Made by a program: the position numbers and the translations under genes. The notes under the pieces are model-generated. The model ran no database searches. It was not told the origin of the DNA and worked only from the letters and a program-made list of their open reading frames with translations. Below, piece after piece: positions 1-64,000 of a stretch of 64,000 bases of DNA. Numbering within the stretch: the first letter of the stretch is position 1; every line of letters begins with the position of its first letter. This stretch comes from Hyphomicrobium sp. (GTDB taxonomy: Bacteria > Pseudomonadota > Alphaproteobacteria > Rhizobiales > Hyphomicrobiaceae): the NCBI GenBank assembly GCA_030148725.1, contig JASBSU010000041.1:1-64000 (forward strand). Direction: 5' to 3'.

Positions 1-64
1 AGGCTTGGCGCGGGTTTGACGGCGCCGGGCCGGCCGCGTTTGGCAATCCGGTTCTGTTCCGCCG

Positions 65-181
65 TCATCCGCGAAAAGCGATGTGCCAGCGGCGCACGCA
101 ACGAGCGTCCCGTTGCCGAACTTCATCAGTGGCGGTAGCGAAGCACTTCCCGATCGCAATCGAGCCGTAGCTTACTGGCAT
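65..181 (-). CDS. Possible small ORF, 38 aa, perhaps frameshifted
   Basis: A short reverse-strand frame starting MPVSYGSIAIGKCF and continuing to TATDEVR. This opening looks like the start of a small conserved protein, but after DEVRQ the frame becomes Arg-rich and stops, which would fit a frameshifted or decayed gene. No clear ribosome binding site was found. I do not recognise a function, and it could be a chance ORF. Confidence 0.2.
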   Translation of the reverse strand: MPVSYGSIAIGKCFATATDEVRQRDARCVRRWHIAFRG

Positions 182-225
182 TGAGTGATTCTCCCTGTTG
201 CGGTCCCGAATGATCGGGGCGGGTG

Positions 226-471
226 TCAAATGATCCGGTACTGGACAGGACGAGGCCGCCTGGGATTGAAGGCGCGACGCACATGGAAGTCGCAGTACGA
301 GTGACCTGCGAGCTTTGACTTGCCGCAATAGTGGAAGCCAGGAAGCAGCGGGTCGCCTGTCGGCCAGCGGCAGTGGTGGGGCAAAAGCGTCGCCATCGTT
401 TTTTGCTCTTTGAGCGGAATTACGATGTCGTCGATCGCTGCAGGTCTCGGGGGGCTTTTGAATGTTTCCAT
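226..471 (-). CDS. GcrA C-terminal-domain-like miniprotein (81 aa)
   Basis: The second half carries HCRWPTGDP, FHYCG and HSYCDFH, which is the pattern of the C-terminal end of the alphaproteobacterial cell-cycle regulator GcrA. In full-length GcrA this part contacts the housekeeping sigma factor, while an N-terminal helix-turn-helix reads methylated GANTC sites. Here the helix-turn-helix is absent: only about 30 unrelated residues precede the motif. The three Cys and one His (C..C..YCxxH) could form a metal site; that is inference. The start was chosen at METFKSPP to match the length of the paralogue at 31617-31844; a frame back to 549 and a shorter start at 396 are also open. No operon partner is evident. 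Confidence 0.6.
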   Translation of the reverse strand: METFKSPPRPAAIDDIVIPLKEQKTMATLLPHHCRWPTGDPLLPGFHYCGKSKLAGHSYCDFHVRRAFNPRRPRPVQYRII

Positions 472-596
472 CGGCGAGCTTAGCACGTATCCCACCGTTT
501 GCCGCGTTAATTGGGGTCTGACACTGAGAGAGAAGCGCCGCGCGCTCACCGCTACTGCCCGCGTAGACGGCGCTCAGAAGGCTCGCCCAATCGTCG

Positions 597-842
597 CTAG
601 GAACGCTTGGCCGCGGACACCGCTGCATCGAGATCGAGTTGCTGCCGGCCGAGCTGGAAAAGCTTGGAGATCGTCGAATCCACGCATGCTTCAATTTGCG
701 ATCGCGTGCCGGCATCGAGGTGCCTACCTGCCAGCGTTTTGTGCATTTGGAGAACTGCCGCTTCGACAACACGAAACTCATCGCCGACGCGGCGCTGCTC
801 GACGAGCAGGGGGCCAATTTCCATTTCAGTCACCTTTATCAA
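597..842 (-). CDS. Hypothetical small protein (81 aa)
   Basis: An 81-residue frame with a balanced composition and a mostly helical look (EAAVLQMHKTLAG, QIEACVDSTISKLFQLG). It reads more like a real protein than the Arg/Ser/Pro-rich frames on the opposite strand. A second Met, at MEIGPLL (start 824), could be the true start. I recognise no family. It lies upstream of the GcrA-C-like gene on the same strand, about 125 bases away, so they could be co-transcribed. Confidence 0.35.
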   Translation of the reverse strand: MIKVTEMEIGPLLVEQRRVGDEFRVVEAAVLQMHKTLAGRHLDAGTRSQIEACVDSTISKLFQLGRQQLDLDAAVSAAKRS

Positions 843-1453
843 AACGTACTGCTCGATTGCAGACGGCGGTAAGAAGGCATGCGGACCTTTGACAGGTGGT
901 CGTCTCGCGCCTTTTTCGATAGCGCGGCTAACCGCATGGGGGCTGTGCGGCCGCTGATTGTGGCCGTTTGTGCCGATCGTCGATCACCTTCTAGCAACAA
1001 ATCTCGATGATCGGCGGGAGAGGGAAAGCTCAAGAGCGGATGGAGCTTTAGGCGGCACCACACTAACACCGATCGGGGCGCTGGCCTAATGATCCTGGTC
1101 GGGTGTAACGCACAAGTCGAGACGTGGCGTCTTGCATCCCGGCGGAACTACCCATTTGCTTCGTATATTCGTGCGGACCGTTGACCAGCGCAACGACACC
1201 AGCGGCGAGCTTTTATTTGCTCCGCGCAGTCGTCTTGTCGCGCGAGACCTTTTCGAGATCAGCGTCGACCGCGATGGCCGCGATCTCGTCGCACAGATGT
1301 CGATCGTCTACGCGGCCTCGCTCGCGCCTTATGCTGCCAGCCGGGCCAAGCCTCGGCTCTCGCGGGTGAGGAATTTGTAACTGTCCGACGTCCAGAGCGG
1401 GTTATAGCGTGGGATATTCGTTGCGGTCGTGCCTCGATCCAGGAGGACTCTCC
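843..1453. other. Stretch without a supportable gene
   Basis: About 600 bases with no convincing coding frame. The open frames on both strands (for example 1124-1380 forward) have shadow-like, Arg-rich or low-information translations. The last bases hold the AGGAGGA ribosome binding site at 1441-1447 of the next gene. Confidence 0.4.
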
Positions 1454-1942
1454 ATGGCTAATGTTTTGCTCAACCGTCGAGACCTCATCGCTGCGGGCGG
1501 AGTTCTCGTGGCGCTTGGCCTTCCGGGCCTGCGTTTGTCTGCGATGGCGCAAGGCGTCGCGCCGACCCCCTCAATGCCGGGCGGGTCAAACAATTACCGA
1601 TCCGGTGCGGCGATCGTGGAGCGGATTGGCGGGGGCGGTTTCTGGATGAGCGGCACCGTGCGACGTGCCGGAGATGGCGCGCCGCTTCCAGGTCAACGCA
1701 TCCAGATTTGGGCGCATACGACGGAAGGTCACGAACGCGATCCCCAGAGCCATGGGGCTACGCTCACGGATGCAAACGGCCGGTTTCGGCTTGAGATGCC
1801 GCAGATCGTCCCTGCATTCGGTCAGGCCCACGGCCACCTCGCGTATGACAGCGGCGAGTTCGAGACCGTCTTTCTTCGTCCCTTGATGGCGAGCGCCAAA
1901 GACAAGAGCCTCGAGGCCCATTTCGTCCTCAAGCCGGTTTGA
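1454..1942 (+). CDS. Tat-exported intradiol-dioxygenase-like protein
   Basis: A 162-residue protein. The N-terminus has a twin-arginine signal (NRRDLIAAGG, Arg8-Arg9, then a hydrophobic stretch to about residue 30 and an AMA cleavage region). The mature part resembles the core of intradiol ring-cleavage dioxygenases: SGTVRRAGDGAPLPGQRIQIW, LTDANGRFRLEMP, and AHGHLAY (H126, H128), which falls where the family has the iron-binding HxH pair. The tyrosine ligand expected near GRFRL is not obvious, so it may be a non-catalytic or carrier-like member. The start at 1454 was chosen because AGGAGGA lies 6 bases upstream; a longer in-frame start at 1409 would bury the Tat motif. It is followed 22 bases later by a ferric-reductase-like gene, probably one operon. 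Confidence 0.7.
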   Translation: MANVLLNRRDLIAAGGVLVALGLPGLRLSAMAQGVAPTPSMPGGSNNYRSGAAIVERIGGGGFWMSGTVRRAGDGAPLPGQRIQIWAHTTEGHERDPQSHGATLTDANGRFRLEMPQIVPAFGQAHGHLAYDSGEFETVFLRPLMASAKDKSLEAHFVLKPV

Positions 1943-1964
1943 GCGCCGCAACGGGTCAGGGCAC

Positions 1965-2597
1965 ATGAGATTTGTCCGGCTCAGCCTGATCTGGGCGGCC
2001 GTGTTGATCGTGGTGGCGGTGCCGGTCACCGCTGCCGCGCTCAGTCCGTTGTTCGCCTGGCGCGACCCTATTTATATCGTTGCGTGTCTTGCCGGGGTGG
2101 CGGGGCTCGCTCTGATGATGTTCCAGCCATTGCTGATAGGCGGCTACCTGCCTGGGCTCTCGCCTTATCGATCACGGCGCGTGCATCTTTGGACCGGAGG
2201 GCTGTTGGTCGCAGCCGTCGTCATGCATGTCCTCGGACTTTGGATCACCAGCCCGCCGGATGTGGTCGACGCACTTCTCTTCAGATCTCCGACGCCCTTT
2301 TCCGCCTGGGGCGTGATAGCCATGTGGGCTATTTTCGTCGTCGCCGTGATGGTGGTGCTCCGCAACCGGCTCGGACTGCGCCCACGCACCTGGCGCATTG
2401 CTCATACGTTTCTCGCAGCCGTGATTGTCACCGTAACCGCTGTTCACAGCATCCTTGTGGAAGGGACCATGGAAATGGTGTCGAAGGTCGCTTTGTGCGG
2501 ACTGATCGTTGCCGCAACACTAAAAGTGATTGCCGACAGACGTGTGTGGCGAGGCCGATCACGTCCCGGAGAGAGGACCGCGGCGCGACAATCTTGA
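1965..2597 (+). CDS. Ferric-reductase-like transmembrane haem protein
   Basis: A 210-residue membrane protein with about six hydrophobic segments. Two pairs of histidines are each 14 residues apart (H74/H88 and H147/H161) on consecutive helices, the arrangement of the bis-haem b core of ferric reductase and YedZ/MsrQ-type proteins. It has no flavin or NAD domain, so electrons would have to come from a partner. The gene directly before it encodes a Tat-exported protein, so the pair could form a periplasmic redox unit, as MsrP/MsrQ do; that is inference from context, since the Tat protein is not MsrP-like. The C-terminus is Arg-rich and cytoplasmic. Confidence 0.75.
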   Translation: MRFVRLSLIWAAVLIVVAVPVTAAALSPLFAWRDPIYIVACLAGVAGLALMMFQPLLIGGYLPGLSPYRSRRVHLWTGGLLVAAVVMHVLGLWITSPPDVVDALLFRSPTPFSAWGVIAMWAIFVVAVMVVLRNRLGLRPRTWRIAHTFLAAVIVTVTAVHSILVEGTMEMVSKVALCGLIVAATLKVIADRRVWRGRSRPGERTAARQS

Positions 2598-2630
2598 TCG
2601 GTCTTACAAGTAACGACAGCGATTCAACCG

Positions 2631-3602
2631 ATGTCTTCCGACGATCATGTCATTGACTGGCTCTTAGGTTCCGACCCTGCCATTCGGTGGCAGGTCATGC
2701 GCGATCTGCTCGGTCTGCCGGAGCAAACCTGGCGAGCCGAGCGCTCCAAGGTCGAACGTCACGGCTGGGGTGCGCGTCTGTTCGCGATGCAGGACGGTGA
2801 TGGCCAATGGGCCGGCGGCGCGTTCGTGCCGAGAGATTTCACCGCAGAGACCTGGCGCGATGAAGGGCAGCCGTGGACGGCGACCTGCTGGACCTTAGCG
2901 CAGCTGCGCGAATTCGGACTCGAGCCGAATTGTGCCTGCGCTCAGCGGACAGTTCGTCTAATCGGCGAGAACGCCCTCTGGGAGCACGACGGGCAGCCTT
3001 ATTGGTCCGGCGAAGTCGAAGAGTGCATCAACGGCCGCACCGTCGCCGATGGCGCTTATTTTGGCGTCGATGTCTCGGCAATCGTGGAGCGCCTAATCCA
3101 CGAACGTCAGCCAGACGGCGGCTGGAATTGCGAGCGCGCCAACGGGTCCCTTGCATCGTCGTTTGATACGACAATCAGCGTTCTGGAGGGGCTGCTCGAA
3201 TATGAATGCCGCGTCGGTCCCAGCGAGCAAACTCAAAGTGCTCGTCGGAGCGGCGAGGAATATTTGCTAGCCAGGCAGCTCTTTCGGCGTCGGAGCACCG
3301 GCGAGCCGGCAGACCGCAAATACCTGGAGTTCTCGCATCCTAATTATTGGCGATATGACATTCTTCGTGCTGCGGACTACATGCGCCGGGCGGCCAAATT
3401 CGACGGCGCGAATCCAGATCACAGGCTTGGGGACGCTATCGAGATCATACGTGCGAAGCGTCAGAGCGACGGCGGATGGCTGGCTGACTGGGCGGCGTCC
3501 GGACGACGTTGGTTCGAAATGGATGACGGAGTAGGCCGACCGTCACGGTGGATCACGCTGCGAGCTCTACGCGTCCTGAAGTGGTGGGATGGTAACCGCT
3601 AG
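2631..3602 (+). CDS. Squalene-cyclase-like alpha/alpha-toroid protein
   Basis: A 323-residue soluble protein with no signal peptide. It carries QW-type motifs spaced through the chain (QDGDGQW near residue 54, QPDGGWN near 163, QSDGGWL near 281) and helical repeats typical of terpenoid cyclase/prenyltransferase toroids. The DxDD motif of squalene-hopene cyclase is not visible and the length is about half that of such enzymes, so I would not call it a cyclase. Related proteins are usually annotated as hypothetical or prenyltransferase-like. It starts 33 bases after the ferric-reductase-like gene and may belong to the same transcript. Confidence 0.6.
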   Translation: MSSDDHVIDWLLGSDPAIRWQVMRDLLGLPEQTWRAERSKVERHGWGARLFAMQDGDGQWAGGAFVPRDFTAETWRDEGQPWTATCWTLAQLREFGLEPNCACAQRTVRLIGENALWEHDGQPYWSGEVEECINGRTVADGAYFGVDVSAIVERLIHERQPDGGWNCERANGSLASSFDTTISVLEGLLEYECRVGPSEQTQSARRSGEEYLLARQLFRRRSTGEPADRKYLEFSHPNYWRYDILRAADYMRRAAKFDGANPDHRLGDAIEIIRAKRQSDGGWLADWAASGRRWFEMDDGVGRPSRWITLRALRVLKWWDGNR

Positions 3603-3653
3603 CCCTCACGGTCGTCGGCGCGATGGTCGACGTTCGCGGCAACGGTCATGCGC

Positions 3654-6600
3654 CTATCTGCCGACCGGAGCCTGCCTAGCCGCGGCATTCAATTCGTCCA
3701 TGAGTTTCTGCGTTTCCGCAGCGCGTGGCTTCGATAGCGGTGCCAGGATCCGGTACATCACCGGCGTCAGGAACAGCGTGAAGATCGTTGCCAGGCCGAG
3801 ACCGCCGATGATGATCCAGCCGAGTGCGAGGCGCGCCTCAGCGCCAGCGCCGCTGGCCCAGACGAGCGGTAATGCACCGAGAACTGCCGCAGCCATCGTC
3901 ATCATCACCGGACGCAAGCGGGTGCGGCAGGCCTCGCGAATAGCCTCGTCAACAGTCGAGCCCTCATCGCGCCGGATGTTGGCGAACTCGACGATGAGGA
4001 TGCCGTTCTTGGCCATGACGCCGACCAGCAGGACGAGCCCGATCTGGCTGTAGACATTGAGCGTACCGCCCGACAGCGCGATAGCAAAGGCGGCGCAGGC
4101 GAGGCCGAACGGCACCGTGAGGATAATGACGAAGGCGCTCGTTACGCTCTCGAACTGCGCGGCAAGCACCAGAAAGACCACCAGGAAGGCGATGGCGAAT
4201 ACGAAGGCTGTGTTCTGCGTCGTCTCCGCGAGCGTTTTGGCCTCGCCGAGCAACGTGATCGACATATCGCGATCCAATACCTTGGGCGCCGTCTGCTGCA
4301 TCATCTTGACGGCGTCACCGAGTACAACGCCGTCGTTGAGGTTGGCCGTCACGCCGACGGCGCGCTGGCGATCCTCGCGGCTGAGCGTTGGCGCGATCGC
4401 GACTTCCTGGATGGTGACCAGCGAAGACAGCGTGATGAAACCGCCGTCGGCCGTCTTGACGAATAGGTTCTGCAAGTCGGATGGATCGTTTATCGGTCGC
4501 CCGCCGGCCTTTACTTGGATCTCGACGATATCGTCATCGATGAACAGGTCGGCGGCTTTTTGATAGTCGATCATCGCGTTGATGAGGCTGGTGATCGTCT
4601 CGATGGGAACGCCGAGCTTCGTTGATGCCTCGCGGTTGACGCGCACCGAGAGCTGAGGCTGCGTGGTATCGTAGTCCGTTCGCACGCTGCGGAACTCTGG
4701 CAGACCTTGCAGTTCGCTGATCATCTTCTGCGCTGTTGCGGCCAGGCGTTCATAATTGGGTCCGACGATGGCGAAGCGCAGTCCCTGGCCTCCGCCGCGA
4801 ATGCCTAGGCTGTTGGCGCCCATGACGGAGATCTGCAAGCCGGGAAGGTCGCCGAGCTTTTTCTGCAGCTCGGCCTGGATCTGCTGCTGCGTACGTTCGC
4901 GGTCATGCCAGTCAGCGAGCGAGGCAATGACGATGGCGCGGTTGGCGCCGCCGTTGCCGATCGAGGACAGGACGTGGGTCACCTCGCCGGACTCTCGGTA
5001 GGGTGCGATTATGCCCTCGACGCGGCTCGTCAGCTTGGACATGTAATCCAGGTTGGCGCCCTGCTGCGCCTGCAGGCGGATCTGCATGACGCCGCGGTCC
5101 TCGGTCGGCGTAATCTCCTGCTTCAAGGCCAGGAAGGTGATGAGGCCGAGCGCGCCGAACCCGAGGCAAGCGAGCACGACGATCCAGCGCAGTCGCAGGG
5201 CGAACTCGACGATGCCCATGTAGAAGTTGGAGAGCGACGTTCCCACACGGCCCATGAACGAATTGGGATCGTGCCCTTCGTCACCCGTCCCCAGTTTGGA
5301 GGCGAGCATCGGGCAGATGGTGAGCGCGACAGCGGACGATATCGTCACCGAGAACGCAAGTACGAAGCCGAACTCGGAGAACAGGCTGCCGACGATGCCC
5401 GGCATGAACGAGACGGGGATGAAGACAGCGGCCAGCGTTGCTGTCGTGGCGAGAACCGCAAAGACGATCTCGCGCGTACCGAGCACCGCTGCCGCGCGCG
5501 GTCCTGCGCCCAGCACCCGGTGGCGGGCAATGTTTTCGATGACGACGATGGCGTCGTCGACGACCAGGCCGGTGGCGACGACGAGCGCGAGGAGGGTGAT
5601 GACATTGATGGAGAAGCCGACGGCCCACACGGCGGCAAGGGTGCCGATGAGCGAGACAGGGATGGAGATGGCGGGTGCCACGGTGGCGCGGAAGGAGCGT
5701 AAGAACGCAAGGATGATGAGAATTACGATGATGTTGGCGAGCACGAGCGTGATCACCACCTCGCGCACGGACTCGCTGATGAAGATGGCATCGTCGGAAG
5801 TGATGTTGATTTCGACGCCAGCAGGGAGCGACTTGCGCAGTTCATCGACAGCGGCCTTGACGCCGTTGGAGATGTCGATGGTGTTGGCCTGAGCCTGGCG
5901 GATGATGTCGATGCCGATGGAATTGCGGCCGTTGAGGCGGGTGAGCGCTGTCGCCTCCTGGAAGCCCCAACGAACGAAGGCGACGTCTTTGACCTTGGTT
6001 TGCGAATTGATCTCGAGATCGCCGACGTCTTCGGGCGTCGCGACGGGTGCTTCGGCGCGCACGAGCAGTTGCTGCGTTGCATTTTCCAGCGCACCGGAGG
6101 GCGCTGTAATGGACCCCTTGCCGATAGCCGTCGTCAGATCTGCGAGGCTGATGCCGCGGGCGGCAAGCGCCGTCTGATTCACACGCACCTCGATGATGCG
6201 CGCTCGCAGGCCGTAGGAGTTCGCAGCGGCGACGCCATCGACGGCTGCGAGCTTGTCCTCGATGACGTTTTGGACGAGATCCGTCAGCTCGCCTTCGGAC
6301 AGTTTCTCCGCCGACACTGAGAGCTGCATGATGGGCGACGCGTCGGCATCGGCTTTGACGACCTTGGGCTCATCCTCCATGTCCTCGGGAAGCTGGTTGA
6401 CGATTCCGGCAACGGCATCGCGAACGTCCATGGCGGCGGTATCGAGATTGGTGCTCGAGGAGAACTCGATCGAGATGCGCGCCGAGCCGTACGACGAATT
6501 GGACGAGATGCTGGTGACGCCCTGCACACGCGAAACCGCGCTCTCGATGACCGCTGTGATCTGCGAGTCGATGCTCTCGGGCGTCGCGCCGGCGTAGGCT

Positions 6601-6806
6601 GCACGCACAGTTACGACAGGGCGGTCGACATCCGGCAGTTCGCGCACCTCGATGCCCTGATAGGCGGCGACTCCGGCAATGATGATCAGCAGGTTGAGGA
6701 CGATCGCAAGAATCGGACGGCGTACGAAGATGCCGACCCAGCCGCCGTCGTCGGCGCCGATCTGAGGAGGTCCAGGTTCGCCTGGAGGCACATTTTTATG
6801 TTGCAC
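3654..6806 (-). CDS. RND multidrug efflux permease (AcrB/HAE1 type)
   Basis: A 1050-residue inner-membrane pump subunit that uses proton influx to drive substrates out of the periplasm. It shows the RND plan: a TM helix after FVRRPILAIVLNLL, a large periplasmic loop, the TM block with VVDDAIVVIEN (the proton-relay Asp pair), a second periplasmic loop and the C-terminal block with GVMAKNGILIVEFAN. Length is typical of the HAE1 family. The start is GTG with GGGGA 6 bases upstream. The adaptor gene lies 33 bases upstream on the same strand, so the two form an operon. No outer-membrane channel gene is adjacent, so it probably uses a TolC-like protein encoded elsewhere. The substrate cannot be read from sequence. 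Confidence 0.95.
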   Translation of the reverse strand: MQHKNVPPGEPGPPQIGADDGGWVGIFVRRPILAIVLNLLIIIAGVAAYQGIEVRELPDVDRPVVTVRAAYAGATPESIDSQITAVIESAVSRVQGVTSISSNSSYGSARISIEFSSSTNLDTAAMDVRDAVAGIVNQLPEDMEDEPKVVKADADASPIMQLSVSAEKLSEGELTDLVQNVIEDKLAAVDGVAAANSYGLRARIIEVRVNQTALAARGISLADLTTAIGKGSITAPSGALENATQQLLVRAEAPVATPEDVGDLEINSQTKVKDVAFVRWGFQEATALTRLNGRNSIGIDIIRQAQANTIDISNGVKAAVDELRKSLPAGVEINITSDDAIFISESVREVVITLVLANIIVILIILAFLRSFRATVAPAISIPVSLIGTLAAVWAVGFSINVITLLALVVATGLVVDDAIVVIENIARHRVLGAGPRAAAVLGTREIVFAVLATTATLAAVFIPVSFMPGIVGSLFSEFGFVLAFSVTISSAVALTICPMLASKLGTGDEGHDPNSFMGRVGTSLSNFYMGIVEFALRLRWIVVLACLGFGALGLITFLALKQEITPTEDRGVMQIRLQAQQGANLDYMSKLTSRVEGIIAPYRESGEVTHVLSSIGNGGANRAIVIASLADWHDRERTQQQIQAELQKKLGDLPGLQISVMGANSLGIRGGGQGLRFAIVGPNYERLAATAQKMISELQGLPEFRSVRTDYDTTQPQLSVRVNREASTKLGVPIETITSLINAMIDYQKAADLFIDDDIVEIQVKAGGRPINDPSDLQNLFVKTADGGFITLSSLVTIQEVAIAPTLSREDRQRAVGVTANLNDGVVLGDAVKMMQQTAPKVLDRDMSITLLGEAKTLAETTQNTAFVFAIAFLVVFLVLAAQFESVTSAFVIILTVPFGLACAAFAIALSGGTLNVYSQIGLVLLVGVMAKNGILIVEFANIRRDEGSTVDEAIREACRTRLRPVMMTMAAAVLGALPLVWASGAGAEARLALGWIIIGGLGLATIFTLFLTPVMYRILAPLSKPRAAETQKLMDELNAAARQAPVGR

Positions 6807-6839
6807 TTTCAGTCCCCGCGATGATCTGAGCGAAACGGC

Positions 6840-7925
6840 TTAGGAGGCTTCCTGTGGGCGCACGGTCTGACCTGCACGCAGGAAACTTCCGCCTTCGACG
6901 ACGATCTTCTCGCCGGACTTCAAGTCGGCATCCACGTTCACGCGGTCACCGTCGCGTGCCAGGATCGCGACGTTGACGCGTTCGACAGTGTTCTTGTCGG
7001 TTAGCCGCCACACGAACGCGCCCTGCCGGTCCCACTGGATGGCGAGGGCCGGCACCACTGGGCGCTCATCGCCTGGAAGCTGCACCGAGATGGAGAATGT
7101 CGAGCCGGGAATGAGCTTATAGTCGGGGTTGGGGATTTCGGCCCGAACGGTCAGCGTGCGCGTCACTGGGTCAATGCGCGTGCCGACGGCTTGAAGCTTG
7201 CCGGCATAGGGTTCGCCGGCGCGCGTTACGAGTGTCGCTCGTACCGGCAGGCCGACTTTCATCGCGCCGGCGACAGCTTCGGGTACAGTGAATTCGATGA
7301 GCAGCGTCGAGCGGTCATCGATCGGCGCGATCGGCGAGTCGACCGCCAGATAGTCACCCGCTTCCAGGCTCGACAAACCCATTATGCCCTTGAAGGGCGC
7401 CTTTAAAGTTCGCTGGTCGAGAGCGTCCTTGGCGCGTCGCAGTTCGGCATCGGCAACCTTGAGTGCGGTATCGGCCTGCGCCACCGCAACGCGCGTTATT
7501 GTTCCCTCATTCAATTGCTTGTAGCGGTCGACCGTATCGGCGGCCTGTTGGCGCTGCGCCTCGGCGGTCTCGACGGCGATTGCTTCCAGCGCGGAGTTGA
7601 GCTTCACCAAGGGCTGATTGGCCTCGACCATCTGCCCGCCCTCGAACATCACCTCGTCGATGACGCCGGCAACGCGGGTCGTCATTGTGACCTGCTGGCG
7701 GGCGCGGGCGGATCCTACAGCGGCGATGCGCTCATTGATGCGCTCCACCTTGACATCGGAGAGGGTCACTGGTGTCAGGGCGTTGGGGCCGCGCGAACCG
7801 CTCGCGGCTCGCTGAGCGACGGCTTCCGGGCTCGCTGCGAGAAGGCTGCCCAACACGACTGTGAGGACGAGCATGACGCTTTGCCAGCGCAGGGCGTTGC
7901 GGCTCGGTTGAGCATATGTACGCAT
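6840..7925 (-). CDS. RND efflux periplasmic adaptor (AcrA/MexC type)
   Basis: A 361-residue membrane-fusion protein that links the RND permease to an outer-membrane channel. After a signal segment (VLTVVLGSLLAASPEAVAQ) come the lipoyl half-motif (AGVIDEVMFEGGQMVEANQPL), an alpha-helical hairpin (about 105-150), the second lipoyl half (LKAPFKGIMGLSSLEAGDYL) and beta-barrel and membrane-proximal domains. There is no lipobox cysteine, so it is processed as a soluble or uncleaved adaptor. The start at 7925 (MRTYAQ) is preferred over 8009 because of an AGGGGGG-type binding site just upstream and because it puts the signal peptide at the N-terminus. It is the first gene of the pump operon. Confidence 0.93.
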   Translation of the reverse strand: MRTYAQPSRNALRWQSVMLVLTVVLGSLLAASPEAVAQRAASGSRGPNALTPVTLSDVKVERINERIAAVGSARARQQVTMTTRVAGVIDEVMFEGGQMVEANQPLVKLNSALEAIAVETAEAQRQQAADTVDRYKQLNEGTITRVAVAQADTALKVADAELRRAKDALDQRTLKAPFKGIMGLSSLEAGDYLAVDSPIAPIDDRSTLLIEFTVPEAVAGAMKVGLPVRATLVTRAGEPYAGKLQAVGTRIDPVTRTLTVRAEIPNPDYKLIPGSTFSISVQLPGDERPVVPALAIQWDRQGAFVWRLTDKNTVERVNVAILARDGDRVNVDADLKSGEKIVVEGGSFLRAGQTVRPQEAS

Positions 7926-8602
7926 TATTGAGGCCCCCCTGGAGTTTCGTTCGTCGTGACCGTCGTATGTAACGAGAAACTGGGTTGGTGGGTAAATTCC
8001 GTCGCTCACCTACCTGCCATCGCGAACGCGGCAGGCCGGTATCGGAGCAGAGGCGATGCGCGGCGGTGAGACCGCGTGCGTGAGCTCGGGAGCAGAGGCA
8101 CCGGAGCGAGGGAAGCCCATGGCACGCGATGGCAAGCAGAGCGGTTCGTTAAGCCAAGCGCCCCTTGACCGTCTCTCCAACTTCAATGCGCTTGCAGACA
8201 AATGGGGAGCGAAGAGCCGAGAGCTCGCCGTCATCGATCCGTTAGAGCATCAGGAGGCGGCATCACGCCAACTAACGGGTAGGCGAGGGATCGCATCAGG
8301 AAAGGCGCAGGCCGATCCGGACGTACCCGGGTTCTCCATCCCCGAGAACATTGAGGTTCTGCATGCCTCCAACGTATCGAACGCAAGCCGGGCTGGAGTC
8401 AAAATATGCCTGCACGCTGCGGCCGTGCGCCTGATCGTGTCAAATCGCTTGCAGAGCATCTGACGCGGCGAACGCGTTCGCCAGGAAATTTGCCCGGTTC
8501 CTGTCAGGCAGATCGCCGTTGTTGGGCGCAGGCCGCTGGTTTTTATGATCATGAGGTGCCGCCACGCGGGGCGCGGTTCTCACGAAATTCAGGGAGGCGT
8601 GA
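7926..8602. other. Stretch without a supportable gene
   Basis: About 680 bases between the divergent pump operon and cupin gene. Open frames exist on both strands (8056-8463 forward, 8250-8552 reverse) but none has a recognisable domain, good start site or protein-like composition. A pump regulator might be expected here, but no TetR, MarR or LysR helix-turn-helix can be seen. It must hold the promoters of both flanking units. Confidence 0.4.
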
Positions 8603-9091
8603 ATGAAGGCTCTATTGGCAGGTGTCGCGGGTGCAGGACTGGCGATCCTGGCGGGCTATGCGCTCGCGGGGGGCGACCAGATCGAACGCATGACCACGAC
8701 GAAGATGGAGAGCTTCGAGCTGGACAGCATCGTCTGGAAGGATGAGCCCGTGCTTCCCGGTGAAGCCAAGAGTTCGGTTGTCATTGGCGATCCCAGCAAA
8801 CCCGGCGTGTTCATGGTCTATCTCAAGTTTCCAGCGAATTACGAGATACCGGCCCACACGCACCCCTTCACCGAGGTCGTCACGGTCCTGAAGGGCTCGG
8901 TCTGGAATGGGATGGGCGAAAAGCTCGATCGCCAGAAGGGCGAGAAACTCGGCGTGGGTGCCAGCTTCACGTTGCCGGCCGAGCACGCGCATTACTTATG
9001 GAACGAGGACGAGAGCGTGGTGCTTCTTACTGCCACCGGTCCATGGAACATCACGTACATCAATCCTGCCGACGATCCGCGCAAGAAGTGA
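8603..9091 (+). CDS. Exported cupin-domain protein
   Basis: A 162-residue protein with a cleavable or anchoring N-terminal segment (LLAGVAGAGLAILAGYALAGG). The cupin fold is shown by motif 1 (PAHTHPFTEVVTVLKGSVWNG) and motif 2 (PAEHAHYLWNEDE). The histidines AHTHP, E of TEVV and the His of HAHYLW would form the usual metal site. No specific reaction can be assigned. GGGAGG at 8591-8596 supports the start. It is single, and is separated from the convergent acyl-CoA dehydrogenase gene by a strong hairpin. Confidence 0.85.
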   Translation: MKALLAGVAGAGLAILAGYALAGGDQIERMTTTKMESFELDSIVWKDEPVLPGEAKSSVVIGDPSKPGVFMVYLKFPANYEIPAHTHPFTEVVTVLKGSVWNGMGEKLDRQKGEKLGVGASFTLPAEHAHYLWNEDESVVLLTATGPWNITYINPADDPRKK

Positions 9092-9119
9092 CTTGCTCAG
9101 GTATACGTGCCTAGGCAAG

Positions 9120-9159
9120 CAGTCGACCTCGATGGCATGCAACACATCGAGGTCGACTG
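9120..9159. terminator. Bidirectional terminator hairpin
   Basis: A perfect 15-bp inverted repeat (CAGTCGACCTCGATG at 9120-9134 and its complement at 9145-9159) with a 10-base loop lies between two convergent genes. The tails are only mildly T-rich (ATACTCTT on the plus side), so this is a structural call; it could serve both transcripts. Confidence 0.75.
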
Positions 9160-9176
9160 ATACTCTTAGGGGCTTG

Positions 9177-10400
9177 TCATTTGCCGAGCATGCGATCGCT
9201 GATGATGCGGCGCTGGATTTCGCTGGTGCCTTCGAAGATCGTCGTCAGACGCGCGTCGCGCCAGTAGCGCTCGACGCGCCGCTCGGTCGTGTAGCCATTG
9301 CCGCCGTGCAGCTGCATGGCCTGGTTGGTGACGCGGACAGACATCTCGGTGGCTAGCAGCTTCACTTGCGCGCTTTCGGTCTCGGCAGCCTCGCCTGCGT
9401 CCAGCAGGTGTGCCACCTGTTGCCAATAGGCGCGGGCCTGAGCGACGTCAGCGGCCATGTCGGCCAGAACGAAACGCAGTGCCTGAAACTCGGCAAGCGG
9501 CTTTCCGAACTGCTCGCGCTCCTGCAGATAGGCCCATGTGTCTTCGAGCGCGCCCTGGGCAACGCCAACGGCGCGCGCGGCCGTATGCACACGGGCAATG
9601 TTGAGCCCGCGCTGCACTGAGGCAAAACCTCCTGCATCAGCGTCGGCGCCCTGATCGCCGTAGAGCCCGGTCAGTCTGTCGCTTTCCGGGACGCGGACGG
9701 CGTCGAGCTCGAGGTGATAGGTCATGAATCCGTGGTAGCCGACCTTGTCGATGGCGTGTCCGGTCATGCCAGATGGGAAGGTGCCGGGCGTCTTCACAAC
9801 GAGGAATGGCTCCAGTCCTGCCGAGCGCGGCTCGCCTTCCTCCGGATCGCGTGTTCTTGCCAGGACCTCGATGAAGTCGGCGTTGAGCGCAAAACCTGCC
9901 CACCGCTTGGTGCCGGTCAGCACCCAATCATCACCATCGCGCACGGCTCGGGTCTCGACACCGGCAAGGTCGGAGCCGGCTCCGGGCTCGCTCAATGCGA
10001 TGGACCCAATCCATTCGCCACGCGCCGATTTGCGCAGCAGCTCCTTGCGCCGTTCAGCGTCGATCGTCTGGGTTCCCAGGCCCTGTCCGCGTGCCAAGAT
10101 GCTGCCGACAGAGAGCCACGCGCGGGCGAGTTCTTCGGATACGAGGCAATACTCGAATACCCCCAGGCCCAGACCTCCAGCATCTGCGGGAATGGTGATG
10201 CCGAACCAACCCTTGGCAGCCATGGCGTCGATCAGCGAGCGTGGCATTTCACCCTTCTGGGGGTCGAGTTCGTCGGCGATGGGCAGCACGGTTTCGCGCG
10301 CGAACGTTCGAGCCTCGGCCTGGAGCGCGGCCCGCTCGTCTGTCCGCCAGGGCATCAGCAATTCCGGCGGCAGCGGCGGCCGGCTTTCGTTGGTCGTCAT
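9177..10400 (-). CDS. Acyl-CoA dehydrogenase family protein
   Basis: A 407-residue FAD enzyme of the acyl-CoA dehydrogenase fold, which oxidises an acyl-CoA to the enoyl-CoA and passes electrons to ETF. Seen in order: N-terminal helical domain, the middle-domain signature IALSEPGAGSDLAGVETRA with GTKRWAGFALNADF, then the C-terminal helical domain with QLHGGNGYTTERRVERYWRDAR and IFEGTSEIQRRII near the end. The Glu of the C-terminal FEGTSEIQ segment or an equivalent residue is expected to act as base; I cannot fix it by eye. Substrate chain length is unknown. No beta-oxidation neighbours are present, so its pathway is not clear from context. Confidence 0.93.
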   Translation of the reverse strand: MTTNESRPPLPPELLMPWRTDERAALQAEARTFARETVLPIADELDPQKGEMPRSLIDAMAAKGWFGITIPADAGGLGLGVFEYCLVSEELARAWLSVGSILARGQGLGTQTIDAERRKELLRKSARGEWIGSIALSEPGAGSDLAGVETRAVRDGDDWVLTGTKRWAGFALNADFIEVLARTRDPEEGEPRSAGLEPFLVVKTPGTFPSGMTGHAIDKVGYHGFMTYHLELDAVRVPESDRLTGLYGDQGADADAGGFASVQRGLNIARVHTAARAVGVAQGALEDTWAYLQEREQFGKPLAEFQALRFVLADMAADVAQARAYWQQVAHLLDAGEAAETESAQVKLLATEMSVRVTNQAMQLHGGNGYTTERRVERYWRDARLTTIFEGTSEIQRRIISDRMLGK

Positions 10401-10918
10401 GTTGCGCTTTCGGTGATTTGCTCAAGATGGGTAATGTCAACGCGGGTGGGCACCACGAGGTTGCAGGGCGGCGGCCATTATGCGTTCACCATCCCGGCTG
10501 GACTGATGCGTGCGCCGTGGAACCCGGCATGGCGTTTTTGGCTTATCCGCCGGTCGCAACAGCGGGCCCGCAGATCATGCCAGTCCATCAAACGTATCGG
10601 GAGGTCCAGCCCACCATTGAGGGGCCGGACGATCTTCCAGCCGATGCCGGAAGCGTCTTTACGGCGCCCGCATCGCAGGCGAGCCCGTCACTCCCGTCGC
10701 CGCAGACGATTGCGGAGATCCTTTGGTAGTAGGGTCGGCGCCTGCCCGCTGAGATATCGGGCGCCTCTGGCTGGCAGTGCCCTCCGTCACTTACGACGAG
10801 CGGCGCGCCGCCAGCCAATTTTGTACAACACCGTAAAGACCTCATCCGAACGGTTGAGGCGATGCTTCTCCAGACCTGACAGAGTGGGCTCGAAATCTCA
10901 GGTTGCGCCAGGGTTGAG
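10401..10918. other. Stretch without a supportable gene
   Basis: About 520 bases between the divergent acyl-CoA dehydrogenase gene and the giant exported protein gene. The forward frame through 10437-10730 has a low-information translation without known motifs. The region must contain the promoters for both sides; no clean -35/-10 pair or operator stood out. Confidence 0.4.
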
Positions 10919-13900
10919 GTGCTCTTGTCTCGGTGGATCGCTTCTGTTGCGGCATTGACCGTAGCGGCACTGGCAACTCTTGCTTTGAGTGTCAGTTCGC
11001 CAGCCCAGCCCGTTGGCGAGGCGCAATCGCCTCCAGCCCTTCGCGTCGGCGATCTCGCAGTCACCGGTTTCGCCGGCACGCTGCTTGCGACCGACAAGCT
11101 CCCCCCCGGCGTTGATCCGCTCGACAGGACATTCATCGATCCTGACGGCGCTTCGCTGCGCGTCTTCGATGCATCGAGCCTGAGCGGTACGCCTGCGGGG
11201 CAGCTCGTCAACGCCCCGGTTCGTCTTAGCTTTCCGGCCAAGGACATCGGCCAGGTCTTTGCGCTGGCGATCGATCCGAGCGACAACGGCGGTCCTCCGC
11301 GCATTTTCGTGGCCGCGACGTCTGCATTCGGTTTGAGCATCGTGGGCGCGGGGCGCGCGGCCGACGGCAAGCCGATCCGTCTCAAGGCTGGTGCCCCGGA
11401 CGCGAGCTTCATGGAGGGGCAGTTCGGCGCGCTTTCGAGCGGCAGCCCGGGCGCCATCTACAAGGTCGATGGTGCGACCGGAGCCGTCACCTATCTTGCC
11501 GACACCGCATTCTCCGGGATGCTCAATAGCGGTCCTGGCATTGGCGGACTGGCCTACGACCCCGCCTCGCGCACCCTCTTTGCCTCCGACCTCGACAACG
11601 GGCTCATCCACCGCTTCGGCCTTGAATATAACGCTGCGGACCTCGGACAATTCGAGCACGGCGTTGCCGGTCGGCGCGCGGCCGGTCGTGAAGCGGTGTC
11701 GGACGACGGCAAGCGCCTCGACATCACGAGCAACGACTTCAAAGCCGACGATCCGGCGACGTGGGGCTTCACGCAGCCGGCGCGACGGGTCGATGCGCTG
11801 GCGGTGCATGACGGACGCCTCTATTACGCCGTCGCCGAAGGGCCCGAGATCTGGTCCGTTGGTCTGAGCGGCGGAGCGTTCCTCAGCGATCCGAGGCTGG
11901 AGGTCGCCGTCAAGGCCGAGAAGCCGTTTCCAATTACGTCCATCGCCTTCGACGCAAGCGGGCGGATGCTGCTGGCTCAACGCGGGGCGGTGAAGAGCCC
12001 GTATGACTACGGCAGCTTTGCCGATATCGGGGCCCAGGTGCTGAGATACACGCTGGAGTCTCCCGACGACCCAGCGACGCCCGGTCTTTGGAGCAAGGAC
12101 CCCGCGACGTATGCCGTCGGCTCGGCCGACAACAACAATGCCGGCAGCGGCGGCGTCAGCCTGCAGTACGGTTACAGGCCGGATGGCATCCTCGACCTCA
12201 ACACCTGTGACGGCGCTGTCGCGATTACCGGAGACACGCTCTCCACCGCGGGAACCTCCAGCGGCGTCCAGCTCAATGCGCTGGAACTCATCCGCCCGGC
12301 GAACGTCCCGCCAACGCAGAGCGCGTCCATCGACTTCGATCCGAAGCAGGATGATCCAACGGCGCGCGGGCACGTGGGCAACGTCGCGGCGTTGCGTCAG
12401 TGCGGCGTCGATGCAGGCTTCCCACCCATTGCCGAAGGCGGCGCGTTCCCGCCGGTCGAGGGCGGTGATGCATTCCCACCGGTTGCGGAGGGCGGCGCAG
12501 GTGGCGGCGGCGGAACGTTCCCGCCAGTGGAAGATGGCGGCGGGGGTGCAACGACCGATGGCGGGGGTGGCGAAACATTCCCTCCTGTGGAGGAGACGAC
12601 GGAGGACGGTGGCGGTGGGACGGTCGACCCGAACGCAGCCAATCTTGCGCCCACTAAAACTCAGACCTGCAAGCTCGTCGCGGCGGACAAGGCCGAGTGC
12701 GAATATCGGATCAATCTTGCCAACACCTCGCCGACGACGCCCTTCGTTGCGAATGACATCATCTTCGAGGATCGCTTCTCCGTCGCACCGCAGTCGTTTG
12801 AGCCTGGCTTCTCGGCCAACAAGACGGCGACCGGCTTCACCACCGACCCGAGCGACTTCGGCGCGACGACGATTCCGCCTGGTCCGCAGGACTTCAGCAA
12901 CCAGATCAAGGCCACCTTCGCGGTACCGCCGGGCGGCCTCACAGTCGAGAACTGCATAACCATCAAGCCGGGCCCGGGCGGCGAGCCGGCGAGGCCTGAC
13001 CTCGCTAAGTCGAAAGAGCAGCCCGCGCTTCCCGATCTACCCGCAAGCACCAGTAACGGCTTTGATCGTGCGGTCGCCATCTCTGGCGTGCCTCAGTGCG
13101 TCCAGCGCGGGACGGTGCGCGATTGCTCGTGGATCGTGACGCTATCCAATCCTGGAACAGTGCCGGTCGGCGCCAATTTCTCCGTCACAACATCAGGAAC
13201 CAATCCGGGCATGAGCGCCGGCCCCGGCGTCGCGACGGGCCGGGAAGGAAACACGATACACTTTTCGACTTCACCTCAACTGCCACCGAAAGGGCAGAGG
13301 AGTTTTGAAGTGCGGGGGACCTTCCCCGCCGAGCCTGCCGGTCCGATCACAGCTACGGCGTCTGTCAGCAACGGGGACGCCGCTGACGTCAATGCCGCGA
13401 ATAATTCCGCATCGGCAGCGTCCGGGACGGCTGCACCTCAGGTCGTCCCCTCCACCGGCGTGACAACCGAGGACGCTAACCCGGCCGACAACACGTCGTG
13501 CATCGCGTGGAACTCCAACGAGCCCGACGATCAGGGCACGCCGACGCCGGAGCCGACCCTTCCTCCGCCCGTCGTGGACGAGGCGCCGGAGCCGTCCGTG
13601 GCCGGTCAGCTGTCACTCTTGAAAACCGGCGTCTCCTGCCAGGACAAGAAAGCGTGCACGTTCACCTTCGAGGTCAAGAACACCTCCGCCAACGACTTCG
13701 ACGGCGACGTCGAGTTTGATGATTCCATCACCGGCGATGGCGCCATTTTTGGCGCGACGACCATCGCGCCAGCGCCTCCCGCGCCCTGGTCCTGTCCCAA
13801 GAGCGGTCAGGGCTTCAAGTGCACAGCGAAGCTGAAGATACCTGCCAACGGCGCGGCACCACCGCTCAGCCTCACGTTCGACCTCGGTCCGGGCATCGGT

Positions 13901-16900
13901 GCTGTGAAAGAAGCGAAGAACTGCGCGACCCTAAAGGATGCCCCGGCGCCGTCCTGCGCCACGCTTCCGCTCGACGGAGCCCCTGGACCCAACCCTGGTC
14001 CGCAAGGCGAGGCCAAGCTCACAGTGACGAAGACCGGCCCGGCCGAATGCTCCGACCTTGGCGGCTGTGACTTCACCATCGCGATCAAGAATGAGGGCGG
14101 TACCGCGGTCAACGGTCCGATCGTCGTCAACGAAGAGGTGACGCTCGACGGCAAGGCTGCGCCCGGCGCCCTTATCGTTCCCAACCAGACATGGACCTGC
14201 ACGCCCGGCGGCAAGTCCACCTGCACGAGCATTCCGGCCATGATCATCGGCCCCGGGGGAACGGCGACGCTTCGGGTGAAAGTGATCTTAAGAGATCCGA
14301 CCGGCGCCAAGGTCATGCAGAACTGCGCCAGCGTCGTCGGCGCGGACGCGAAGCCTTGCGTCTCGGCCAACCTCATCCAGGGGCCTAAGCTCGTCCTTAA
14401 GAAAGAGAAAGTCGACGGCGTCTGCGATCCAGTTTGCACGTTCCGAATTACAGCCAAGAACATCGGCAACGCGGATCTCAAAGGTCCGATCAAGATCGTC
14501 GACTTCCCCGCCAACGTCAAAAGCCCAATCGGCAACACCGACATCAAGGCTGAGGTCATCTCGGCGACAATGGTCGGCTCGCCCGTGAAGGTCACGTGCA
14601 CCAAGCCCGGCAACATCTGGTGCGATATCGGGGTCGACCGGCTTCCGCCTGGCATCGACATCACCTTTGACCTGACGACGTCAGTTGGCGTTACGGACTT
14701 CACCGCCGACAACTGCGTTCTGCCTCGCGACGTGATCGTAGGCACGGTGCCGCAGGCTTGTACCTCTATGGTGGGCCAACGACCTGAAGGACCCAATCTC
14801 GCCATCGAGAAGCGCAACTTCGGCACGTCAAAGCAAGGTGTGGACCACTGCGAGCTGAAGGGCGAGTGCCTTTTCATCATCAGGGTGACGAACACCGGAA
14901 AGAGCGATTTCGTCGGACCCATCAAGATAACCGACACTATCTCTCTCGGCGCACCCGAACTCCTCCAGGAGGGGCCGGGCGGCAACGTTGGATGGAACTG
15001 CACGAAGGCAGGGGCCGGAGGCATCGGAGCCGCCTCCATCGACTGCACGATCCCAGGTGCACCCAGCCCGATAAAACAGGGCACGTTCGGCCCGTTGGCT
15101 CCTGGCAAATTTATCGAGCTCGGGATTTCCGTAAAACCGGGGAAGACTTGGAAAGACAGCAACGTTCTCAAGAACTGCGCCGAGCTCGTCGACGCACCGC
15201 CCAACATGGGCCCGACCAAGAGCTGCGCTTCCCAGAAGCTCGATCCGTTCAAGGTGAAGGTGGCGAAGACGGGTGACCAGTCGTGCCAGCCCGGCAGCGA
15301 GTGCCGGTTCGAGCTCGACATCTTCAACGACGACCAGATCGTCCACGATGATCCTGTTACGGTGTCCGACAAGCTCTCGGGCCTGTCATCGGCCCAGATC
15401 GTCTCGATCACGCCGGCGGCCGGCGCCGATCCTTTCCCGTGCTCGCCTGCTCCGACACAGGTCCCGTTCACCTGCACGGGGCACATGAACCTCGTGCCGG
15501 GCGAGCACAACCGCTACACGATGATCATTCGCCTGCCTGCCGACGCGAGCGCGAAAGCTTTCTCCAACTGCGCGACGGTCGGCGATGACAGCTCTTCCGA
15601 AGCGGCCGTTGATCCCTCGTGCCACAGCGTGCAGTTGGCACCGCCAGATCAGCCGTTCAGCCTCAATATCAGCAAGACCGGACCTGGCACGTGCGAACCG
15701 GGGTCCGAGTGCGCGTTCGATCTCACTCTCACGAACTTAGGACAACGCGAGCACAAGGGTGCCGTGACACTTACCGACGGCTTGTCGGGCATCGATACGA
15801 TGAGCATCGTTTCGATCGCGCCTCAGCTGCCGTGCGCTGTGCAGCCGAAGGAAATCCCCTTCAACTGTCGTACTGATGAGAGCTTCACCATCCCGGCGAG
15901 CGGCTCGCGCAAATTCCGCGTCGTCGCTCGCATGCCGCGTAGCGCCGATGCATTCACGAATTGCGCGATCGTCGCAGCCGTAGGCGGCGGTGCAGCGGCA
16001 GATGCATCGTCGTCATCATGTGTCACGGTCACGTCACCCGAAAAGCCTCAGAAGACGACGGGGCCGGAATGCAGGGGCGGCATGGTGTTGATGGACGAGG
16101 GTCTGTGCGCCTGTCCGACGGGCTCGACCTGGAACGGCCGCAGCTGCGTCACGCGCGAAGCGCTGCCACCGCCAGTGTGCGAAGGTGCGCGTCCCGTTGG
16201 TATCTTCCCGAATTGCTGCCCGCGCGGCACGCACTTCGAGCGTGGCGCCTGCCGCCCTGACCGTGATGATGGCGACGGAGGCTTCAACACTACCGGCCCG
16301 CCACCACCGCCGCCTCCGTCCGTCTGCCGCGGTGATCGCCCGATCGGCACGTTCCCCAACTGCTGTCCGCGCGGCACACGTTTCGAGCGTGGCGCTTGCC
16401 GTCGCGGCGTCGACAATACCGGCAAGGGCGATGGCGGCTCGAAAACAACCAAGCCGCCGCCTCCACCAGTCTGCGAAGGTGCGCGCCCGATCGGTACGTT
16501 CCCGAACTGCTGCCCGCGTGGCACACAGTTCAAGCGTGGCGCGTGTCGTCCGGATAAGATCGACGACGGCAGGGGTGACGGTGGCACAAACGGCAACACG
16601 GGCACGAAGCCGCCCCCCGTTTGCTCGGGTGCGCGCCCGATCGGCACGTTCCCGAATTGCTGCCCGCGTGGCACGCATTTCGCGCGCGGCGTCTGCAGGC
16701 CCGATAAGACGGATGACGGAAAAGGCGACGGCGGATCGAGCGGTACGCAGCCCGGTGACGGAAAATGTCCAGCCGGCAGCCTCGGCAAGCCACCCAACTG
16801 CAGGTGCCCGTTGGGCATGACAGGCAGACCGCCTAACTGCTGCCCTCCGGGAACGCGCTTCGAAGGCGGCGTGTGCAAGCGGCCGCCGACGACGACACCT

Positions 16901-17149
16901 CCTGACACCACGCCGACGAAGAGGCGTGAGTGCACCGGCGGCAAGATCGGCGTTTGGCCGAACTGCCGTTGCCCCGCCGGGACGACACCGTTCGGTGACC
17001 GCTGCCGGAAGTCGACGACGCCGACACCGACACCGACCACGCCAAAATGCTCGGGCAGCACGCCGCGCGGCACCTATCCCAACTGCTGTAGCGCAGATGA
17101 CTGGAACCCGAGAACAAACAGTTGCGAGAAATACCAGGGGCCTAGGTAG
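10919..17149 (+). CDS. Giant exported protein: propeller, FPPV linker, DUF11-like repeats, Cys-rich tail
   Basis: A 2076-residue protein with a signal peptide (IASVAALTVAALATLALSVSSPAQ). Residues about 35-490 look like a beta-propeller (GAIYKVDGATGAVTYLADTA, IGGLAYDPASRTLFASDLDN, RVDALAVHDGRLYYAVAEGP). Residues about 500-560 are a Gly-rich linker with one FPPI and four FPPV motifs. Residues about 562-1700 hold roughly eight DUF11/CARDB-like repeats, each starting like LxVxKTG, with paired Cys in CxxxxxCxF, a VxNxG step and an NCAxV end. Residues about 1714-2076 are Cys-rich units with PNCCPRGT. There is no LPxTG motif, beta-barrel or dockerin, so surface attachment is unknown. The start is GTG with only a weak binding site. 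Large adhesin or matrix protein is the likeliest role; the export route past the outer membrane is not evident. Confidence 0.85.
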   Translation: MLLSRWIASVAALTVAALATLALSVSSPAQPVGEAQSPPALRVGDLAVTGFAGTLLATDKLPPGVDPLDRTFIDPDGASLRVFDASSLSGTPAGQLVNAPVRLSFPAKDIGQVFALAIDPSDNGGPPRIFVAATSAFGLSIVGAGRAADGKPIRLKAGAPDASFMEGQFGALSSGSPGAIYKVDGATGAVTYLADTAFSGMLNSGPGIGGLAYDPASRTLFASDLDNGLIHRFGLEYNAADLGQFEHGVAGRRAAGREAVSDDGKRLDITSNDFKADDPATWGFTQPARRVDALAVHDGRLYYAVAEGPEIWSVGLSGGAFLSDPRLEVAVKAEKPFPITSIAFDASGRMLLAQRGAVKSPYDYGSFADIGAQVLRYTLESPDDPATPGLWSKDPATYAVGSADNNNAGSGGVSLQYGYRPDGILDLNTCDGAVAITGDTLSTAGTSSGVQLNALELIRPANVPPTQSASIDFDPKQDDPTARGHVGNVAALRQCGVDAGFPPIAEGGAFPPVEGGDAFPPVAEGGAGGGGGTFPPVEDGGGGATTDGGGGETFPPVEETTEDGGGGTVDPNAANLAPTKTQTCKLVAADKAECEYRINLANTSPTTPFVANDIIFEDRFSVAPQSFEPGFSANKTATGFTTDPSDFGATTIPPGPQDFSNQIKATFAVPPGGLTVENCITIKPGPGGEPARPDLAKSKEQPALPDLPASTSNGFDRAVAISGVPQCVQRGTVRDCSWIVTLSNPGTVPVGANFSVTTSGTNPGMSAGPGVATGREGNTIHFSTSPQLPPKGQRSFEVRGTFPAEPAGPITATASVSNGDAADVNAANNSASAASGTAAPQVVPSTGVTTEDANPADNTSCIAWNSNEPDDQGTPTPEPTLPPPVVDEAPEPSVAGQLSLLKTGVSCQDKKACTFTFEVKNTSANDFDGDVEFDDSITGDGAIFGATTIAPAPPAPWSCPKSGQGFKCTAKLKIPANGAAPPLSLTFDLGPGIGAVKEAKNCATLKDAPAPSCATLPLDGAPGPNPGPQGEAKLTVTKTGPAECSDLGGCDFTIAIKNEGGTAVNGPIVVNEEVTLDGKAAPGALIVPNQTWTCTPGGKSTCTSIPAMIIGPGGTATLRVKVILRDPTGAKVMQNCASVVGADAKPCVSANLIQGPKLVLKKEKVDGVCDPVCTFRITAKNIGNADLKGPIKIVDFPANVKSPIGNTDIKAEVISATMVGSPVKVTCTKPGNIWCDIGVDRLPPGIDITFDLTTSVGVTDFTADNCVLPRDVIVGTVPQACTSMVGQRPEGPNLAIEKRNFGTSKQGVDHCELKGECLFIIRVTNTGKSDFVGPIKITDTISLGAPELLQEGPGGNVGWNCTKAGAGGIGAASIDCTIPGAPSPIKQGTFGPLAPGKFIELGISVKPGKTWKDSNVLKNCAELVDAPPNMGPTKSCASQKLDPFKVKVAKTGDQSCQPGSECRFELDIFNDDQIVHDDPVTVSDKLSGLSSAQIVSITPAAGADPFPCSPAPTQVPFTCTGHMNLVPGEHNRYTMIIRLPADASAKAFSNCATVGDDSSSEAAVDPSCHSVQLAPPDQPFSLNISKTGPGTCEPGSECAFDLTLTNLGQREHKGAVTLTDGLSGIDTMSIVSIAPQLPCAVQPKEIPFNCRTDESFTIPASGSRKFRVVARMPRSADAFTNCAIVAAVGGGAAADASSSSCVTVTSPEKPQKTTGPECRGGMVLMDEGLCACPTGSTWNGRSCVTREALPPPVCEGARPVGIFPNCCPRGTHFERGACRPDRDDGDGGFNTTGPPPPPPPSVCRGDRPIGTFPNCCPRGTRFERGACRRGVDNTGKGDGGSKTTKPPPPPVCEGARPIGTFPNCCPRGTQFKRGACRPDKIDDGRGDGGTNGNTGTKPPPVCSGARPIGTFPNCCPRGTHFARGVCRPDKTDDGKGDGGSSGTQPGDGKCPAGSLGKPPNCRCPLGMTGRPPNCCPPGTRFEGGVCKRPPTTTPPDTTPTKRRECTGGKIGVWPNCRCPAGTTPFGDRCRKSTTPTPTPTTPKCSGSTPRGTYPNCCSADDWNPRTNSCEKYQGPR
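12418..12590 (+). repeat. FPPV-motif linker (five copies) in the giant protein
   Basis: Codes for one FPPI and four FPPV tetrapeptides separated by acidic and Gly-rich spacers (AEGGAFPPVEGG and similar). The same tetrapeptide occurs five times in the convergent neighbour at 17887-18129. Confidence 0.85.
16175..16765 (+). repeat. Tandem Cys-rich repeats (four near-identical units)
   Basis: Four coding repeats start at 16175, 16322, 16469 and 16619, a period of 147-150 bases (49-50 residues). Each encodes VCxGxRPxGxFPNCCPRGT followed by xFxRGxC, then a charged Gly/Pro/Thr-rich spacer. More diverged units with PNCRCP or PNCC flank them on the C-terminal side. Confidence 0.9.
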
Positions 17150-17179
17150 TACGACAGTGGCGCAGGGCCCGCCGTGGGT

Positions 17180-17201
17180 GCCCCCGCTGCCTCGTGGGGG
17201 C
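17180..17201 (+). terminator. Weak intergenic hairpin after the giant gene
   Basis: GCCCCC (17180-17185) pairs with GGGGGC (17196-17201) across a 10-base loop between the giant gene and the CX3C gene. There is no T-run, so it may be an RNA-processing or partial terminator site rather than a full stop. Confidence 0.3.
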
Positions 17202-17226
17202 GAGCGTGGCATAAGAAGGAACGAAG

Positions 17227-17514
17227 ATGCTTCGCGAAGTTGTTCTTGCGGTTGCGATTGCTGGCGCTCCGGCGGCGGGGCTCGCGCTCACCCGGCCGGA
17301 TGTGCCACTGGCCGCGGGCACCTTCAGCCTTGCGAACCAGTCGGTCGATTCCTGTTATAAGAAGTGCTTCCTCGACGCCAAGAACAGCGACCGAAAATTC
17401 GCGTGTCGGCGCGCCTGCAACGCCAGCCGCAAGAAGAAGTGCGAGGACAAGTGCTGGTCGGCATTCCCCAACGAGCCGAAGAAGCGGAAGGCGTGCGTGT
17501 CGCGCTGTTCCTGA
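17227..17514 (+). CDS. Secreted mini-protein with four CX3C motifs
   Basis: A 95-residue protein with a short signal-like N-terminus (LREVVLAVAIAGAPAAGLAL). The mature part has exactly eight cysteines arranged as four CX3C pairs: CYKKC, CRRAC, CEDKC and CVSRC. Pairs 1-2 are separated by 12 residues and pairs 3-4 by 13, giving two copies of CX3C-X12/13-CX3C, the disulfide pattern of helical-hairpin (alpha-hairpinin or CHCH-like) miniproteins. The mature region is strongly basic. It lies 77 bases after the giant Cys-rich protein gene on the same strand, so co-expression is likely. The start is supported by AGAAGGA upstream. The family is unknown to me; oxidised export and a structural or antimicrobial role are both possible. 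Confidence 0.8.
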   Translation: MLREVVLAVAIAGAPAAGLALTRPDVPLAAGTFSLANQSVDSCYKKCFLDAKNSDRKFACRRACNASRKKKCEDKCWSAFPNEPKKRKACVSRCS

Positions 17515-17550
17515 CGTCTCCCGTCGCCTGGCTGTAGCGAAAACGAATGA

Positions 17551-17582
17551 GCCGCGCGGCTTCTGCCTCGCGGCGCTTCTTT
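17551..17582 (+). terminator. Probable terminator after the CX3C gene
   Basis: GCCGCG (17551-17556) pairs with CGCGGC (17569-17574), followed by GCTTCTTTC. It lies between the stops of the convergent genes ending at 17514 and 17596, where a terminator is expected. The stem is short. Confidence 0.4.
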
Positions 17583-17595
17583 CAGTGGATGAGGC

Positions 17596-18447
17596 TTAGC
17601 GATTTGCCAAGCGACGCATCAGTCCTTCCTTGAGGGCACCCTTCACTTTCGACCTCAGGGAACTCTCGTCATGGCTGGTGCTGCCGCTGTGCCTCAGGTT
17701 CGACAGCTTCTGCTTGACCTTCTTTTTCAGCTTGTGCGCGGCTTCGCGGATCTCGACCTCGTGCTCGCGCCCGAACTCGATCATCCTTTCTGCCACTTCG
17801 CGCATTCTTTCGCTGCGATCGACGAATGGACCGGTTTCGGTGTTGTCGCCTGCATCCCCTTCGGCCGTCACGTCGCTGGCGCCTACAACGGGAGGAAACG
17901 ACACTTGCGCCGAGCGCCCCGATCGCGAACTCGATCCCGACGATCTGGTGCCGGAAGACGCGATGACAGGCGGAAAGCTCGTGGCTTGCGGCGCTGGCGC
18001 ATCGGCAACATGAGGCGTGTCGCCGGCTACGACGGGCGGGAAGGTGGTTGCCTCGGCTGATCCGCTGCTGACGACCGGCGGAAAATTGCTCGCCGTGTCG
18101 AGCGGCGTATCAGCTATCACCGGTGGAAATGGGTTGGCGCCTGCGCCGCACTGTTCCACCGCTGTGCTGCGGGTGAGGTTCTGCTGCGTGGTCGTGCCAA
18201 TATCGCTCTGCGACATGCACCAACCGAACTGCTCGTCGAAATCAATGCTCCAAGCGATGCCGCTGTAGCTGCATCCGCGGTTCTGGCTGCTCTGCACATC
18301 GTTGAGCGCCTGCTTGGCGTACATTTGGCAATAGGCACGCTTGTCCGTGGGATTGTTGAAATCGAAGGCCGATGCAGGAAGGGCGAAAGCCATCACGGCG
18401 GCGGCGGTTGTGAAAACGGTCGCGCTGCGAGCGGTCGAGGGCGACAT
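17596..18447 (-). CDS. Secreted protein with five FPPV motifs and basic helical C-terminus
   Basis: A 283-residue protein with a signal peptide (AAAVMAFALPASA). Residues 30-100 form a small domain with four cysteines (C40, C59, C77, C100). Residues 107-187 are a Ser/Thr/Ala-rich linker carrying FPPV at F107, F122, F136, F158 and F184. Residues about 210-283 are charged and helical, probably coiled coil, ending in a Lys/Arg-rich tail. The FPPV motif is shared with the convergent giant protein, also in five copies, which suggests that both are bound by the same partner or bind each other; this is inference. GGAG lies 6 bases before the start and sits in the arm of a hairpin. No family recognised. 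Confidence 0.75.
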   Translation of the reverse strand: MSPSTARSATVFTTAAAVMAFALPASAFDFNNPTDKRAYCQMYAKQALNDVQSSQNRGCSYSGIAWSIDFDEQFGWCMSQSDIGTTTQQNLTRSTAVEQCGAGANPFPPVIADTPLDTASNFPPVVSSGSAEATTFPPVVAGDTPHVADAPAPQATSFPPVIASSGTRSSGSSSRSGRSAQVSFPPVVGASDVTAEGDAGDNTETGPFVDRSERMREVAERMIEFGREHEVEIREAAHKLKKKVKQKLSNLRHSGSTSHDESSLRSKVKGALKEGLMRRLANR

Positions 18448-18453
18448 GGCGGG

Positions 18454-18483
18454 CTCCAGGGTTCAAGTGAATTGCCCCTGGAG
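18454..18483 (-). promoter_or_regulatory. Hairpin covering the Shine-Dalgarno of the FPPV gene
   Basis: CTCCAGGG (18454-18461) and CCCTGGAG (18476-18483) are perfect 8-bp inverted repeats with a 14-base loop. Read on the minus strand, the downstream arm contains GGAG, 6 bases from the start codon at 18447. Folding in the mRNA would hide the ribosome binding site. Confidence 0.5.
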
Positions 18484-18572
18484 TTTGCTCAGATCGCGTT
18501 GCTGCCGCTGTGCCATCGGGAACATCGCGCTCCTGACGGTATTGGTGCGCGACATGCATTTTCGGCAGGCCA

Positions 18573-19037
18573 TCAATGGTCGTGTGCGTGGCCCTGGTCG
18601 TGCATCTGAATAACGCCTTCGAATGTCGAGAGCAGCCGCACATGCGCGGCTGGCAGATTGTGCTCGGCGGCTTCTGTTTGGCGCGCCAACTCTTCCGCCG
18701 CGTCCGATGGCACACCGGCCTCTGCGAGCACCCTGGCCTGCTTCAAAGGATCGCCGCTACATAGGACGACTTTCCAAGCGCCGTCGCTTTTACGCAGAAG
18801 CGCGCGACCGCCGCGATCTCCCTGTGTCCAACCAGCGACCGCATGGTCGCCGACGACGACGACGGGGTCTACGATAAGCTTTGCGTCCGGCTTGTCCCAT
18901 GTGGAGGCCAATACGGCGCGTATGAGCGCTGCTTCGCCGCGCGCCGGCTGTTCGGCAGAGTGGATGGCGCCGGAAAGCACCATCCACGCCAGCATCGCCG
19001 ACGCTGTGTACGGGATTGGCCAAGCTCGACGAGGCAT
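18573..19037 (-). CDS. Copper-uptake-associated exported protein with His-rich tail
   Basis: A 154-residue protein starting MPRRAWPIPY with a hydrophobic export segment (ASAMLAWMVLSGAIHSAEQ). The body matches proteins usually annotated as copper uptake system-associated: AALIRAVLASTWDKPDAKL, VVVGDHAVAGWTQGDRGGRALLR and a conserved LCSGDPL. The last residues are His-rich (MHDQGHAHDH), fitting metal binding in the periplasm. The ATG at 19037 is 6 bases after the stop of the TonB receptor gene, so the two are translationally close and in one operon; a longer in-frame extension to 19388 overlaps the receptor and is rejected. Role in copper handling is inferred from this context. Confidence 0.8.
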   Translation of the reverse strand: MPRRAWPIPYTASAMLAWMVLSGAIHSAEQPARGEAALIRAVLASTWDKPDAKLIVDPVVVVGDHAVAGWTQGDRGGRALLRKSDGAWKVVLCSGDPLKQARVLAEAGVPSDAAEELARQTEAAEHNLPAAHVRLLSTFEGVIQMHDQGHAHDH

Positions 19038-19042
19038 TTTGA

Positions 19043-21283
19043 TCACCACTTGTATTGCACGCCGCTGTAGATCGCGCGGCCGGTGCCAGGGTTGAACAGC
19101 TCCGATGCGGCCGTCGCCGTTTCGGCAGACATCGTGGTTGATATGTAGCGCTCGTTGAAGAGATTGCGTCCTTCGATATAGCCGGACCACCCTGCGGCCT
19201 GCTCGTAACCGACCTTGAAGTTCACCAGCGCGTAGGGGTCTACTGTCAGCGTGTTGGCATTGTCGGCGTAGAAGGATTGCGGCATCCACTCCACGTTCGG
19301 ACCGGCGTAGAAGCCGTGCGCGTCCTTGTAGAGCACTTCGGCGCGCAGGTAATGCTGTGGCACACCCGGAAGGCGGTTGTTGCCCCACTTCGCATCGCCG
19401 TCGAAGAAGAAGTCGTTGTAGGTGTAAGTAAGGTTGAGCCAGAACCGATCCTCGCGAGAGAAGACAGATTTCAGGAACGCGAGCCCAACGCCAGCTTCAA
19501 TGCCTTGATGAACGGTGCGGTCAGCGTTGACGATGCCGCATGTGCCCGGTTGGTAGGTTGTCAGGCACTGGAACTCGTTTCGCAGTTCTGCACGGTACAG
19601 GGACACGTTCCAATTGAAGTCCGGCCGGCTGCCGCGTGTGCCAATCTCGAAGGTTGTTGCAGTCTGAGCTTTGAGGTTCGGATCAGGCGGCATCCCGTAC
19701 GAGACGGTATCGAACGTCGGAGCTTCGCCGCTGCGCGAGATGTTTGCGAACACCTGCCAGTGCCGATCGACGTCCCAGAGCAGGCCGCCTTTCGGGCTCC
19801 AGATATCAAACGAGCGGCGCCCGGAATCGTCGGGGTTGGTGTCGAAGCTGAAAGGCACGGAGGCGTCGTCGAAGAACCGGTCGCGCCGAGCCCGAACAGC
19901 ATGCGTGAACTGAACACCGGCGATGAGCGCCACGTCGGGCACCATATAAAAGCTGTTCTCGGCGTACGCGGAATAGTTCTCCGAGCTGTCCACGGTGGAC
20001 GCTGTCATCGCGCCCTTCACTGCGCCGGGGAGGTTATTGTATTCGTTGTAATCCATCTTGCCGTTGAGAACGTTGATGCCGGCGATGAACCGGTTGCGGA
20101 AGCCATTGATAAGCCGTTCATCGGTGGCGCGCGCGAAGGCGCCATAGTCGCGCACTTTGTAGTCGAGCCAGCGGTAGATCGGATGCATGACATGCCGATC
20201 GACGCCGAAGACGCCGAGTTCCACCAGCGTGTCGTCGAGACGCAGTGTGGTCTTATTGGCTACGCGGAGCGAGTCGATGTTGCGCTGCTGGTCCTGCAGC
20301 ACCCAGGCGGGATTGGCCTCCCGTGCTGTTTCGAGAGCCGCTTGCTTCGTCACCTCGCCGGGCAGGCGACCGCGCCACGTGTTCGCATTCACGTAAAAGC
20401 GCGTCTCGACATCCTCAGAGAGGCGATAGCCGAGGTTGGCGCTGAGGCGTTCCATATGGTTGTCGCTGTGGTCGCGATATCCATCTTCGCGCTGCGCAGA
20501 GAGGTTGATGAAGTAGTCGACGGGCCCTGATACGCCGCCCGCGCTCACAGCGCTCTTGAGATAGCCAAAGCTGCCAGCGTCAACGCGGGCACCGAACGCA
20601 TCGGCGTTGAAGCCGGTCGGCGTGACGAAGTTGATCGCTCCGCCGAGAGAATTTGCGCCATAGCGCAACGCATTGGCACCCTTGAAGACCTCGACATAGC
20701 GGTAGGCGGTCGGATCTATCTCGAACAGATCGAAGAGGCCGTCCGAGGTGTTGATCGGGATGCCGTCCATGAAGGCGTTGATGCCGCGGTTGCCGTAATT
20801 TCGCGTCAGGCCGGAGCCGCGGATCGACAAGCGTCCGTCAGGTCCCCATCGCGGCTCGACAATGACGCCGGGTACGGCGCCAAGGACGTCCTTGACGGTG
20901 TTGGCGGGGCCGTTCTTGAATTGTGTGTCGGGCACGACCTCTACGCCGCCCGGAATGCGCTGGATCTCGGCTGTCGCTTCGGTGGTATTGGGGACCGACA
21001 AGCTGCCGGATCGCTGCGTGGCAATGCCGCTGTCTGGCTGGCCGGATGCGGGTGTCGGTGTGGCGCTCGGTGCAGCCGCCGCCGCTGCCATCGGTGCATT
21101 TGCCTTTTTACTGGCGCTCTTTTTCTTGGCTTTCGGTTTTGCCGGTACTGCGGATTGCTCCACCACGACGGCTGGTAACGGCGTTGCTTCAGGCTTTGCA
21201 TCCTGTGCAGCAACCTCAACTGTCGTTGCGCTGACGACTAGCGCGGCGGCACAGACCAGCCGCGCCCTGGTACTCCGGTACAT
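19043..21283 (-). CDS. TonB-dependent receptor, probably for copper
   Basis: A 746-residue outer-membrane receptor. Signal peptide (LVCAAALVVSATTVEVAAQ), then a Lys/Ala/Pro-rich periplasmic extension (about 25-75), the plug domain (VEVVPDTQFKNGPANTVKDV, RWGPDGRLSIRGSGLTRNYG), and a 22-strand-type barrel ending in an aromatic residue (SGVQYKW), the usual assembly signal. There is no N-terminal signalling (secretin-like) domain. It is flanked by a DUF2946-like gene and a copper-uptake-associated gene, a grouping seen in copper import loci, so copper or a copper chelate is the likeliest substrate. Other metals or siderophores cannot be excluded from sequence. Confidence 0.9.
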   Translation of the reverse strand: MYRSTRARLVCAAALVVSATTVEVAAQDAKPEATPLPAVVVEQSAVPAKPKAKKKSASKKANAPMAAAAAAPSATPTPASGQPDSGIATQRSGSLSVPNTTEATAEIQRIPGGVEVVPDTQFKNGPANTVKDVLGAVPGVIVEPRWGPDGRLSIRGSGLTRNYGNRGINAFMDGIPINTSDGLFDLFEIDPTAYRYVEVFKGANALRYGANSLGGAINFVTPTGFNADAFGARVDAGSFGYLKSAVSAGGVSGPVDYFINLSAQREDGYRDHSDNHMERLSANLGYRLSEDVETRFYVNANTWRGRLPGEVTKQAALETAREANPAWVLQDQQRNIDSLRVANKTTLRLDDTLVELGVFGVDRHVMHPIYRWLDYKVRDYGAFARATDERLINGFRNRFIAGINVLNGKMDYNEYNNLPGAVKGAMTASTVDSSENYSAYAENSFYMVPDVALIAGVQFTHAVRARRDRFFDDASVPFSFDTNPDDSGRRSFDIWSPKGGLLWDVDRHWQVFANISRSGEAPTFDTVSYGMPPDPNLKAQTATTFEIGTRGSRPDFNWNVSLYRAELRNEFQCLTTYQPGTCGIVNADRTVHQGIEAGVGLAFLKSVFSREDRFWLNLTYTYNDFFFDGDAKWGNNRLPGVPQHYLRAEVLYKDAHGFYAGPNVEWMPQSFYADNANTLTVDPYALVNFKVGYEQAAGWSGYIEGRNLFNERYISTTMSAETATAASELFNPGTGRAIYSGVQYKW

Positions 21284-21405
21284 GAACTCGAACTCCGAAT
21301 ACGCTCACGATGCGCAGCCGCTTTCGAAAAGCGCTGCGTGGTGGAATGTTGCAGAAATTGTTTGGGGCTGCACTTTAGAGAATGCAGCGACGCGCAGTAT
21401 TCGCC

Positions 21406-21786
21406 TTAGGCTCCGAGCGGAGGGCCTCGGGCGGATGCAGAGCCGCCGACATCTGATAGGCGGACATTCGGCGATTGCGGGAGGGGAAACGCTGTCGCCG
21501 TCGGGAAGCTGACCGGCAACACGATGCTCGCCGGCAGAGCCGCGGCCACGGGTGCAGATGATGCGTATGCGCACACCCCCGCGTCGTAGCGGCTGTCGGC
21601 CGGCTTCGCCGGGTTGCCATGAGCGTCGAGGGTGATCGTCTCCGAGCCGTGGCCGGTGCAGAGAACGACGGTGAACGTACCGCTCTCCGCATTCGGTCCA
21701 AGCATCACGCCAGGCGCGAGAAGGCTGCGCAGGATGAGCGCGAACGCTATGAAAATGTGGAGACGGGAACGCACCAGACACCTCAC
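21406..21786 (-). CDS. DUF2946-like small exported protein
   Basis: A 126-residue protein with an N-terminal hydrophobic segment (LHIFIAFALILRSLLAPGVML) and a short domain with VVLCTGHGSETITLDAHG and a later AGVCAYAS, the sparse Cys pattern of DUF2946 proteins, which often sit beside copper-related TonB receptors. The frame begins at a GTG at 21786; another GTG at 21774 with GAGG 6 bases upstream is an equally good start. It is first in a probable operon with the receptor and the copper-uptake-associated protein. Confidence 0.65.
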   Translation of the reverse strand: MRCLVRSRLHIFIAFALILRSLLAPGVMLGPNAESGTFTVVLCTGHGSETITLDAHGNPAKPADSRYDAGVCAYASSAPVAAALPASIVLPVSFPTATAFPLPQSPNVRLSDVGGSASARGPPLGA

Positions 21787-22016
21787 CGCTTTCAGCGATA
21801 AGTGGCCGGTTGGTGCCGATCAACTCGGTTTGGTCCCAGGGGGCAATTTGCTCAATTTACCTGTTGCTGCCCCGTCACGCGCGGCCCGGTGGTCGTCGAC
21901 GGCGCGTTGGCAAAGGCGCACGGGTCTAGTTCCCGCACGCGACGCTTACCGAGCAGGGCGCTGCGGCTCGCGGCGGGAGCTTCGCACCGATTTGAGGTAT
22001 CGCGGCCCCGGCGTCC

Positions 22017-22991
22017 TCAAGTCACTGTCGTTGCGCGCCCGACGCCGAAGCGATGACGGTAGTCGCTTGGCGACAGACCCAAGATGCGCTGGAAGAGCCT
22101 GCGGAACGCGCTGGTGTCCTCGTAACCGACCGAGTACGCGATCTGATCGACGGGGCGCTTGGTGAATTCGAGCAGCTCGCGCGCTTTGCCAATGCGCAGA
22201 TGCTGCGTGTACTCCGTGGGGGTGAGCCCGGTAGCAGCCTTGAAGCGGCGCAGAAACGTGCGTTCCTCCATGCCGGCTCTCTTCGCCATCGCGCTTGCAG
22301 TAACGGCACGCCCTTCCTTCGCCTGCAGCCAGTGCTGGATTTTGAGAATAGCCTCGTCGCCATGATTGAGGCGGGGCGCAAAGCTGCTGTAATGGCGCTG
22401 TTCTCGGCCGGCTGAATCGATCAGCAGGAACCGGCCCGTTTCGACCATTGTGGTCGAGCCGTAGATTCTATCGACGATGCGCATGCCGAGGTCGGTCCAC
22501 GCCATCAGTCCCCCGGCGGTGATGATCTCTCCGTCTTCGATGACAATTTTATCTGTATCGAGCCTGACTTCCGGGAAACGATCGCGGAACTGGTCGGCGA
22601 AAGCCCAATGCGTCGTTGCAGGACGACCATCGAGGAGGCCGGTTTCAGCCAATATGAACACGCCGCCGCAGTTCGCCGCCAGCACGGCGCCTTTGCGGTG
22701 CCTGTCGCCGAGCCAATGCACATATGGCAGCGACTCTGCGGAACTCGCGGGCCCGGTGAGGCGCCCCGGAATGACGGCGATGTCGGGGTGGCGCTTGGGA
22801 GCGTTCGGATGCGTGTCGTAGCATCTCCCGATGCGGCCCGTTTCGTTGCGCCAGTGACTGATCCGCAGCGGCGGACCGCCGCGTTTGACCGATATATCGC
22901 TGGCAACCTGCAGTAAATCCGTCATGCCATACACCATAGCCTTCTGGCATCCGGTGTAGAGGAGCAACCCAACCTCTGCTTTGGGCGTCAT
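22017..22991 (-). CDS. GlxA-type transcriptional regulator (DJ-1/PfpI plus AraC)
   Basis: A 324-residue regulator. The N-terminal half (about 5-175) is a DJ-1/PfpI-like amidotransferase-fold sensor (EVGLLLYTGCQKAMVYGMTD, AVLAANCGGVFILAETGLL, TTHWAFADQF). The C-terminal half (about 215-315) is an AraC-type double helix-turn-helix (RAGMEERTFLRRFKAATGL and VDQIAYSVGYEDTSAFRRLF). The start at MTPKAEV was chosen because the sensor domain begins there; the longer frame runs into the divergent gene. It is transcribed away from the hydrolase operon at 23133, so that operon is its probable target. Confidence 0.88.
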   Translation of the reverse strand: MTPKAEVGLLLYTGCQKAMVYGMTDLLQVASDISVKRGGPPLRISHWRNETGRIGRCYDTHPNAPKRHPDIAVIPGRLTGPASSAESLPYVHWLGDRHRKGAVLAANCGGVFILAETGLLDGRPATTHWAFADQFRDRFPEVRLDTDKIVIEDGEIITAGGLMAWTDLGMRIVDRIYGSTTMVETGRFLLIDSAGREQRHYSSFAPRLNHGDEAILKIQHWLQAKEGRAVTASAMAKRAGMEERTFLRRFKAATGLTPTEYTQHLRIGKARELLEFTKRPVDQIAYSVGYEDTSAFRRLFQRILGLSPSDYRHRFGVGRATTVT

Positions 22992-23022
22992 AGGCCGAGA
23001 AGTCTTCACGCTCGCGGGTTCC

Positions 23023-23057
23023 TGTCGGATTCGGCACGCTAAATGTCGGAACTGACA
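23023..23057. promoter_or_regulatory. Direct repeats, candidate GlxA-type operator
   Basis: TGTCGGATTCGGCA (23023-23036) and TGTCGGAACTGACA (23044-23057) are related 14-mers spaced exactly 21 bases, two helical turns, in the region between the regulator and the hydrolase operon. AraC-type proteins commonly bind direct repeats with this spacing. Confidence 0.45.
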
Positions 23058-23132
23058 GTCCCGAAACTGCCCCATCTCACGTAACTCTTCAATTAAACGA
23101 GACAGCCGATTCCGACCGTCAGGAGATTCCTC

Positions 23133-23969
23133 ATGAGCACGATTACGACCAAGGATGGCGTAGAGATCTATTTCAAGGATTGGGGTCCCAAAGACGCTCA
23201 ACCACTCGTGTTCCATCATGGGTGGCCCCTGACGGCCGACGACTGGGACAATCAGCTCCTCTACTTCGTGGACAAAGGCTATCGCGTCGTCGCTCACGAC
23301 CGTCGCGGGCACGGGCGGTCCAGCCAGGTCAGCGACGGTCACGACATGGACCACTATGCTGCCGACACGAGTGCCGTGGTCGAGCATCTCGATCTGAAGA
23401 ATGCCGTGCACATCGGCCACTCGACAGGAGGTGGTCAGGCGACCCGCTATGTCGCGCGCTACGGCCAGCCGCAGGGGCGAGTTGCCAAGCTGGTGCTGAT
23501 TGGTGCCGTGCCGCCGCTAATGCTCAAGACCGCAGCCAATCCCGGTGGACTCCCGATCGATGCCTTCGACGGCTTGCGCAAGCAGCTCGCCGACAATCGC
23601 TCCCAGTTCTATTTCGACCTGCCCTCTGGTCCCTTCTACGGCTTCAATCGAGCGGGCGCCACGAAGTCGGACGCGATCATTCATAACTGGTGGCGCCAGG
23701 GCATGATGGGCGGGGCCAAAGCTCACTACGATGGCATCAAGGCATTCTCGGAGACCGACTTCACAGAGGATCTGAAGGTCATCGAAGTGCCGACGTTCGT
23801 CATGCATGGAGACGACGACCAGATCGTGCCGATTGGGGCATCCGCTCTGCTCTCCATCAAGCTGCTGAAGAACGGCAAGCTGAAGGTCTACGAGAAGTTC
23901 CCGCACGGGATGGCAACGACCCACGCCGATGTCATCAACGCGGACCTGCTGGCATTCATCCAGAGCTGA
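23133..23969 (+). CDS. Alpha/beta hydrolase, non-haem chloroperoxidase type
   Basis: A 278-residue cytoplasmic alpha/beta hydrolase. Seen: oxyanion region [13 protein letters not shown], strand-turn [14 protein letters not shown], nucleophile elbow GHSTGGG (Ser about 97), late Asp in [11 protein letters not shown] and the final His in [10 protein letters not shown]. This set is typical of the cofactor-free haloperoxidase/perhydrolase subgroup, which makes peracids and can act as an esterase. The physiological substrate is unknown. GGAG before the ATG supports the start. First gene of a probable three-gene operon divergent from the GlxA-type regulator. Confidence 0.9.
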
Positions 23970-24021
23970 CCGCCGCGCCGCGAGTGTTGTCTTCGTTTCA
24001 CGCTAGAGCCGGAGGGTCGTC

Positions 24022-24765
24022 ATGAAAGTTGTGATCATCGGCGGTACCGGCCTCATCGGTCGGAAACTCGCTGAAAATCTGCAAGCCCAGGGTCTTACGG
24101 TCATCGCTGCGTCGCCCTCAAAGGGCGTCGACAGCGTGACCGGCGTGGGGCTGGGCGAAGCATTGGAAGGGGCCGATGTCATCGTTGATGTCTCAAACTC
24201 TCCATCGTTTGAAGAAAGCGCCGTTCTCGAATTCTTTCGCCGTTCGACCACCAATCTTCTCGCGACGGCGAAGGCTGCAGGCGTGAAACACTACGTTGCC
24301 CTGTCAGTCGTCGGCGCCGAACGCATCCACGACAGTCCATATCTGCGGGCCAAGAATGTGCAGGAATCGCTGATTGCTGCGGGTGATGTGCCCTTCACGA
24401 TTGTGCGCGCAACTCAGTTTTTCGAGTTTATGGACGCGATTGCCGGTACTTCCACTGCCGATGGTTCAGTGCGCTTGCCAACAGCGAAGTTCCAGCCTGT
24501 GGCAGCTGCTGACGTTGCCGCGACGCTGGCGCGCATCGTCACGGAAGCTCCCAAAAATGGCGCGCTGGAACTCGCCGGGCCTGAGGCATCGACCGTCGCG
24601 GGGTTTGTAAAGCGATACCTAGAACTCAAAGGTGACGCTCGCAACGTCGTTGCGGACGAGAGCGCCAAATACTTTGGCGCTGCGTTGGACCAGCATGGGC
24701 TTGCACCCGCCGCTGAGTTTATTACCGCGCCGACGCGGCTTTCGGACTGGCTGCGCGCAACTTGA
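24022..24765 (+). CDS. NmrA-like NAD(P)-binding oxidoreductase
   Basis: A 247-residue Rossmann-fold protein with the N-terminal dinucleotide motif KVVIIGGTGLIGRKLAENL (GGTGLIG) and conserved segments VKHYVALSVVGAER and VPFTIVRATQFFEF. This places it in the atypical SDR/NmrA group (NAD(P)H-sensing or quinone-reductase-like). A catalytic YxxxK is not clear. GGAGG at 24011-24015 supports the start. It follows the hydrolase gene by 52 bases. Confidence 0.85.
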   Translation: MKVVIIGGTGLIGRKLAENLQAQGLTVIAASPSKGVDSVTGVGLGEALEGADVIVDVSNSPSFEESAVLEFFRRSTTNLLATAKAAGVKHYVALSVVGAERIHDSPYLRAKNVQESLIAAGDVPFTIVRATQFFEFMDAIAGTSTADGSVRLPTAKFQPVAAADVAATLARIVTEAPKNGALELAGPEASTVAGFVKRYLELKGDARNVVADESAKYFGAALDQHGLAPAAEFITAPTRLSDWLRAT

Positions 24766-24791
24766 AGCCATCACATCACGGGAAATCCGAT

Positions 24792-25208
24792 ATGCGCAAA
24801 CATGCATTCCTGCTGGCTGCCGCCGCGGCTCTTCTCTCGACTGCATCCATTGCACACGAGACGATCGCTCCCGGCGCAAAGGTTTCGGTCGTGCACGATC
24901 AGCCGTTGCCGAATGTTCCGGGCAAGAGTTTGCGCGCGGTGCTGGTTGAATATGAGCCTGGCGCGGGGTCGCCGTCGCATCGGCATCCAACATCGGCGTT
25001 CATTTATGCTCGCGTCCTGGAGGGTGCGATTCGCAGCAAGGTGAACGACGAGCCGGAACGTACCTATCGGGCCGGGGAAGCCTGGACCGAAAAGCCGGGC
25101 GACCACCACCAAGTGAGTCATAACGCCAGCGAAACCGAGCCGGCTAAGCTGCTCGCGATCTTCGTCGTCGACACCGATGAGCGGAAGATCGTCATCCCAG
25201 ATAATTGA
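24792..25208 (+). CDS. Exported cupin-domain protein
   Basis: A 138-residue protein with a signal peptide (AFLLAAAAALLSTASIAHE). Cupin motif 1 is SPSHRHPTSAFIYARVLEGAIRS and motif 2 is EKPGDHHQVSHNAS, giving the His-rich metal site. Third gene of the presumed operon with the haloperoxidase-like hydrolase and the NmrA-like protein. Similar hydrolase-reductase-cupin sets occur in proteobacteria as detoxification or oxidative-stress clusters; the reaction here is unknown. Confidence 0.85.
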   Translation: MRKHAFLLAAAAALLSTASIAHETIAPGAKVSVVHDQPLPNVPGKSLRAVLVEYEPGAGSPSHRHPTSAFIYARVLEGAIRSKVNDEPERTYRAGEAWTEKPGDHHQVSHNASETEPAKLLAIFVVDTDERKIVIPDN

Positions 25209-25294
25209 GAACGGTTGCCGGCGCTGGTGGTCCGGGAGCAGAGGGACTGAGGCGTCGATCTTATCGATCGACGCCGGTTCTCGCAGGAGAAGGA

Positions 25295-25681
25295 CTAGTC
25301 CAGCTTCGCGTAGGCTTCGATTTCCACCTTCTGCCAGGAACGCAGCATCGATGTGACTTGGACCAGCGTGCTCGCGGGGCGAATTTCGCCGAAGAATTCG
25401 CGGTGCGCGCGGGCGACGAGGTCGGCATCGGAGATATCACGCAGATAGACGACCGTTCGCACGACTTCCTGAAGAGATGCGCCGGCGTCCTTCAAAGCCT
25501 TGTCGATGATCTCGAGAGCCGCTTTGGCTTGCTCGTACGCGTCGCCCTTTTCATGCGTGACGGGCGCACATGTGCCTGAGACGTGGATATCGGTTCCCAC
25601 GCGGACGGCGCGCGAATAGCCGAAGATGTCCTCATAGGCGCCGCCGGACGATATGTTGTGGCGCGTCATAGTTCTGGGCAC
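25295..25681 (-). CDS. RidA/YjgF-family protein
   Basis: A 128-residue Rid-family protein. Members hydrolyse reactive enamine/imine intermediates released by PLP enzymes or amine oxidases, acting as trimers. Seen: YSRAVRVGTDIHVSGTCAP, ALEIIDKALKDAGASLQEVVRTVVYLRDI and the Arg-containing EIRPASTLVQV segment. The GTG start at 25681 is preferred over ATG 25669 because AAGGGAG lies 9 bases upstream. It is downstream of and in the same direction as an FAD amine-oxidase-like gene, which makes imine products, so removal of those imines is its likely job. Confidence 0.9.
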   Translation of the reverse strand: MPRTMTRHNISSGGAYEDIFGYSRAVRVGTDIHVSGTCAPVTHEKGDAYEQAKAALEIIDKALKDAGASLQEVVRTVVYLRDISDADLVARAHREFFGEIRPASTLVQVTSMLRSWQKVEIEAYAKLD

Positions 25682-25700
25682 TGGTTTTTTCTCCCTTCGT

Positions 25701-27038
25701 TTATTGGTTCAAAGCATCGCGCAGGCGATACCAAGTCTCGACGATCGGAACGGCTTGCTTGGCGATCGGATGGGCTGGGAAAGCCGGAAAGCTCAGATCG
25801 TCGAAGGCTGTTTGTCCGTCCTTCTTGCCGAGCAGGCGGAGCGCGATCTTCTGTCCGAAGTATGTGGCGCGGGAGACGCCCGTGCCGCAGTAGCCGAGCG
25901 CGTAATGGATGCCGGAAGCTGTGCAGCCGAGGTGCGGGATCTCGTCGTACGTGTAGCCGATGAGGCCGCTCCAGGCGTGCGTGATGGGGACTTCGGCGAA
26001 GTCGGGAAATACACGCAGCATGTCGGAGGCGAGATGGCTGTACGCGCGCGGGCTTTTCTCCGCGGCGAGGCGGCCGACGCGACCGCCCCATATGATGCGT
26101 CGCGCGCCAGGGGCCAGTCGGAAATAGGAGAACACCCGGTTCGTGTTGCCGTAAACACGGCGTTTCGGCAGCAGCCGATCAACGACAGCGGCGTCGATCT
26201 CTCCTGTTGCGATGAGCCCTGACCCGACCGGTACGATGCGCGGTTTCAACTCGCGCACAAGTGCGCCCGTGTAGCCGTTGGTGGCGATGATCACGTTGCG
26301 TGCCCGCGTCGTGCCGCGCGCGGTTTTCACGGTGAAGCCGCTTCCGTCTCGCACTATGTCGATGACTTCGGCTCCACCGACGATGCGCCCACCCTTTTCG
26401 GTGACCCGGCGCGCCAGTCCGGCATGATAGCGTCCGGGATGCAGCGATGCATCATTGGGCAACACCGACCCGCCGAAGAACATGTCGGCGCCGATCTCGC
26501 TGCTCTGTTCGGCGCGCGGAACCATGAAACTCTCAACGCCTGCGAATTTGCGCAGGTCCTCCATGTCACGTGCCATCGCCTCGTAATGCTGTGGCTGGAT
26601 GGCAGCTCGAAACCGCCCGCAACGCTGAAAATCGCAGTTGATCTGTTCCTTGGCGATGAGCTGCTCGATGTATTCGAGCATGCGCGTTCCCTCGCGGAGC
26701 AACGCGATCGCCTTCGTCTCACCGCGCAACTCGATCAGCTTTCGAACGCGGAATTTTTGATTTCCGCTGCCGACCTGGCCTCCGTTGCGCGTGCTCGCGC
26801 CGAAGCCGGGATGATCCTTATCGAAGACGACGGCGTTGCGGGCGTTGTCGAGCAGCGTATTGGCGGCAGATAAGCCCGTGAAGCCCGAGCCAACGATCGC
26901 CACATCGCATTTCTTCGGAACGTCTGCGGTCGCGGGGTCGCGAGGTGCCTCGTCCCACCAGTACGGCTGGTATTTGATGCCGGTATCGCCTCGGTAGCCG
27001 CCTGCCGCGAGCTCGCGCGCTGTGATGATCTCCCGCAT
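25701..27038 (-). CDS. FAD-dependent amine oxidase, PuuB-like
   Basis: A 445-residue DAO-family flavoprotein. The FAD motif is VAIVGSGFTGLSAANTLLDN (about 46-65), with HPGFGASTRNGGQVGSGNQK following, and a C-terminal segment HLGCTASGIHYALGYCGTGVSRATYFG that closes the FAD site. The N-terminal YQPYWWDEAP and overall length resemble gamma-glutamylputrescine oxidase and related enzymes, which oxidise a primary amine to an aldehyde with H2O2. The exact substrate is not set by sequence. With RidA, a cupin-type regulator and an APC permease alongside, an amine or amino-acid uptake and breakdown unit is likely. Confidence 0.85.
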   Translation of the reverse strand: MREIITARELAAGGYRGDTGIKYQPYWWDEAPRDPATADVPKKCDVAIVGSGFTGLSAANTLLDNARNAVVFDKDHPGFGASTRNGGQVGSGNQKFRVRKLIELRGETKAIALLREGTRMLEYIEQLIAKEQINCDFQRCGRFRAAIQPQHYEAMARDMEDLRKFAGVESFMVPRAEQSSEIGADMFFGGSVLPNDASLHPGRYHAGLARRVTEKGGRIVGGAEVIDIVRDGSGFTVKTARGTTRARNVIIATNGYTGALVRELKPRIVPVGSGLIATGEIDAAVVDRLLPKRRVYGNTNRVFSYFRLAPGARRIIWGGRVGRLAAEKSPRAYSHLASDMLRVFPDFAEVPITHAWSGLIGYTYDEIPHLGCTASGIHYALGYCGTGVSRATYFGQKIALRLLGKKDGQTAFDDLSFPAFPAHPIAKQAVPIVETWYRLRDALNQ

Positions 27039-27091
27039 ATTTGCTGCATCGTCCCCGACGTTCGCCGACTGCGCGGCAAACTACAAAAGAG

Positions 27092-27106
27092 TTGCACTAG
27101 ATGCAA
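27092..27106. promoter_or_regulatory. Operator-like palindrome before the oxidase gene
   Basis: TTGCACTAGATGCAA, a perfect TTGCA-N5-TGCAA inverted repeat 54 bases upstream of the oxidase start. The same 15-bp pattern recurs three times before the permease gene (27959-28018), so it is the likely binding site of the XRE-cupin regulator encoded between them. Confidence 0.6.
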
Positions 27107-27185
27107 TCTTGTTGTGCAGCATGAAATATATCGCGCGCCATGGTCGCAGCCACGCAACGGGGCGTTGAGCGCGTGGTTTGGACTG

Positions 27186-27851
27186 TTACTCCGCGTAGAT
27201 GATGATGGCGAGGAAGCGGACGCGGTCATCGAGGACGCGTTCGGGGCCGTGGATGACATTGCCCGAGAACGTGAAGGCGTCACCGGGTTCGATGAGATAG
27301 GTCTGATCGCCGAACCGGTACTCCATGCGCCCTTGCAGCATGTAGATGAACTCCGTGCCGGGATGCGCGAAGCGCGGGAAGGACTCGCTCTTCTTGTCGA
27401 GGTCGATGAAGAACGGCTCGAACAGTTTGCGCGGCCCGCGATCGTATGAGAGCAGGCGGTACGTGTGACCGTACTTCGTGCCGACGCGAACGACCTCCAT
27501 CTGCTCCGACTTCTTTACGAGTTGCGCGCTGCCCTGACGCGCTTCGGATTCACGGAACAGGTCGGATAGATTGACGCCGACAGCAACACTGATGCGTTCG
27601 AGAGCATCGAGGCTTGCCGTTGCCATCCCATTTTCGATGCGGCTGAGCATGGCGCTCGACAAGCCGGCGCCGGTGCTGAGGTCCGCGAGTGTCAGGTTTG
27701 CTTCGAGCCTACGGCGCTTTATTGCTGCGCCAATTCTCCCCTCAAGGGGAACGTTGGCTTGTTCGCTTTTGAACTGTGCTGGCTCGCTCGGTGGCGTCTT
27801 TCTGCGCTTGACCGTCGTCTTGCTGGGGGGCTTCCGGCCCGGCTTCGCCAT
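27186..27851 (-). CDS. XRE-family regulator with C-terminal cupin sensor (PuuR-like)
   Basis: A 221-residue regulator. A basic N-terminal tail is followed by a helix-turn-helix of the XRE type (about 45-100: RRRLEANLTLADLSTGAGLS, LSRIENGMATASLDALERIS) and a C-terminal cupin (about 150-220: FAHPGTEFIYMLQGRMEYRFG, YLIEPGDAFTFSGNVIHGPE) that would bind the effector. This layout is that of PuuR-type regulators of amine and amino-acid catabolism. The start at 27851 was chosen for AGGAG 7 bases upstream. It sits between the oxidase operon and the divergent permease, both preceded by TTGCA-N5-TGCAA sites, so it probably represses both and itself. Confidence 0.88.
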   Translation of the reverse strand: MAKPGRKPPSKTTVKRRKTPPSEPAQFKSEQANVPLEGRIGAAIKRRRLEANLTLADLSTGAGLSSAMLSRIENGMATASLDALERISVAVGVNLSDLFRESEARQGSAQLVKKSEQMEVVRVGTKYGHTYRLLSYDRGPRKLFEPFFIDLDKKSESFPRFAHPGTEFIYMLQGRMEYRFGDQTYLIEPGDAFTFSGNVIHGPERVLDDRVRFLAIIIYAE

Positions 27852-27958
27852 GTCATAGCTCCTGTTCAACCAGCACCATGATTAGCAGTCGGTCCGTTGA
27901 AGGCAACGGCGGAACGGTCTTCAGGAATAAAGCAAGCGCTACCAAGGTCTAATGTCTG

Positions 27959-28018
27959 TTGCGCTGCATGCAAGAATGCTGCGGTGCATGAAATGCAAAA
28001 TACTTGCTTCTGATGCAA
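27959..28018. promoter_or_regulatory. Three tandem operator-like sites before the permease
   Basis: TTGCGCTGCATGCAA (27959-27973), GTGCATGAAATGCAA (27984-27998) and TTGCTTCTGATGCAA (28004-28018) all fit TTGCN-N5-TGCAA within one mismatch. They lie in the region shared by the divergent regulator and permease genes, the last one ending 43 bases before the permease start. Confidence 0.55.
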
Positions 28019-28061
28019 GTCGGCAGGATTATGCGCGCCTCGGTTGGATGGGAGCGTCGCA

Positions 28062-29816
28062 ATGACGATAGCAGTGGATCAACGTGCGGGAGACGGCGTG
28101 CACGCGCCGGGTGAGCAGGGAGGGTTGCATCGTACTATCGATTGGAAGGGGGCGTTCTGGATCGCCAGCGGCGTTCCGGCTTTGGTGCTCATTTCCATCG
28201 GTGGGATGGGGGCTACGGCCGGAAAGCTCGCGTTTTTGGTCTGGACGATCTCGGTCATCATGGGCTTCCTGCAGGCCTACAGTTACGCCGAGATCGCAGG
28301 ATTGTTTTCCAACAAATCTGGCGGCGCGGCTGTCTACGGCGCTGCTGCGTGGTTGCGATACAGCAAAATCATCGCGCCGCTTTCAGTCTGGTGCAATTGG
28401 TTTGCGTGGACGCCGGTGCTGTCCTTGGGATGCGCCGTGGCGGCGGGTTACATCCTCAACGCCATAGCGCCAATTCCCATCTTTACTGCGGATTCGCCGC
28501 AGGTCGTCGCGTGGTTGCAGGACGCAGCAAATGCCGCTGCGATCGCCGGCAAGACGGCTGAGGAGGCCGCCAAAATCGCTATTGCCGCTGTCGGCGATGG
28601 CGCAACGCCGGCGTTGCGTAGCTTCAAGCTGGTCGAGTTCAGCCTGTTTGGGCTGGCTAAGATCGAGGTGGGCGCGACGTTCTTCATCGGCGCGGCGCTC
28701 ATGCTGGCAACGTTTGCGATTCAGCATCGTGGCATTCTCGGTACGGCGCGGATCCAGATGTGGATCGGTCTGCTGGTCGTCATTCCGATGCTGATCGTTG
28801 GTATCGTCCCGTTCCTCAACGGCGGTGTCCACTACGACAACTTCACGCCTCTCGTGCCGCCGAACGGGGAATGGAACAACTACGGCTGGACATACTTCCT
28901 TGGTGCGTTGTTCATCGCCGGCTGGTCGACGTACGCGTTCGAGACGGCTGTCTGCTACACGCGCGAGTTCCGCAATCCTAAGACCGATACCAAGAAGGCC
29001 ATCATCGCGGCCGGAGCGCTTTGCGTCGTTCTCTACGCTCTGGTCGCGACTGCGTTTCAGGGGCATCTCGGCCTTGAAGGCATGACGCAGCCGGGCATCG
29101 TCGATGGCACCGGCGTTGCCGCCGCCATGGGCGACATGGTCGGTGGCGGTAATGCGATCATCGTGCATCTGCTCGAGATGATGATGATCCTGGCGCTTAT
29201 CCTCGCGATCATGATGGCGATGGCCGGGTCATCACGCACGCTCTATCAGGGCGGTGTCGATGGATGGCTTCCGAAGTATCTCGGTCACGTCAACGAGCAT
29301 GGCGCACCGACTCGCGCCATGTGGACGGACCTCGTCTTCAATCTCGGACTGCTGACGTTCGCGGCGTCGGATGCAACGGCCTACTATCTGATCCTGTCGA
29401 TCTCGAACGTCGGCTATATGATCTTCATCTTCCTCAATCTGCAGTCGACGTGGATCCATCGCATCGACAGCCCGGATATTCCCAGGCCCTATCGGACGCC
29501 GAATTGGCTCGTCGCGGTGGGAGCGGTCCTTGGCTTCGTGAACCTTGCCCTCATGGGGGCAGGCGCCAAGGTTTGGGGCAATCCGAACGCGCTGTGGTAC
29601 GGGCTCGCCTTCGCCGCGCTCATCATCCCGGTGTTTTTGTTCCGGCACTATGTGCAAGATCGCGGCAAGTTCCCCGATCACATGCTCGTCGATCTCAACT
29701 TGAAGAGCCAGGATCTCGGGGCGCGCAGAGCCGGCCTGTTGCCGTACCTGACGTTGTTGCTGGGCGCAGCCGTGGTCGTTGCGGCAGACTATTATTTCCA
29801 GTTGCCGCCGAGCTGA
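28062..29816 (+). CDS. APC-family amino acid/amine permease
   Basis: A 584-residue inner-membrane transporter with about 12 hydrophobic segments (for example TAGKLAFLVWTISVIMGFLQ and MMMILALILAIMMAMAGSSR). The APC fold is indicated by the helix-1 region VPALVLISIGGMGATAGK and the conserved cytoplasmic YTREFRNPKTDTKKAI. An insert of about 60 residues after the fourth segment is longer than usual. The ATG at 28062 with GGGAG upstream is preferred over the TTG at 28044. It faces away from the PuuR-like regulator and probably imports the substrate of the neighbouring oxidase. Confidence 0.88.
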   Translation: MTIAVDQRAGDGVHAPGEQGGLHRTIDWKGAFWIASGVPALVLISIGGMGATAGKLAFLVWTISVIMGFLQAYSYAEIAGLFSNKSGGAAVYGAAAWLRYSKIIAPLSVWCNWFAWTPVLSLGCAVAAGYILNAIAPIPIFTADSPQVVAWLQDAANAAAIAGKTAEEAAKIAIAAVGDGATPALRSFKLVEFSLFGLAKIEVGATFFIGAALMLATFAIQHRGILGTARIQMWIGLLVVIPMLIVGIVPFLNGGVHYDNFTPLVPPNGEWNNYGWTYFLGALFIAGWSTYAFETAVCYTREFRNPKTDTKKAIIAAGALCVVLYALVATAFQGHLGLEGMTQPGIVDGTGVAAAMGDMVGGGNAIIVHLLEMMMILALILAIMMAMAGSSRTLYQGGVDGWLPKYLGHVNEHGAPTRAMWTDLVFNLGLLTFAASDATAYYLILSISNVGYMIFIFLNLQSTWIHRIDSPDIPRPYRTPNWLVAVGAVLGFVNLALMGAGAKVWGNPNALWYGLAFAALIIPVFLFRHYVQDRGKFPDHMLVDLNLKSQDLGARRAGLLPYLTLLLGAAVVVAADYYFQLPPS

Positions 29817-29826
29817 GCTCGATCAG

Positions 29827-29860
29827 CGGGGCGACCTTGATCGGGTCGCCCCGTTATTTG
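29827..29860 (+). terminator. Rho-independent terminator of the permease gene
   Basis: CGGGGCGACC (29827-29836) pairs perfectly with GGTCGCCCCG (29844-29853) across a 7-base loop and is followed by TTATTTG. It begins 11 bases after the stop codon. Confidence 0.85.
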
Positions 29861-29920
29861 TCTTCACGAGGGGCGTTGGCTTCCCGACGCCGGGCCGCCG
29901 CGTCGCCGACGCCGGCAGCA

Positions 29921-30154
29921 CTATTTCGTCTTGGCGCCGGCGCGCACAATGCGCGCGATCGGGCCACGGCTCTGGCCTGACCGCTCCGCGATCTCGGCAT
30001 CTTGGGCCTCGATGAAGGCGCGAGCAGGCTCATCGCCGTCGATGCCTCCAATGATGTTGGTCGGTACTTTACGATTGGACGTTTGCCTTCCGTCCTCGTA
30101 GATGACATCAAACAGCACGAACTCTGCTTGAACCTTGGTTCGGCTTCGAGCCAT
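29921..30154 (-). CDS. Conserved hypothetical small protein (77 aa)
   Basis: A 77-residue protein starting MARSRTKVQAEFVLFDVIYEDG. It has a beta-rich first half (FVLFDVIYEDGRQTSNRKVPTNIIGG) and a helical middle (PARAFIEAQDAEIAERSG), and ends in a short basic tail. The composition is protein-like and unlike a shadow frame. No function recognised and no clear operon partner. Confidence 0.6.
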   Translation of the reverse strand: MARSRTKVQAEFVLFDVIYEDGRQTSNRKVPTNIIGGIDGDEPARAFIEAQDAEIAERSGQSRGPIARIVRAGAKTK

Positions 30155-30282
30155 TTTTGCCTCTCGCGTTGTGCTTGGCGGCGGGAACCTTTGAAGAGCC
30201 ACCACCCGTAAGCTGCCTTAGCGGAAATGTGAGAAACGATGATGCGAGCAGTCCGCCGAAGCACTCAAAATTTGGATACGGC

Positions 30283-30564
30283 ATGTCCGACTTCGAACTC
30301 TGGTCCAAATGGTTCGCTTGCGGGAAGGAGCTTGGTCCTGAAAAAGCGAACGCGCTCGCGTTGATGGCGTGGGTTGCCGCGCACGCTGCGCGCGACGGAA
30401 CCGGCATCGAGCTAGATGAGGGATCGTGGTCGTCCCTTGCCGCGGAGACTGGTCTCACGATCGATCAAGGACGGCGCGCTCTCGATGGCTTGATAGCGCA
30501 TGGGCTGATGACCGTCGTTGGACAGGAAACATCAGACCTGCTCTGCGCGCGCGCCGTACTCTAG
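30283..30564 (+). CDS. Hypothetical small protein, winged-helix-like (93 aa)
   Basis: A 93-residue protein starting MSDFELWSKWFACGKELG. The stretch GSWSSLAAETGLTIDQGRRALDGLIAHGLMTVVGQE looks like a winged helix (helix-turn-helix then a short hairpin), so DNA binding is possible, but I cannot name the family. The start was chosen at the ATG after an upstream frame with no protein-like features. Confidence 0.5.
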   Translation: MSDFELWSKWFACGKELGPEKANALALMAWVAAHAARDGTGIELDEGSWSSLAAETGLTIDQGRRALDGLIAHGLMTVVGQETSDLLCARAVL

Positions 30565-30615
30565 GGCAGCGTGGGCAGTAGCTGTGGAGCTACCGCCGCT
30601 CGCATGTAATCAGGA

Positions 30616-30825
30616 TTACGCGAGTTCGATGTTCTGCACCGATACCTTGCCGGTCTTGCGGTCTTCAGCCGTGTCGAAGGCAACCTTCTGGCCTTCAGCA
30701 AGACCGCTGATGCCGGCGCGCTCGAGCGCGGTCGCGTGGACGAAAACGTCCTTGCTGCCATTGGTGGGCGCAATGAAGCCATAGCCCTTCTGGGCATTAT
30801 AGAATTTAACTGTTCCGTTATCCAT
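30616..30825 (-). CDS. Cold-shock protein, CspA family
   Basis: A 69-residue single cold-shock domain that binds single-stranded nucleic acid. RNP1 is KGYGFIAP and RNP2 is DVFVHATAL; the C-terminus GQKVAFDTAEDRKTGKVSVQNIEL completes the five-strand barrel. The length is standard. The segment upstream (30826 on) is probably its long 5' leader, as is usual for csp genes. Confidence 0.95.
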   Translation of the reverse strand: MDNGTVKFYNAQKGYGFIAPTNGSKDVFVHATALERAGISGLAEGQKVAFDTAEDRKTGKVSVQNIELA

Positions 30826-31380
30826 GAAGTCCTCGGTGGTAAGCGATGCTAACGGACCGGCACGGCAGCTCGTGCCATGGCCGGCCCTGATTCTCGAAAC
30901 ATGGTAGGTCAAAGGAAACGAGGCGTTGTGCTTGGCATCAAACGCCACGGCTCGGTCATCCGGCCACAAGTCGAGCCTCATGCATGACTGATTGAGGCCG
31001 CGAGCGCAAGCGGTTTGCGCGGATATATTGCGTTTGGAAGCCTCGCGAGAGCGGAATTAGGGCCGCGCCATCGACATTGTTGGGCTGAGCGCCTATATCT
31101 TGGCGATCACGGACAAATCGTTGGGCCTCCGTGCTGAGAGTGTGCGCGCTCCCGCCTTGAGCCGAGAGCGGAGCGGGATGCCTACAATTCCACACATCAA
31201 GATTCCGGACGCAGCGCTCGTGCCGCCGCACCGTCGCGAGGAGGGTTGCTCGTCATTCGGCGGCTATGTCTCGCTACATTTTGCCGAACATCGGGGTGAT
31301 GAACGCGATTTAGATGCATCGCGCCCGTTCCACGATCACGTCGGAATGGCCCGCCGGGCAGCAACCAGCGGAGACAGTTA
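30826..31380. other. Stretch without a supportable gene
   Basis: About 555 bases between the cold-shock gene and the next forward gene. It probably includes the csp leader and promoter. The forward frame 31100-31381 has a mixed, low-information translation and no binding site, so I leave it out. Confidence 0.4.
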
Positions 31381-31581
31381 GTGGCCAAGTTCAAAGTCGG
31401 GCAGATGGTTGACTTCATGCCTACGAACCGGGCCGTCCCTGCGTCTGTGCGGTCGTATAAAGTGTTGCGCGTGCTGCCCAACGAAGGTGGCGAGCAACTC
31501 TATCGCATCAAGGCGATCAGCGAAGTGTTCGAGCGCGTGGCGCGTGAGGGCGAGCTTTTGCGTACGTCCTCGCCCCTCTGA
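31381..31581 (+). CDS. Conserved hypothetical small protein (66 aa)
   Basis: A 66-residue protein with a GTG start. MAKFKVGQMVDFMPTNRAVP followed by SYKVLRVLPNEGGEQLYRIK looks like a small SH3-like beta barrel. It precedes a GcrA-C-like gene by 35 bases on the same strand, so they are probably co-transcribed. Function unknown. Confidence 0.6.
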   Translation: MAKFKVGQMVDFMPTNRAVPASVRSYKVLRVLPNEGGEQLYRIKAISEVFERVAREGELLRTSSPL

Positions 31582-31616
31582 CGCGGTGACGTCGTAAATT
31601 GAAAAAAGGATACGAG

Positions 31617-31844
31617 ATGAGCGGTAATTCCACCACGCAGCGGACCAAGCCAGCAGCACCTTTCAAGACGCTTGCAACGCTGGAGAGCAATGAATGCCGC
31701 TGGCCGATCGGCGATCCGCAGTCGCCGGACTTTCATTTCTGCGGCGAGCTTCGCGGCAATGGGCAAACCTATTGCGCGATGCACGCTGCGCAAGCGAGCA
31801 CGCCTTCGCGGCCGCGCGCGTTCTTTCCGAAGCGTGGAGACTGA
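31617..31844 (+). CDS. GcrA C-terminal-domain-like miniprotein (75 aa)
   Basis: A 75-residue protein whose second half reads CRWPIGDPQSPDFHFCG and QTYCAMHAAQA, close to the C-terminal end of GcrA, with the same C..C..YCxxH pattern as the product of 226-471. The N-terminal helix-turn-helix of GcrA is missing. The ATG at 31617 is preceded by AAAAGGA; a TTG at 31599 would add six residues. In GcrA this part binds the sigma-70 factor, so a free-standing copy could modulate sigma or compete with GcrA; that is inference. Confidence 0.7.
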   Translation: MSGNSTTQRTKPAAPFKTLATLESNECRWPIGDPQSPDFHFCGELRGNGQTYCAMHAAQASTPSRPRAFFPKRGD

Positions 31845-32067
31845 GCCTGCAGTCGGCAGGTTCGCATTCGAGGCTCCCGCCGAGGAGACTTTTTGGCACT
31901 TCGGGTGGGTGGAGATGGCAAGCATCGAAGGCCATTTCTTCCGCTGTCGCATCGTTGGAGAATTTTCTGGCTTCGCTTAACCTTTCAGGCAGCTGCACAG
32001 GCCCGCGGACCTGGCAGCTCGGCTCTGAGCAAATTTGCTCAAGGCGCGATCTGAGACGAGCAGGCAG

Positions 32068-32595
32068 ATGCCAGGACAACGCGTGCAAATACACTCAATC
32101 TTGTTTGTAGCAATGGCGCTGATCGTAGGCGGCTGCGGGGACGCGGTCGAGTCGACAGCGAATGATCCCCCGGCACGCTCAGAAAATCAGCCGCAGAAAG
32201 AGCAGGCAGGCGGACATTGGCTTGATCAGTTCAGCCATGAGGATGCTGCAGAGTGGCTTGTGGCGCGCCAAAAGAACGCCGCTCCCGGGGACCGCGATGT
32301 CGAGAAGGTGCGCGCGGTGCTGAATGCCACCGGGCGACGGTTTGAGGAAAGCCCGCGCATGATCGCAAATCGCGCGCTGCAGCTGCAGGACATGCTCAAC
32401 GCACTCGGCGATCATACATCCGCGGTTGCGCTGACGCGGGATCTGCACAGTGTTCTAGGTGGCACCGCGGCAAGTCCGGGTTTCGGAAACCTTGGCGCCT
32501 ACTATGTCAATCTTCGCAAGACCGGTGCGAGCAGAACCGAGGCGCTGGCAATCCTGCAAAAGAAATATGATGGGGCCTTCATTTCGGACAGGTAG
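32068..32595 (+). CDS. Putative lipoprotein (175 aa)
   Basis: A 175-residue protein with a lipoprotein signal (SILFVAMALIVGGCGD, lipobox VGGC). The mature part has helical segments (DAAEWLVARQKNAA, DRDVEKVRAVLNATGRRFEE, MIANRALQLQDMLNALG) and a C-terminal NLRKTGASRTEALAILQKKY. No family recognised. The ATG at 32068 is preferred over a TTG at 32035 because it gives a normal-length signal peptide. Confidence 0.65.
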   Translation: MPGQRVQIHSILFVAMALIVGGCGDAVESTANDPPARSENQPQKEQAGGHWLDQFSHEDAAEWLVARQKNAAPGDRDVEKVRAVLNATGRRFEESPRMIANRALQLQDMLNALGDHTSAVALTRDLHSVLGGTAASPGFGNLGAYYVNLRKTGASRTEALAILQKKYDGAFISDR

Positions 32596-32768
32596 TCCGC
32601 GCGTGGTTGATGCGGCGGTGCACTGGAATGCCGCGCTGCACACGGTGGATAAGCTTCTCCCAAAGGAGGAATAACCGGCAGCTTTTGAAAGCTTGTGTTC
32701 CGCATTTGCCAGAACGCATTGTAATCCGGTACAAAAATGCGTCTAAGGCCAATAACAAAAGTGCTCAA

Positions 32769-33050
32769 ATGGGCAATAAGGAAGACCCGCTTTACGACGA
32801 TGCAATCATGCGCCTTATGTCGGCCGCTTACGAGGCCGCCGACAAGGAGCTGGGAAGCGACGATAAGGCGTTGCAAGTCACAATGGCGGTGGCCGTCATT
32901 CGCGCGATAAACGAAGGCGAGCGTGACCTTGAACGCTTGACCGCTCTCGCCATTGCTTCGGTGCGTGGGGACGGCGTCGAGGATGAGAAGTCAGATGGAA
33001 AGAGTTCGCAGCGTCCAGGCTGGGTGAATCTATCCGGGCTACTCGGGTAG
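32769..33050 (+). CDS. Conserved hypothetical small protein (93 aa)
   Basis: A 93-residue mostly helical acidic protein (DPLYDDAIMRLMSAAYEAADKEL, VAVIRAINEGERDLERLTAL). Function unknown. An in-frame TTG at 32685 after AAAGGAGG is another possible start but the 16-base spacing is too long. It is followed 27 bases later by a gene for a membrane-anchored protein on the same strand. Confidence 0.55.
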   Translation: MGNKEDPLYDDAIMRLMSAAYEAADKELGSDDKALQVTMAVAVIRAINEGERDLERLTALAIASVRGDGVEDEKSDGKSSQRPGWVNLSGLLG

Positions 33051-33076
33051 CAGACCGGCCAATGGAGCGATCTGCG

Positions 33077-33616
33077 ATGAACGCGCGGCTGTCTCGACTG
33101 TTCGCGATACTCTTGCTGGCGGGTTTCGCAGTTGCGGGCGTAGCGGTGATTGCGGTGGTGCATTTCGCTGCCGACCAAGCCCCACCGGCGCAGAAGGACG
33201 TGGCGGCTATCGAGCCGTCGCCAGCCGATTTTCCACCCTCGCTCGATTGCGCGTTCCACGACATGATGCGCACGCACGCCGTCGTTTCGTTCTATTTCGA
33301 CGTCGACGTTATCAAAGACCAGACGCCGAGGTTCTTTGAACGCGCCATCGTTGCAAGGGACGGAACTCGGACGAATTTCGAAGGCGATGCACGGCCCGTC
33401 TGGACTTACGGTTTGGATGATGACGGCAAGCCAATGATCAAATCGTCGGACGGCGCCACACGCATCGTGCTGTACAACTTGAAGCTTGGTGCTTCAGGGA
33501 TGCTGCCAGTGGAGGCCGGTATCCGCAGCAACGTCTACCGCAACCTCGGCGGCGAATGTCGGCAAACCAATCTTCATAGTCGCGACCCCGCCGACGTCGT
33601 CACGGGGCCGCGCTGA
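33077..33616 (+). CDS. Hypothetical membrane-anchored periplasmic protein
   Basis: A 179-residue protein with one N-terminal hydrophobic segment (LFAILLLAGFAVAGVAVIAVVHF) and a periplasmic domain with two cysteines (LDCAFHDMM and GGECRQTN). The domain looks beta-rich. The ATG at 33077 has GGAG 9 bases upstream and is preferred over the ATG at 33062. No family recognised. Confidence 0.6.
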   Translation: MNARLSRLFAILLLAGFAVAGVAVIAVVHFAADQAPPAQKDVAAIEPSPADFPPSLDCAFHDMMRTHAVVSFYFDVDVIKDQTPRFFERAIVARDGTRTNFEGDARPVWTYGLDDDGKPMIKSSDGATRIVLYNLKLGASGMLPVEAGIRSNVYRNLGGECRQTNLHSRDPADVVTGPR

Positions 33617-33643
33617 GCAAGGCGCTTCTCAACGCCTCGCGCC

Positions 33644-36600
33644 CTATGCGTGCGGCAACGCCGGCGCATTTCCCAAAGCGTCGCCGTGTGTGTGCTCGCT
33701 GCTGCCCTCCGGCGCCTTGATGCGGAACCAGGCCACATAAAGCGCCGGCAGGAACAGCAGCGTCAGAAGCGTGCCGACGATAATGCCGCCCATCATCGCG
33801 TAGGCCATCGGTCCCCAGAAGACCTCACGGGAGATGGGAATGAGCGCGAGGCTTGCGGCGGCTGCGGTGAGAAGAATGGGCCGCATACGATGCTCGGTCG
33901 CCTCCGCCACCGCCTGCCAAGCCGGAACTCCTTCGCTCCTCAGCTGCTCGATCTGCACGACGAGAATGACCGAGTTGCGAATGAGGATGCCGACGAGAGC
34001 AAGCACGCCCAACGTGGCGACGAAGCCCATCGGGGCGCCGCTCGGAAGGAGTGCTGCGACGACGCCGATGAGCCCGAGCGGCGCCACCGCCACCACCAGG
34101 AACAGCCGCTGGAAGCTCTGCAGCTGAACCATAAGGATGGTGGCCATGACGAATGCCATGAGCGGCACCACAGCGATGATCGGACCCTGGCCTTTGGCGC
34201 TCTCCTCGACTGCTCCGCCGATGACGACATCGTAGCCGGCGGGCAGCTTGCTCTTGAACTGATCGACCGCCGGCGTGAGGGCGGCGACCACAGTCGCGGG
34301 CTGGCTATCACCGACGATGCCTGCTTTGACGGTGACAGTGGGGAGGCGGCTACGGCGCCAGATGATCGGCTGCTCCTGCACATATTCGAATGTCGCGACC
34401 GCGGCGAGCGGTACGGATTGGACGTTCGATGGGCCGGCCAGCTGCAAGTTCTGCAACGTTTCTATCGAGCCGCGCTCGGCGCCTTCGGCGCGCGCCGTGA
34501 CGTTGATCAGATAGATTCCGTCGCGAATTTGCGTGATGACGTTGCCGCCGACGATGCTGTTCAGGGTCGATGCGATGTCCTGAGAGGTGATGCCGAGCAG
34601 TCTCGCCTTGTCCTGAAGCACGTTGACCTTCACGACGCGCGCCGGCTCGTTCCAATCATAGATGACGTCGCCGATATGCGGGTCATTGCCGACGATGGTG
34701 GCGAGGTCGCGCGACAGCGTGCGGACCGTCGCAACGTCAGGTCCACTGATGCGATACTGCACCGGACGGCCGACAGGGGGGCCGATGTCTAAGAGCTTTA
34801 CGTTGGCGTCCGTGCCGGGGAACTCGCGCTTCACATATGTTTCGAGCCTTTTCTTGAGCCGGCCACGCGCCTCCAGATCCTTGGTGACAATCACCGTCTG
34901 CCCGAACGAGGGATGAGGCGGCTGCACGTCGAAGGAGAGAACGAAGCGCAAGGCGCCCTGGCCGATGTACGACGACCAGCGGACGACATCGGGGTCGCCA
35001 GTGAGCGCTTCCTTCTCGAAGCGCACGACTTGCGCTTTCGTTTCGAGGATGGAGGCATTCTGCGGCAGGTTCCAATCGACGACCAGTTCGACGCGATCGG
35101 AGGACGGGAAAAACTGCTGCTGAACGAAACCCATGCCGACGATCGACGCAACGAACATGCTGAGTGTGGCCGCGATGGTCAGCCAGCGGTGGCGCATGCA
35201 GAACAGCAGAAATGCCGAGAAAATGGATGACAGTCTGCCCGGCTTGTCATGGTGCTTGTGCATGGATGCCGGCAGCAGCCAGACGCCGAGCAGTGGCGTG
35301 AACAACACCGCGACGACCCAGGAGACGAGGAGTGACACCGCCAGCACGACAAACAAGGTGTAGGTGAATTCGCCGGCAGCGCTGCCGTTGAAGGCGATCG
35401 GGATGAAGCCGGCGACGGTCACCAACGTGCCCGTCAGCATCGGGAAGGCTGTCGACGTATAAACGTAGCTGGCGGCCTTCTCGAGCGGATCTCCAATCTC
35501 GAGCCTTGCAACCATCATCTCGACGGCGATCATGGCATCGTCGACCAGGAGGCCGAGCGCGATGATCAGCGCTCCCAGCGAAATGCGCTGCAACGTGATG
35601 CCCGAATACTCCATGACCATGAACGTGATCGCGAGCACGAGGGGTATGGAGAGGGCGACGACCATGCCGGCGCGGGCGCCGAGCGATACGAAGCTCACGA
35701 TCAACACGATGGCGACAGCTTCAAAGAGAGCGCGCGTGAAGCCGGAAACGGCTTCCTCGACGATCAGGGGCTGGTCGGAAACGAGGTGGACATTGATGCC
35801 AACGGGCAGTTCACCTGTGATGCGCTGCATTTCCTCGTGCAGGGCTTCGCCGAACTTCAGAAGGTTGGCCTTAGGTCGCATGCCGATGGCGAGGCCAATC
35901 GCCGGTTCGCCATTGTACCGGAACAGCGCGCTCGGCGGGTCAGCATAGCCGCGGCGAATGGTGGCGACATCGCTGAGGCGGAAAAAGCGGTCGTTGATGC
36001 GCAGATTGACCGCCTGCAAGTCGCTTTCGGAGGAGAACTGGCCAGTGACGCGAAGACTGATGCGCTCGGTGCCGGCCTCGATCACGCCCGATGGCACGAT
36101 GGCATTCTGTTGCTGTAGCGCAGTGACAATGGCCTGCTGATTGAGGCCGTATGCAGCAAGCTTGCGCGGCGAGAATTCGAGGAAGACGACCTCATTCTGC
36201 GCGCCGACGATGTCGACCTTGCCGACGTTCGGGACGGTGAGGACCTTGGCGCGGACCTGTTCGACGTAGTCGCGCAGCTGGCGCTGGGTCAGACCATCGG
36301 ACGTGAACGCGTAGATGTTGCCGTAAACGTCGCCGAAGCGGTCGTTGAAGAATGGTCCGACGACGCCCGACGGGAACTGCCCCTGGATGTCGCCGATCAT
36401 GTTGCGGATGAGCACCCAGGTCGGGGCAACGTCCTGCGCCTTGGTGCTGTCGCGCAGGTTGACGAAAATCGTCGTTTCGCCGGGTGTCGTTATGGAGCGG
36501 GTGAAGTCCAGAGACTCCAGCTCCTCCAGCTTCTTTTCGATCCGATCGGTGATCTGGCGGGCCGTTTCCTCAGCTGAGGCGCCGGGCCATTGCGCGACGA

Positions 36601-36751
36601 TCACCATCGTCTTGATGGTGAAGGCGGGATCCTCTTCGCGGCCGAGATTGAGATAGGAGAACAGGCCAGCGAGTGAAAACACCAGCATGAAATAGGTGAC
36701 AAGCGATCGATGCGCGAGCGCCCATTCGGAGAGGTTGAACTTCTTGTCCAT
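33644..36751 (-). CDS. RND efflux permease, TriC/MexK-like
   Basis: A 1035-residue inner-membrane RND pump. Seen: N-terminal SEWALAHRSLVTYFMLVFSLAG, the periplasmic PGASAEETARQITDRIEKKLEEL, the TM-4 region LLVDDAMIAVEMMVAR with the proton-relay Asp pair, and the C-terminal LVGILIRNSVILVVQIEQL. The start overlaps the stop of the adaptor gene by one base. The two adaptor genes upstream match the layout of TriABC of Pseudomonas aeruginosa, where two adaptors serve one pump. No outer-membrane channel is encoded beside it. Confidence 0.94.
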   Translation of the reverse strand: MDKKFNLSEWALAHRSLVTYFMLVFSLAGLFSYLNLGREEDPAFTIKTMVIVAQWPGASAEETARQITDRIEKKLEELESLDFTRSITTPGETTIFVNLRDSTKAQDVAPTWVLIRNMIGDIQGQFPSGVVGPFFNDRFGDVYGNIYAFTSDGLTQRQLRDYVEQVRAKVLTVPNVGKVDIVGAQNEVVFLEFSPRKLAAYGLNQQAIVTALQQQNAIVPSGVIEAGTERISLRVTGQFSSESDLQAVNLRINDRFFRLSDVATIRRGYADPPSALFRYNGEPAIGLAIGMRPKANLLKFGEALHEEMQRITGELPVGINVHLVSDQPLIVEEAVSGFTRALFEAVAIVLIVSFVSLGARAGMVVALSIPLVLAITFMVMEYSGITLQRISLGALIIALGLLVDDAMIAVEMMVARLEIGDPLEKAASYVYTSTAFPMLTGTLVTVAGFIPIAFNGSAAGEFTYTLFVVLAVSLLVSWVVAVLFTPLLGVWLLPASMHKHHDKPGRLSSIFSAFLLFCMRHRWLTIAATLSMFVASIVGMGFVQQQFFPSSDRVELVVDWNLPQNASILETKAQVVRFEKEALTGDPDVVRWSSYIGQGALRFVLSFDVQPPHPSFGQTVIVTKDLEARGRLKKRLETYVKREFPGTDANVKLLDIGPPVGRPVQYRISGPDVATVRTLSRDLATIVGNDPHIGDVIYDWNEPARVVKVNVLQDKARLLGITSQDIASTLNSIVGGNVITQIRDGIYLINVTARAEGAERGSIETLQNLQLAGPSNVQSVPLAAVATFEYVQEQPIIWRRSRLPTVTVKAGIVGDSQPATVVAALTPAVDQFKSKLPAGYDVVIGGAVEESAKGQGPIIAVVPLMAFVMATILMVQLQSFQRLFLVVAVAPLGLIGVVAALLPSGAPMGFVATLGVLALVGILIRNSVILVVQIEQLRSEGVPAWQAVAEATEHRMRPILLTAAAASLALIPISREVFWGPMAYAMMGGIIVGTLLTLLFLPALYVAWFRIKAPEGSSEHTHGDALGNAPALPHA

Positions 36752-37851
36752 CAGCGGCCGGCTCCTTCGTCGATCCGGACGCGCTCGCCGGGGTTCAAGC
36801 TGTTGGTGCCGGCGGTGACGACGCGCATTCCCGGCGTAAGAGCCCCGGCAACGAGGACCGAACCGTCACTATGGCCCACGACTTTCACCGGGACAGCCGA
36901 AACCGATCCGGTTCCGTCGACGATAAGAACGCGGGTTGGGCCATCGCGATCGACGAGTGCCGATGCAGGCAGGCGGACGTTGCTAGAACCTTCGCCGGCG
37001 GATTTGTTGCGCACCGTGACAGTCGTTCCCAGACGGAACGTCTCAGGCGGATCGGAAAGCGTGATCCGTGCGCGACGAGAGCGCGTGACGCTGTCGGCCT
37101 CGGGGGCAATTTCGCGGAGCACGCCCGCGGTGCGGATGCGCTCGTCGAGTTGGAGCGCGACCTCGAATGCTGCTCCTGGCGCGAGCGAAATGCTCGAAGC
37201 TTCCGGGATGTCGACGACGGCCTCGCGAACGTCGGGGCGTGCCACCGTGATAACGGGTTGGCCGACGCTGACGACCTGTCCCACTTCTGCGCCGATGGCG
37301 GTGACGATGCCATCGAAGTCGCTGCGCAACTCGGCGTACGAAAGCTGTTCCTCGGCTTTGGTGAGGTTGGACGTGGTTCGCGTCACCTCGGCCTGGGCCG
37401 AGATGCGCGCCTGCTCCGCTGCCTCGAAGATCGCCTGCGCCGTCACTTTGCGATCGCGAAGCTCGCGCTGGCGTTCTTCGACTGCCGAGGCATTCGTGAG
37501 TGTGGCTTGGGCGTTTGCGAGCGCGGCGCGCTGAGCGCGGGCTGCAAGCTCGAGTGCGGTCGGATCGAGTGCGGCGACGCGCTGGCCCTTGCGCACGACG
37601 TCACCGACCTCGACGTCACGCGCCACGATGCGGCCGAAGACGCGGAAGCTGAGGTCGGCACGATAACGGGGTTCAACAGTTCCCGCGAACGCGAAACCAT
37701 CGCTGCCTGCTCCGGGAATGACCATCGTCAGGACGGGGCGCGGCGGCGGCGCGGGACCATCCTTGGCCTCGCCACATGCGGTAAGCGCCAGTGGCGCCGC
37801 AATCGCCAGAGCAAGCGCGCATCTGCGCGTTCCGGACGTTCCGGAGATCAT
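36751..37851 (-). CDS. RND periplasmic adaptor lipoprotein (second of two)
   Basis: A 366-residue membrane-fusion protein with lipobox LTAC (ALAIAAPLALTACGE). The lipoyl halves are RIVARDVEVGDVVRKGQRVAAL and LRSDFDGIVTAIGAEVGQVVSV, separated by a helical hairpin of about 100 residues. Beta-barrel and membrane-proximal domains follow. It overlaps the upstream adaptor by 4 bases and the permease by 1, so the three are translationally coupled. Confidence 0.92.
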   Translation of the reverse strand: MISGTSGTRRCALALAIAAPLALTACGEAKDGPAPPPRPVLTMVIPGAGSDGFAFAGTVEPRYRADLSFRVFGRIVARDVEVGDVVRKGQRVAALDPTALELAARAQRAALANAQATLTNASAVEERQRELRDRKVTAQAIFEAAEQARISAQAEVTRTTSNLTKAEEQLSYAELRSDFDGIVTAIGAEVGQVVSVGQPVITVARPDVREAVVDIPEASSISLAPGAAFEVALQLDERIRTAGVLREIAPEADSVTRSRRARITLSDPPETFRLGTTVTVRNKSAGEGSSNVRLPASALVDRDGPTRVLIVDGTGSVSAVPVKVVGHSDGSVLVAGALTPGMRVVTAGTNSLNPGERVRIDEGAGR

Positions 37852-38939
37852 GATTGGGCTCCGTCGTTTATGGAGACGATCTGTCCGGGCCGCAGCATTT
37901 TGGCGCCCTCGGTGACGACGCGTTCGCCAGGCTCGAGCCCGCCATCGATGACGACCTTCTCGGTCTCGTAGGAGGCGATGGAGACGGGCTTCAGGGTGAC
38001 GGCGAGTGTCGCTGGATCCACGATCCAGACGGCGGGGCTATCGGTGGAACTGTCGAGCGCGCTGGCTGATAGAAGCACGACTTGGCGCGGAGCCAACCTC
38101 ACGCAGCCGAACGTGACGGAGCCGAGTGTGAAAGCTGGCGGCGGATCGGTGATCGACACCTTGACGCGGACGGTTCCGGAGGCGGTGTCGGTGCTGGGCG
38201 ATACCTCACGCACGACCCCCTTGGCCGTGATCTTCGGATCGGACACGAGTGACAGAGACACGACGTTGGATTCGGTCTTGTTCAGGAACGCTGCTTCATA
38301 GACGTGAAAGACGGCGTCGCGCGCGCCATCCTCTGCGAGCGAAAACATCGTCTGGGCTGCTTGGGCGACTTGACCGACTTCGGCGTTGCGGGCGGTGATG
38401 ATGCCTGGCGCGGCGGCGCGGAGCTCGGTGAAGGAGAGCGCGTCCTTCGTGCTGGCGAGCTGTGCGCGTGAGGCTTCGAGCGAGCCTTGTGCGGTACGCA
38501 GTGCTTCCTCAGCCTGATCGTAGTCCCGCTTCGTGGTGAAGCCGTCTTTGATCAAGGCCTTCTGGCGCTCGAAGGCTGCCTCGGTCTGGCGTACGCGCGC
38601 TTCGGACGAACGGACGGCGGCTTCCGCCGATACGACATCGGCGCGCTGTTCCGTCGGATCAATGCGCGCGAGGATCTTGTCGGGCGTGACGTGATCGCCG
38701 ACCTCGACGCTGCGTTCGGTGACGAGACCGGACACCCGGAAGGAGAGGTTGGTCTGCACCCGCGCCTTAACCTCGCCGGTGAGGCACGTTGAGGGGGTGT
38801 ACCCGACCTTGGAAACGACCTGCGTGCGCACGAATGGGGGTGACTTGGTCGACCCGACCTCGGTATCGCCGCACCCGGCCGCTGCTGTCGCCAAGGACAG
38901 AAACGTCAATAAAAGCAATTGGTTGTTTCTCGATGTCAT
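37848..38939 (-). CDS. RND periplasmic adaptor lipoprotein (first of two)
   Basis: A 363-residue membrane-fusion protein with a lipoprotein signal (LLLLTFLSLATAAAGCGD). The lipoyl halves are LVTERSVEVGDHVTPDKILARI and LRAAAPGIITARNAEVGQVAQA. The start at 38939 (MTSRN) was chosen because of the GGGGGTGG site 7-8 bases upstream; the longer frame begins with TTG inside that site. First gene of the three-gene pump operon, divergent from a TetR-family regulator with a palindrome between. Confidence 0.92.
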   Translation of the reverse strand: MTSRNNQLLLLTFLSLATAAAGCGDTEVGSTKSPPFVRTQVVSKVGYTPSTCLTGEVKARVQTNLSFRVSGLVTERSVEVGDHVTPDKILARIDPTEQRADVVSAEAAVRSSEARVRQTEAAFERQKALIKDGFTTKRDYDQAEEALRTAQGSLEASRAQLASTKDALSFTELRAAAPGIITARNAEVGQVAQAAQTMFSLAEDGARDAVFHVYEAAFLNKTESNVVSLSLVSDPKITAKGVVREVSPSTDTASGTVRVKVSITDPPPAFTLGSVTFGCVRLAPRQVVLLSASALDSSTDSPAVWIVDPATLAVTLKPVSIASYETEKVVIDGGLEPGERVVTEGAKMLRPGQIVSINDGAQS

Positions 38940-38987
38940 CGATCGCCACCCCCGCAAGCAGACCTAGATCGGTTATCGCCGTATTGC

Positions 38988-39005
38988 TGACTGACCGGTA
39001 AGTCA
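38988..39005. promoter_or_regulatory. TetR-type operator palindrome
   Basis: TGACTGACCGGTAAGTCA: TGACT and AGTCA flank the self-complementary ACCGGT, with only one mismatched pair in 18 bp. It lies between the divergent pump operon and the TetR-family gene, 48 bases from the adaptor start, a typical place for repression of both. Confidence 0.75.
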
Positions 39006-39086
39006 ATAATATGTTTAGTGCTGGCGTCCCGAATGGGCGATTGGACAGGGCGTCGCGGGCGCGGTGCTGAAAGGGATATCGAAAGA

Positions 39087-39707
39087 ATGACGGGAACGAC
39101 CAGGGCGCGGCGGAAGGCGGAAAGGCCCAGTGAGATCCTGGATGCTGCGTTCGAGGAGTTCACCCTGCACGGCTACGCCGCAACGCGGCTCGACGACGTC
39201 GCGGTACGGGCCGGCGTCACGAAGGGAACGATCTACGTCTACTTTACAAGCAAGGAGCAGGTGTTCGAGGCGCTCGTGCGCGACCGCGCCAAGGCTCAGC
39301 AGATCCTGCTCGCTCCGTTCTTCGAGGAGCAGGGTGAGCCGACGTTGGAATCGATCCGTGCCGATCTGCTCTTTCTTTTTCGCGCCTGCGCGAACGACAG
39401 GACCACGCAAGAGCTGCTGCGACTTCTGATATCTGAAGCGGTGCGCTTTCCAGCGCTCGTCGACGAGTATTTCGAAAGCGTCTTTGACGGCGTCCTCGCA
39501 AAGCTCCAGGAGCGGATGAAGCGGGCCGGCGAACTCGGCGTTATCCGCGAGGCCCCGGCGCTCGACTATCCCGAGCTCGTGATGTCGCCCGCGCTGTCCA
39601 TGCATATCTGCCGGCTGCTGTTCGCAGACCGCTGGCCACTCGACACGGAGCGGTTCATCGAGACTTCGGTCGATCTGCTTCTGAAGGGACTGCTGCCCGA
39701 AGAGTGA
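39087..39707 (+). CDS. TetR-family transcriptional regulator
   Basis: A 206-residue regulator. The N-terminal helix-turn-helix (about 12-58) reads ILDAAFEEFTLHGYAATRLDDVAVRAGV then TKGTIYVYFTSKEQVFEALV, the standard TetR core. The rest is the helical ligand-binding and dimer domain. The ATG at 39087 has AGGGA 10 bases upstream; the frame could extend to 39018 but that would place coding sequence next to the operator. It probably represses the divergent TriABC-like pump. Confidence 0.92.
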   Translation: MTGTTRARRKAERPSEILDAAFEEFTLHGYAATRLDDVAVRAGVTKGTIYVYFTSKEQVFEALVRDRAKAQQILLAPFFEEQGEPTLESIRADLLFLFRACANDRTTQELLRLLISEAVRFPALVDEYFESVFDGVLAKLQERMKRAGELGVIREAPALDYPELVMSPALSMHICRLLFADRWPLDTERFIETSVDLLLKGLLPEE

Positions 39708-39728
39708 TGCTGCCGCGCGCTGATTAGA

Positions 39729-40220
39729 TCAGCGGATGGACTGCTCGAGGGCGCGCGACTCCACCGTCGGCACGACTTTTCCAAACGCGATGATCTTCGT
39801 CTTGCTCTCACTCCAAGCCTGCGGAGGCTGGCGGTGCAGTCGTTCGCACATCGTTACTGATTTGCGGATTTGGTCATCGGGGACGAAATAGAAGTGCCCC
39901 GCCTTGCCGAGCACGCGGCCAAGATTGGTGAAGTATTCCTGGGCCACTTCGAGTGCGGCCTGATCGATGCAGTGGTCGGTCTGGTTGAAATCCTTCAGCG
40001 GGATGCGCGCATCGTCGAACATGGCGTGAGGCGTCGATGCGGCGGCGGATGAAGACACGAAGCGCGTGCCGACCACGAGCGTCAGTTCGTCGTCGGATGG
40101 TACGCCCGGATCGGTGAGTGGCCTCGCGGGCGCCGTCGATTGCGCCAGCCCATGAGGCATCCCGAACCCCATGAGGGCAATGAAGACTGCTGCAACGGCT
40201 GCAAGCTGTGGTTTCATCAT
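39729..40220 (-). CDS. Hypothetical exported protein (163 aa)
   Basis: A 163-residue protein with a signal peptide (AAVAAVFIALMGFGMPHGLAQS). The mature part has two cysteines (TDHCIDQAAL, TMCERLHR) and no known motifs. It is convergent with the TetR gene. The first two codons are both ATG, and either may be used. Function unknown. Confidence 0.6.
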   Translation of the reverse strand: MMKPQLAAVAAVFIALMGFGMPHGLAQSTAPARPLTDPGVPSDDELTLVVGTRFVSSSAAASTPHAMFDDARIPLKDFNQTDHCIDQAALEVAQEYFTNLGRVLGKAGHFYFVPDDQIRKSVTMCERLHRQPPQAWSESKTKIIAFGKVVPTVESRALEQSIR

Positions 40221-40438
40221 GGACGTCGAGCCCCATCAAGCGGCATGCGCACGCCGCGACTTGCGGTGTTGCATCGGACGAATGACCATAACATTATCAG
40301 AAAATGATCGAAAAGCAGGCGCGCGTGGCGATTGCGGAACGCTCGAATCCCGCTAGCCTAATAGACAAAGAAGAAACGACTGTGGGGGTCTCGTTCGGGA
40401 AGGGTCTGTAGACGAGAACTCGTACGCGGCGGTGTACC

Positions 40439-41458
40439 ATGAACGTAGCCCCTGCTCCGCGCCTTCAGGCCCTTTGCGCCTCCGCGTCAAGATGGGCGCG
40501 TCGCCTGTTGCTTCTGATGCCCGTATCAATGGGGCTGCATTCGGCAGCGGAAGCCAGAGACCTGGGCTCGCTTGAGGCGGTCATCCGAGACAGCGACCTC
40601 GTCATCCTTGCAGATGTGAAGCACGGCGTGCGCGAGCGCGTGGCGTTTTATTCCTCCGCAGGGCTGTTCGAAGCCATGGCGCGTGCGGGGGTCCGTCATG
40701 TCGCCATAGAGATGCCACGCGTGCTCGGGCGTCAGGCCATGGGCATAGAGACGGAAGAGGACATCGGGTTCTTCGCGGAGGATGTCATTCGCTCGGGCCG
40801 CTGGCATTTCGTCGATCCCGACCATGCCGAAGAGGATTCGCCGGTCACGCAATACCGTGTCGCTGAAGCGCTCGGTCGTCAGGTCCTTCTCGCCAAAAAG
40901 CTCGGCCTCAACCCGATCTTCTATGACTTCAACAATCCGCTCGGCGGGTTCAGAACGCAGAACGATCCCGTCTACCGATGCCTCGCGCAGCTCAGCCAGC
41001 GGGTCTGGTTCCGGTACGGTTTCGACGGCACGGTTACCAAGGCTCAACGTGACGCGGCGATCATGCGGGAACGGTTCAGCCACGACGATGAGCTTGCGGC
41101 TTACGTCGAGACCGAGGTGCGCGGCAAAGGTGGTGGCAAGGTCGTGATGGTGCCGGGCTACGCGCACGCCGTGCTTCCCGGTGGCTTGGTCGAGCGCATG
41201 GAAAATCGTCTGAACGTCAGGGCGACTGTCGTCGCGGTTCTGAAAGACGAGGCCGAAGATAAAGCCTTCCATTCGTTCCTATGGCAACAGGCGCGCATGC
41301 TGTCGATCGATCTCTCGCGCCCTCCCCAGTACTATTACACCATTGCCAATTCCGCGTTGCGTCGCGATGAGGCGCCGGGCCGCTACGTTGCGCTTGACGG
41401 CACTAACGAGCGCAACGTGCCGTCGGTCTGCTTTCAGTTCGCGCAGTACCTGCGCTGA
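40439..41458 (+). CDS. Exported ChaN/Tiki-like protein (tentative)
   Basis: A 339-residue protein with an N-terminal hydrophobic segment after an Arg pair (RRLLLLMPVSMGLHSAAEA). Early motifs DLVILADVKHGVRERV and GVRHVAIEMPRVLG recall the paired His/Glu signatures of the ChaN/EreA/TraB (Tiki) group of metal-dependent hydrolase or haem-binding proteins, but the first GExHG-type motif is altered to ADVKHG. A later VMVPGYAHAVLPGG holds another conserved-looking His. The assignment is by eye and weak; it could be an unrelated exported protein. It stands alone, with no clear operon. Confidence 0.5.
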   Translation: MNVAPAPRLQALCASASRWARRLLLLMPVSMGLHSAAEARDLGSLEAVIRDSDLVILADVKHGVRERVAFYSSAGLFEAMARAGVRHVAIEMPRVLGRQAMGIETEEDIGFFAEDVIRSGRWHFVDPDHAEEDSPVTQYRVAEALGRQVLLAKKLGLNPIFYDFNNPLGGFRTQNDPVYRCLAQLSQRVWFRYGFDGTVTKAQRDAAIMRERFSHDDELAAYVETEVRGKGGGKVVMVPGYAHAVLPGGLVERMENRLNVRATVVAVLKDEAEDKAFHSFLWQQARMLSIDLSRPPQYYYTIANSALRRDEAPGRYVALDGTNERNVPSVCFQFAQYLR

Positions 41459-41508
41459 ACGCTCGTGCCGTTACGACGACGACAAGGCCTCGCGAGCGCC
41501 GGCCCGCC

Positions 41509-42720
41509 TCAGGTGGACGCGTCGAGAAGATTGGGACCGCTGTCCCCGGCAGGCGCGCGGCTGATTGGACGGAGGAATTGAAGCACGTCGCGATCGGCCA
41601 TTAGCTCCACCTCGCGTTCCTTCGACTGAGCGGCGAGCGTTCTGACGTCCTTCGGCGAGAGACCGAAGAGGTCCTTGAAGGCTCGCGTGAACGCCGAGGG
41701 CTGGCTGAAGCCGAGCTTGAACGCCAGCTGGGAAATGCGCTGGGGTGGCTGCTGCGGGTCTACCATCACACGGAACGCGTAGTGCAGACGACGCTCGGTG
41801 ATGTAGGTGCTGACGCCGCCCAAAGGCTCGAACAGCCGATAGAGCGTCGATCGCGCGATGCCGAACTCGTCGATCAGAGCCTGCGGCGTCAATTCCGGAT
41901 CTTCAAGGCGCCGCTCGATCGCGGCTTTGAGAGACACGAGTGAGCCGATGCTGACGCCCGGGCTGCCTTCTACCTGCTGACGCGCTCGCGCCTCGAGACA
42001 GGAGGCGGCGAGCTGAATGATCGCGCTACTGATCGCGCGCGCATCGACCACCGTTACGCTCGCCCCCGTGGACAGCACCTCTTCCATCATGCCCCGCAGG
42101 ATCGCCGTCAGCGGGCCCTGCTCGCGCACGAAACAGTGCGCATCGTCGAGAAACGGAATTATCGCCTCGAGCCTGCGTCGAGAGATGGCTAGGCCGACGT
42201 TGTCGACCTCCGGGGCTTCGATCGTCACCTCCTGCGAGAGGTCGATGAACGCCATGTCGCCAGCCTCGACGCGTCGCAGGTGGCCGCCCGATTCCAAAGT
42301 GAAATGCCCGCGCGTGTAGCAGACCACGAGAATCTGGTCGTTGGCCCATTCGGCGATTGTCTTGATGGTGCGTCTTAGACGGCTGGCTCCTGTTCGCGCG
42401 CGCGATACGGTCACGTCGGGAAGCGCGAAGATTTCGGCTTTGGCAAAGAACGGGGCGGATCCAGCGGAGGGTGGCGGGACCTCAAGTTCGAAGATCGACT
42501 GCATCACCTTCTGAAAATACGCAGGGCTCTGCGGGTCGGTCGCGGGGAAATCAAAGCTGTAGCCGTCAATGTAAGCAACTTGCGTGTCGGGCTTCATGGG
42601 CATGTGCTCGTCATTGTACGGAATGATCATTGCGCCTTTGGCGAGGCCGCCCTTGCCGTGTGCGATGTCCACATACAGGGCGGACACGGTACGCGTTGTC
42701 CCATTTTTTTTACCCAGCAT
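41509..42720 (-). CDS. AraC-family transcriptional regulator
   Basis: A 403-residue regulator. The N-terminal two-thirds is an AraC-type ligand or oxidoreductase-regulator domain (HFTLESGGHLRRVEAGDMAFIDL). The C-terminal 100 residues form the double helix-turn-helix (LIDEFGIARSTLYRLFEPLGG and QLAFKLGFSQPSAFTRAFKDLFG). The N-terminal extension of about 100 residues is longer than usual and the exact start is uncertain. It is divergent from the autotransporter gene starting 119 bases away, its probable target. Confidence 0.88.
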   Translation of the reverse strand: MLGKKNGTTRTVSALYVDIAHGKGGLAKGAMIIPYNDEHMPMKPDTQVAYIDGYSFDFPATDPQSPAYFQKVMQSIFELEVPPPSAGSAPFFAKAEIFALPDVTVSRARTGASRLRRTIKTIAEWANDQILVVCYTRGHFTLESGGHLRRVEAGDMAFIDLSQEVTIEAPEVDNVGLAISRRRLEAIIPFLDDAHCFVREQGPLTAILRGMMEEVLSTGASVTVVDARAISSAIIQLAASCLEARARQQVEGSPGVSIGSLVSLKAAIERRLEDPELTPQALIDEFGIARSTLYRLFEPLGGVSTYITERRLHYAFRVMVDPQQPPQRISQLAFKLGFSQPSAFTRAFKDLFGLSPKDVRTLAAQSKEREVELMADRDVLQFLRPISRAPAGDSGPNLLDAST

Positions 42721-42838
42721 CCCAACCGTCCCCGTTAATCTTGAACGGCGTGCAGAGCCGTAGGAACAGTCCGCTCGGTGCTGGCGGAATCATCAGGGTC
42801 GCCCGCTCCGCTTTTTAAGGCCCGGGGGGGACCTCAGA

Positions 42839-45694
42839 GTGGACAGTTTCATAAGAGCGTCAATTGCGGATAGCGGCCGGCGACCAGAGAAACAGTTTCT
42901 GTTTTTTCCTTTTTTATCAGCACGTTCCTTAGCGGCAGTGCCGCTCGCGCTGCTGCTCGCGGCCGGTATGCCGACAGCGTCACACGCTGGTCCCATCACC
43001 GGCGCTAATGGCGCCAACGGTTCTGACGGTACGACGTCGCTCGGTGGCGCTGGCGGTGATGGCGCAGGGGCTCCCGGCAGCGGCGGCGCAGGCGCCACGT
43101 CCAATTCAGGAAGCAATGGCGTCGCTGGCAGCAACGGGGCAGGTGGCGGCGGCGGTGGTGGCGGCCTGCACCTGACGTGTTGCACCCCGCTGGTCTATCC
43201 GACGGGCGGAGCTGGCGGTAACGGTGAATTCGGAACCGGCGGTGCGGGTGGCACTAGCACCGCGGCACCTCGGGGTGGCGGTGCAGAGGCCGGCGGCGGC
43301 GGCGCGTACGGCGGGTCCAGCTCGGTCGACGGGGGCGGTGGTGGCGGTGGCGGCGGTGGCCGCGGGACGACGAACTCGGCTGGCACGGCAACGATCGATG
43401 CGGCTGATCCGGTCACCGGCGGTAACGGCGGCAATGGCGGTAACGGCGTTGGATCGTTCGGCGATGGCGGTGCAGGTGGCGGTGGCGGCATCGGTGTCGT
43501 CTTCACCGGGGCGACATCGCTGACGGTCAACGGCGCCGTCTCAGGCGGCATCGGCGGCACCGGCGGCAATGGCGGTCTGGGCTTCGGATCCTCGGGTAGT
43601 TTTCCGGGCGGTGGTGGCGATGGCGGCACGGGCCTGCACGTTACACAACCGGGCGCTACTGTATTCGTCAATGCGGCTGTGACGGGCGGCCAGGGTGGAG
43701 CCATAGGCGTCGGGCAGAACTCCAGTTCAGAAGCGCGGACGCGAACGGGCGCTGGCGGAGCTGGCATCATCGCGAATGGCACGTCTATCATCAGCACAAG
43801 CTCGATCTCGGGCGGGCTGAACGGGGCCGGCACCGCACGCGGGGATGCGATTACTTTCATCGGCGGCGCGAACAGGCTGACGCTCGAAACGGGCTGGGGG
43901 CTTACGGGCAACATCGGCGTCAACGGAACGGGCACCACGGCCACCTTCACCCAGACGGCGATCGATGCGTCGATAGCGAACATCATCACCGGCTCAGGCG
44001 GCGTGATCGTCAACGACGGTGGCAGCGGGCGAACTGTGGCCCTGACAGGCGTCAGCACCTTCACCGGGAGCACGGTTGTCGAAGAAGGCCGTCTGGTCGT
44101 GAACGGCTCGATCGCTGCGTCGAGCGGCGTTACCGTGCAGGATGGTGGCTTCATCGGTGGCGGTGGTGCTGTCTCGAACCTGGTTCTGAACAGCGGATCC
44201 GCCCTGGCGCCGGGCAATTCCATCGGCACGCTCAACGCAGCGAGCGCGACGTTCAATGCCGGCATGGTCTACCAAGTGGAGGTCAACAGCGCCGGTGCAT
44301 CCGACCTGCTGAACGTTTCCGGCGTCACGACCATCAACGGCGGCAAGGTCGTGGTCGTGCCGTTCCCCGATTTCGCGGTCAACACGAGCTACACCATCGT
44401 CGCCTCGGCCGGCGGTGTGAATGGCCAATTCAGCGACGTTGAATCCAGCGTCGAAACGGCATTTCGCACAGCGGTGCTCAGCTACGACATCAACAACGTC
44501 TACGTGACGATCAAGCAGGTTGCATTCGCCGACGTCGCGCTGACGGCAAATCAGAAGGCGGCGGCAGCTGGTGCCGAGAGCCTCGGTGCCGGCAACGCAC
44601 TCTATCAGGCAATCTTCGGCCTCAGCTCTGTCGAACAGGCGCGGGCCGCATTCGATGCGGTGTCCGGCGAGGTGCATGCCTCGGTTTCTGGGGTGCTCAT
44701 CGAGGACAGCCGCTATGTCCGCGATGCGGTCTTCGCGCGTCTGTTGCAGGCCTCGTATTCGAGCGGAAGCTCGAAGCAATTTGCCTTGGCGCAAAGCAAT
44801 TCCGCGTCGGCGGGACGCATGGCGCTAGGTGCAACGGGCAAAAATAGGTCTGGCGGGGCGCCCGCGAGCAACCTCGCCTTCTGGACGCAGGGTTACGGAG
44901 CCTGGGGAGACCTCAACGGCAACGGCAATGCTGCGAGCGTTGATCGCACGCTGGGTGGCTTCGTCTCGGGTGTCGACGCAGGACTTGGCGGCGGCTGGCG
45001 AGCAGGTATCGCGACGGGCTATGCGCACTCGAACCTCGATGTCGATGCGCGCCTGTCGTCAGGGAGCGTCGATAGCTACCACCTCATCGGTTACCTCGGC
45101 GGTCGGATCGGAGATGTCGCCGTGCGTGGAGGTGGTGCCTGGACATGGAGCAACGTCGACACTTCGCGGACGATTGTCTTCCCCGGTTTTCTTGATCGTG
45201 CGCAAGCCAGCTATGACGGCGACACCGGCCAGCTGTTCGGCGAGATCGCGCTGCCGCTGGGCAATGCACAGATGGCGTGGGAGCCCTTCGGCCGCCTGTC
45301 GTACGTCAACGTTGACACCGGGGGCTTCACAGAGACGGGCGGTTCGGCAGCCCTTTCGGGTGCGAGCGCCGATGCATCGCTCGGCTTCTCGACGCTGGGT
45401 ATCCGCGTCGCGACGACAACGCGCTTTGCCGGCGCGCTGGTGACGCCTCATGCTTCGATCGCCTGGCAGCATGCGATCGGCGACGTCGATGCCTCGCGCA
45501 CGCTGGCGTTCGCGTCGGGTAGCTCTGCGTTCACGGTACTCGGCGCTCCGCTGGCACGCGACAGCGCGCTGATCGACGCCGGTCTCACAGTCGCGTTAGC
45601 GCCGGACGCCACGCTGGGACTGTCCTACTCCGGGCAGCTAGCGGGAGACGTGACCGACAACGCGGTGACCGGGCGCTTCGACTGGCGGTTCTAG
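42839..45694 (+). CDS. Glycine-rich autotransporter (type Va)
   Basis: A 951-residue protein that delivers its own passenger to the cell surface. The signal region is long (basic start, then AAVPLALLLAAGMPTASHA). Residues about 45-330 are extremely Gly-rich (GGxGGxG, GNGGNG), beta-helix-like, and a passenger-associated repeat follows (STFTGSTVVEEGRLVVNG, SALAPGNSIGTLN). Residues about 680-951 are the beta-barrel (LAFWTQGYGAWGD at its start), ending in RFDWRF with the terminal Phe needed for barrel assembly. The start is GTG with a G-run 8 bases upstream. Adhesion or biofilm is the usual role. The divergent AraC regulator probably controls it. Confidence 0.92.
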   Translation: MDSFIRASIADSGRRPEKQFLFFPFLSARSLAAVPLALLLAAGMPTASHAGPITGANGANGSDGTTSLGGAGGDGAGAPGSGGAGATSNSGSNGVAGSNGAGGGGGGGGLHLTCCTPLVYPTGGAGGNGEFGTGGAGGTSTAAPRGGGAEAGGGGAYGGSSSVDGGGGGGGGGGRGTTNSAGTATIDAADPVTGGNGGNGGNGVGSFGDGGAGGGGGIGVVFTGATSLTVNGAVSGGIGGTGGNGGLGFGSSGSFPGGGGDGGTGLHVTQPGATVFVNAAVTGGQGGAIGVGQNSSSEARTRTGAGGAGIIANGTSIISTSSISGGLNGAGTARGDAITFIGGANRLTLETGWGLTGNIGVNGTGTTATFTQTAIDASIANIITGSGGVIVNDGGSGRTVALTGVSTFTGSTVVEEGRLVVNGSIAASSGVTVQDGGFIGGGGAVSNLVLNSGSALAPGNSIGTLNAASATFNAGMVYQVEVNSAGASDLLNVSGVTTINGGKVVVVPFPDFAVNTSYTIVASAGGVNGQFSDVESSVETAFRTAVLSYDINNVYVTIKQVAFADVALTANQKAAAAGAESLGAGNALYQAIFGLSSVEQARAAFDAVSGEVHASVSGVLIEDSRYVRDAVFARLLQASYSSGSSKQFALAQSNSASAGRMALGATGKNRSGGAPASNLAFWTQGYGAWGDLNGNGNAASVDRTLGGFVSGVDAGLGGGWRAGIATGYAHSNLDVDARLSSGSVDSYHLIGYLGGRIGDVAVRGGGAWTWSNVDTSRTIVFPGFLDRAQASYDGDTGQLFGEIALPLGNAQMAWEPFGRLSYVNVDTGGFTETGGSAALSGASADASLGFSTLGIRVATTTRFAGALVTPHASIAWQHAIGDVDASRTLAFASGSSAFTVLGAPLARDSALIDAGLTVALAPDATLGLSYSGQLAGDVTDNAVTGRFDWRF

Positions 45695-45723
45695 ACCGGG
45701 CTCCCGTCCGCATCGGGCCGGTC
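45694..45723 (+). terminator. Hairpin after the autotransporter gene
   Basis: GACCGG (45694-45699) pairs with CCGGTC (45718-45723), with an inner CCCG/CGGG pair and a 3-base bulge. It starts at the stop codon. No T-run follows, so it may be Rho-assisted or only a stabilising hairpin. Confidence 0.4.
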
Positions 45724-45926
45724 GCCGGCGGGTGCGCTGCAGCATCCAAAGCCGGCACGATGCCTGCAATGCGTTGCCTTGCGAGGGATCAAGTCAATGG
45801 CCAACGGCCTGATGCGTAGCTCGGTTCGAGAAACGTACCGGTGTGGAGGGCGACTGTTCCAGTCTGAGGCGACTACGGGGACGTGGCTGGACGAATTGTC
45901 CCCGCCGCGCTGGCGAGGGACTTTAA

Positions 45927-46601
45927 ATGCAGTTGTGCACGATCGCGGGCCATAGCCACAGGACTCGGGTTCAGTTCTTGGGAATTGAGATCGAGATCCA
46001 GGGTGCTGTTCTACGGCCGCGAAAAGAAACCGAGTTGCTCGGGCGGGTGGCAAAAGGCTTGTTGGACGAGATCGGCGGCGACACAATTTGTGTCGATATG
46101 TGTTGCGGGTCGGGAAATCTCGCTTTGGCACTTGCGAGGCATTCTGCCGATGCCCGTGTGATGGCCTGCGATCTCACAGACGATGCCGTCCAGAATGCGC
46201 GTCACAATGTGACCCAGCTGAGCTACCACGAACAGATCACCGTGATGCAGGGGGACCTGTTTCATCCGCTGACGGGCTTGGAGGGGGGCGTCGATCTGAT
46301 CGTCTCCAATCCCCCATACATCTCAACCTCGCGGCTGTTGTGCGGGGACAGGTCCCACCTGCTCCGGGAAGAGCCTCGGGAGGCTTTTGATGGAGGCCCT
46401 TATGGCATCACACTGCACACTCGCCTGATCAGCGAAGGGGCCGGCTATCTGAAAACTGGCGGATGGCTCGCGTTCGAATTCGGGCTCGGTCAAGACCGGC
46501 AGGTGGGGGCATTGCTGAAACGCGCGCGCGCGTACGAGGAGCCGATTTGGTATACGAACGAGGCTGGCGAAAACCGCGTGGTGTGCGCACGCAAGAGGTA
46601 G
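45927..46601 (+). CDS. HemK/PrmC-like SAM methyltransferase
   Basis: A 224-residue class I methyltransferase. The SAM-binding motif is VDMCCGSGNLALALARHSADAR, followed by ACDLTDDAVQNARHN and DLIVSNPPYIS; NPPY is the catalytic motif for N-methylation of a Gln or Asn amide, or of an amine. PrmC proper has an N-terminal helical domain of about 80 residues that recognises release factors; here only about 50 residues precede the SAM motif, so release-factor methylation is doubtful. The RPRKETELL segment before motif I is conserved in this family. No release-factor gene is adjacent. The substrate is unknown. Confidence 0.75.
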   Translation: MQLCTIAGHSHRTRVQFLGIEIEIQGAVLRPRKETELLGRVAKGLLDEIGGDTICVDMCCGSGNLALALARHSADARVMACDLTDDAVQNARHNVTQLSYHEQITVMQGDLFHPLTGLEGGVDLIVSNPPYISTSRLLCGDRSHLLREEPREAFDGGPYGITLHTRLISEGAGYLKTGGWLAFEFGLGQDRQVGALLKRARAYEEPIWYTNEAGENRVVCARKR

Positions 46602-46826
46602 CGCCGGCCGCCCAGTACCCTGACGCCGGGCGCGAGTTTGGCGCGCTGAGCAACAATCTTCGGTGAAGAGCCCGCAGTCATCGCGCGCGTGACTACGCTC
46701 TGGTTGCGATGCGGCGCATCGCTAGAGGTCGCGGAGGCTTGTGCACTGCGCGCTCGAGCGGCTTAGCGCGTCAAAGCGCCTTGCCCTCGGACCAAGTCCG
46801 ACGGGTTTGTCGTCGCAAACAAAATC

Positions 46827-46862
46827 ACCCGAAACCCGACGGTTACCCGCCGGGTTTCGGGT
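46827..46862 (-). terminator. Terminator of the EF-hand gene
   Basis: ACCCGAAACCCG (46827-46838) and CGGGTTTCGGGT (46851-46862) form a perfect 12-bp stem, extended by three more pairs after one mismatch, with a TTAC loop. On the minus strand it is followed by GATTTTGTTTG. It lies 18 bases past the stop of the gene at 46880. Confidence 0.85.
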
Positions 46863-46879
46863 CTGTCGAGCCTAAGCGC

Positions 46880-47179
46880 TTAGTAGCCCTTGGGGCACCA
46901 GGATTCGGAAGACGACTTGCACGACACGGGGAACGCCTTCACCATTTTCTCCGCCGCAGCCCATTCCTTCTCACTGATGCTGTTGTTGCTGTTGGCGTCC
47001 ATTGCCTCGAAGGCTGGCACCGGATCGATCTTCAGCTTTCCAGCATTTTTTTCCCACTCGGGACGGCTCACGGTGCCGTTGCCATCGGTGTCGACCGTGC
47101 CCATATCCCAGCTGCCAGCGATGGCTGCCGTTCCCGAAAGCAGCAGAACCGAAACGAAGGCGACCCATTTTTTGGTCAT
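46880..47179 (-). CDS. Exported EF-hand calcium-binding protein
   Basis: A 99-residue protein with a signal peptide (WVAFVSVLLLSGTAAIAGS). Two EF-hand loops are visible: DTDGNGTVSRPEW (residues about 30-42) and DANSNNSISEKEW (about 62-74), each with the 1-3-5-7-9-12 ligand pattern, the last ligand being Glu. Two cysteines near the C-terminus (SCKSSSESWCPKGY) may form a disulfide. Probably a periplasmic or surface calcium sensor or buffer. The start was chosen at MTKKWVAF, where the signal peptide begins. Confidence 0.85.
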   Translation of the reverse strand: MTKKWVAFVSVLLLSGTAAIAGSWDMGTVDTDGNGTVSRPEWEKNAGKLKIDPVPAFEAMDANSNNSISEKEWAAAEKMVKAFPVSCKSSSESWCPKGY

Positions 47180-48222
47180 TAGCGTCTTCTCCCTAATACG
47201 TATCCGAAATACGTAGCTCCGACGTCGCCGCCCATCGCGGGCAGCGGTCATGCCGCCGTTTTTTGGCGGTCTGTCAAAGGGGCGCCTTCTCTCGATGCCA
47301 ATCAATGGCAACGCTTCCAATCCACGATGGACATACTGGCAGGTGTGACGGGATGGCACAGGTGTGTTGCGTGCGGTTTTAGCCGTTCGCGGACGCTCTC
47401 CATCGGTTCCTCGAGGGTGAGCGCGTTGATCGTCAGCGTGTTATGCGGCGACGTGCGTATGAAATGTTGTGCGACAGCCGGGAGCGTCCGCTAGAAGCGG
47501 CATAGGCCGTCGCAACGACGCGAGCTCTTCAACGCGACAACGCGGTGGTCGAACCCAAGGCAGCTTGGAGTGCGGGCGTGCGCCGGCTCGGGCGAGCTTT
47601 CGGGCGCGACGATACTGGCTGTTTGAATTTCTTTTATCGTTGGTGCGGGACCGCGCAAAATCGCTTTTCAATTTCTGCGCCGCAATTGTCCGCAAAAAAC
47701 TTCTCATGGATGCCGTCAGAAATTCACGGACGCATTCCATTTCATTGTGGGCCGATTGGCTTGAGCCTGAACGAGAACAGCTTCGCGACTCGCGGTGGAG
47801 ACACCACAGTTGCGGGCGGCTCGGCTGACAGCTCACCTAGTAATCCAATCGGGTGGTCAACACGTCCGGCGCTGGCGACGGTCGTCGCGCCATTTCGTTT
47901 TCGTGGCGAGTTTGTGTGGTTGCGGTCGAGGTGCGGACTGCAAACAACTGCACCTTACATGCGCTGTAAGGTTCGGTTGGCGACCGCAGATGTGTACGAC
48001 GTCGTTCGAGAGGGTTGACCAGCGCCGCGTGGTCTGCTCCGCTGCGCATCATCTGCCGCGGCGGCAAATGCGCGGATTTCCGTTCGAGCGAACGATCGTC
48101 ACTGTCGCGTGCAATCATGCAGCTGTGCGGACAACTCGCGGTGGGTTTCGCCGTGCACACGTGTGCGTTATGAAACGTAAGGGCCTGGCGCCAGACGACA
48201 GGATAGGGGTTCTCGCCGAGAG
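47180..48222. other. Long intergenic stretch before the Mrp operon
   Basis: About 1040 bases with no supportable gene. Several frames are open on both strands (for example 47545-48018 forward) but their translations show no domains or good start sites. It must contain the Mrp operon promoter; I did not recognise a riboswitch or operator. Base composition is patchy and more AT-rich around 47630-47720. Confidence 0.4.
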
Positions 48223-51114
48223 ATGATTTCAAATGAATCGCTTCTTCTTGTCGCTATTGCGATTCCGTTCCTCGGCAGTCTCATTGCTGGCCTACTTCCC
48301 ACAAACGCGCGCAACCTGGAAGCTTGGCTGGCCGGCGGCATAGCGCTGATCGAAGTCGGCATTTTCAGCTTCCTCTACCCATACATCGTCGACGGTCAGG
48401 TGGTGCGCGCGGAGTGGGCGTGGGTACCCGCAGCTGGGCTTTCATTCGTGCTGCGCCTCGACGGCTTTGCGTGGGTCTTTGCGCTGCTGATCAACGGTAT
48501 CGGCGGGCTCGTGTTCCTCTACGCGCGGTACTACATGTCGCCGGAAGATCCGGTGCCGCGGTTTTTCTCGTTTCTGCTGGCGTTTCTGGGGGCGATGCTG
48601 GGGATTGTGCTCTCCGGCAACCTGATCCAGATGGTTTTCTTCTGGGAGCTCACCAGCTTTTTCTCGTTCCTGCTGATCGGCTACTGGCAGCATGACAGCG
48701 GCGCCAGGGCCGGTGCGCGTCTTGCGCTTGCGGTCACGGCCGCCGGCGGTCTTTGCCTGTTCGGCGGTGTCCTGCTGCTGGGGCATATCATCGGCAGTTA
48801 TGACCTCGATAAGGTGTTGAGAGCGGGCAACCTGATCCGCAACCATCCCCTCTATCTGCCGACGCTCATTCTGATCCTGATCGGCGCGCTCAGCAAAAGC
48901 GCGCAGTTCCCTTTTCAGTTCTGGCTGCCGCGCGCCATGTCGGCACCGACACCGGTGTCCGCCTATTTGCACTCCGCAACGATGGTGAAGGCGGGGATCT
49001 TCATTCTGGTGCGCTTTTGGCCGGTGCTCGGTGGGACCGATTACTGGCTGTGGATCGTCGCGCCGGCAGGTCTCATAACGTTCGTTCTCGGCGCTTACCT
49101 TGCGATGTTCCAGAACGACCTCAAGGGCGTTCTCGCGTACTCGACGATCAGCCACCTGGGCCTGACCACGCTGCTGCTCGGTATGGATTCTCCGCTGGCG
49201 CTTGTGGCGGCCATCTTCCACCTGATGAACCATGCCACGTTCAAAGCTTCGCTGTTCATGGCGGCCGGCATCATCGACCACGAGACCGGAACGCGAGACA
49301 TCCGCAAGTTGAGCGGCCTTTACCGCTATATGCCGGTGACGGCGACTTTGGCGATGGTGGCGGCGGCGGCGATGGCTGGCGTGCCACTGCTGAACGGGTT
49401 CCTGTCGAAGGAGATGTTTTTCGCCGAGACGATCGAAACCCACGACGGGTCGCTGCTCGACGACGCGCTTCCGTATTTCGCAACGATCGCGGCGATGTTC
49501 AGCGTCGCCTATTCCTTGCGGTTCATTCGCGATGTGTTCTTCGGGCCGCCGCCCACGGAGCTGACGCGTACGCCGCATGAGCCCCCGCACTGGATGCGCT
49601 TTCCGGTCGAGATCCTCGTCGTCGTGTGCCTCGTGGTCGGGATCGTGCCCAACTATACCATTGCGCCTTTCCTCAATGTTGCGGTCGCTGCCGTGCTGGG
49701 GAGTGCTGCTCCGAAGTTCGACCTCGCGATCTGGCACGGATTCAACGTTCCCTTCTTCATGAGCCTCGTTGCGCTGGCCGGCGGCGTCGGCGTCTATGCG
49801 ATGCTCAAGTCTTTCGGCTTCACGGGGCTTTCCGTGCCTTGGTTGAGCCGCGGAGACCAGGCGCCCTCCGATCGCATCGGTTCGACGGCGAGGGCGCTGA
49901 TGCGGGTGATTGCGACGCGCCGTCTGCAGCCGCAGCTCAGGACGGCTATATGCGTGGCGTTTCTTGTCGGTCTGTTGCCTCTCGCTGGTCGGAACCTGCT
50001 GCCTGAGACGATGGAGTTGACCCGCATCGATGTCGCCTTCGCGGTGGTTTGGTTCATCGGCATTGTTTGCGCACTGGCGACTGCGTACCAGGCAAAGTTC
50101 CATCGGCTTGCTGCGCTCATCCTCCTCAGCGGAGCCGGTTTTGCGACCTGCATCACATTCATCTACCTGTCGGCTCCCGACCTCGCGCTGACGCAGTTGC
50201 TAGTCGAGATCGTGACCATGGTGCTGATCCTCCTCGGCCTCAGGTGGCTGCCGAAGCGCGACGAGCGACTTCTGGAAACGGATTCGTCCATGCTCATGCG
50301 GCGCTACGTTGATCTGACGATCGCGCTGGTCGTGGGCGCGGGACTGGCGCTGCTCTCGTTTGCGGTGATGGTGCGTCCGCAACCGGACAATGGCATCGCT
50401 CAATATTTCCTCGCGCAAGCCTATCCGGAGGGCGGAGGAAAGAACGTGGTCAACGTCATTCTTGTCGACTTCCGAGGCTTCGACACGCTGGGTGAAATCA
50501 CGGTGCTGTGCATCGTCGCGATCAGCGTATTCGCGCTGCTGCGGCGGTTCCGGCCGGCACCGGAAAGCATCGCAGCGCCCGAGCAGAAGCGTATTCAGGA
50601 AGCTTTCGACGTCGATCACCCGGATCGGCGGCCCGGCGAGACCATCGACGACTATCTCCTGGTGCCTTCCGTCGTGATGCGCCTGCTGTTCCCTGTCATC
50701 GGGACGCTCGGAATATTCCTGTTCCTGCGCGGACACGATCAGCCGGGCGGCGGCTTCGCGGCGGGGCTTACGCTCGCGGTGGCGATCATCCTGCAATACA
50801 TGGCCGGCGGAGCTGTGTGGGTGGAGGACCGAATCCGGGTGTTCCCGTTGCGATGGATGGCGGTCGGGTTCGTCTTTGCCCTCGCTGCCGGGTGCAGCGC
50901 CTGGATTGTCGGATATCCGTTCCTGACGTCGATGATGGGGGACGTGCACCTGCCTCTGATCGGGGATGTGCACCTTTCAACCGTCATTCTTTTCGACCTC
51001 GGGGTTTTGGCGATCGTGCTCGGCGCGACGGTGCTCGAACTCATCGCGCTGGCGCACCAATCGATCCGCACGCATCGCAAGCCCAAGCCTGCCGCAGTCG
51101 AAGGAGCCGCGTGA
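48223..51114 (+). CDS. mrpA: Mrp Na+/H+ antiporter subunit A fused to subunit B
   Basis: A 963-residue membrane protein of the multi-subunit cation/proton antiporter. Residues 1-about 600 are NuoL/MrpA-like (VFLYARYYMSPEDP, KSAQFPFQFWLPRAMSAPTPVSAYLHSATMVKAG with the key Lys and His, HLMNHATFKASLFMAAG). Residues about 620-700 carry the DUF4040-type segment (LLVEIVTMVLILLGLRWLPKR). Residues about 810-945 are the MrpB domain (FPVIGTLGIFLFLRGHDQPGGGF). Such A/B fusions are normal for group 2 Mrp systems in alphaproteobacteria. It exports Na+ (or K+) in exchange for protons. First of six overlapping genes; no separate mrpB exists here. Confidence 0.95.
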   Translation: MISNESLLLVAIAIPFLGSLIAGLLPTNARNLEAWLAGGIALIEVGIFSFLYPYIVDGQVVRAEWAWVPAAGLSFVLRLDGFAWVFALLINGIGGLVFLYARYYMSPEDPVPRFFSFLLAFLGAMLGIVLSGNLIQMVFFWELTSFFSFLLIGYWQHDSGARAGARLALAVTAAGGLCLFGGVLLLGHIIGSYDLDKVLRAGNLIRNHPLYLPTLILILIGALSKSAQFPFQFWLPRAMSAPTPVSAYLHSATMVKAGIFILVRFWPVLGGTDYWLWIVAPAGLITFVLGAYLAMFQNDLKGVLAYSTISHLGLTTLLLGMDSPLALVAAIFHLMNHATFKASLFMAAGIIDHETGTRDIRKLSGLYRYMPVTATLAMVAAAAMAGVPLLNGFLSKEMFFAETIETHDGSLLDDALPYFATIAAMFSVAYSLRFIRDVFFGPPPTELTRTPHEPPHWMRFPVEILVVVCLVVGIVPNYTIAPFLNVAVAAVLGSAAPKFDLAIWHGFNVPFFMSLVALAGGVGVYAMLKSFGFTGLSVPWLSRGDQAPSDRIGSTARALMRVIATRRLQPQLRTAICVAFLVGLLPLAGRNLLPETMELTRIDVAFAVVWFIGIVCALATAYQAKFHRLAALILLSGAGFATCITFIYLSAPDLALTQLLVEIVTMVLILLGLRWLPKRDERLLETDSSMLMRRYVDLTIALVVGAGLALLSFAVMVRPQPDNGIAQYFLAQAYPEGGGKNVVNVILVDFRGFDTLGEITVLCIVAISVFALLRRFRPAPESIAAPEQKRIQEAFDVDHPDRRPGETIDDYLLVPSVVMRLLFPVIGTLGIFLFLRGHDQPGGGFAAGLTLAVAIILQYMAGGAVWVEDRIRVFPLRWMAVGFVFALAAGCSAWIVGYPFLTSMMGDVHLPLIGDVHLSTVILFDLGVLAIVLGATVLELIALAHQSIRTHRKPKPAAVEGAA

Positions 51115-51452
51115 TGGAGATCATTCTCGCTCTCAGCATCGGCGCGCTGGCGGGCTCGGGCGTCTGGCTGATGCTGCGATCGCGCACGTATCAGGTGCTG
51201 ATCGGTCTGTCGCTCCTCTCATATGCGGTGAACCTATTCATTTTCTCAATGGGGCGTGTGCGTACGGGTGCGCCTCCGATCCTGAAGCCGGGGGTTCCGG
51301 AGACGCTTGCCAACTACACCGACCCCGTGCCGCAGGCTCTGGTTCTCACCGCCATCGTCATAACCTTCGCTATGACGGCGCTGTTTCTCGTGGTGTTGCT
51401 CGCCGCGCGCGGCTTGGCGCGCAACGATCATGTTGACGGGCGAGAGTCGTGA
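51114..51452 (+). CDS. mrpC: Mrp antiporter subunit C
   Basis: A 112-residue NuoK-like protein with three TM segments (ILALSIGALAGSGVWLML, LLSYAVNLFIFSM, VLTAIVITFAMTALFLVVLL). The ATG overlaps the mrpA stop (ATGA). The family motif TDPVPQALVLTAIVI is clear. It is a core structural subunit of the antiporter. Confidence 0.95.
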   Translation: MEIILALSIGALAGSGVWLMLRSRTYQVLIGLSLLSYAVNLFIFSMGRVRTGAPPILKPGVPETLANYTDPVPQALVLTAIVITFAMTALFLVVLLAARGLARNDHVDGRES

Positions 51453-53089
51453 CCGTGAATATCAACCATCTCGCCATCGCGCCGATCCTGCTTCCGCTTG
51501 CTACGGCCGCTCTTATGGTGCCGCTGAGCGAGCGTCGCCGTACGCTGAAGGCGCTCATGTCCGTGGTGTCGACGCTCGGCACGATCGCCATTGCGCTGAC
51601 GTTGCTGAGCTATGCCGACGCGCAGCCGCCAGGAGCCGGCGCCACGAGCGTCTACCTGCTCGGCAACTGGGCGGCACCCTTTGGCATTGTGCTGGTCGTC
51701 GACCGGTTGTCCGCGTTCATGATCACGCTCGGTAGCATCGTCGTTTTCTGCGGACTGTTGTTCGCGATTGCGCGGTGGCACGGTGCGGGCGCGCACTTTC
51801 ATACCCTGGTGCAGTTCCTGCTCGTGGGGCTGAACGGGGCGTTCCTCACTGGGGATCTCTTCAATCTCTTCGTGTTCTTCGAGGTGCTGCTCGCGGCTTC
51901 CTATGGTCTGGTGCTGCACGGATCGGGAGCGCCGCGCGTCAAAGCCGCCGTGCACTACATCGCGATCAATCTTGCAGCTTCGTCTCTGTTTCTTATCGGG
52001 GTCAGCCTCATCTACGGTGCTGTCGGCACGCTGAACATGGCGGATCTCGCGGCGCGCGTTGCAGCACTCGGCGATAGCGAGCGCATGCTTCTCGAAACAG
52101 GGGCTGCCATTCTTGGTGTGGCGTTCCTGGTCAAGGCGGGCATGTGGCCGATGTGCTTCTGGCTGCCGACGACCTATTCCGTCGTCGTGCCGCCGGTCGC
52201 AGCAATGTTCGCCATCATGACCAAGGTCGGCATCTACGTGATCCTGAGGCTTTGGCCGATGATCTTCGGAGCGGAAGCGGGGGCGTCGGCGTATTTCGGG
52301 TCGGAGTGGCTGCTGGTCGGGGGCATAGCGACCGTTGTCTTCGGGTGCATCGGCCTGCTTGCGGCGCAGGATCTGCCGCGGCTCGCGTCCTACAGCATCA
52401 TCGTTTCATCCGGGACGCTGCTTTCGGCAATCGCCGTTGGAAACGTCGGGGTTACCAGCGGGGCGCTGTTCTATCTGGCGAGTTCGACACTCGCGGTCAG
52501 CGCCTTTTTCCTGCTCATCGAACTGATAGAGCGCAGCCGAATGCCGGGTGCCGATGTGTTGGCCGTGACGGTCGAGGCGTTAGGCGAAGAGGAGGATGAC
52601 GTTGACGGCGCCGATCCGGTTGGCGTCGCCATTCCGGCGACGATGGCAATTCTCGGGATCGGGTTTGCCGCGTGCGCGCTGCTGCTGGCGGGGCTCCCGC
52701 CGCTGACGGGGTTCATCGCGAAATTTCTGATGCTCTATGCGTTGTTTCCGGCAGGCGGTGTTGAAGCGGCGGCGGTCGCGCCTGCCGTGAGCTGGACTTT
52801 GTTCGCGGTGCTGCTGGCTTCGGGATTTGCCATCATGATCTCCATGGTGAGAACCGGAATCCGCGTCTTCTGGGTACCGCTCGAAAGCGAGGTTCCGAGC
52901 GTTCGATTCTTGGAGATGGTGCCGATCGTGGTGCTGCTTTCGCTGTGCGCGGCGATGACGGTCGCAGCCGGTCCGGTGCAGAGCTTCATGCAAGCGACCG
53001 CTCAGAGCCTGCACGCGCCGCAGGGATATATCGGGGATGTCTTATCTGCGCCGCGCGTGCAACCGGCGCCGTCGGGGGTTGTGCCATGA
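51449..53089 (+). CDS. mrpD: Mrp antiporter subunit D
   Basis: A 546-residue NuoN/M-like antiporter subunit with about 14 TM segments. Conserved parts: FNLFVFFEVLLAASYGLVLHG (with a Glu of the proton path), FLVKAGMWPMCFWLPTTYSVVVPPVAAMFAIMTKVG (Lys and surrounding proton-channel residues) and LLLAGLPPLTGFIAKFLML. GTG start overlapping the end of mrpC by 4 bases. An acidic loop (EALGEEEDDVDGAD) precedes the last block and is more acidic than usual. Confidence 0.95.
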   Translation: MTVNINHLAIAPILLPLATAALMVPLSERRRTLKALMSVVSTLGTIAIALTLLSYADAQPPGAGATSVYLLGNWAAPFGIVLVVDRLSAFMITLGSIVVFCGLLFAIARWHGAGAHFHTLVQFLLVGLNGAFLTGDLFNLFVFFEVLLAASYGLVLHGSGAPRVKAAVHYIAINLAASSLFLIGVSLIYGAVGTLNMADLAARVAALGDSERMLLETGAAILGVAFLVKAGMWPMCFWLPTTYSVVVPPVAAMFAIMTKVGIYVILRLWPMIFGAEAGASAYFGSEWLLVGGIATVVFGCIGLLAAQDLPRLASYSIIVSSGTLLSAIAVGNVGVTSGALFYLASSTLAVSAFFLLIELIERSRMPGADVLAVTVEALGEEEDDVDGADPVGVAIPATMAILGIGFAACALLLAGLPPLTGFIAKFLMLYALFPAGGVEAAAVAPAVSWTLFAVLLASGFAIMISMVRTGIRVFWVPLESEVPSVRFLEMVPIVVLLSLCAAMTVAAGPVQSFMQATAQSLHAPQGYIGDVLSAPRVQPAPSGVVP

Positions 53090-53571
53090 CGCGGGTGCTT
53101 CCCTATCCGTTTCTCTCACTGTTTCTCTTGGCGATGTGGCTGCTACTCAATCAGTCGGTTTCGCCTGGGCATATCGTGCTGGGGTCTTTGATCGGCGTCG
53201 TTGGTAGTCTTGCGATCTCGACGCTACAGGTTCCGACGGCGCGCGTGCGGCGGCCGCTGGCATTGTTCCGCTTGGCGGTCATCGTGCTGACCGACATCAT
53301 CCGGTCCAACATTGCGGTCGCGAAGATCGTCCTGACGCCCGGACGCAAAGCCAATTCCGGGTTCCTGACCGTGCAGCTCGATCTCCGGAACGAGTACGCG
53401 CTGGCGATCCTTTCGTGCATGCTGACGTCCACGCCGGGAACGGTGTGGGTGAACTTCGACAGCGCCAAAGGTGAATTGCTGCTGCACGTGCTCGATCTCG
53501 TGGACGAGCAGGTGTGGGTTGATCTCATCAAGAACCGTTATGAGCGGCTGCTGATGGAGATTTTCGAATGA
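53086..53571 (+). CDS. mrpE: Mrp antiporter subunit E
   Basis: A 161-residue membrane protein with two or three N-terminal TM segments (LSLFLLAMWLLLNQSVSPGHI, LIGVVGSLAISTL) and a cytoplasmic C-terminal domain with SCMLTSTPGTVWVNFD and LHVLDL, typical of MrpE. The ATG overlaps the mrpD stop by 4 bases. Needed for assembly of the complex. Confidence 0.93.
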   Translation: MTRVLPYPFLSLFLLAMWLLLNQSVSPGHIVLGSLIGVVGSLAISTLQVPTARVRRPLALFRLAVIVLTDIIRSNIAVAKIVLTPGRKANSGFLTVQLDLRNEYALAILSCMLTSTPGTVWVNFDSAKGELLLHVLDLVDEQVWVDLIKNRYERLLMEIFE

Positions 53572-53852
53572 GCGCCGGCACCATTCTCGTGTGGTCTGTC
53601 ACGGTTGCAGAGATTGCACTGGTGATCGCGATGGCGTTAGCGGCTTATCGCATGCTGCGTGGGCCGCGGGCGCAGGACCGCGTGCTGGCGCTGGACGCAT
53701 TCTATATCGCCGGCATGAGCCTCATTCTGACGTTCGGCATCGAGACCGGTGAGACGGTCTACTTCGAGGCGGCACTGGTCATCTCGCTGCTCGGATTTGT
53801 CGCGACAGCGGCGCTGGCAAAGTTCCTTATGCGCGGGGAGCCTATAGAATGA
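53568..53852 (+). CDS. mrpF: Mrp antiporter subunit F
   Basis: A 94-residue protein with three TM segments and the family signature RMLRGPRAQDRVLALDAFYI in the loop between helices 1 and 2. It starts inside the last codons of mrpE (4-base overlap). Confidence 0.94.
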   Translation: MSAGTILVWSVTVAEIALVIAMALAAYRMLRGPRAQDRVLALDAFYIAGMSLILTFGIETGETVYFEAALVISLLGFVATAALAKFLMRGEPIE

Positions 53853-54232
53853 TGAGCATTCCTGGGGATTTGCCCGCCTGGGTCGCTATTCTCGTCTCCG
53901 TGCTGGTACTGTTCGGTTCCGGCCTGACGCTGATCGGAACACTTGGGCTGCTGAGGCTCGACAATTTCTATGCGCGCGTGCACCCGCCGACGCTCGGGAG
54001 CACGCTGGGCGTCGGCTGCGTGCTGCTGGCCTCCATGGCATATTTTACGGCAGTCGAGTCGCGGCCGGTGGTCCACGAAGTGCTGATCGCGATCTTCGTC
54101 ACGATCACCACGCCGGTGGGCCTGATGCTGCTGGTGAGCGCGGCGCTGCGGCGTGACTGGACGGCAGGAGATCCTTCGGTGCCCTTGCCGCCGGACCTGC
54201 CGAAGCCGAAAGCAAAGCCCGAGAAGCAATAG
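53849..54232 (+). CDS. mrpG: Mrp antiporter subunit G
   Basis: A 127-residue protein with three TM segments; FGSGLTLIGTLGLLRLDNFYARVHPPTLGSTLG is the MrpG signature region. The C-terminus is Pro/Lys-rich and cytoplasmic. Last gene of the operon, overlapping mrpF by 4 bases and followed by a hairpin and T-run. Confidence 0.94.
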   Translation: MMSIPGDLPAWVAILVSVLVLFGSGLTLIGTLGLLRLDNFYARVHPPTLGSTLGVGCVLLASMAYFTAVESRPVVHEVLIAIFVTITTPVGLMLLVSAALRRDWTAGDPSVPLPPDLPKPKAKPEKQ

Positions 54233-54242
54233 CGCGTGTGTT

Positions 54243-54276
54243 CGGCGCCAGGGCGCCGGATCTAACACCGTTTTTC
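54243..54276. terminator. Terminator after the Mrp operon
   Basis: CGGCGCC (54243-54249) and GGCGCCG (54252-54258) form a GC-rich palindrome, and TTTTTC follows about 12 bases later. It is 11 bases past the mrpG stop and sits between convergent genes. Confidence 0.65.
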
Positions 54277-54552
54277 TAGACGCGACTTGCGGAGCGCATT
54301 CAGCCGCTGGCGCGCCATCTGCGGTGTGTCGTTCTCGAGCAAGTACTCATTGCGATTGAAGTCGCGCAGTGCGCGATTGGTCTCTTTCTTCAGCTCCGCA
54401 CAACTCAGGTGAGCGTATGATATGGGCGCGTGTTGCTTGATGGCTTTTTCGTTCGCGCAGCCGGCAATCAGGCCAACGAGTGCGAGCGTGCAAAGCGCGA
54501 CTATCGCGCTTGCAGCGGGGAAACTCAGAGTCGACGGATTTGCCAGTCGCAT
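54262..54552 (-). CDS. Small putative lipoprotein (96 aa)
   Basis: A 96-residue protein with a lipoprotein signal (ALCTLALVGLIAGCAN, lipobox IAGC) and a short charged helical mature part (LSCAELKKETNRALRDFNRNEYLL, MARQRLNALRKSRLEKRC). It has a Cys near the middle and one at the C-terminus. Family unknown. The next gene upstream on the same strand is another small lipoprotein. Confidence 0.7.
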   Translation of the reverse strand: MRLANPSTLSFPAASAIVALCTLALVGLIAGCANEKAIKQHAPISYAHLSCAELKKETNRALRDFNRNEYLLENDTPQMARQRLNALRKSRLEKRC

Positions 54553-54576
54553 TCTGGAGTGACCACGATCAGGGTG

Positions 54577-54861
54577 TTAAACATGGCACCGTGCTCCCAG
54601 ATACTGGTCGAGCAGATCGCTGTAACGTGTGGCTTGGCTGCGCTGTTCCGGATTGAGTTTCCCGCCGCTTGAAAGGCGTTCGACGTAGGCCGGAACCCCA
54701 CGGCGATCCAGCCCGCGCAGCTCCTGTTGTATGCCGGTGCAAGTTTGGCCTTTGGGCAGCGGCCGCGCCCCGGGATCGGTTGCGGCGTTGCTCGCGGCGC
54801 AGCCCGCGAGAACGGGAACAGAAAGAAGCGTTGGAAAGAACCAGGTGCGATTATTCGGCAT
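54577..54861 (-). CDS. Small putative lipoprotein (94 aa)
   Basis: A 94-residue protein with a lipoprotein signal (TLLSVPVLAGCAAS, lipobox LAGC). The mature part has TCTGIQQELRGLDRRGVPAYVERL and ends DQYLGARCHV. Both this protein and its downstream neighbour have a helix carrying an internal Cys and a C-terminal Cys, and may be distant relatives. It is divergent from the response-regulator gene starting 142 bases away. Confidence 0.7.
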   Translation of the reverse strand: MPNNRTWFFPTLLSVPVLAGCAASNAATDPGARPLPKGQTCTGIQQELRGLDRRGVPAYVERLSSGGKLNPEQRSQATRYSDLLDQYLGARCHV

Positions 54862-55002
54862 GTCAGATCCGTGGTCGCTCTACGCGGCACACGGAGCGAT
54901 GATACAAGAGGCCAGCGGTCGCGGCTCCTTACGAATGAAGTAAAGTGCGCGCAAAGCGGCAGTAAGCTAGTGCCAGAATATGCTGCCAGGACGGAGGCAC
55001 GG

Positions 55003-55677
55003 TTGAGGATCCTGCTGATCGAAGACGACGCCAAGACGGCTCATTACGTTCGTACCGGGCTGAGCGAGGCTGGTCATGTCGTCGATGTGATTGCTGATGG
55101 ACGCGAAGGTGTCACGCAGGCCATGGGGCAGGATTACGATGTGCTCATTCTCGATAGAATGCTGCCGTACCTCGACGGTCTGTCGATTGCAAAGACGGTG
55201 CGGGCTGCGCGGAGCGGCACGCCGATCCTGTTTCTGACTGCGCTCGGCAGTATCAACGAACGTGTCGAGGGCCTCGACATCGGCGATGACTATCTCGTGA
55301 AACCGTTCGCCTTTTCGGAGCTGCTTGCGCGTGTGAATGCGCTCGGCCGGCGTCCGGCACTGAAGGACCAGAGCGGGATCCTCCAGGTGGGTGATCTGGT
55401 GCTGGATACGACGACGCGTCTCGTGACGCGCGGGGGCACGCGCATCGAGCTACAGCAGAAGGAGTTTACGCTGCTCGAGTTCCTGATGCTCAACAAGGGG
55501 CGCGTGGTTACACGAACCATGCTTCTGGAACGCGTGTGGGACTTGCATTTCGATCCGCGGACAAGTGTCGTCGAGACGCACATCTCGCGGCTGCGTGGCA
55601 AGATAGACCGGCCCTTCGACAAAGCACTGCTGCAGACCGTGCGCGGCACCGGCTACATGCTCACCGATGCTTCGTGA
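55003..55677 (+). CDS. OmpR/PhoB-family response regulator (CopR/CusR-like)
   Basis: A 224-residue DNA-binding response regulator. The receiver has acidic residues in ILLIEDDAKTAHYVRTGL, phospho-acceptor D51 in LILDRMLPYLDG and the conserved Lys in YLVKPFAFSELLAR. The C-terminal winged helix (about 125-224) has ELQQKEFTLLEFLMLNKGRVVTRTMLLERVW and VVETHISRLRGKI. The TTG start was chosen because GGAGG (54993-54997) is 5 bases upstream and because it gives the standard receiver N-terminus. The sequence is closest in style to heavy-metal regulators, but the signal is not certain. Overlaps the kinase gene by 11 bases. Confidence 0.92.
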   Translation: MRILLIEDDAKTAHYVRTGLSEAGHVVDVIADGREGVTQAMGQDYDVLILDRMLPYLDGLSIAKTVRAARSGTPILFLTALGSINERVEGLDIGDDYLVKPFAFSELLARVNALGRRPALKDQSGILQVGDLVLDTTTRLVTRGGTRIELQQKEFTLLEFLMLNKGRVVTRTMLLERVWDLHFDPRTSVVETHISRLRGKIDRPFDKALLQTVRGTGYMLTDAS

Positions 55678-57061
55678 GCTCGCCAAGCGCTCGCAGGTAA
55701 GGCTCGCTGCCACCTTTGCCGTTCTCCTCGCGCTCGCGACGACCACGCTCTTCACCCTGCTTATCGTCAATCTCAATGATGAGCTGGAGGATCGCGTGCG
55801 TGCGCGTGTCCTGCGCACGAAGGATGCGCTGCTCGCCGTGGATCGCAAGCACGGGTTCGATGAACTCGTGAGCGTGGTAGCGGATGAGGCGGATTCGCTG
55901 CGAGACGCAGACAACATCTACATGCTGCTCGGCGACGACGGCAAGGTCTACGCAGGTAACGTCCTTCGCGCGCTGCCGTTCGATGGCTGGCGGGTGATCC
56001 CACGATCCGAGCTGCCCTCGGTGCAGGGCATTGGCTCGCCCCGCGATCGCTTCTTCGCCGTGTGGACGCCCGTTTCGAAGGGCAAGCTGCTTGTGGGTGG
56101 CAGCGACCGAGAGGTGCGGCAGGCCAGGCTGATCCTGTTGCACAGCGTGGGTTGGGGGCTTTTGATAACCGCCGCCATAGCCATCGGAGCCGGCGTGTGG
56201 CTGGCGCATCGGGCGCAGCGTCGCATCGACGATATCGGAAATACCTTGGCCGCGGTCTCATACGGGCAGCTCGACAAGCGCATCGAAACGCGACCGCATG
56301 GAGACGATCTCGACGATGTCACGGGCAGCATCAACGCGATGCTGGACCGTTTGCAGCGTCTCATTCAGAGCGTCAATCAGGCGTCGACCGACATCGCACA
56401 CGAGCTCAAGAAGCCGATGATGCGTCTGCGTGAAAAGCTCGAGGCAGCGAGCGAGCGGGCAAACAGCGTCGAGGCTTTCAAGGAGGCCGTGGACGATGCG
56501 CTGGTTCAATCCGACGCTATCGTTGCAACCTTTGAGGGGCTGCTCAACATCAGCCAGCTGCAGGCAGGGACGCGCAAGGCCCGCTTTGCAGACGTGAACC
56601 TTCTGGAGGTCGCGGCCGATGTCGGCGAGCTGTTTCAACCCGTCGCCGAGGATGAAGGTAATACGCTGCGGATCGATGTTCCAAAGGACATCAAGGCGTC
56701 GATCCGCGGAGATCGTGGCCTGCTTGTGCAACTGTGCGCCAACCTCATCGAAAATTCTCTGCGCCATGCACGTGGCGCGGTGGGCATCGTGCTTTCGCTG
56801 CGCAAAGACGGGAATGATCTCGTTCTCGAGGTGAGCGACAATGGAGCGGGTATCCCCGTTGGGGAGCGCGCAAACGTTTTCAGGCGGTTCTATCGCATCG
56901 AAGGCGCCAGCGCTGCGGAAGGACACGGCCTCGGCCTCAGTCTGGTTGCGGCCATCGCCGACTTGCACGGGGCCAGCATTGAACTTGCCGACAATGCTCC
57001 CGGCCTGCGCGTGATCATCAGGTTCCCCACCGCTGCGAGCGCTCCCTTACATAAAAAGTAA
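55667..57061 (+). CDS. Sensor histidine kinase
   Basis: A 464-residue membrane kinase, partner of the upstream regulator. Two TM segments (AATFAVLLALATTTLFTLLIV and LLITAAIAIGAGVWLAH) flank a periplasmic sensor domain of about 130 residues. A HAMP domain follows (AQRRIDDIGNTLAAVSYGQLDKRIE). The phospho-acceptor is H245 in DIAHELKKPM, where the more common form is HELRTPL. The ATPase domain has the N box LCANLIENSLRHARG, the G1 box VSDNGAGIP and the G2 box GHGLGLSLV. The signal sensed is unknown. Confidence 0.93.
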   Translation: MLRELAKRSQVRLAATFAVLLALATTTLFTLLIVNLNDELEDRVRARVLRTKDALLAVDRKHGFDELVSVVADEADSLRDADNIYMLLGDDGKVYAGNVLRALPFDGWRVIPRSELPSVQGIGSPRDRFFAVWTPVSKGKLLVGGSDREVRQARLILLHSVGWGLLITAAIAIGAGVWLAHRAQRRIDDIGNTLAAVSYGQLDKRIETRPHGDDLDDVTGSINAMLDRLQRLIQSVNQASTDIAHELKKPMMRLREKLEAASERANSVEAFKEAVDDALVQSDAIVATFEGLLNISQLQAGTRKARFADVNLLEVAADVGELFQPVAEDEGNTLRIDVPKDIKASIRGDRGLLVQLCANLIENSLRHARGAVGIVLSLRKDGNDLVLEVSDNGAGIPVGERANVFRRFYRIEGASAAEGHGLGLSLVAAIADLHGASIELADNAPGLRVIIRFPTAASAPLHKK

Positions 57062-57126
57062 GCGGCGGGCCAAGTCCAAGAAACACTGAGATGCGAGGCT
57101 GTCCGCAGCATGAAGGAGCTGCGGAC

Positions 57127-57450
57127 ATGGCGAAGGGCATTCTACTTCCGGCGTTCTGGGTCGTTGGGGCGCTGTTCGGATCTCAGGCGATGGGCATGTC
57201 GTCTTCAATCGTCGGCGTGATCAACACCGTGGACGTGCGGGGACGAACGATCTCGCTGCGCGGCGGAATGACATTCAAGGTTGCGCCAGGCGTGAAGCTG
57301 TCGACGCGCCGCGAGGGCGAGGAAGTGACGGTCGTCTATCAAGTGGCGAGCAATGGCCTCGTGGCGCACGAGGTGCGCCCGGCTCCGATCGCTCAGAAGA
57401 CGCTGCTCATGCAGGACGCGATGCAGCCGGGGGGCCGCCAATCGCGGTAA
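57127..57450 (+). CDS. Exported DUF1344-like small protein
   Basis: A 107-residue protein with a signal segment (GILLPAFWVVGALFGSQAMGM) and a small beta domain: SIVGVINTVDVRGRTISLRGGMTFKVAPG and REGEEVTVVYQVAS, the pattern of DUF1344 proteins. The start has AAGGAG 9 bases upstream. It follows the histidine kinase gene by 65 bases and may be a periplasmic accessory or target of that system; this is inference from position only. Confidence 0.7.
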   Translation: MAKGILLPAFWVVGALFGSQAMGMSSSIVGVINTVDVRGRTISLRGGMTFKVAPGVKLSTRREGEEVTVVYQVASNGLVAHEVRPAPIAQKTLLMQDAMQPGGRQSR

Positions 57451-57489
57451 CGCGGTACGACGCCGACGACTTACTAGGGTGGGACCAGG

Positions 57490-58308
57490 GTGGAAGAACG
57501 CTCAATAGCGCGTGCTCGGCTGATGCCGGCGCTCGCGGAACCGCGTGTCGTTCCGCAAAGGCGAGGATCGTCCCTGCTTTTGACGCTGGGCGTGCCGGTG
57601 TCGCTTCTCGCCGTCGCGTTCGTGGCGGCTGCCACCGGCGGGGTTGTTCGCGACGTCGTGTTGGATTCTCCTACCGGCGTGTTTGAAACTCTCACCGGCT
57701 CGATGGCGCTGGCGGCTGGCATCTTCGGGTACAGCGCCTTCATCGCGGCGCGGCGGCGTTTTGATTGGCGTGTACGTGGTTGGCTGCTCGCTTATGTGCT
57801 CGCCATGGTCTATTTCGCCGGCGAAGACCTGAACTGGGGGCAGTACTACTTCGGTTGGACACCCCCGGAGTTCTTCCTTGCGCACAACAACGAGCAGGAA
57901 ACCAACCTGCACAACATGAGCTCCTGGTTCAATCAGAAGCCAAGGGCCGTCGTCGAGCTTTGGCTGTTCGTTGCCTGCATACTCGTGCCGCTCGGGGCGC
58001 GCTGGCCGCGGCGGCTGCTGGCGCGCCTTGTGCCGCATTGGTTTTGGCCAGACCGGCGGCTCGTTTATGTGGCGAGCCTGGCGCTTCTGCTGAAGGTGCC
58101 GAAGACACTTGAGACGTTGGGCGCGATCGAGAGCGAGATTCTCTACGGCGTGCGGACCAGCGAACTGCAGGAGGTGCTGTTTGCATACGCCTTTCTGCTG
58201 TATGCGCTGCTGCTGAAACGCCGGGCCGCAGCTTCGGTCGAGGGTCGCGTGCGGCTGCGACATGTAGGCGGCGCTGGTTCGGAGCAGCGATTGCTCTCGC
58301 GCGCGTGA
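57490..58308 (+). CDS. Hypothetical multi-pass membrane protein
   Basis: A 272-residue protein with about six TM segments (TLGVPVSLLAVAFVAAATGGVV, LTGSMALAAGIFGYSAFIAA, WLLAYVLAMVYFAGED, VVELWLFVACILVPLGA and others). A striking hydrophilic segment EDLNWGQYYFGWTPPEFFLAHNNEQETNLHN lies between the third and fourth and looks like a conserved loop. GTG start. Function not recognised. It starts 39 bases after the DUF1344-like gene and may share its transcript. Confidence 0.65.
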   Translation: MEERSIARARLMPALAEPRVVPQRRGSSLLLTLGVPVSLLAVAFVAAATGGVVRDVVLDSPTGVFETLTGSMALAAGIFGYSAFIAARRRFDWRVRGWLLAYVLAMVYFAGEDLNWGQYYFGWTPPEFFLAHNNEQETNLHNMSSWFNQKPRAVVELWLFVACILVPLGARWPRRLLARLVPHWFWPDRRLVYVASLALLLKVPKTLETLGAIESEILYGVRTSELQEVLFAYAFLLYALLLKRRAAASVEGRVRLRHVGGAGSEQRLLSRA

Positions 58309-58487
58309 TGTGGAGACGCCGAAATTCCGTGCGCGCAATCGTTGCGGCTATGCTCTCACGAGATCACCGCGTGGCGCTTCGCATTTTGCTTATTTCTTCG
58401 CCGATTGCCGACTACCTGCTGAGCACCGCGCTTCCCGCGTCCAACATCAATCTCGCGAAAATCCTTCAATAACAGCGCCTTGAGCTG

Positions 58488-58503
58488 CTGGCACAACACT
58501 TGC
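58488..58503 (+). promoter_or_regulatory. Sigma-54 (RpoN) promoter
   Basis: CTGGCACAACACTTGC: GG at 58490-58491 and GC at 58502-58503 are separated by exactly 10 bases, and the match to TGGCAC-N5-TTGC is complete. Transcription would start about 12 bases downstream, near 58514, inside the inverted repeat at 58507-58538. Sigma-54 promoters need an NtrC-type activator; no clear enhancer site was found upstream. Confidence 0.8.
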
Positions 58504-58506
58504 CTA

Positions 58507-58538
58507 GAGTATTACGAACTTCGCAATTCGTAATACTC
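58507..58538. promoter_or_regulatory. Large perfect inverted repeat, NikR-like operator
   Basis: GAGTATTACGAA (58507-58518) and TTCGTAATACTC (58527-58538) are exact 12-bp inverted repeats around an 8-base spacer. The inner hexamers GTATTA (58509-58514) and TAATAC (58531-58536) are 16 bases apart, the same geometry as the E. coli NikR site GTATGA-N16-TCATAC. It overlaps the predicted start of the sigma-54 transcript and lies 28 bases before the first codon of the operon, so a bound protein would block transcription. The likely ligand is the NikR-like product encoded at 63656. Confidence 0.8.
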
Positions 58539-58565
58539 GCCTGGGTGTGTCTGAAGGAGGTTGGA

Positions 58566-59555
58566 ATGGGGTGCAAAGCTCGCCTGAGCATGGTGCTGGG
58601 GCTCGCGTTCTCGCTTGCGTTGTCGGTGATCGGCGGTGCCGTCGCTGCGCCGCTCAAAGTCGCCTACAGCGACTGGCCCGGCTGGGTCGCGTGGCAGGTC
58701 GCTATTGAAAAGGGTTGGTTCAAGGAAGAGGGCGTCGACGTCGAGTTCGAGTGGTTCGACTACGTGCCCTCGATGGATGCGTTCAGCGCCGGCAAGGTCG
58801 ATGCCGTGTGCATGACCAACGGCGATGCGCTGGTGGTGGGAGCGACGGGCGGCAAGAGCGTCATCGTCCTCATCAACGACTACTCCAACGGCAACGACAT
58901 GATCGTCGCCAAGCCGGGCATCAAATCTCTCAAGGATCTGGTCGGCAAGAAGGTCGGTCTCGAGGTCGGTTTCGTCGACCATCTCCTGCTGCTGAACGGG
59001 CTCGAGAAGGCCGGCATCAAGGAATCCGACGTCACGCTGGTCAACACGAAGACGAACGAAACTCCGCAGGTTCTGGCCTCCGGCGATGTCGACGCCATTG
59101 GCGCGTGGCAGCCGAGCTCGGGACAGGCGCTCAAGCTCGTGCCGGGTTCTTCGGCCATCTACACGTCGGCCGACGAGCCGGGGCTCATCTATGACGTGCT
59201 GGCCGTCAATCCGGCGAGCCTGTCGAGCCGCCGCGCTGATTGGCTGAAGGTCGTCAAGGTGTGGGGCAAGGTCGTTGCCTACATCAACGATCCAAAGACC
59301 ACGGACGATGCCTTGAAGATCCTCTCCGGACGCGTCGGACTGAAGCCGGAAGAATACAAGCCATTCCTTGGCGGAACGAAGCTGCTGACGCTCGCCGAGG
59401 GCGCGAAAGTTTATGAAAAGGGCGATGGCTTCAAGTCGATCTACGGTTCGACGCAGATCGTCGACGACTTCAACATCAAGTACGACGTCTACAAGGAGAA
59501 GCAGGACGTCTCTTCCTACATCGATCCCTCGCTGACGATTGAAGCAGCGAAGTAA
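58566..59555 (+). CDS. ABC transporter substrate-binding protein (NitT/TauT type)
   Basis: A 329-residue periplasmic binding protein with a signal peptide ([19 protein letters not shown]). The fold is of the SsuA/TauA/NMT1 group: [69 protein letters not shown]. The group binds small anions and organic nitrogen or sulfur compounds; the ligand here cannot be read from sequence. AGGAGG at 58555-58560 fixes the ATG at 58566. First gene of a six-gene unit behind a sigma-54-type promoter. Confidence 0.92.
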
Positions 59556-59590
59556 GCAGGCCGTATCGGCTGGCAAGGGCTAGGGCATCG

Positions 59591-60556
59591 ATGAGCCACG
59601 CGAAACTGTTCATGATCCGGGCGCCCTTGTCGCCCACATCGAGGACGCTGTTCGCGGTCCTATCGTTTGCCTTGCCGCTGCTTGTCTGGTGCGCGGTCAG
59701 CTACGTACCGTGGATCTGGCACCCGATGGTGGTGGTGTCGGACCCTGGCAGCGTCAGCTACTTCAAGGACGGTATGCGGGTGCCGCGAGAGACTTTCGAT
59801 CGCGAAGTGGTCACCGCCAAGCAAAGCGGGGGGGCCGTGCCGAGCGGCCACCCTGCAAACCCCGTTTATCTGCCGGCTCCGCACCAGGTGGTGGCGGCGC
59901 TCTACACATCATTCACGACGCCGCCGCAGACGCGGGACGGGAAGTGGCTGCACGAAAGCCTTTGGCAGAGCGTACAGATCATCTTCTGGGGCTTTCTCAT
60001 ATCGTCGCTCATCGGCGTGCCGCTCGGCATTCTTTGCGGCGCGTATTCGGGTATCTCGCGCACCACCGAGCCGTTCACCGAGTTCTTCCGCTACCTTCCG
60101 GCTCCAGCGTTCGGAGCGCTCGCGGTGGCCATCCTCGGTATCTACGATGGGCCGAAGATCGCGATCATCGTCATCGGCACGCTGTTTCAGCAGATCCTCG
60201 TCATCGCCAATACCACGCGCACGCTCGACTATCCGCTGGTCGAGGCAGCGATGACGCTCGGCACGAAGCGGCGGCAGATGCTTCCGCGTGTGGTCATTCC
60301 GGCAATGATGCCGGCGATCTTTCGGGACCAGCGCATTCTGCTCGGGTGGGCGTGGACATACCTCATCGTCGCCGAGCTGATTGGCACGTCGTCGGGCATC
60401 ACCTGGTTCATCACGCAGCAGGCGCGATACCAGAATTTTCCGAACGTCTATGCCGCGATCATCATCATCGGAATCCTCGGTCTGACGACCGATCTGGTGC
60501 TCGCCTATCTCGGGAAGCGGCTCTTCACCTGGGATCGCACGGGGCAGACGAGGTAG
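59591..60556 (+). CDS. ABC transporter permease (NitT/TauT type)
   Basis: A 321-residue inner-membrane permease. The first TM ([20 protein letters not shown]) is followed by an unusually long periplasmic segment of about 80 residues ([21 protein letters not shown] and on), then the core TMs with [39 protein letters not shown] and the ATPase-contact loop [27 protein letters not shown]. It follows the binding-protein gene by 35 bases and precedes the ATPase gene by 2. Confidence 0.92.
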
Positions 60557-60558
60557 CC

Positions 60559-61479
60559 ATGGACAAGCTTGTTTCATCACCTAGCTATCTCGATCAGTCG
60601 GCCGCCGTGCGCGAGCGTTTCGACCGCCTCAAGGAGCGCGAGGTCATCCTCAGCGTGCGCAACTTGAACAAAGTGTTCAGCGCCAACGGCAGGGAGACCG
60701 TGGCGCTTCGCGACGTGAGCTTCGCGACGCATCGACGGGAGTTCCTGTGCGTCATCGGATCATCGGGTTGCGGCAAGTCCACGCTGGTGCGGATACTTGC
60801 CGGTCTCGAGACGCAGACCTCCGGTGAGGTGCTGGTCGAAGGGAAGCCCGTGGAGGGGCCGGGTCGCGATCGCGGCATGGTGTTCCAGACGTACACGCTG
60901 TTTCCGTGGCTGACCGTGAAGAAGAACGTCATGTTCGGCCTCGAAGTGAACAACGCGGGCAGGTCCGAGGCGGAGGCGCAAGCGCTGCAGTGGCTCGACC
61001 TCGTCGGGCTTTCGAAGTTTGCGGACAGCTACCCCTATCAGTTGTCGGGCGGCATGAAGCAGCGCGTCGCGATCGTGCGGGCGCTCGCCAATCAGCCGCG
61101 TGTGCTCCTGATGGATGAACCGTTCGGCGCGCTCGATGCGCAGACGCGCGCCAAAATGCAGGCGCATCTCCTGGAGATCTGGCGGAAGATCGACATCACC
61201 ATCGTTTTCATCACGCACGATCTCGATGAGGCGATCTTCCTCGCGGACCGCATTCTCGTGCTGAAGCCGCACCCGGGCGAGGTGATCGAGATGATCGAAG
61301 TGCCCGTGCCGCGTCCGCGGCATGAGCGGCAGGTGACGTCGGAGGAGTTCCTCGCGACGCGCCGCCGGCTCGATGAGCTGATCCATGCGCCGACCAGTCA
61401 CGCTCAGGACGAAGAGGACGAAGCGGGCTTGCACGCCGCCCTGGCGCGGCTCACCGACGTAACGGACAACGTGGAGTAG
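60559..61479 (+). CDS. ABC transporter ATP-binding protein (NitT/TauT type)
   Basis: A 306-residue ATPase. Walker A is GSSGCGKST, the Q-loop is [10 protein letters not shown], the signature is LSGGMKQR, Walker B is [12 protein letters not shown] and the switch His is in FITHDLDEA. An N-terminal extension of about 30 residues and a C-terminal extension of about 40 acidic residues ([17 protein letters not shown]) exceed the usual length and might be regulatory. Powers the importer encoded just upstream. Confidence 0.95.
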
Positions 61480-61488
61480 CGACGTTCG

Positions 61489-62247
61489 ATGCTTTGGTCG
61501 CAGCGCACATGGGCAGAGCTGCCCGCCGATATCACTGCAGCGCGACAGGCCGCGATATTGCCGGTCGGTGCAACGGAACAGCATGGGCCGCATCTCGGCA
61601 CCGGCATGGACTGGGTGCTGGCCGATCGCCTTTGTACGGCGGTAGCGGCGCGCACGGGCGTGCCAATGCTGCCGGTTCTGCCGTACGGATGCTCGCTCGG
61701 GCATAGCCTGCGCTGGCCGGGGACGATCGCGGTGCAGCCGACAACGCTGATCCAGATCGTCAAGGAGATCGGCGACTGGGCCTATCATAGCGGCGTGCGG
61801 CGGTTGTTCATCGTCAACACGCACGTGACGAACTTTGCGCCGCTGCGGTGCGCGCTTGAGATGCTGCGCGCCGAGCACGACGATCTGATGGTTGCCGTCA
61901 TCAACTCGGCGCACGTCAGCCCGCGCGTCAAGGCAGCGCATTTCGCAGAGGGCGACGACTGGCACGCCAACGGTGCTGAGACCTCGCTGATGATGGCGGT
62001 GGCGCCGGACATCGTGCGGGAGGCGCTGATCGCCAGTTCGGACGACCCCGATCGCACGGAAGGTCTGGTGTTCTCGCATCCGGTCAATCGCACGAGCGTC
62101 AATGGCGTCACCGGAGCGCCGAGCGGCAGCAGTCTTGCCTCTGGGCAAGAGCTGTTCGGGTGGATGGTCGATGATCTCTCAGCGCTGGTCGAGCGCGGCA
62201 AGCACGAAGAGCCGCCACTCCCGCATTCCTACTTTTCGCAGGTTTAG
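61489..62247 (+). CDS. Creatininase-family amidohydrolase
   Basis: A 252-residue member of the creatininase/mycofactocin-MftE family of metal-dependent amide hydrolases. Metal-ligand motifs: E30 and H32 in GATEQHGPH, D41 in GTGMD, H112 in NTHVTN, and WHANGAETS with H159 and E164. Compared with creatininase, the NGHxEN motif is NTHVTN, so the Glu after the His is missing; many family members also lack it. It probably cleaves a ring or linear C-N amide bond in the imported compound; the substrate is unknown. It lies 9 bases after the ATPase gene. Confidence 0.88.
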   Translation: MLWSQRTWAELPADITAARQAAILPVGATEQHGPHLGTGMDWVLADRLCTAVAARTGVPMLPVLPYGCSLGHSLRWPGTIAVQPTTLIQIVKEIGDWAYHSGVRRLFIVNTHVTNFAPLRCALEMLRAEHDDLMVAVINSAHVSPRVKAAHFAEGDDWHANGAETSLMMAVAPDIVREALIASSDDPDRTEGLVFSHPVNRTSVNGVTGAPSGSSLASGQELFGWMVDDLSALVERGKHEEPPLPHSYFSQV

Positions 62248-62277
62248 GCACAGGTAACACGACCTAAGAGAGGACGC

Positions 62278-63639
62278 ATGACGGCCAACGGTGACATCGC
62301 GAAGCTTCAGAAAAGCCTCGAAGATAAGGGGATCAAGTATTGCATCGGCGCGTATGTCGACATTCACGGCGTCCCGAAGGGAAAGGTCGTTCCGATCGAT
62401 CATCTCGAGCACATGGCGCACGGCTCGGAGCGTTACACGGGCTATGCGCTCGATGGTCTCGGGCAAGCGCCGCACGACGATGAGATCACGTCGATCCCCG
62501 ACTTCGGCCATATCATCCAGCTGCCCTGGGAGCCGAAGGTTGCGTGGATCCCGGCGGATAACGAGTTTCAGGGCAAGCCGTATCCGCTCAACACCCGCGT
62601 TGCGCTGAAGAAGGTGATGGCGGAGGCGGCTGAGATGGGCTTCGGCTTCAATCTCGGTGTCGAGTGCGAAATCTTCGTCTTGAAGAAGAACGCCGACGGC
62701 TCGCTGTCGATCCCAAGTCCGGACGATAAGCTCGTGAAGCCCTGCTACGACCTTGCAGGGTTCATGGACAACTTCACCTGGCTCGATCAAATGGCGTCGG
62801 CGATGAAGACGCTCGGATGGGATCTCTACTCATTCGACCATGAGGACGCGAACGGGCAATACGAGTTCGACTTTGCCTATTCTGACGCTCTGACGACTTG
62901 CGATCGGGTGACGTTCTTCCGCTTCATGGCGAAGCACTACGCCAAGGAGCAGGGGCTGATCGCCACGATGATGCCGAAGCCCTTCGCCAACAAGACGGGT
63001 ACGGGTGCGCATTTCAATATGTCGCTCTCCGACCTGAAGACCGGCAAGAACGCTTTCGCGTGCGATCCGAAGGACGATCCGCGCGGGCTGGGGCTAACGG
63101 AAACGGGATATCACTTCATCGGTGGCATCCTGAAACACGGACGTGCGCTTTGCGCTGCGTTTGCGCCGACGGTCAACAGCTACAAGCGGCTCGTGCGCCA
63201 GGGCGGTATGGCGTACTTCTCGTGGGCGCCGGTGTTCAACTCCTATGGGTCGAACAATCGCACGAACTCGGTGCGTGTTCCGGCCGGGGGCGGACGTTGC
63301 GAGTCACGTAATGCGGACGGCGCCGTCAATCCATATCTGGCTGCAACACTCGCCCTTGCTGCCGGCCTCGATGGCGTGCGCAACAAGATCGATCCGGGGC
63401 AGCCCAACGAAGACAATCTCTACGCCATCGGTGAAGCCGAGCGGCGCGCGCGAGGGATCGAGTTCCTGCCGCAGACGCTGCAGGAAGCGGTCGAGGCGTT
63501 CGCTGCCGATCCGCTGATTGAAGAAACTCTCGGAAAAGAACTGCGCGATGAGTTCATTCTCTACAAGCGCAACGAATGGGAGGCTTACCACCTTGCAGTC
63601 AGCCCGTGGGAAATCGAGCGCTACACGCACCTCTTCTAA
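62278..63639 (+). CDS. Glutamine-synthetase-like ligase (type III / GMAS group)
   Basis: A 453-residue GS-fold ligase joining glutamate to ammonia or an amine with ATP. Seen: N-terminal beta-grasp ([14 protein letters not shown]), GVECEIFVL with metal-binding Glu, [21 protein letters not shown] and [30 protein letters not shown]. Where true GS has DGSS, with Asp50 and Ser53 shaping the ammonium site, this protein has D59-G-L-G, as in gamma-glutamylmethylamide synthetase and other amine ligases. So an amine acceptor is plausible. Commonly annotated type III glutamate-ammonia ligase. Its place after an importer and an amidohydrolase suggests it traps the amine or ammonia released. Confidence 0.88.
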
Positions 63640-63655
63640 GGTGGCGGAGAAAGAC

Positions 63656-64000
63656 ATGCTGGGTACCGCGCCCGAGTCGCGTTTCGTCAGCCGCATCAGC
63701 ATCTCTCTCCCGGAGAGGCTGCTGACGGAGCTCGACTCTATGGTTGGCGATCGCGGCTTTCAGAGCCGGTCGCAGGCCATCAACGACATGCTGCACAAGT
63801 CGTTGATCGAGCACCGGCGCGAGCATGGCGAGGGCGTGATGGTGGGTACCATCACACTCTACTACAAGAACGCAACGCCCGGCTTGCAGAAGAAGCTGGC
63901 GGATTTGCAGGCGGTGCACATCGACGAGGTCATCAGCTCGCTGCACATCCATCTCGCGAACAACGAGACGATGGAGGTCATCCTCGTGCAGGGGCCAGCA
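63656..64000 (+). CDS. NikR-like ribbon-helix-helix regulator (3' end cut by window)
   Basis: The first 115 residues are present. Residues 9-52 are the ribbon-helix-helix DNA-binding domain (RFVSRISISLPERLLTELDSMV, SRSQAINDMLHKSL). Residues 60-115 are the ACT-like sensor domain (GTITLYYKN, SLHIHLANN). Aligned with E. coli NikR, H97 and H99 match ligands H87 and H89, but H76 is A86 and C95 is T105, so the classical square-planar nickel site is incomplete; H88 lies two residues from the lost His. The ATG at 63656 has GGAG 8 bases upstream; GTG 63641 is an alternative. Last known gene of the operon whose promoter carries a NikR-like palindrome. Confidence 0.9.
   Translation, partial: MLGTAPESRFVSRISISLPERLLTELDSMVGDRGFQSRSQAINDMLHKSLIEHRREHGEGVMVGTITLYYKNATPGLQKKLADLQAVHIDEVISSLHIHLANNETMEVILVQGPA

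Follow-up and report, generated by a model that had tools for sequence, protein, structure and literature searches.

A sigma-54-driven operon that very probably assimilates nitrogen from methylguanidine or guanidine, and not from an unknown amide, begins near the end of the window, by which we mean the whole 64,000-nt stretch of Hyphomicrobium sp. DNA that was analysed (GCA_030148725.1, contig JASBSU010000041.1, positions 1-64,000; contig and window coordinates are the same). The operon is a same-strand set of 12 genes (contig 58566-72842; Table 1) that extends across the window boundary at 64000. The six closely spaced same-strand genes recognized in the initial annotation are borne out (58566-64123, all on the + strand, gaps of 2-35 bp), with the sixth interrupted at 64000. 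The contig (148,927 bp) runs past the window and carries six further tightly packed genes, ending at 72842.

The carboxylase, two DUF1989 proteins and allophanate hydrolase occur together and all four exceed a curated model cut-off. MGDH, a 2OG dioxygenase, adjoins a protein of no known family (MGDL) inside this guanidine carboxylase operon. The downstream genes, together with guanidine-I riboswitches in 11 relatives, point to guanidine or methylguanidine as the substrate in place of the unknown amide originally proposed. A creatininase crystallized with 1-methylguanidine (3a6d) also fits this reading. Against it stand the score of SBP, which reaches 154.7 bits with its best model, TIGR03427 (urea-carboxylase-region binding protein), far under the 333.9 cut-off, and, as set out below, the lack of a guanidine riboswitch in this genome's 20-kb stretch, the genomes without a carboxylase, the relatives without MGDL/MGDH on the locus and the MGDL homologues away from MGDH and carboxylase.

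Table 1 Features of the operon and its upstream region
Feature	Coordinates	Strand	Description
Predicted sigma-54 (-24/-12) promoter	58489-58503	+	TGGCAC-N5-TTGC, TGGCACAACACTTGC, 10/10 scored positions
Predicted NikR-like operator	58509-58536		28-bp dyad GTATTAC-N14-GTAATAC, from comparison
SBP	58566-59555	+	Periplasmic binding protein, NMT1/SsuA-like
PERM	59591-60556	+	ABC importer permease
ATP	60559-61479	+	ABC importer ATPase
CREAT	61489-62247	+	Creatininase-family (PF02633) metal hydrolase, own subfamily
GLNT	62278-63639	+	Type III GS / GMAS-like gamma-glutamyl ligase
NIKR	63656-64123 (window part 63656-64000)	+	NikR-like RHH regulator lacking the Cys nickel ligand
MGDL	64130-64951	+	MgdL-type lyase, past window
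MGDH	64969-66012	+	MgdH-type 2OG dioxygenase, past window
UAAP1	66047-66769	+	DUF1989 carboxyguanidine-deiminase-type protein, past window
UAAP2	66784-67431	+	DUF1989 carboxyguanidine-deiminase-type protein, past window
Guanidine ("urea") carboxylase	67435-71064	+	Past window
Allophanate hydrolase	71061-72842	+	Past window

In the mechanism that we favour, nitrogen shortage would allow enhancer-activated sigma-54 polymerase to fire, but the operon-encoded NikR-like protein, bound to a 28-bp operator close to the transcription start, would block transcription until a guanidino compound arrives. The importer would take up methylguanidine or guanidine. By analogy with described enzymes, MGDH may hydroxylate the methyl group and MGDL may cleave N-(hydroxymethyl)guanidine to give formaldehyde and guanidine; guanidine would then be converted to allophanate and NH3 by the carboxylase acting with the two DUF1989 proteins, and allophanate hydrolase would release the rest. 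CREAT and GLNT form a conserved pair outside these assigned steps.

Conservation across relatives

Relatives of the locus are the best 80 of at least 562 confirmed stretches. The initial annotation had proposed looking for co-occurrence of the genes across genomes, and the unit is indeed kept together: among these best 80 of at least 562, 79 of 80 have GLNT within 1.2 kb of CREAT on the same strand, the importer trio lies 5' of the pair in 58 of the 69 with room, and a NikR-like gene is on the locus in 51 of the 76 with room. MGDL/MGDH are absent from the locus in 71/80 (best 80 of at least 562).

A carboxylase is present in 73 of the 80 cassette genomes (best 80 of at least 562), with 53 on the locus (tblastn) and 20 of the remaining 27 elsewhere, over the model cut-off. 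One further genome of these best 80 of at least 562 has a sub-threshold carboxylase fragment only, and six have no carboxylase over the cut-off; none was found either in G326 (97% complete), one of seven order-level genomes that carry a close CREAT. The genomes without carboxylase suggest that importer-CREAT-GLNT may have a job independent of it. Two of the six are isolates according to their record titles, Hyphomicrobium sp. NDB2Meth4 and Methylobacillus arboreus.

The CREAT-GLNT pair also occurs beside other importers, with weakly similar ABC genes in two loci (L072, L075) and an SBP_bac_3 protein nearby in a third (L063). Neighbour clustering gave no solution for the role of the pair, and found desaturase, metallo-beta-lactamase-fold, TIM-barrel and EamA genes as optional neighbours in some relatives. 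Neither CREAT (E 1e-30) nor MGDL (E 1e-5) had a match in searches of plasmids.

Promoter, predicted operator and regulator

The complete GG-N10-GC promoter claimed by the initial annotation stands, scoring 10/10 upstream of SBP. The pattern is not more frequent than chance in the organism's own genome (8 matches against 10 for a reversed control), so the case for the promoter rests on its conservation. Among 62 relatives (from the best 80 of at least 562), 36 score at least 9/10 upstream of the corresponding importer gene, compared with 0.48 expected from base shuffles, which take no account of the kinship that the relatives share. The 62 heads are the loci among these best 80 that have SBP at 55% or more, + strand orientation and 350 bp of upstream sequence. 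With the importer conserved as described above, the earlier view of a sigma-54-promoted import operon is supported, and the promoter site is itself conserved.

Just 3' of the promoter lies a dyad that has its only perfect match in the genome here. It was first spotted in this genome; when the 62 other heads plus its own were examined, it occurred in 43/63 (from the best 80 of at least 562) and in zero shuffles. Heads with a NikR-like gene carry it in 39 of 43 cases, against 4 of 20 without the gene (best 80 of at least 562). The dyad thus tracks the NikR-like gene and is predicted from sequence to be its operator, probably overlapping the transcription start. The E. coli NikR operator consensus has a 28-bp geometry.

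NIKR contains RHH and NikR_C domains and passes two NCBIfam NikR cut-offs. We take three His and one Cys to be the nickel ligands of NikR, and read the ligand places in NIKR on that basis. The full set is lacking: among 53 cassette members including the window protein (best 80 of at least 562; members with <40% identity, <75% coverage or an internal stop excluded), the Cys place holds Cys in 0/53, two His places are mostly His (46/53 and 44/53) and the third is kept in 33/53. By contrast, Cys is present in 23/23 more distant NikRs of the order. These ligand places set NIKR apart from ordinary nickel regulators. NIKR resembles the NikR nickel repressor in its domains and predicted 28-bp dyad operator, and differs in lacking the Cys ligand, in belonging to a guanidine operon and in being mutually exclusive with a riboswitch.

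That exclusivity emerged from a riboswitch scan of 45 loci. Six of these were left out, three with a head of <350 bp (L138, L139, L147) and three whose contig stops short of the regulator's position (L073, L145, L146). Of 17 loci that lack the NikR-like gene, 11 have a guanidine-I riboswitch, against 0 of 22 that carry the gene (Fisher 7e-6), or 0 of 23 if L138 is counted (Fisher 5e-6). The riboswitch precedes the orthologous importer, or an operon gene before the importer, in all 11 loci: it lies 57-417 bp before SBP in ten, and in L090 it precedes MGDL at a distance of 1010 bp from SBP. Judged by eye from record titles, the 11 heads represent about six lineages. Four of the six gene-less loci that lack the riboswitch carry the operator (L122, L127, L131, L132) and two have neither (L125, L149). 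No guanidine riboswitch was found in this genome's 20-kb stretch (Rfam, gathering score). In L073, one of the excluded loci, a guanidine-I riboswitch precedes SBP.

Because the dyad tracks the NikR-like gene, and the riboswitch occupies the same place only where the gene is missing, a NikR-like protein switch seems to take the place of the guanidine riboswitch. Riboswitches opened guanidine biology, and to our knowledge no guanidine-sensing protein has been described. One regulatory slot in related bacteria is filled by RNA or, seemingly, by protein, which makes the ligand of the NikR-like protein a directly testable question.

The putative methylguanidine lyase and dioxygenase

MGDL residues D40 and R42 are invariant in 29/29 sequences and in 25/25 homologues, and have the same spacing as the catalytic D49/R51 given in PMC12508155. 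The predicted structure is all-beta (pLDDT 92.5), with both residues on strand 37-43; the single hit below E 0.001 in a fold search, yeast YLR301w (3rby, TMq 0.52), is not informative. In a sample of 398 genomes from one phylum, MGDL occurs in 14, all among the 46 with carboxylase (Fisher 1e-14). No MGDH or carboxylase was found on the 20-kb stretches around the MGDL homologues of L029 and L168-L170, suggesting that the lyase family is wider than methylguanidine. An arginase-family search of 12 genomes matched 8, this one weakly (30.6 bits).

The CREAT-GLNT pair

CREAT scores 220.3 bits against PF02633 and matches the fold of 1q3k (TM 0.83), but falls below the MftE, creatininase and IolN cut-offs. 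Across 81 proteins including the window protein (best 80 of at least 562; members with an internal stop excluded), the core residues E30, H32, D41, H112, H159 and E164 are kept in 81/81. In the same 81/81, the places of Glu122, Tyr121, Trp154 and Ser78, which we take to be metal- or substrate-site residues of creatininase (EC 3.5.2.10), hold Thr/Ser/Gly, Val, Ala/Pro/Gly/Ser/Met and Leu/Ile/Val, respectively, so that CREAT lacks the creatininase-specific set. CREAT therefore has the fold and core residues common to the creatininase family (P. putida creatininase 1q3k/1j2t, MftE and the S. meliloti formamidase BrbF, PMC9478397), but differs from these members in the four substituted places and in a GHVTN-type motif.

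GLNT scores 655.6 bits against a TIGR03105 cut-off of 469.6. At position 316 it has Trp, as in GMAS, where GS has Glu; this Trp is present in 72/72 members including the window protein (best 80 of at least 562; <60% identity, <90% coverage or an internal stop excluded) and in 7cql and 9qur. GLNT thus resembles type III GS / gamma-glutamylmethylamide synthetase, and the score and the Trp argue for the amine-glutamylating ligase named by the initial annotation. It is 38% identical to a second type III GS copy in its own genome (L183), which stands beside mgsABC-like genes (by eye from translations); we rejected a plain gamma-glutamylmethylamide route because of this copy.

Creatinine, the substrate of the parent creatininase, is a cyclic N-acylguanidine. 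On this ground we suggest, tentatively and with considerable doubt, that CREAT hydrolyses an N-acylguanidine-type bond and that GLNT adds a gamma-glutamyl group to the nitrogen of an amine or guanidine. It is possible, though short of an even chance, that the NikR-like subfamily lost nickel sensing and became a guanidine or methylguanidine sensor replacing the guanidine-I riboswitch, and jointly that GLNT and CREAT perform an undescribed glutamylation/acylguanidine step. Glutamylation activation or release from N-acylguanidines would then be a further route into the guanidine pathway. Judged from sequence, CREAT and GLNT are widely conserved enzymes seemingly active in guanidine metabolism.

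Alternative explanations

The operon could import an unknown amide or amine that CREAT hydrolyses, GLNT fixing the resulting ammonia or amine in glutamine or in a gamma-glutamyl amide, with the guanidine genes mere neighbours. The near-constant adjacency of CREAT and GLNT, their association with other importers, the GMAS-like Trp316 and the 6/80 genomes (best 80 of at least 562) without carboxylase over the cut-off fit this reading, but we consider it unlikely: guanidine-I riboswitches precede importer-CREAT-GLNT in 11 loci, and carboxylase is in 73/80 cassette genomes (best 80 of at least 562) against 46/398 in the phylum sample. An operon for urea, with a urea importer and a true urea carboxylase, is suggested by the names of the curated models TIGR02712 and TIGR03427 and by the lack of a urease alpha subunit above cut-off in this genome. 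The operon's DUF1989 pair, its MGDH and MGDL genes and the guanidine riboswitches of relatives count against urea, as does the presence of urease in 10 of the 12 genomes tested that have a relative of CREAT, and we rejected this explanation as extremely improbable.

That CREAT is a true creatininase, and the operon degrades creatinine via creatine to methylguanidine, would agree with the shared fold, with a creatininase crystallized with 1-methylguanidine (3a6d, structure title) and with the L168/L169 operons, in which a canonical-looking creatininase occurs with an MGDL-type lyase and an importer of the same kind. The four substituted places and the lack of a creatinase-like match among the operon proteins led us to reject it as highly improbable. 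Regulation by nickel or another metal is improbable as well: NIKR passes the NikR cut-offs, has two mostly conserved His places and shares the 28-bp operator geometry (E. coli consensus), but the Cys ligand is missing, the third His is often lost and the riboswitch and the gene exclude each other. We rejected a nickel operon on the missing Cys and this exclusivity.

Relation to described systems

The guanidine and methylguanidine steps belong to described pathways (PMC12508155, PMC12186494). The initial annotation knew of no described pathway with this gene set. In the literature searched, including PMC12625717 and PMC11410670, we recognized nothing that describes the whole combination or that ties a creatininase-family gene and type III GS, or NikR, to guanidine/urea carboxylase; in PMC2667541, 'urea carboxylase' and 'NikR' occur in unrelated places.

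The MgdH/MgdL operon of Vreelandella boliviensis (PMC12508155) likewise combines a 2OG dioxygenase, an Asp-x-Arg lyase-type protein and ABC genes in a guanidine carboxylase operon. Here, MGDL and MGDH instead lie between the regulator and DUF1989 genes, no riboswitch was found and CREAT-GLNT-NIKR are added. These likenesses, and those to the tested CgdA/B, are drawn from published descriptions and not from sequence alignment. Hyphomicrobium is outside the halophile genera named in PMC12508155, and the operon predicts methylguanidine use beyond them. The guanidine carboxylase operons of Raoultella, Klebsiella and others (PMC12186494) share the ABC importer, carboxyguanidine deiminase, carboxylase and allophanate hydrolase genes; the operon here adds CREAT, GLNT and the NikR-like gene, and has a sigma-54 site and operator with no guanidine riboswitch found. 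In PMC4617892, a creatininase-family gene and allophanate hydrolase genes are among the nitrogen-limitation genes of M. smegmatis.

An operon that continues past the window

The window covers the first 64,000 bases of a contig 148,927 bp long. Downstream of a full sigma-54-type site lie genes for an ABC importer (SBP, permease and ATPase), a creatininase-family protein (CREAT), a glutamine synthetase (GS)-like ligase (GLNT) and a NikR-like regulator, in that order and separated by gaps of 2–35 bp. The window end conceals half of the unit: six further genes on the same strand, spaced 3–34 bp apart except for the final two, which overlap, extend it to position 72842 of the contig. The sigma-54 operon that the initial annotation had proposed at 58488–64000 is real and conserved and its parts were well named; the order importer–CREAT–GLNT–NikR-like recurs in relatives.

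Features of the promoter region and of the operon half beyond the window
Feature	Position	Strand	Remarks
Sigma-54-type site, full	58489–58503	+	Sequence pattern
Predicted operator GTATTAC-N14-GTAATAC	58509–58536	no strand	Between sigma-54 site and SBP start
MGDL	64130–64951	+	273 aa, without Pfam match
MGDH	64969–66012	+	2OG/Fe(II) dioxygenase
UAAP1	66047–66769	+	DUF1989 protein
UAAP2	66784–67431	+	DUF1989 protein
'Urea carboxylase'	67435–71064	+	1879.4 bits against a cut-off of 1303.85
Allophanate hydrolase	71061–72842	+	

Judged by the half missing from the window, the whole unit is most likely a methylguanidine/guanidine operon. The guanidine carboxylase pathway comprises the carboxylase, carboxyguanidine deiminase and allophanate hydrolase (PMC12186494). 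PMC12508155 describes two further products of the guanidine carboxylase operon of Vreelandella boliviensis: MgdH, a 2OG dioxygenase that is a methylguanidine hydroxylase, and MgdL, a former 'hypothetical protein' that is an N-(hydroxymethyl)guanidine lyase. The MGDH/MGDL pair resembles these by operon setting, the V. boliviensis proteins being compared by description. MGDL carries an Asp-x-Arg pair (D40/R42) spaced as the catalytic D49/R51 reported for V. boliviensis MgdL in PMC12508155. The pair is invariant in 29 of 29 homologues and in 25 of 25 of another homologue set, and both residues share one strand of the confidently predicted, all-beta structure. Within one phylum sample, 46 of 398 genomes have the carboxylase and 14 have MGDL, all 14 among the carboxylase carriers. 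MGDL homologues on four loci (L029 and L168–L170) count against a narrow reading of MGDL, since neither MGDH nor carboxylase was found on their 20-kb stretches.

Three of these loci, from the same phylum (L168:3919–11467, L169:8266–17424 and L170:6777–17445), combine an NMT1-type importer, a desaturase-like protein, an EamA transporter, a creatininase-family protein and an MGDL-type lyase in one operon. By eye, the L168 and L169 creatininases have DGHYEN and WDF as in true creatininase; their operons also contain SDR-like and isochorismatase-like frames, and L169 and L170 additionally have an MBL-fold gene. These operons possibly encode a creatinine/creatine route yielding methylguanidine, for which PMC12508155 reports no known enzymatic source.

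Conservation and distribution

A scan with CREAT alignment A1 confirmed at least 562 stretches; the best 80 were retained as relatives, and the counts of loci in this section, and of upstream sequences and cassette proteins below, refer to these best 80 of at least 562. By record title they span Alpha-, Beta- and Gammaproteobacteria and Verrucomicrobia, with methylotrophs or sulfur oxidisers frequent. CREAT and GLNT are adjacent in 79/80 loci. Where a locus has room for them, the importer trio lies upstream in 58 of 69 and the NikR-like gene is present in 51 of 76.

By tblastn, 53/80 loci carry the carboxylase, and 9/80 carry MGDL or MGDH. In model searches of the whole genomes behind the other 27 loci (L110 covered as G001), 20 yielded a carboxylase over the cut-off, one (L124) yielded a sub-threshold fragment and six yielded none over the cut-off. 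Among the seven genomes of the order whose CREAT is close (≥65%), one, G326, likewise gave no carboxylase over the cut-off. In the three sampled genomes of the same genus, neither MGDL nor, at E 1e-40, CREAT was found, and the operon is thus patchily distributed. As far as we found, the CREAT–GLNT pair in a putative methylguanidine/guanidine operon and the NikR-like protein with its predicted operator are new: searches of literature other than subscription papers and bioRxiv preprints returned no description of CREAT–GLNT with guanidine genes, nor of the regulator and operator.

Accessory genes for FA_desaturase-family, MBL-fold, xylose-isomerase-like TIM-barrel and EamA proteins recur next to the cassette, in combinations that differ between loci (L089, L090, L095, L108, L122, L125, L127, L130, L131, L132, L144, L149 and L150). 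On L122, L125, L127, L131 and L132, SBP is present with EamA near, and permease and ATPase were not found on the locus. L108, titled a Klebsiella pneumoniae MAG, has all five front genes at 67–77% identity; its organism label appears doubtful.

CREAT and GLNT

The predicted CREAT model (pLDDT 92.6) has creatininase 1q3k as its top structural match (TM 0.83) and also matches 3a6d, a creatininase entry with bound 1-methylguanidine. The core E30, H32, D41, H112, H159 and E164 is kept in 81/81 CREAT proteins, window protein included. The residues that we take to be creatininase-specific are missing from the same 81: the Glu122 place holds Thr (72), Ser (7) or Gly (2), the Tyr121 place Val in all, and at the places assigned by alignment to Trp154 and Ser78 there is no Trp and no Ser, respectively. 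More distant relatives within A1 keep Trp at the Trp154 place. With core and fold retained, CREAT belongs to the family, but by these tests it is not a creatininase. Other substrates are known in the family: Sinorhizobium meliloti BrbF is a formamidase, according to PMC9478397.

GLNT scores over the type III GS cut-off. Its Trp316, kept in 72/72 GLNT proteins of the best-80 set and also found in 7cql and 9qur, occupies the place of the GS Glu in 'YEAPV', which we take to be flap Glu327. A second GLNT-type copy in the genome, 38% identical, lies beside mgsABC-like genes (L183; neighbours by eye), and a third has a separate ABC importer (L184). Trp316 and the settings of these copies suggest that the GLNT acceptor is probably a small amine-like nitrogen. 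The third copy, on contig C27, is in the genome's second importer operon of this kind, PERM–ATP–SBP–GLNT, with a divergent TetR-like gene (L184:8826–13056); CREAT was not found beside it, but is included in the similar layouts of L072 and L075.

Promoter, predicted operator and regulator

By itself the sigma-54 motif does not exceed chance genome-wide (8 matches, against 10 for the control). Ahead of orthologous SBP genes, 36 of 62 relatives score at least 9/10, where base shuffles expect 0.48. The predicted operator has one perfect copy in the whole genome, and allowing up to two mismatches adds one further place, against four for a control pattern. At that tolerance it occurs in 43 of 63 upstream sequences, window included, and shuffling every sequence 20 times with dinucleotides preserved never produced it; half-sites at other spacings (6 to 22) give 0–2 each. 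Where a sigma-54 site is nearby, the dyad starts 3–15 bp past its GC.

The dyad follows the regulator, occurring upstream of SBP in 39 of 43 cases with a NikR-like gene on the locus versus 4 of 20 without. Among 397 genomes of the order, seven have a cassette-type regulator at 55–100% identity, every other being at most 37%; all seven stretches (L009, L056, L058, L059, L060, L061 and L221) carry the dyad with up to two mismatches, and it is absent from the stretch of L057, which has no NikR-like gene. The Escherichia coli NikR operator is GTATGA-N16-TCATAC, whose geometry the dyad shares; the L060 halves are GTATGAC/GTCATAC. At the alignment places that we read as nickel ligands, Cys is found in 0/53 cassette proteins (best-80 set) versus 23/23 more distant NikRs of the order, and one His place holds His in just 33/53, so that by its residues the cassette regulator is not an ordinary NikR.

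The Rfam scans covered 45 loci and allowed a judgement on 39. Of these, 11 of 17 without a NikR-like gene have a guanidine-I riboswitch ahead of the importer, versus 0 of 22 with one (Fisher 7e-6, ignoring kinship). The riboswitch lies 57–417 bp before SBP in ten loci and, in L090, ahead of MGDL, itself before SBP. One reading of this exclusivity is that the NikR-like protein would stand in for the riboswitch, sensing the same compound. Alternatively, it may sense a different signal, for the importer half. In L094, L111, L130 and L148, which have the NikR-like gene, a guanidine-I riboswitch precedes the divergent deiminase–carboxylase half. Guanidine-II aptamers lie within several loci with or without the gene, mostly before carboxylase or deiminase genes. 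The regulator seems to go with the importer rather than the enzymes, as on L221:7081–10511, where the importer trio and a divergent NikR-like gene have a perfect operator, and CREAT and GLNT were not found on the stretch. Upstream of the operon, window positions 54727–57061 hold, by eye, response-regulator-like and sensor-kinase-like reading frames.
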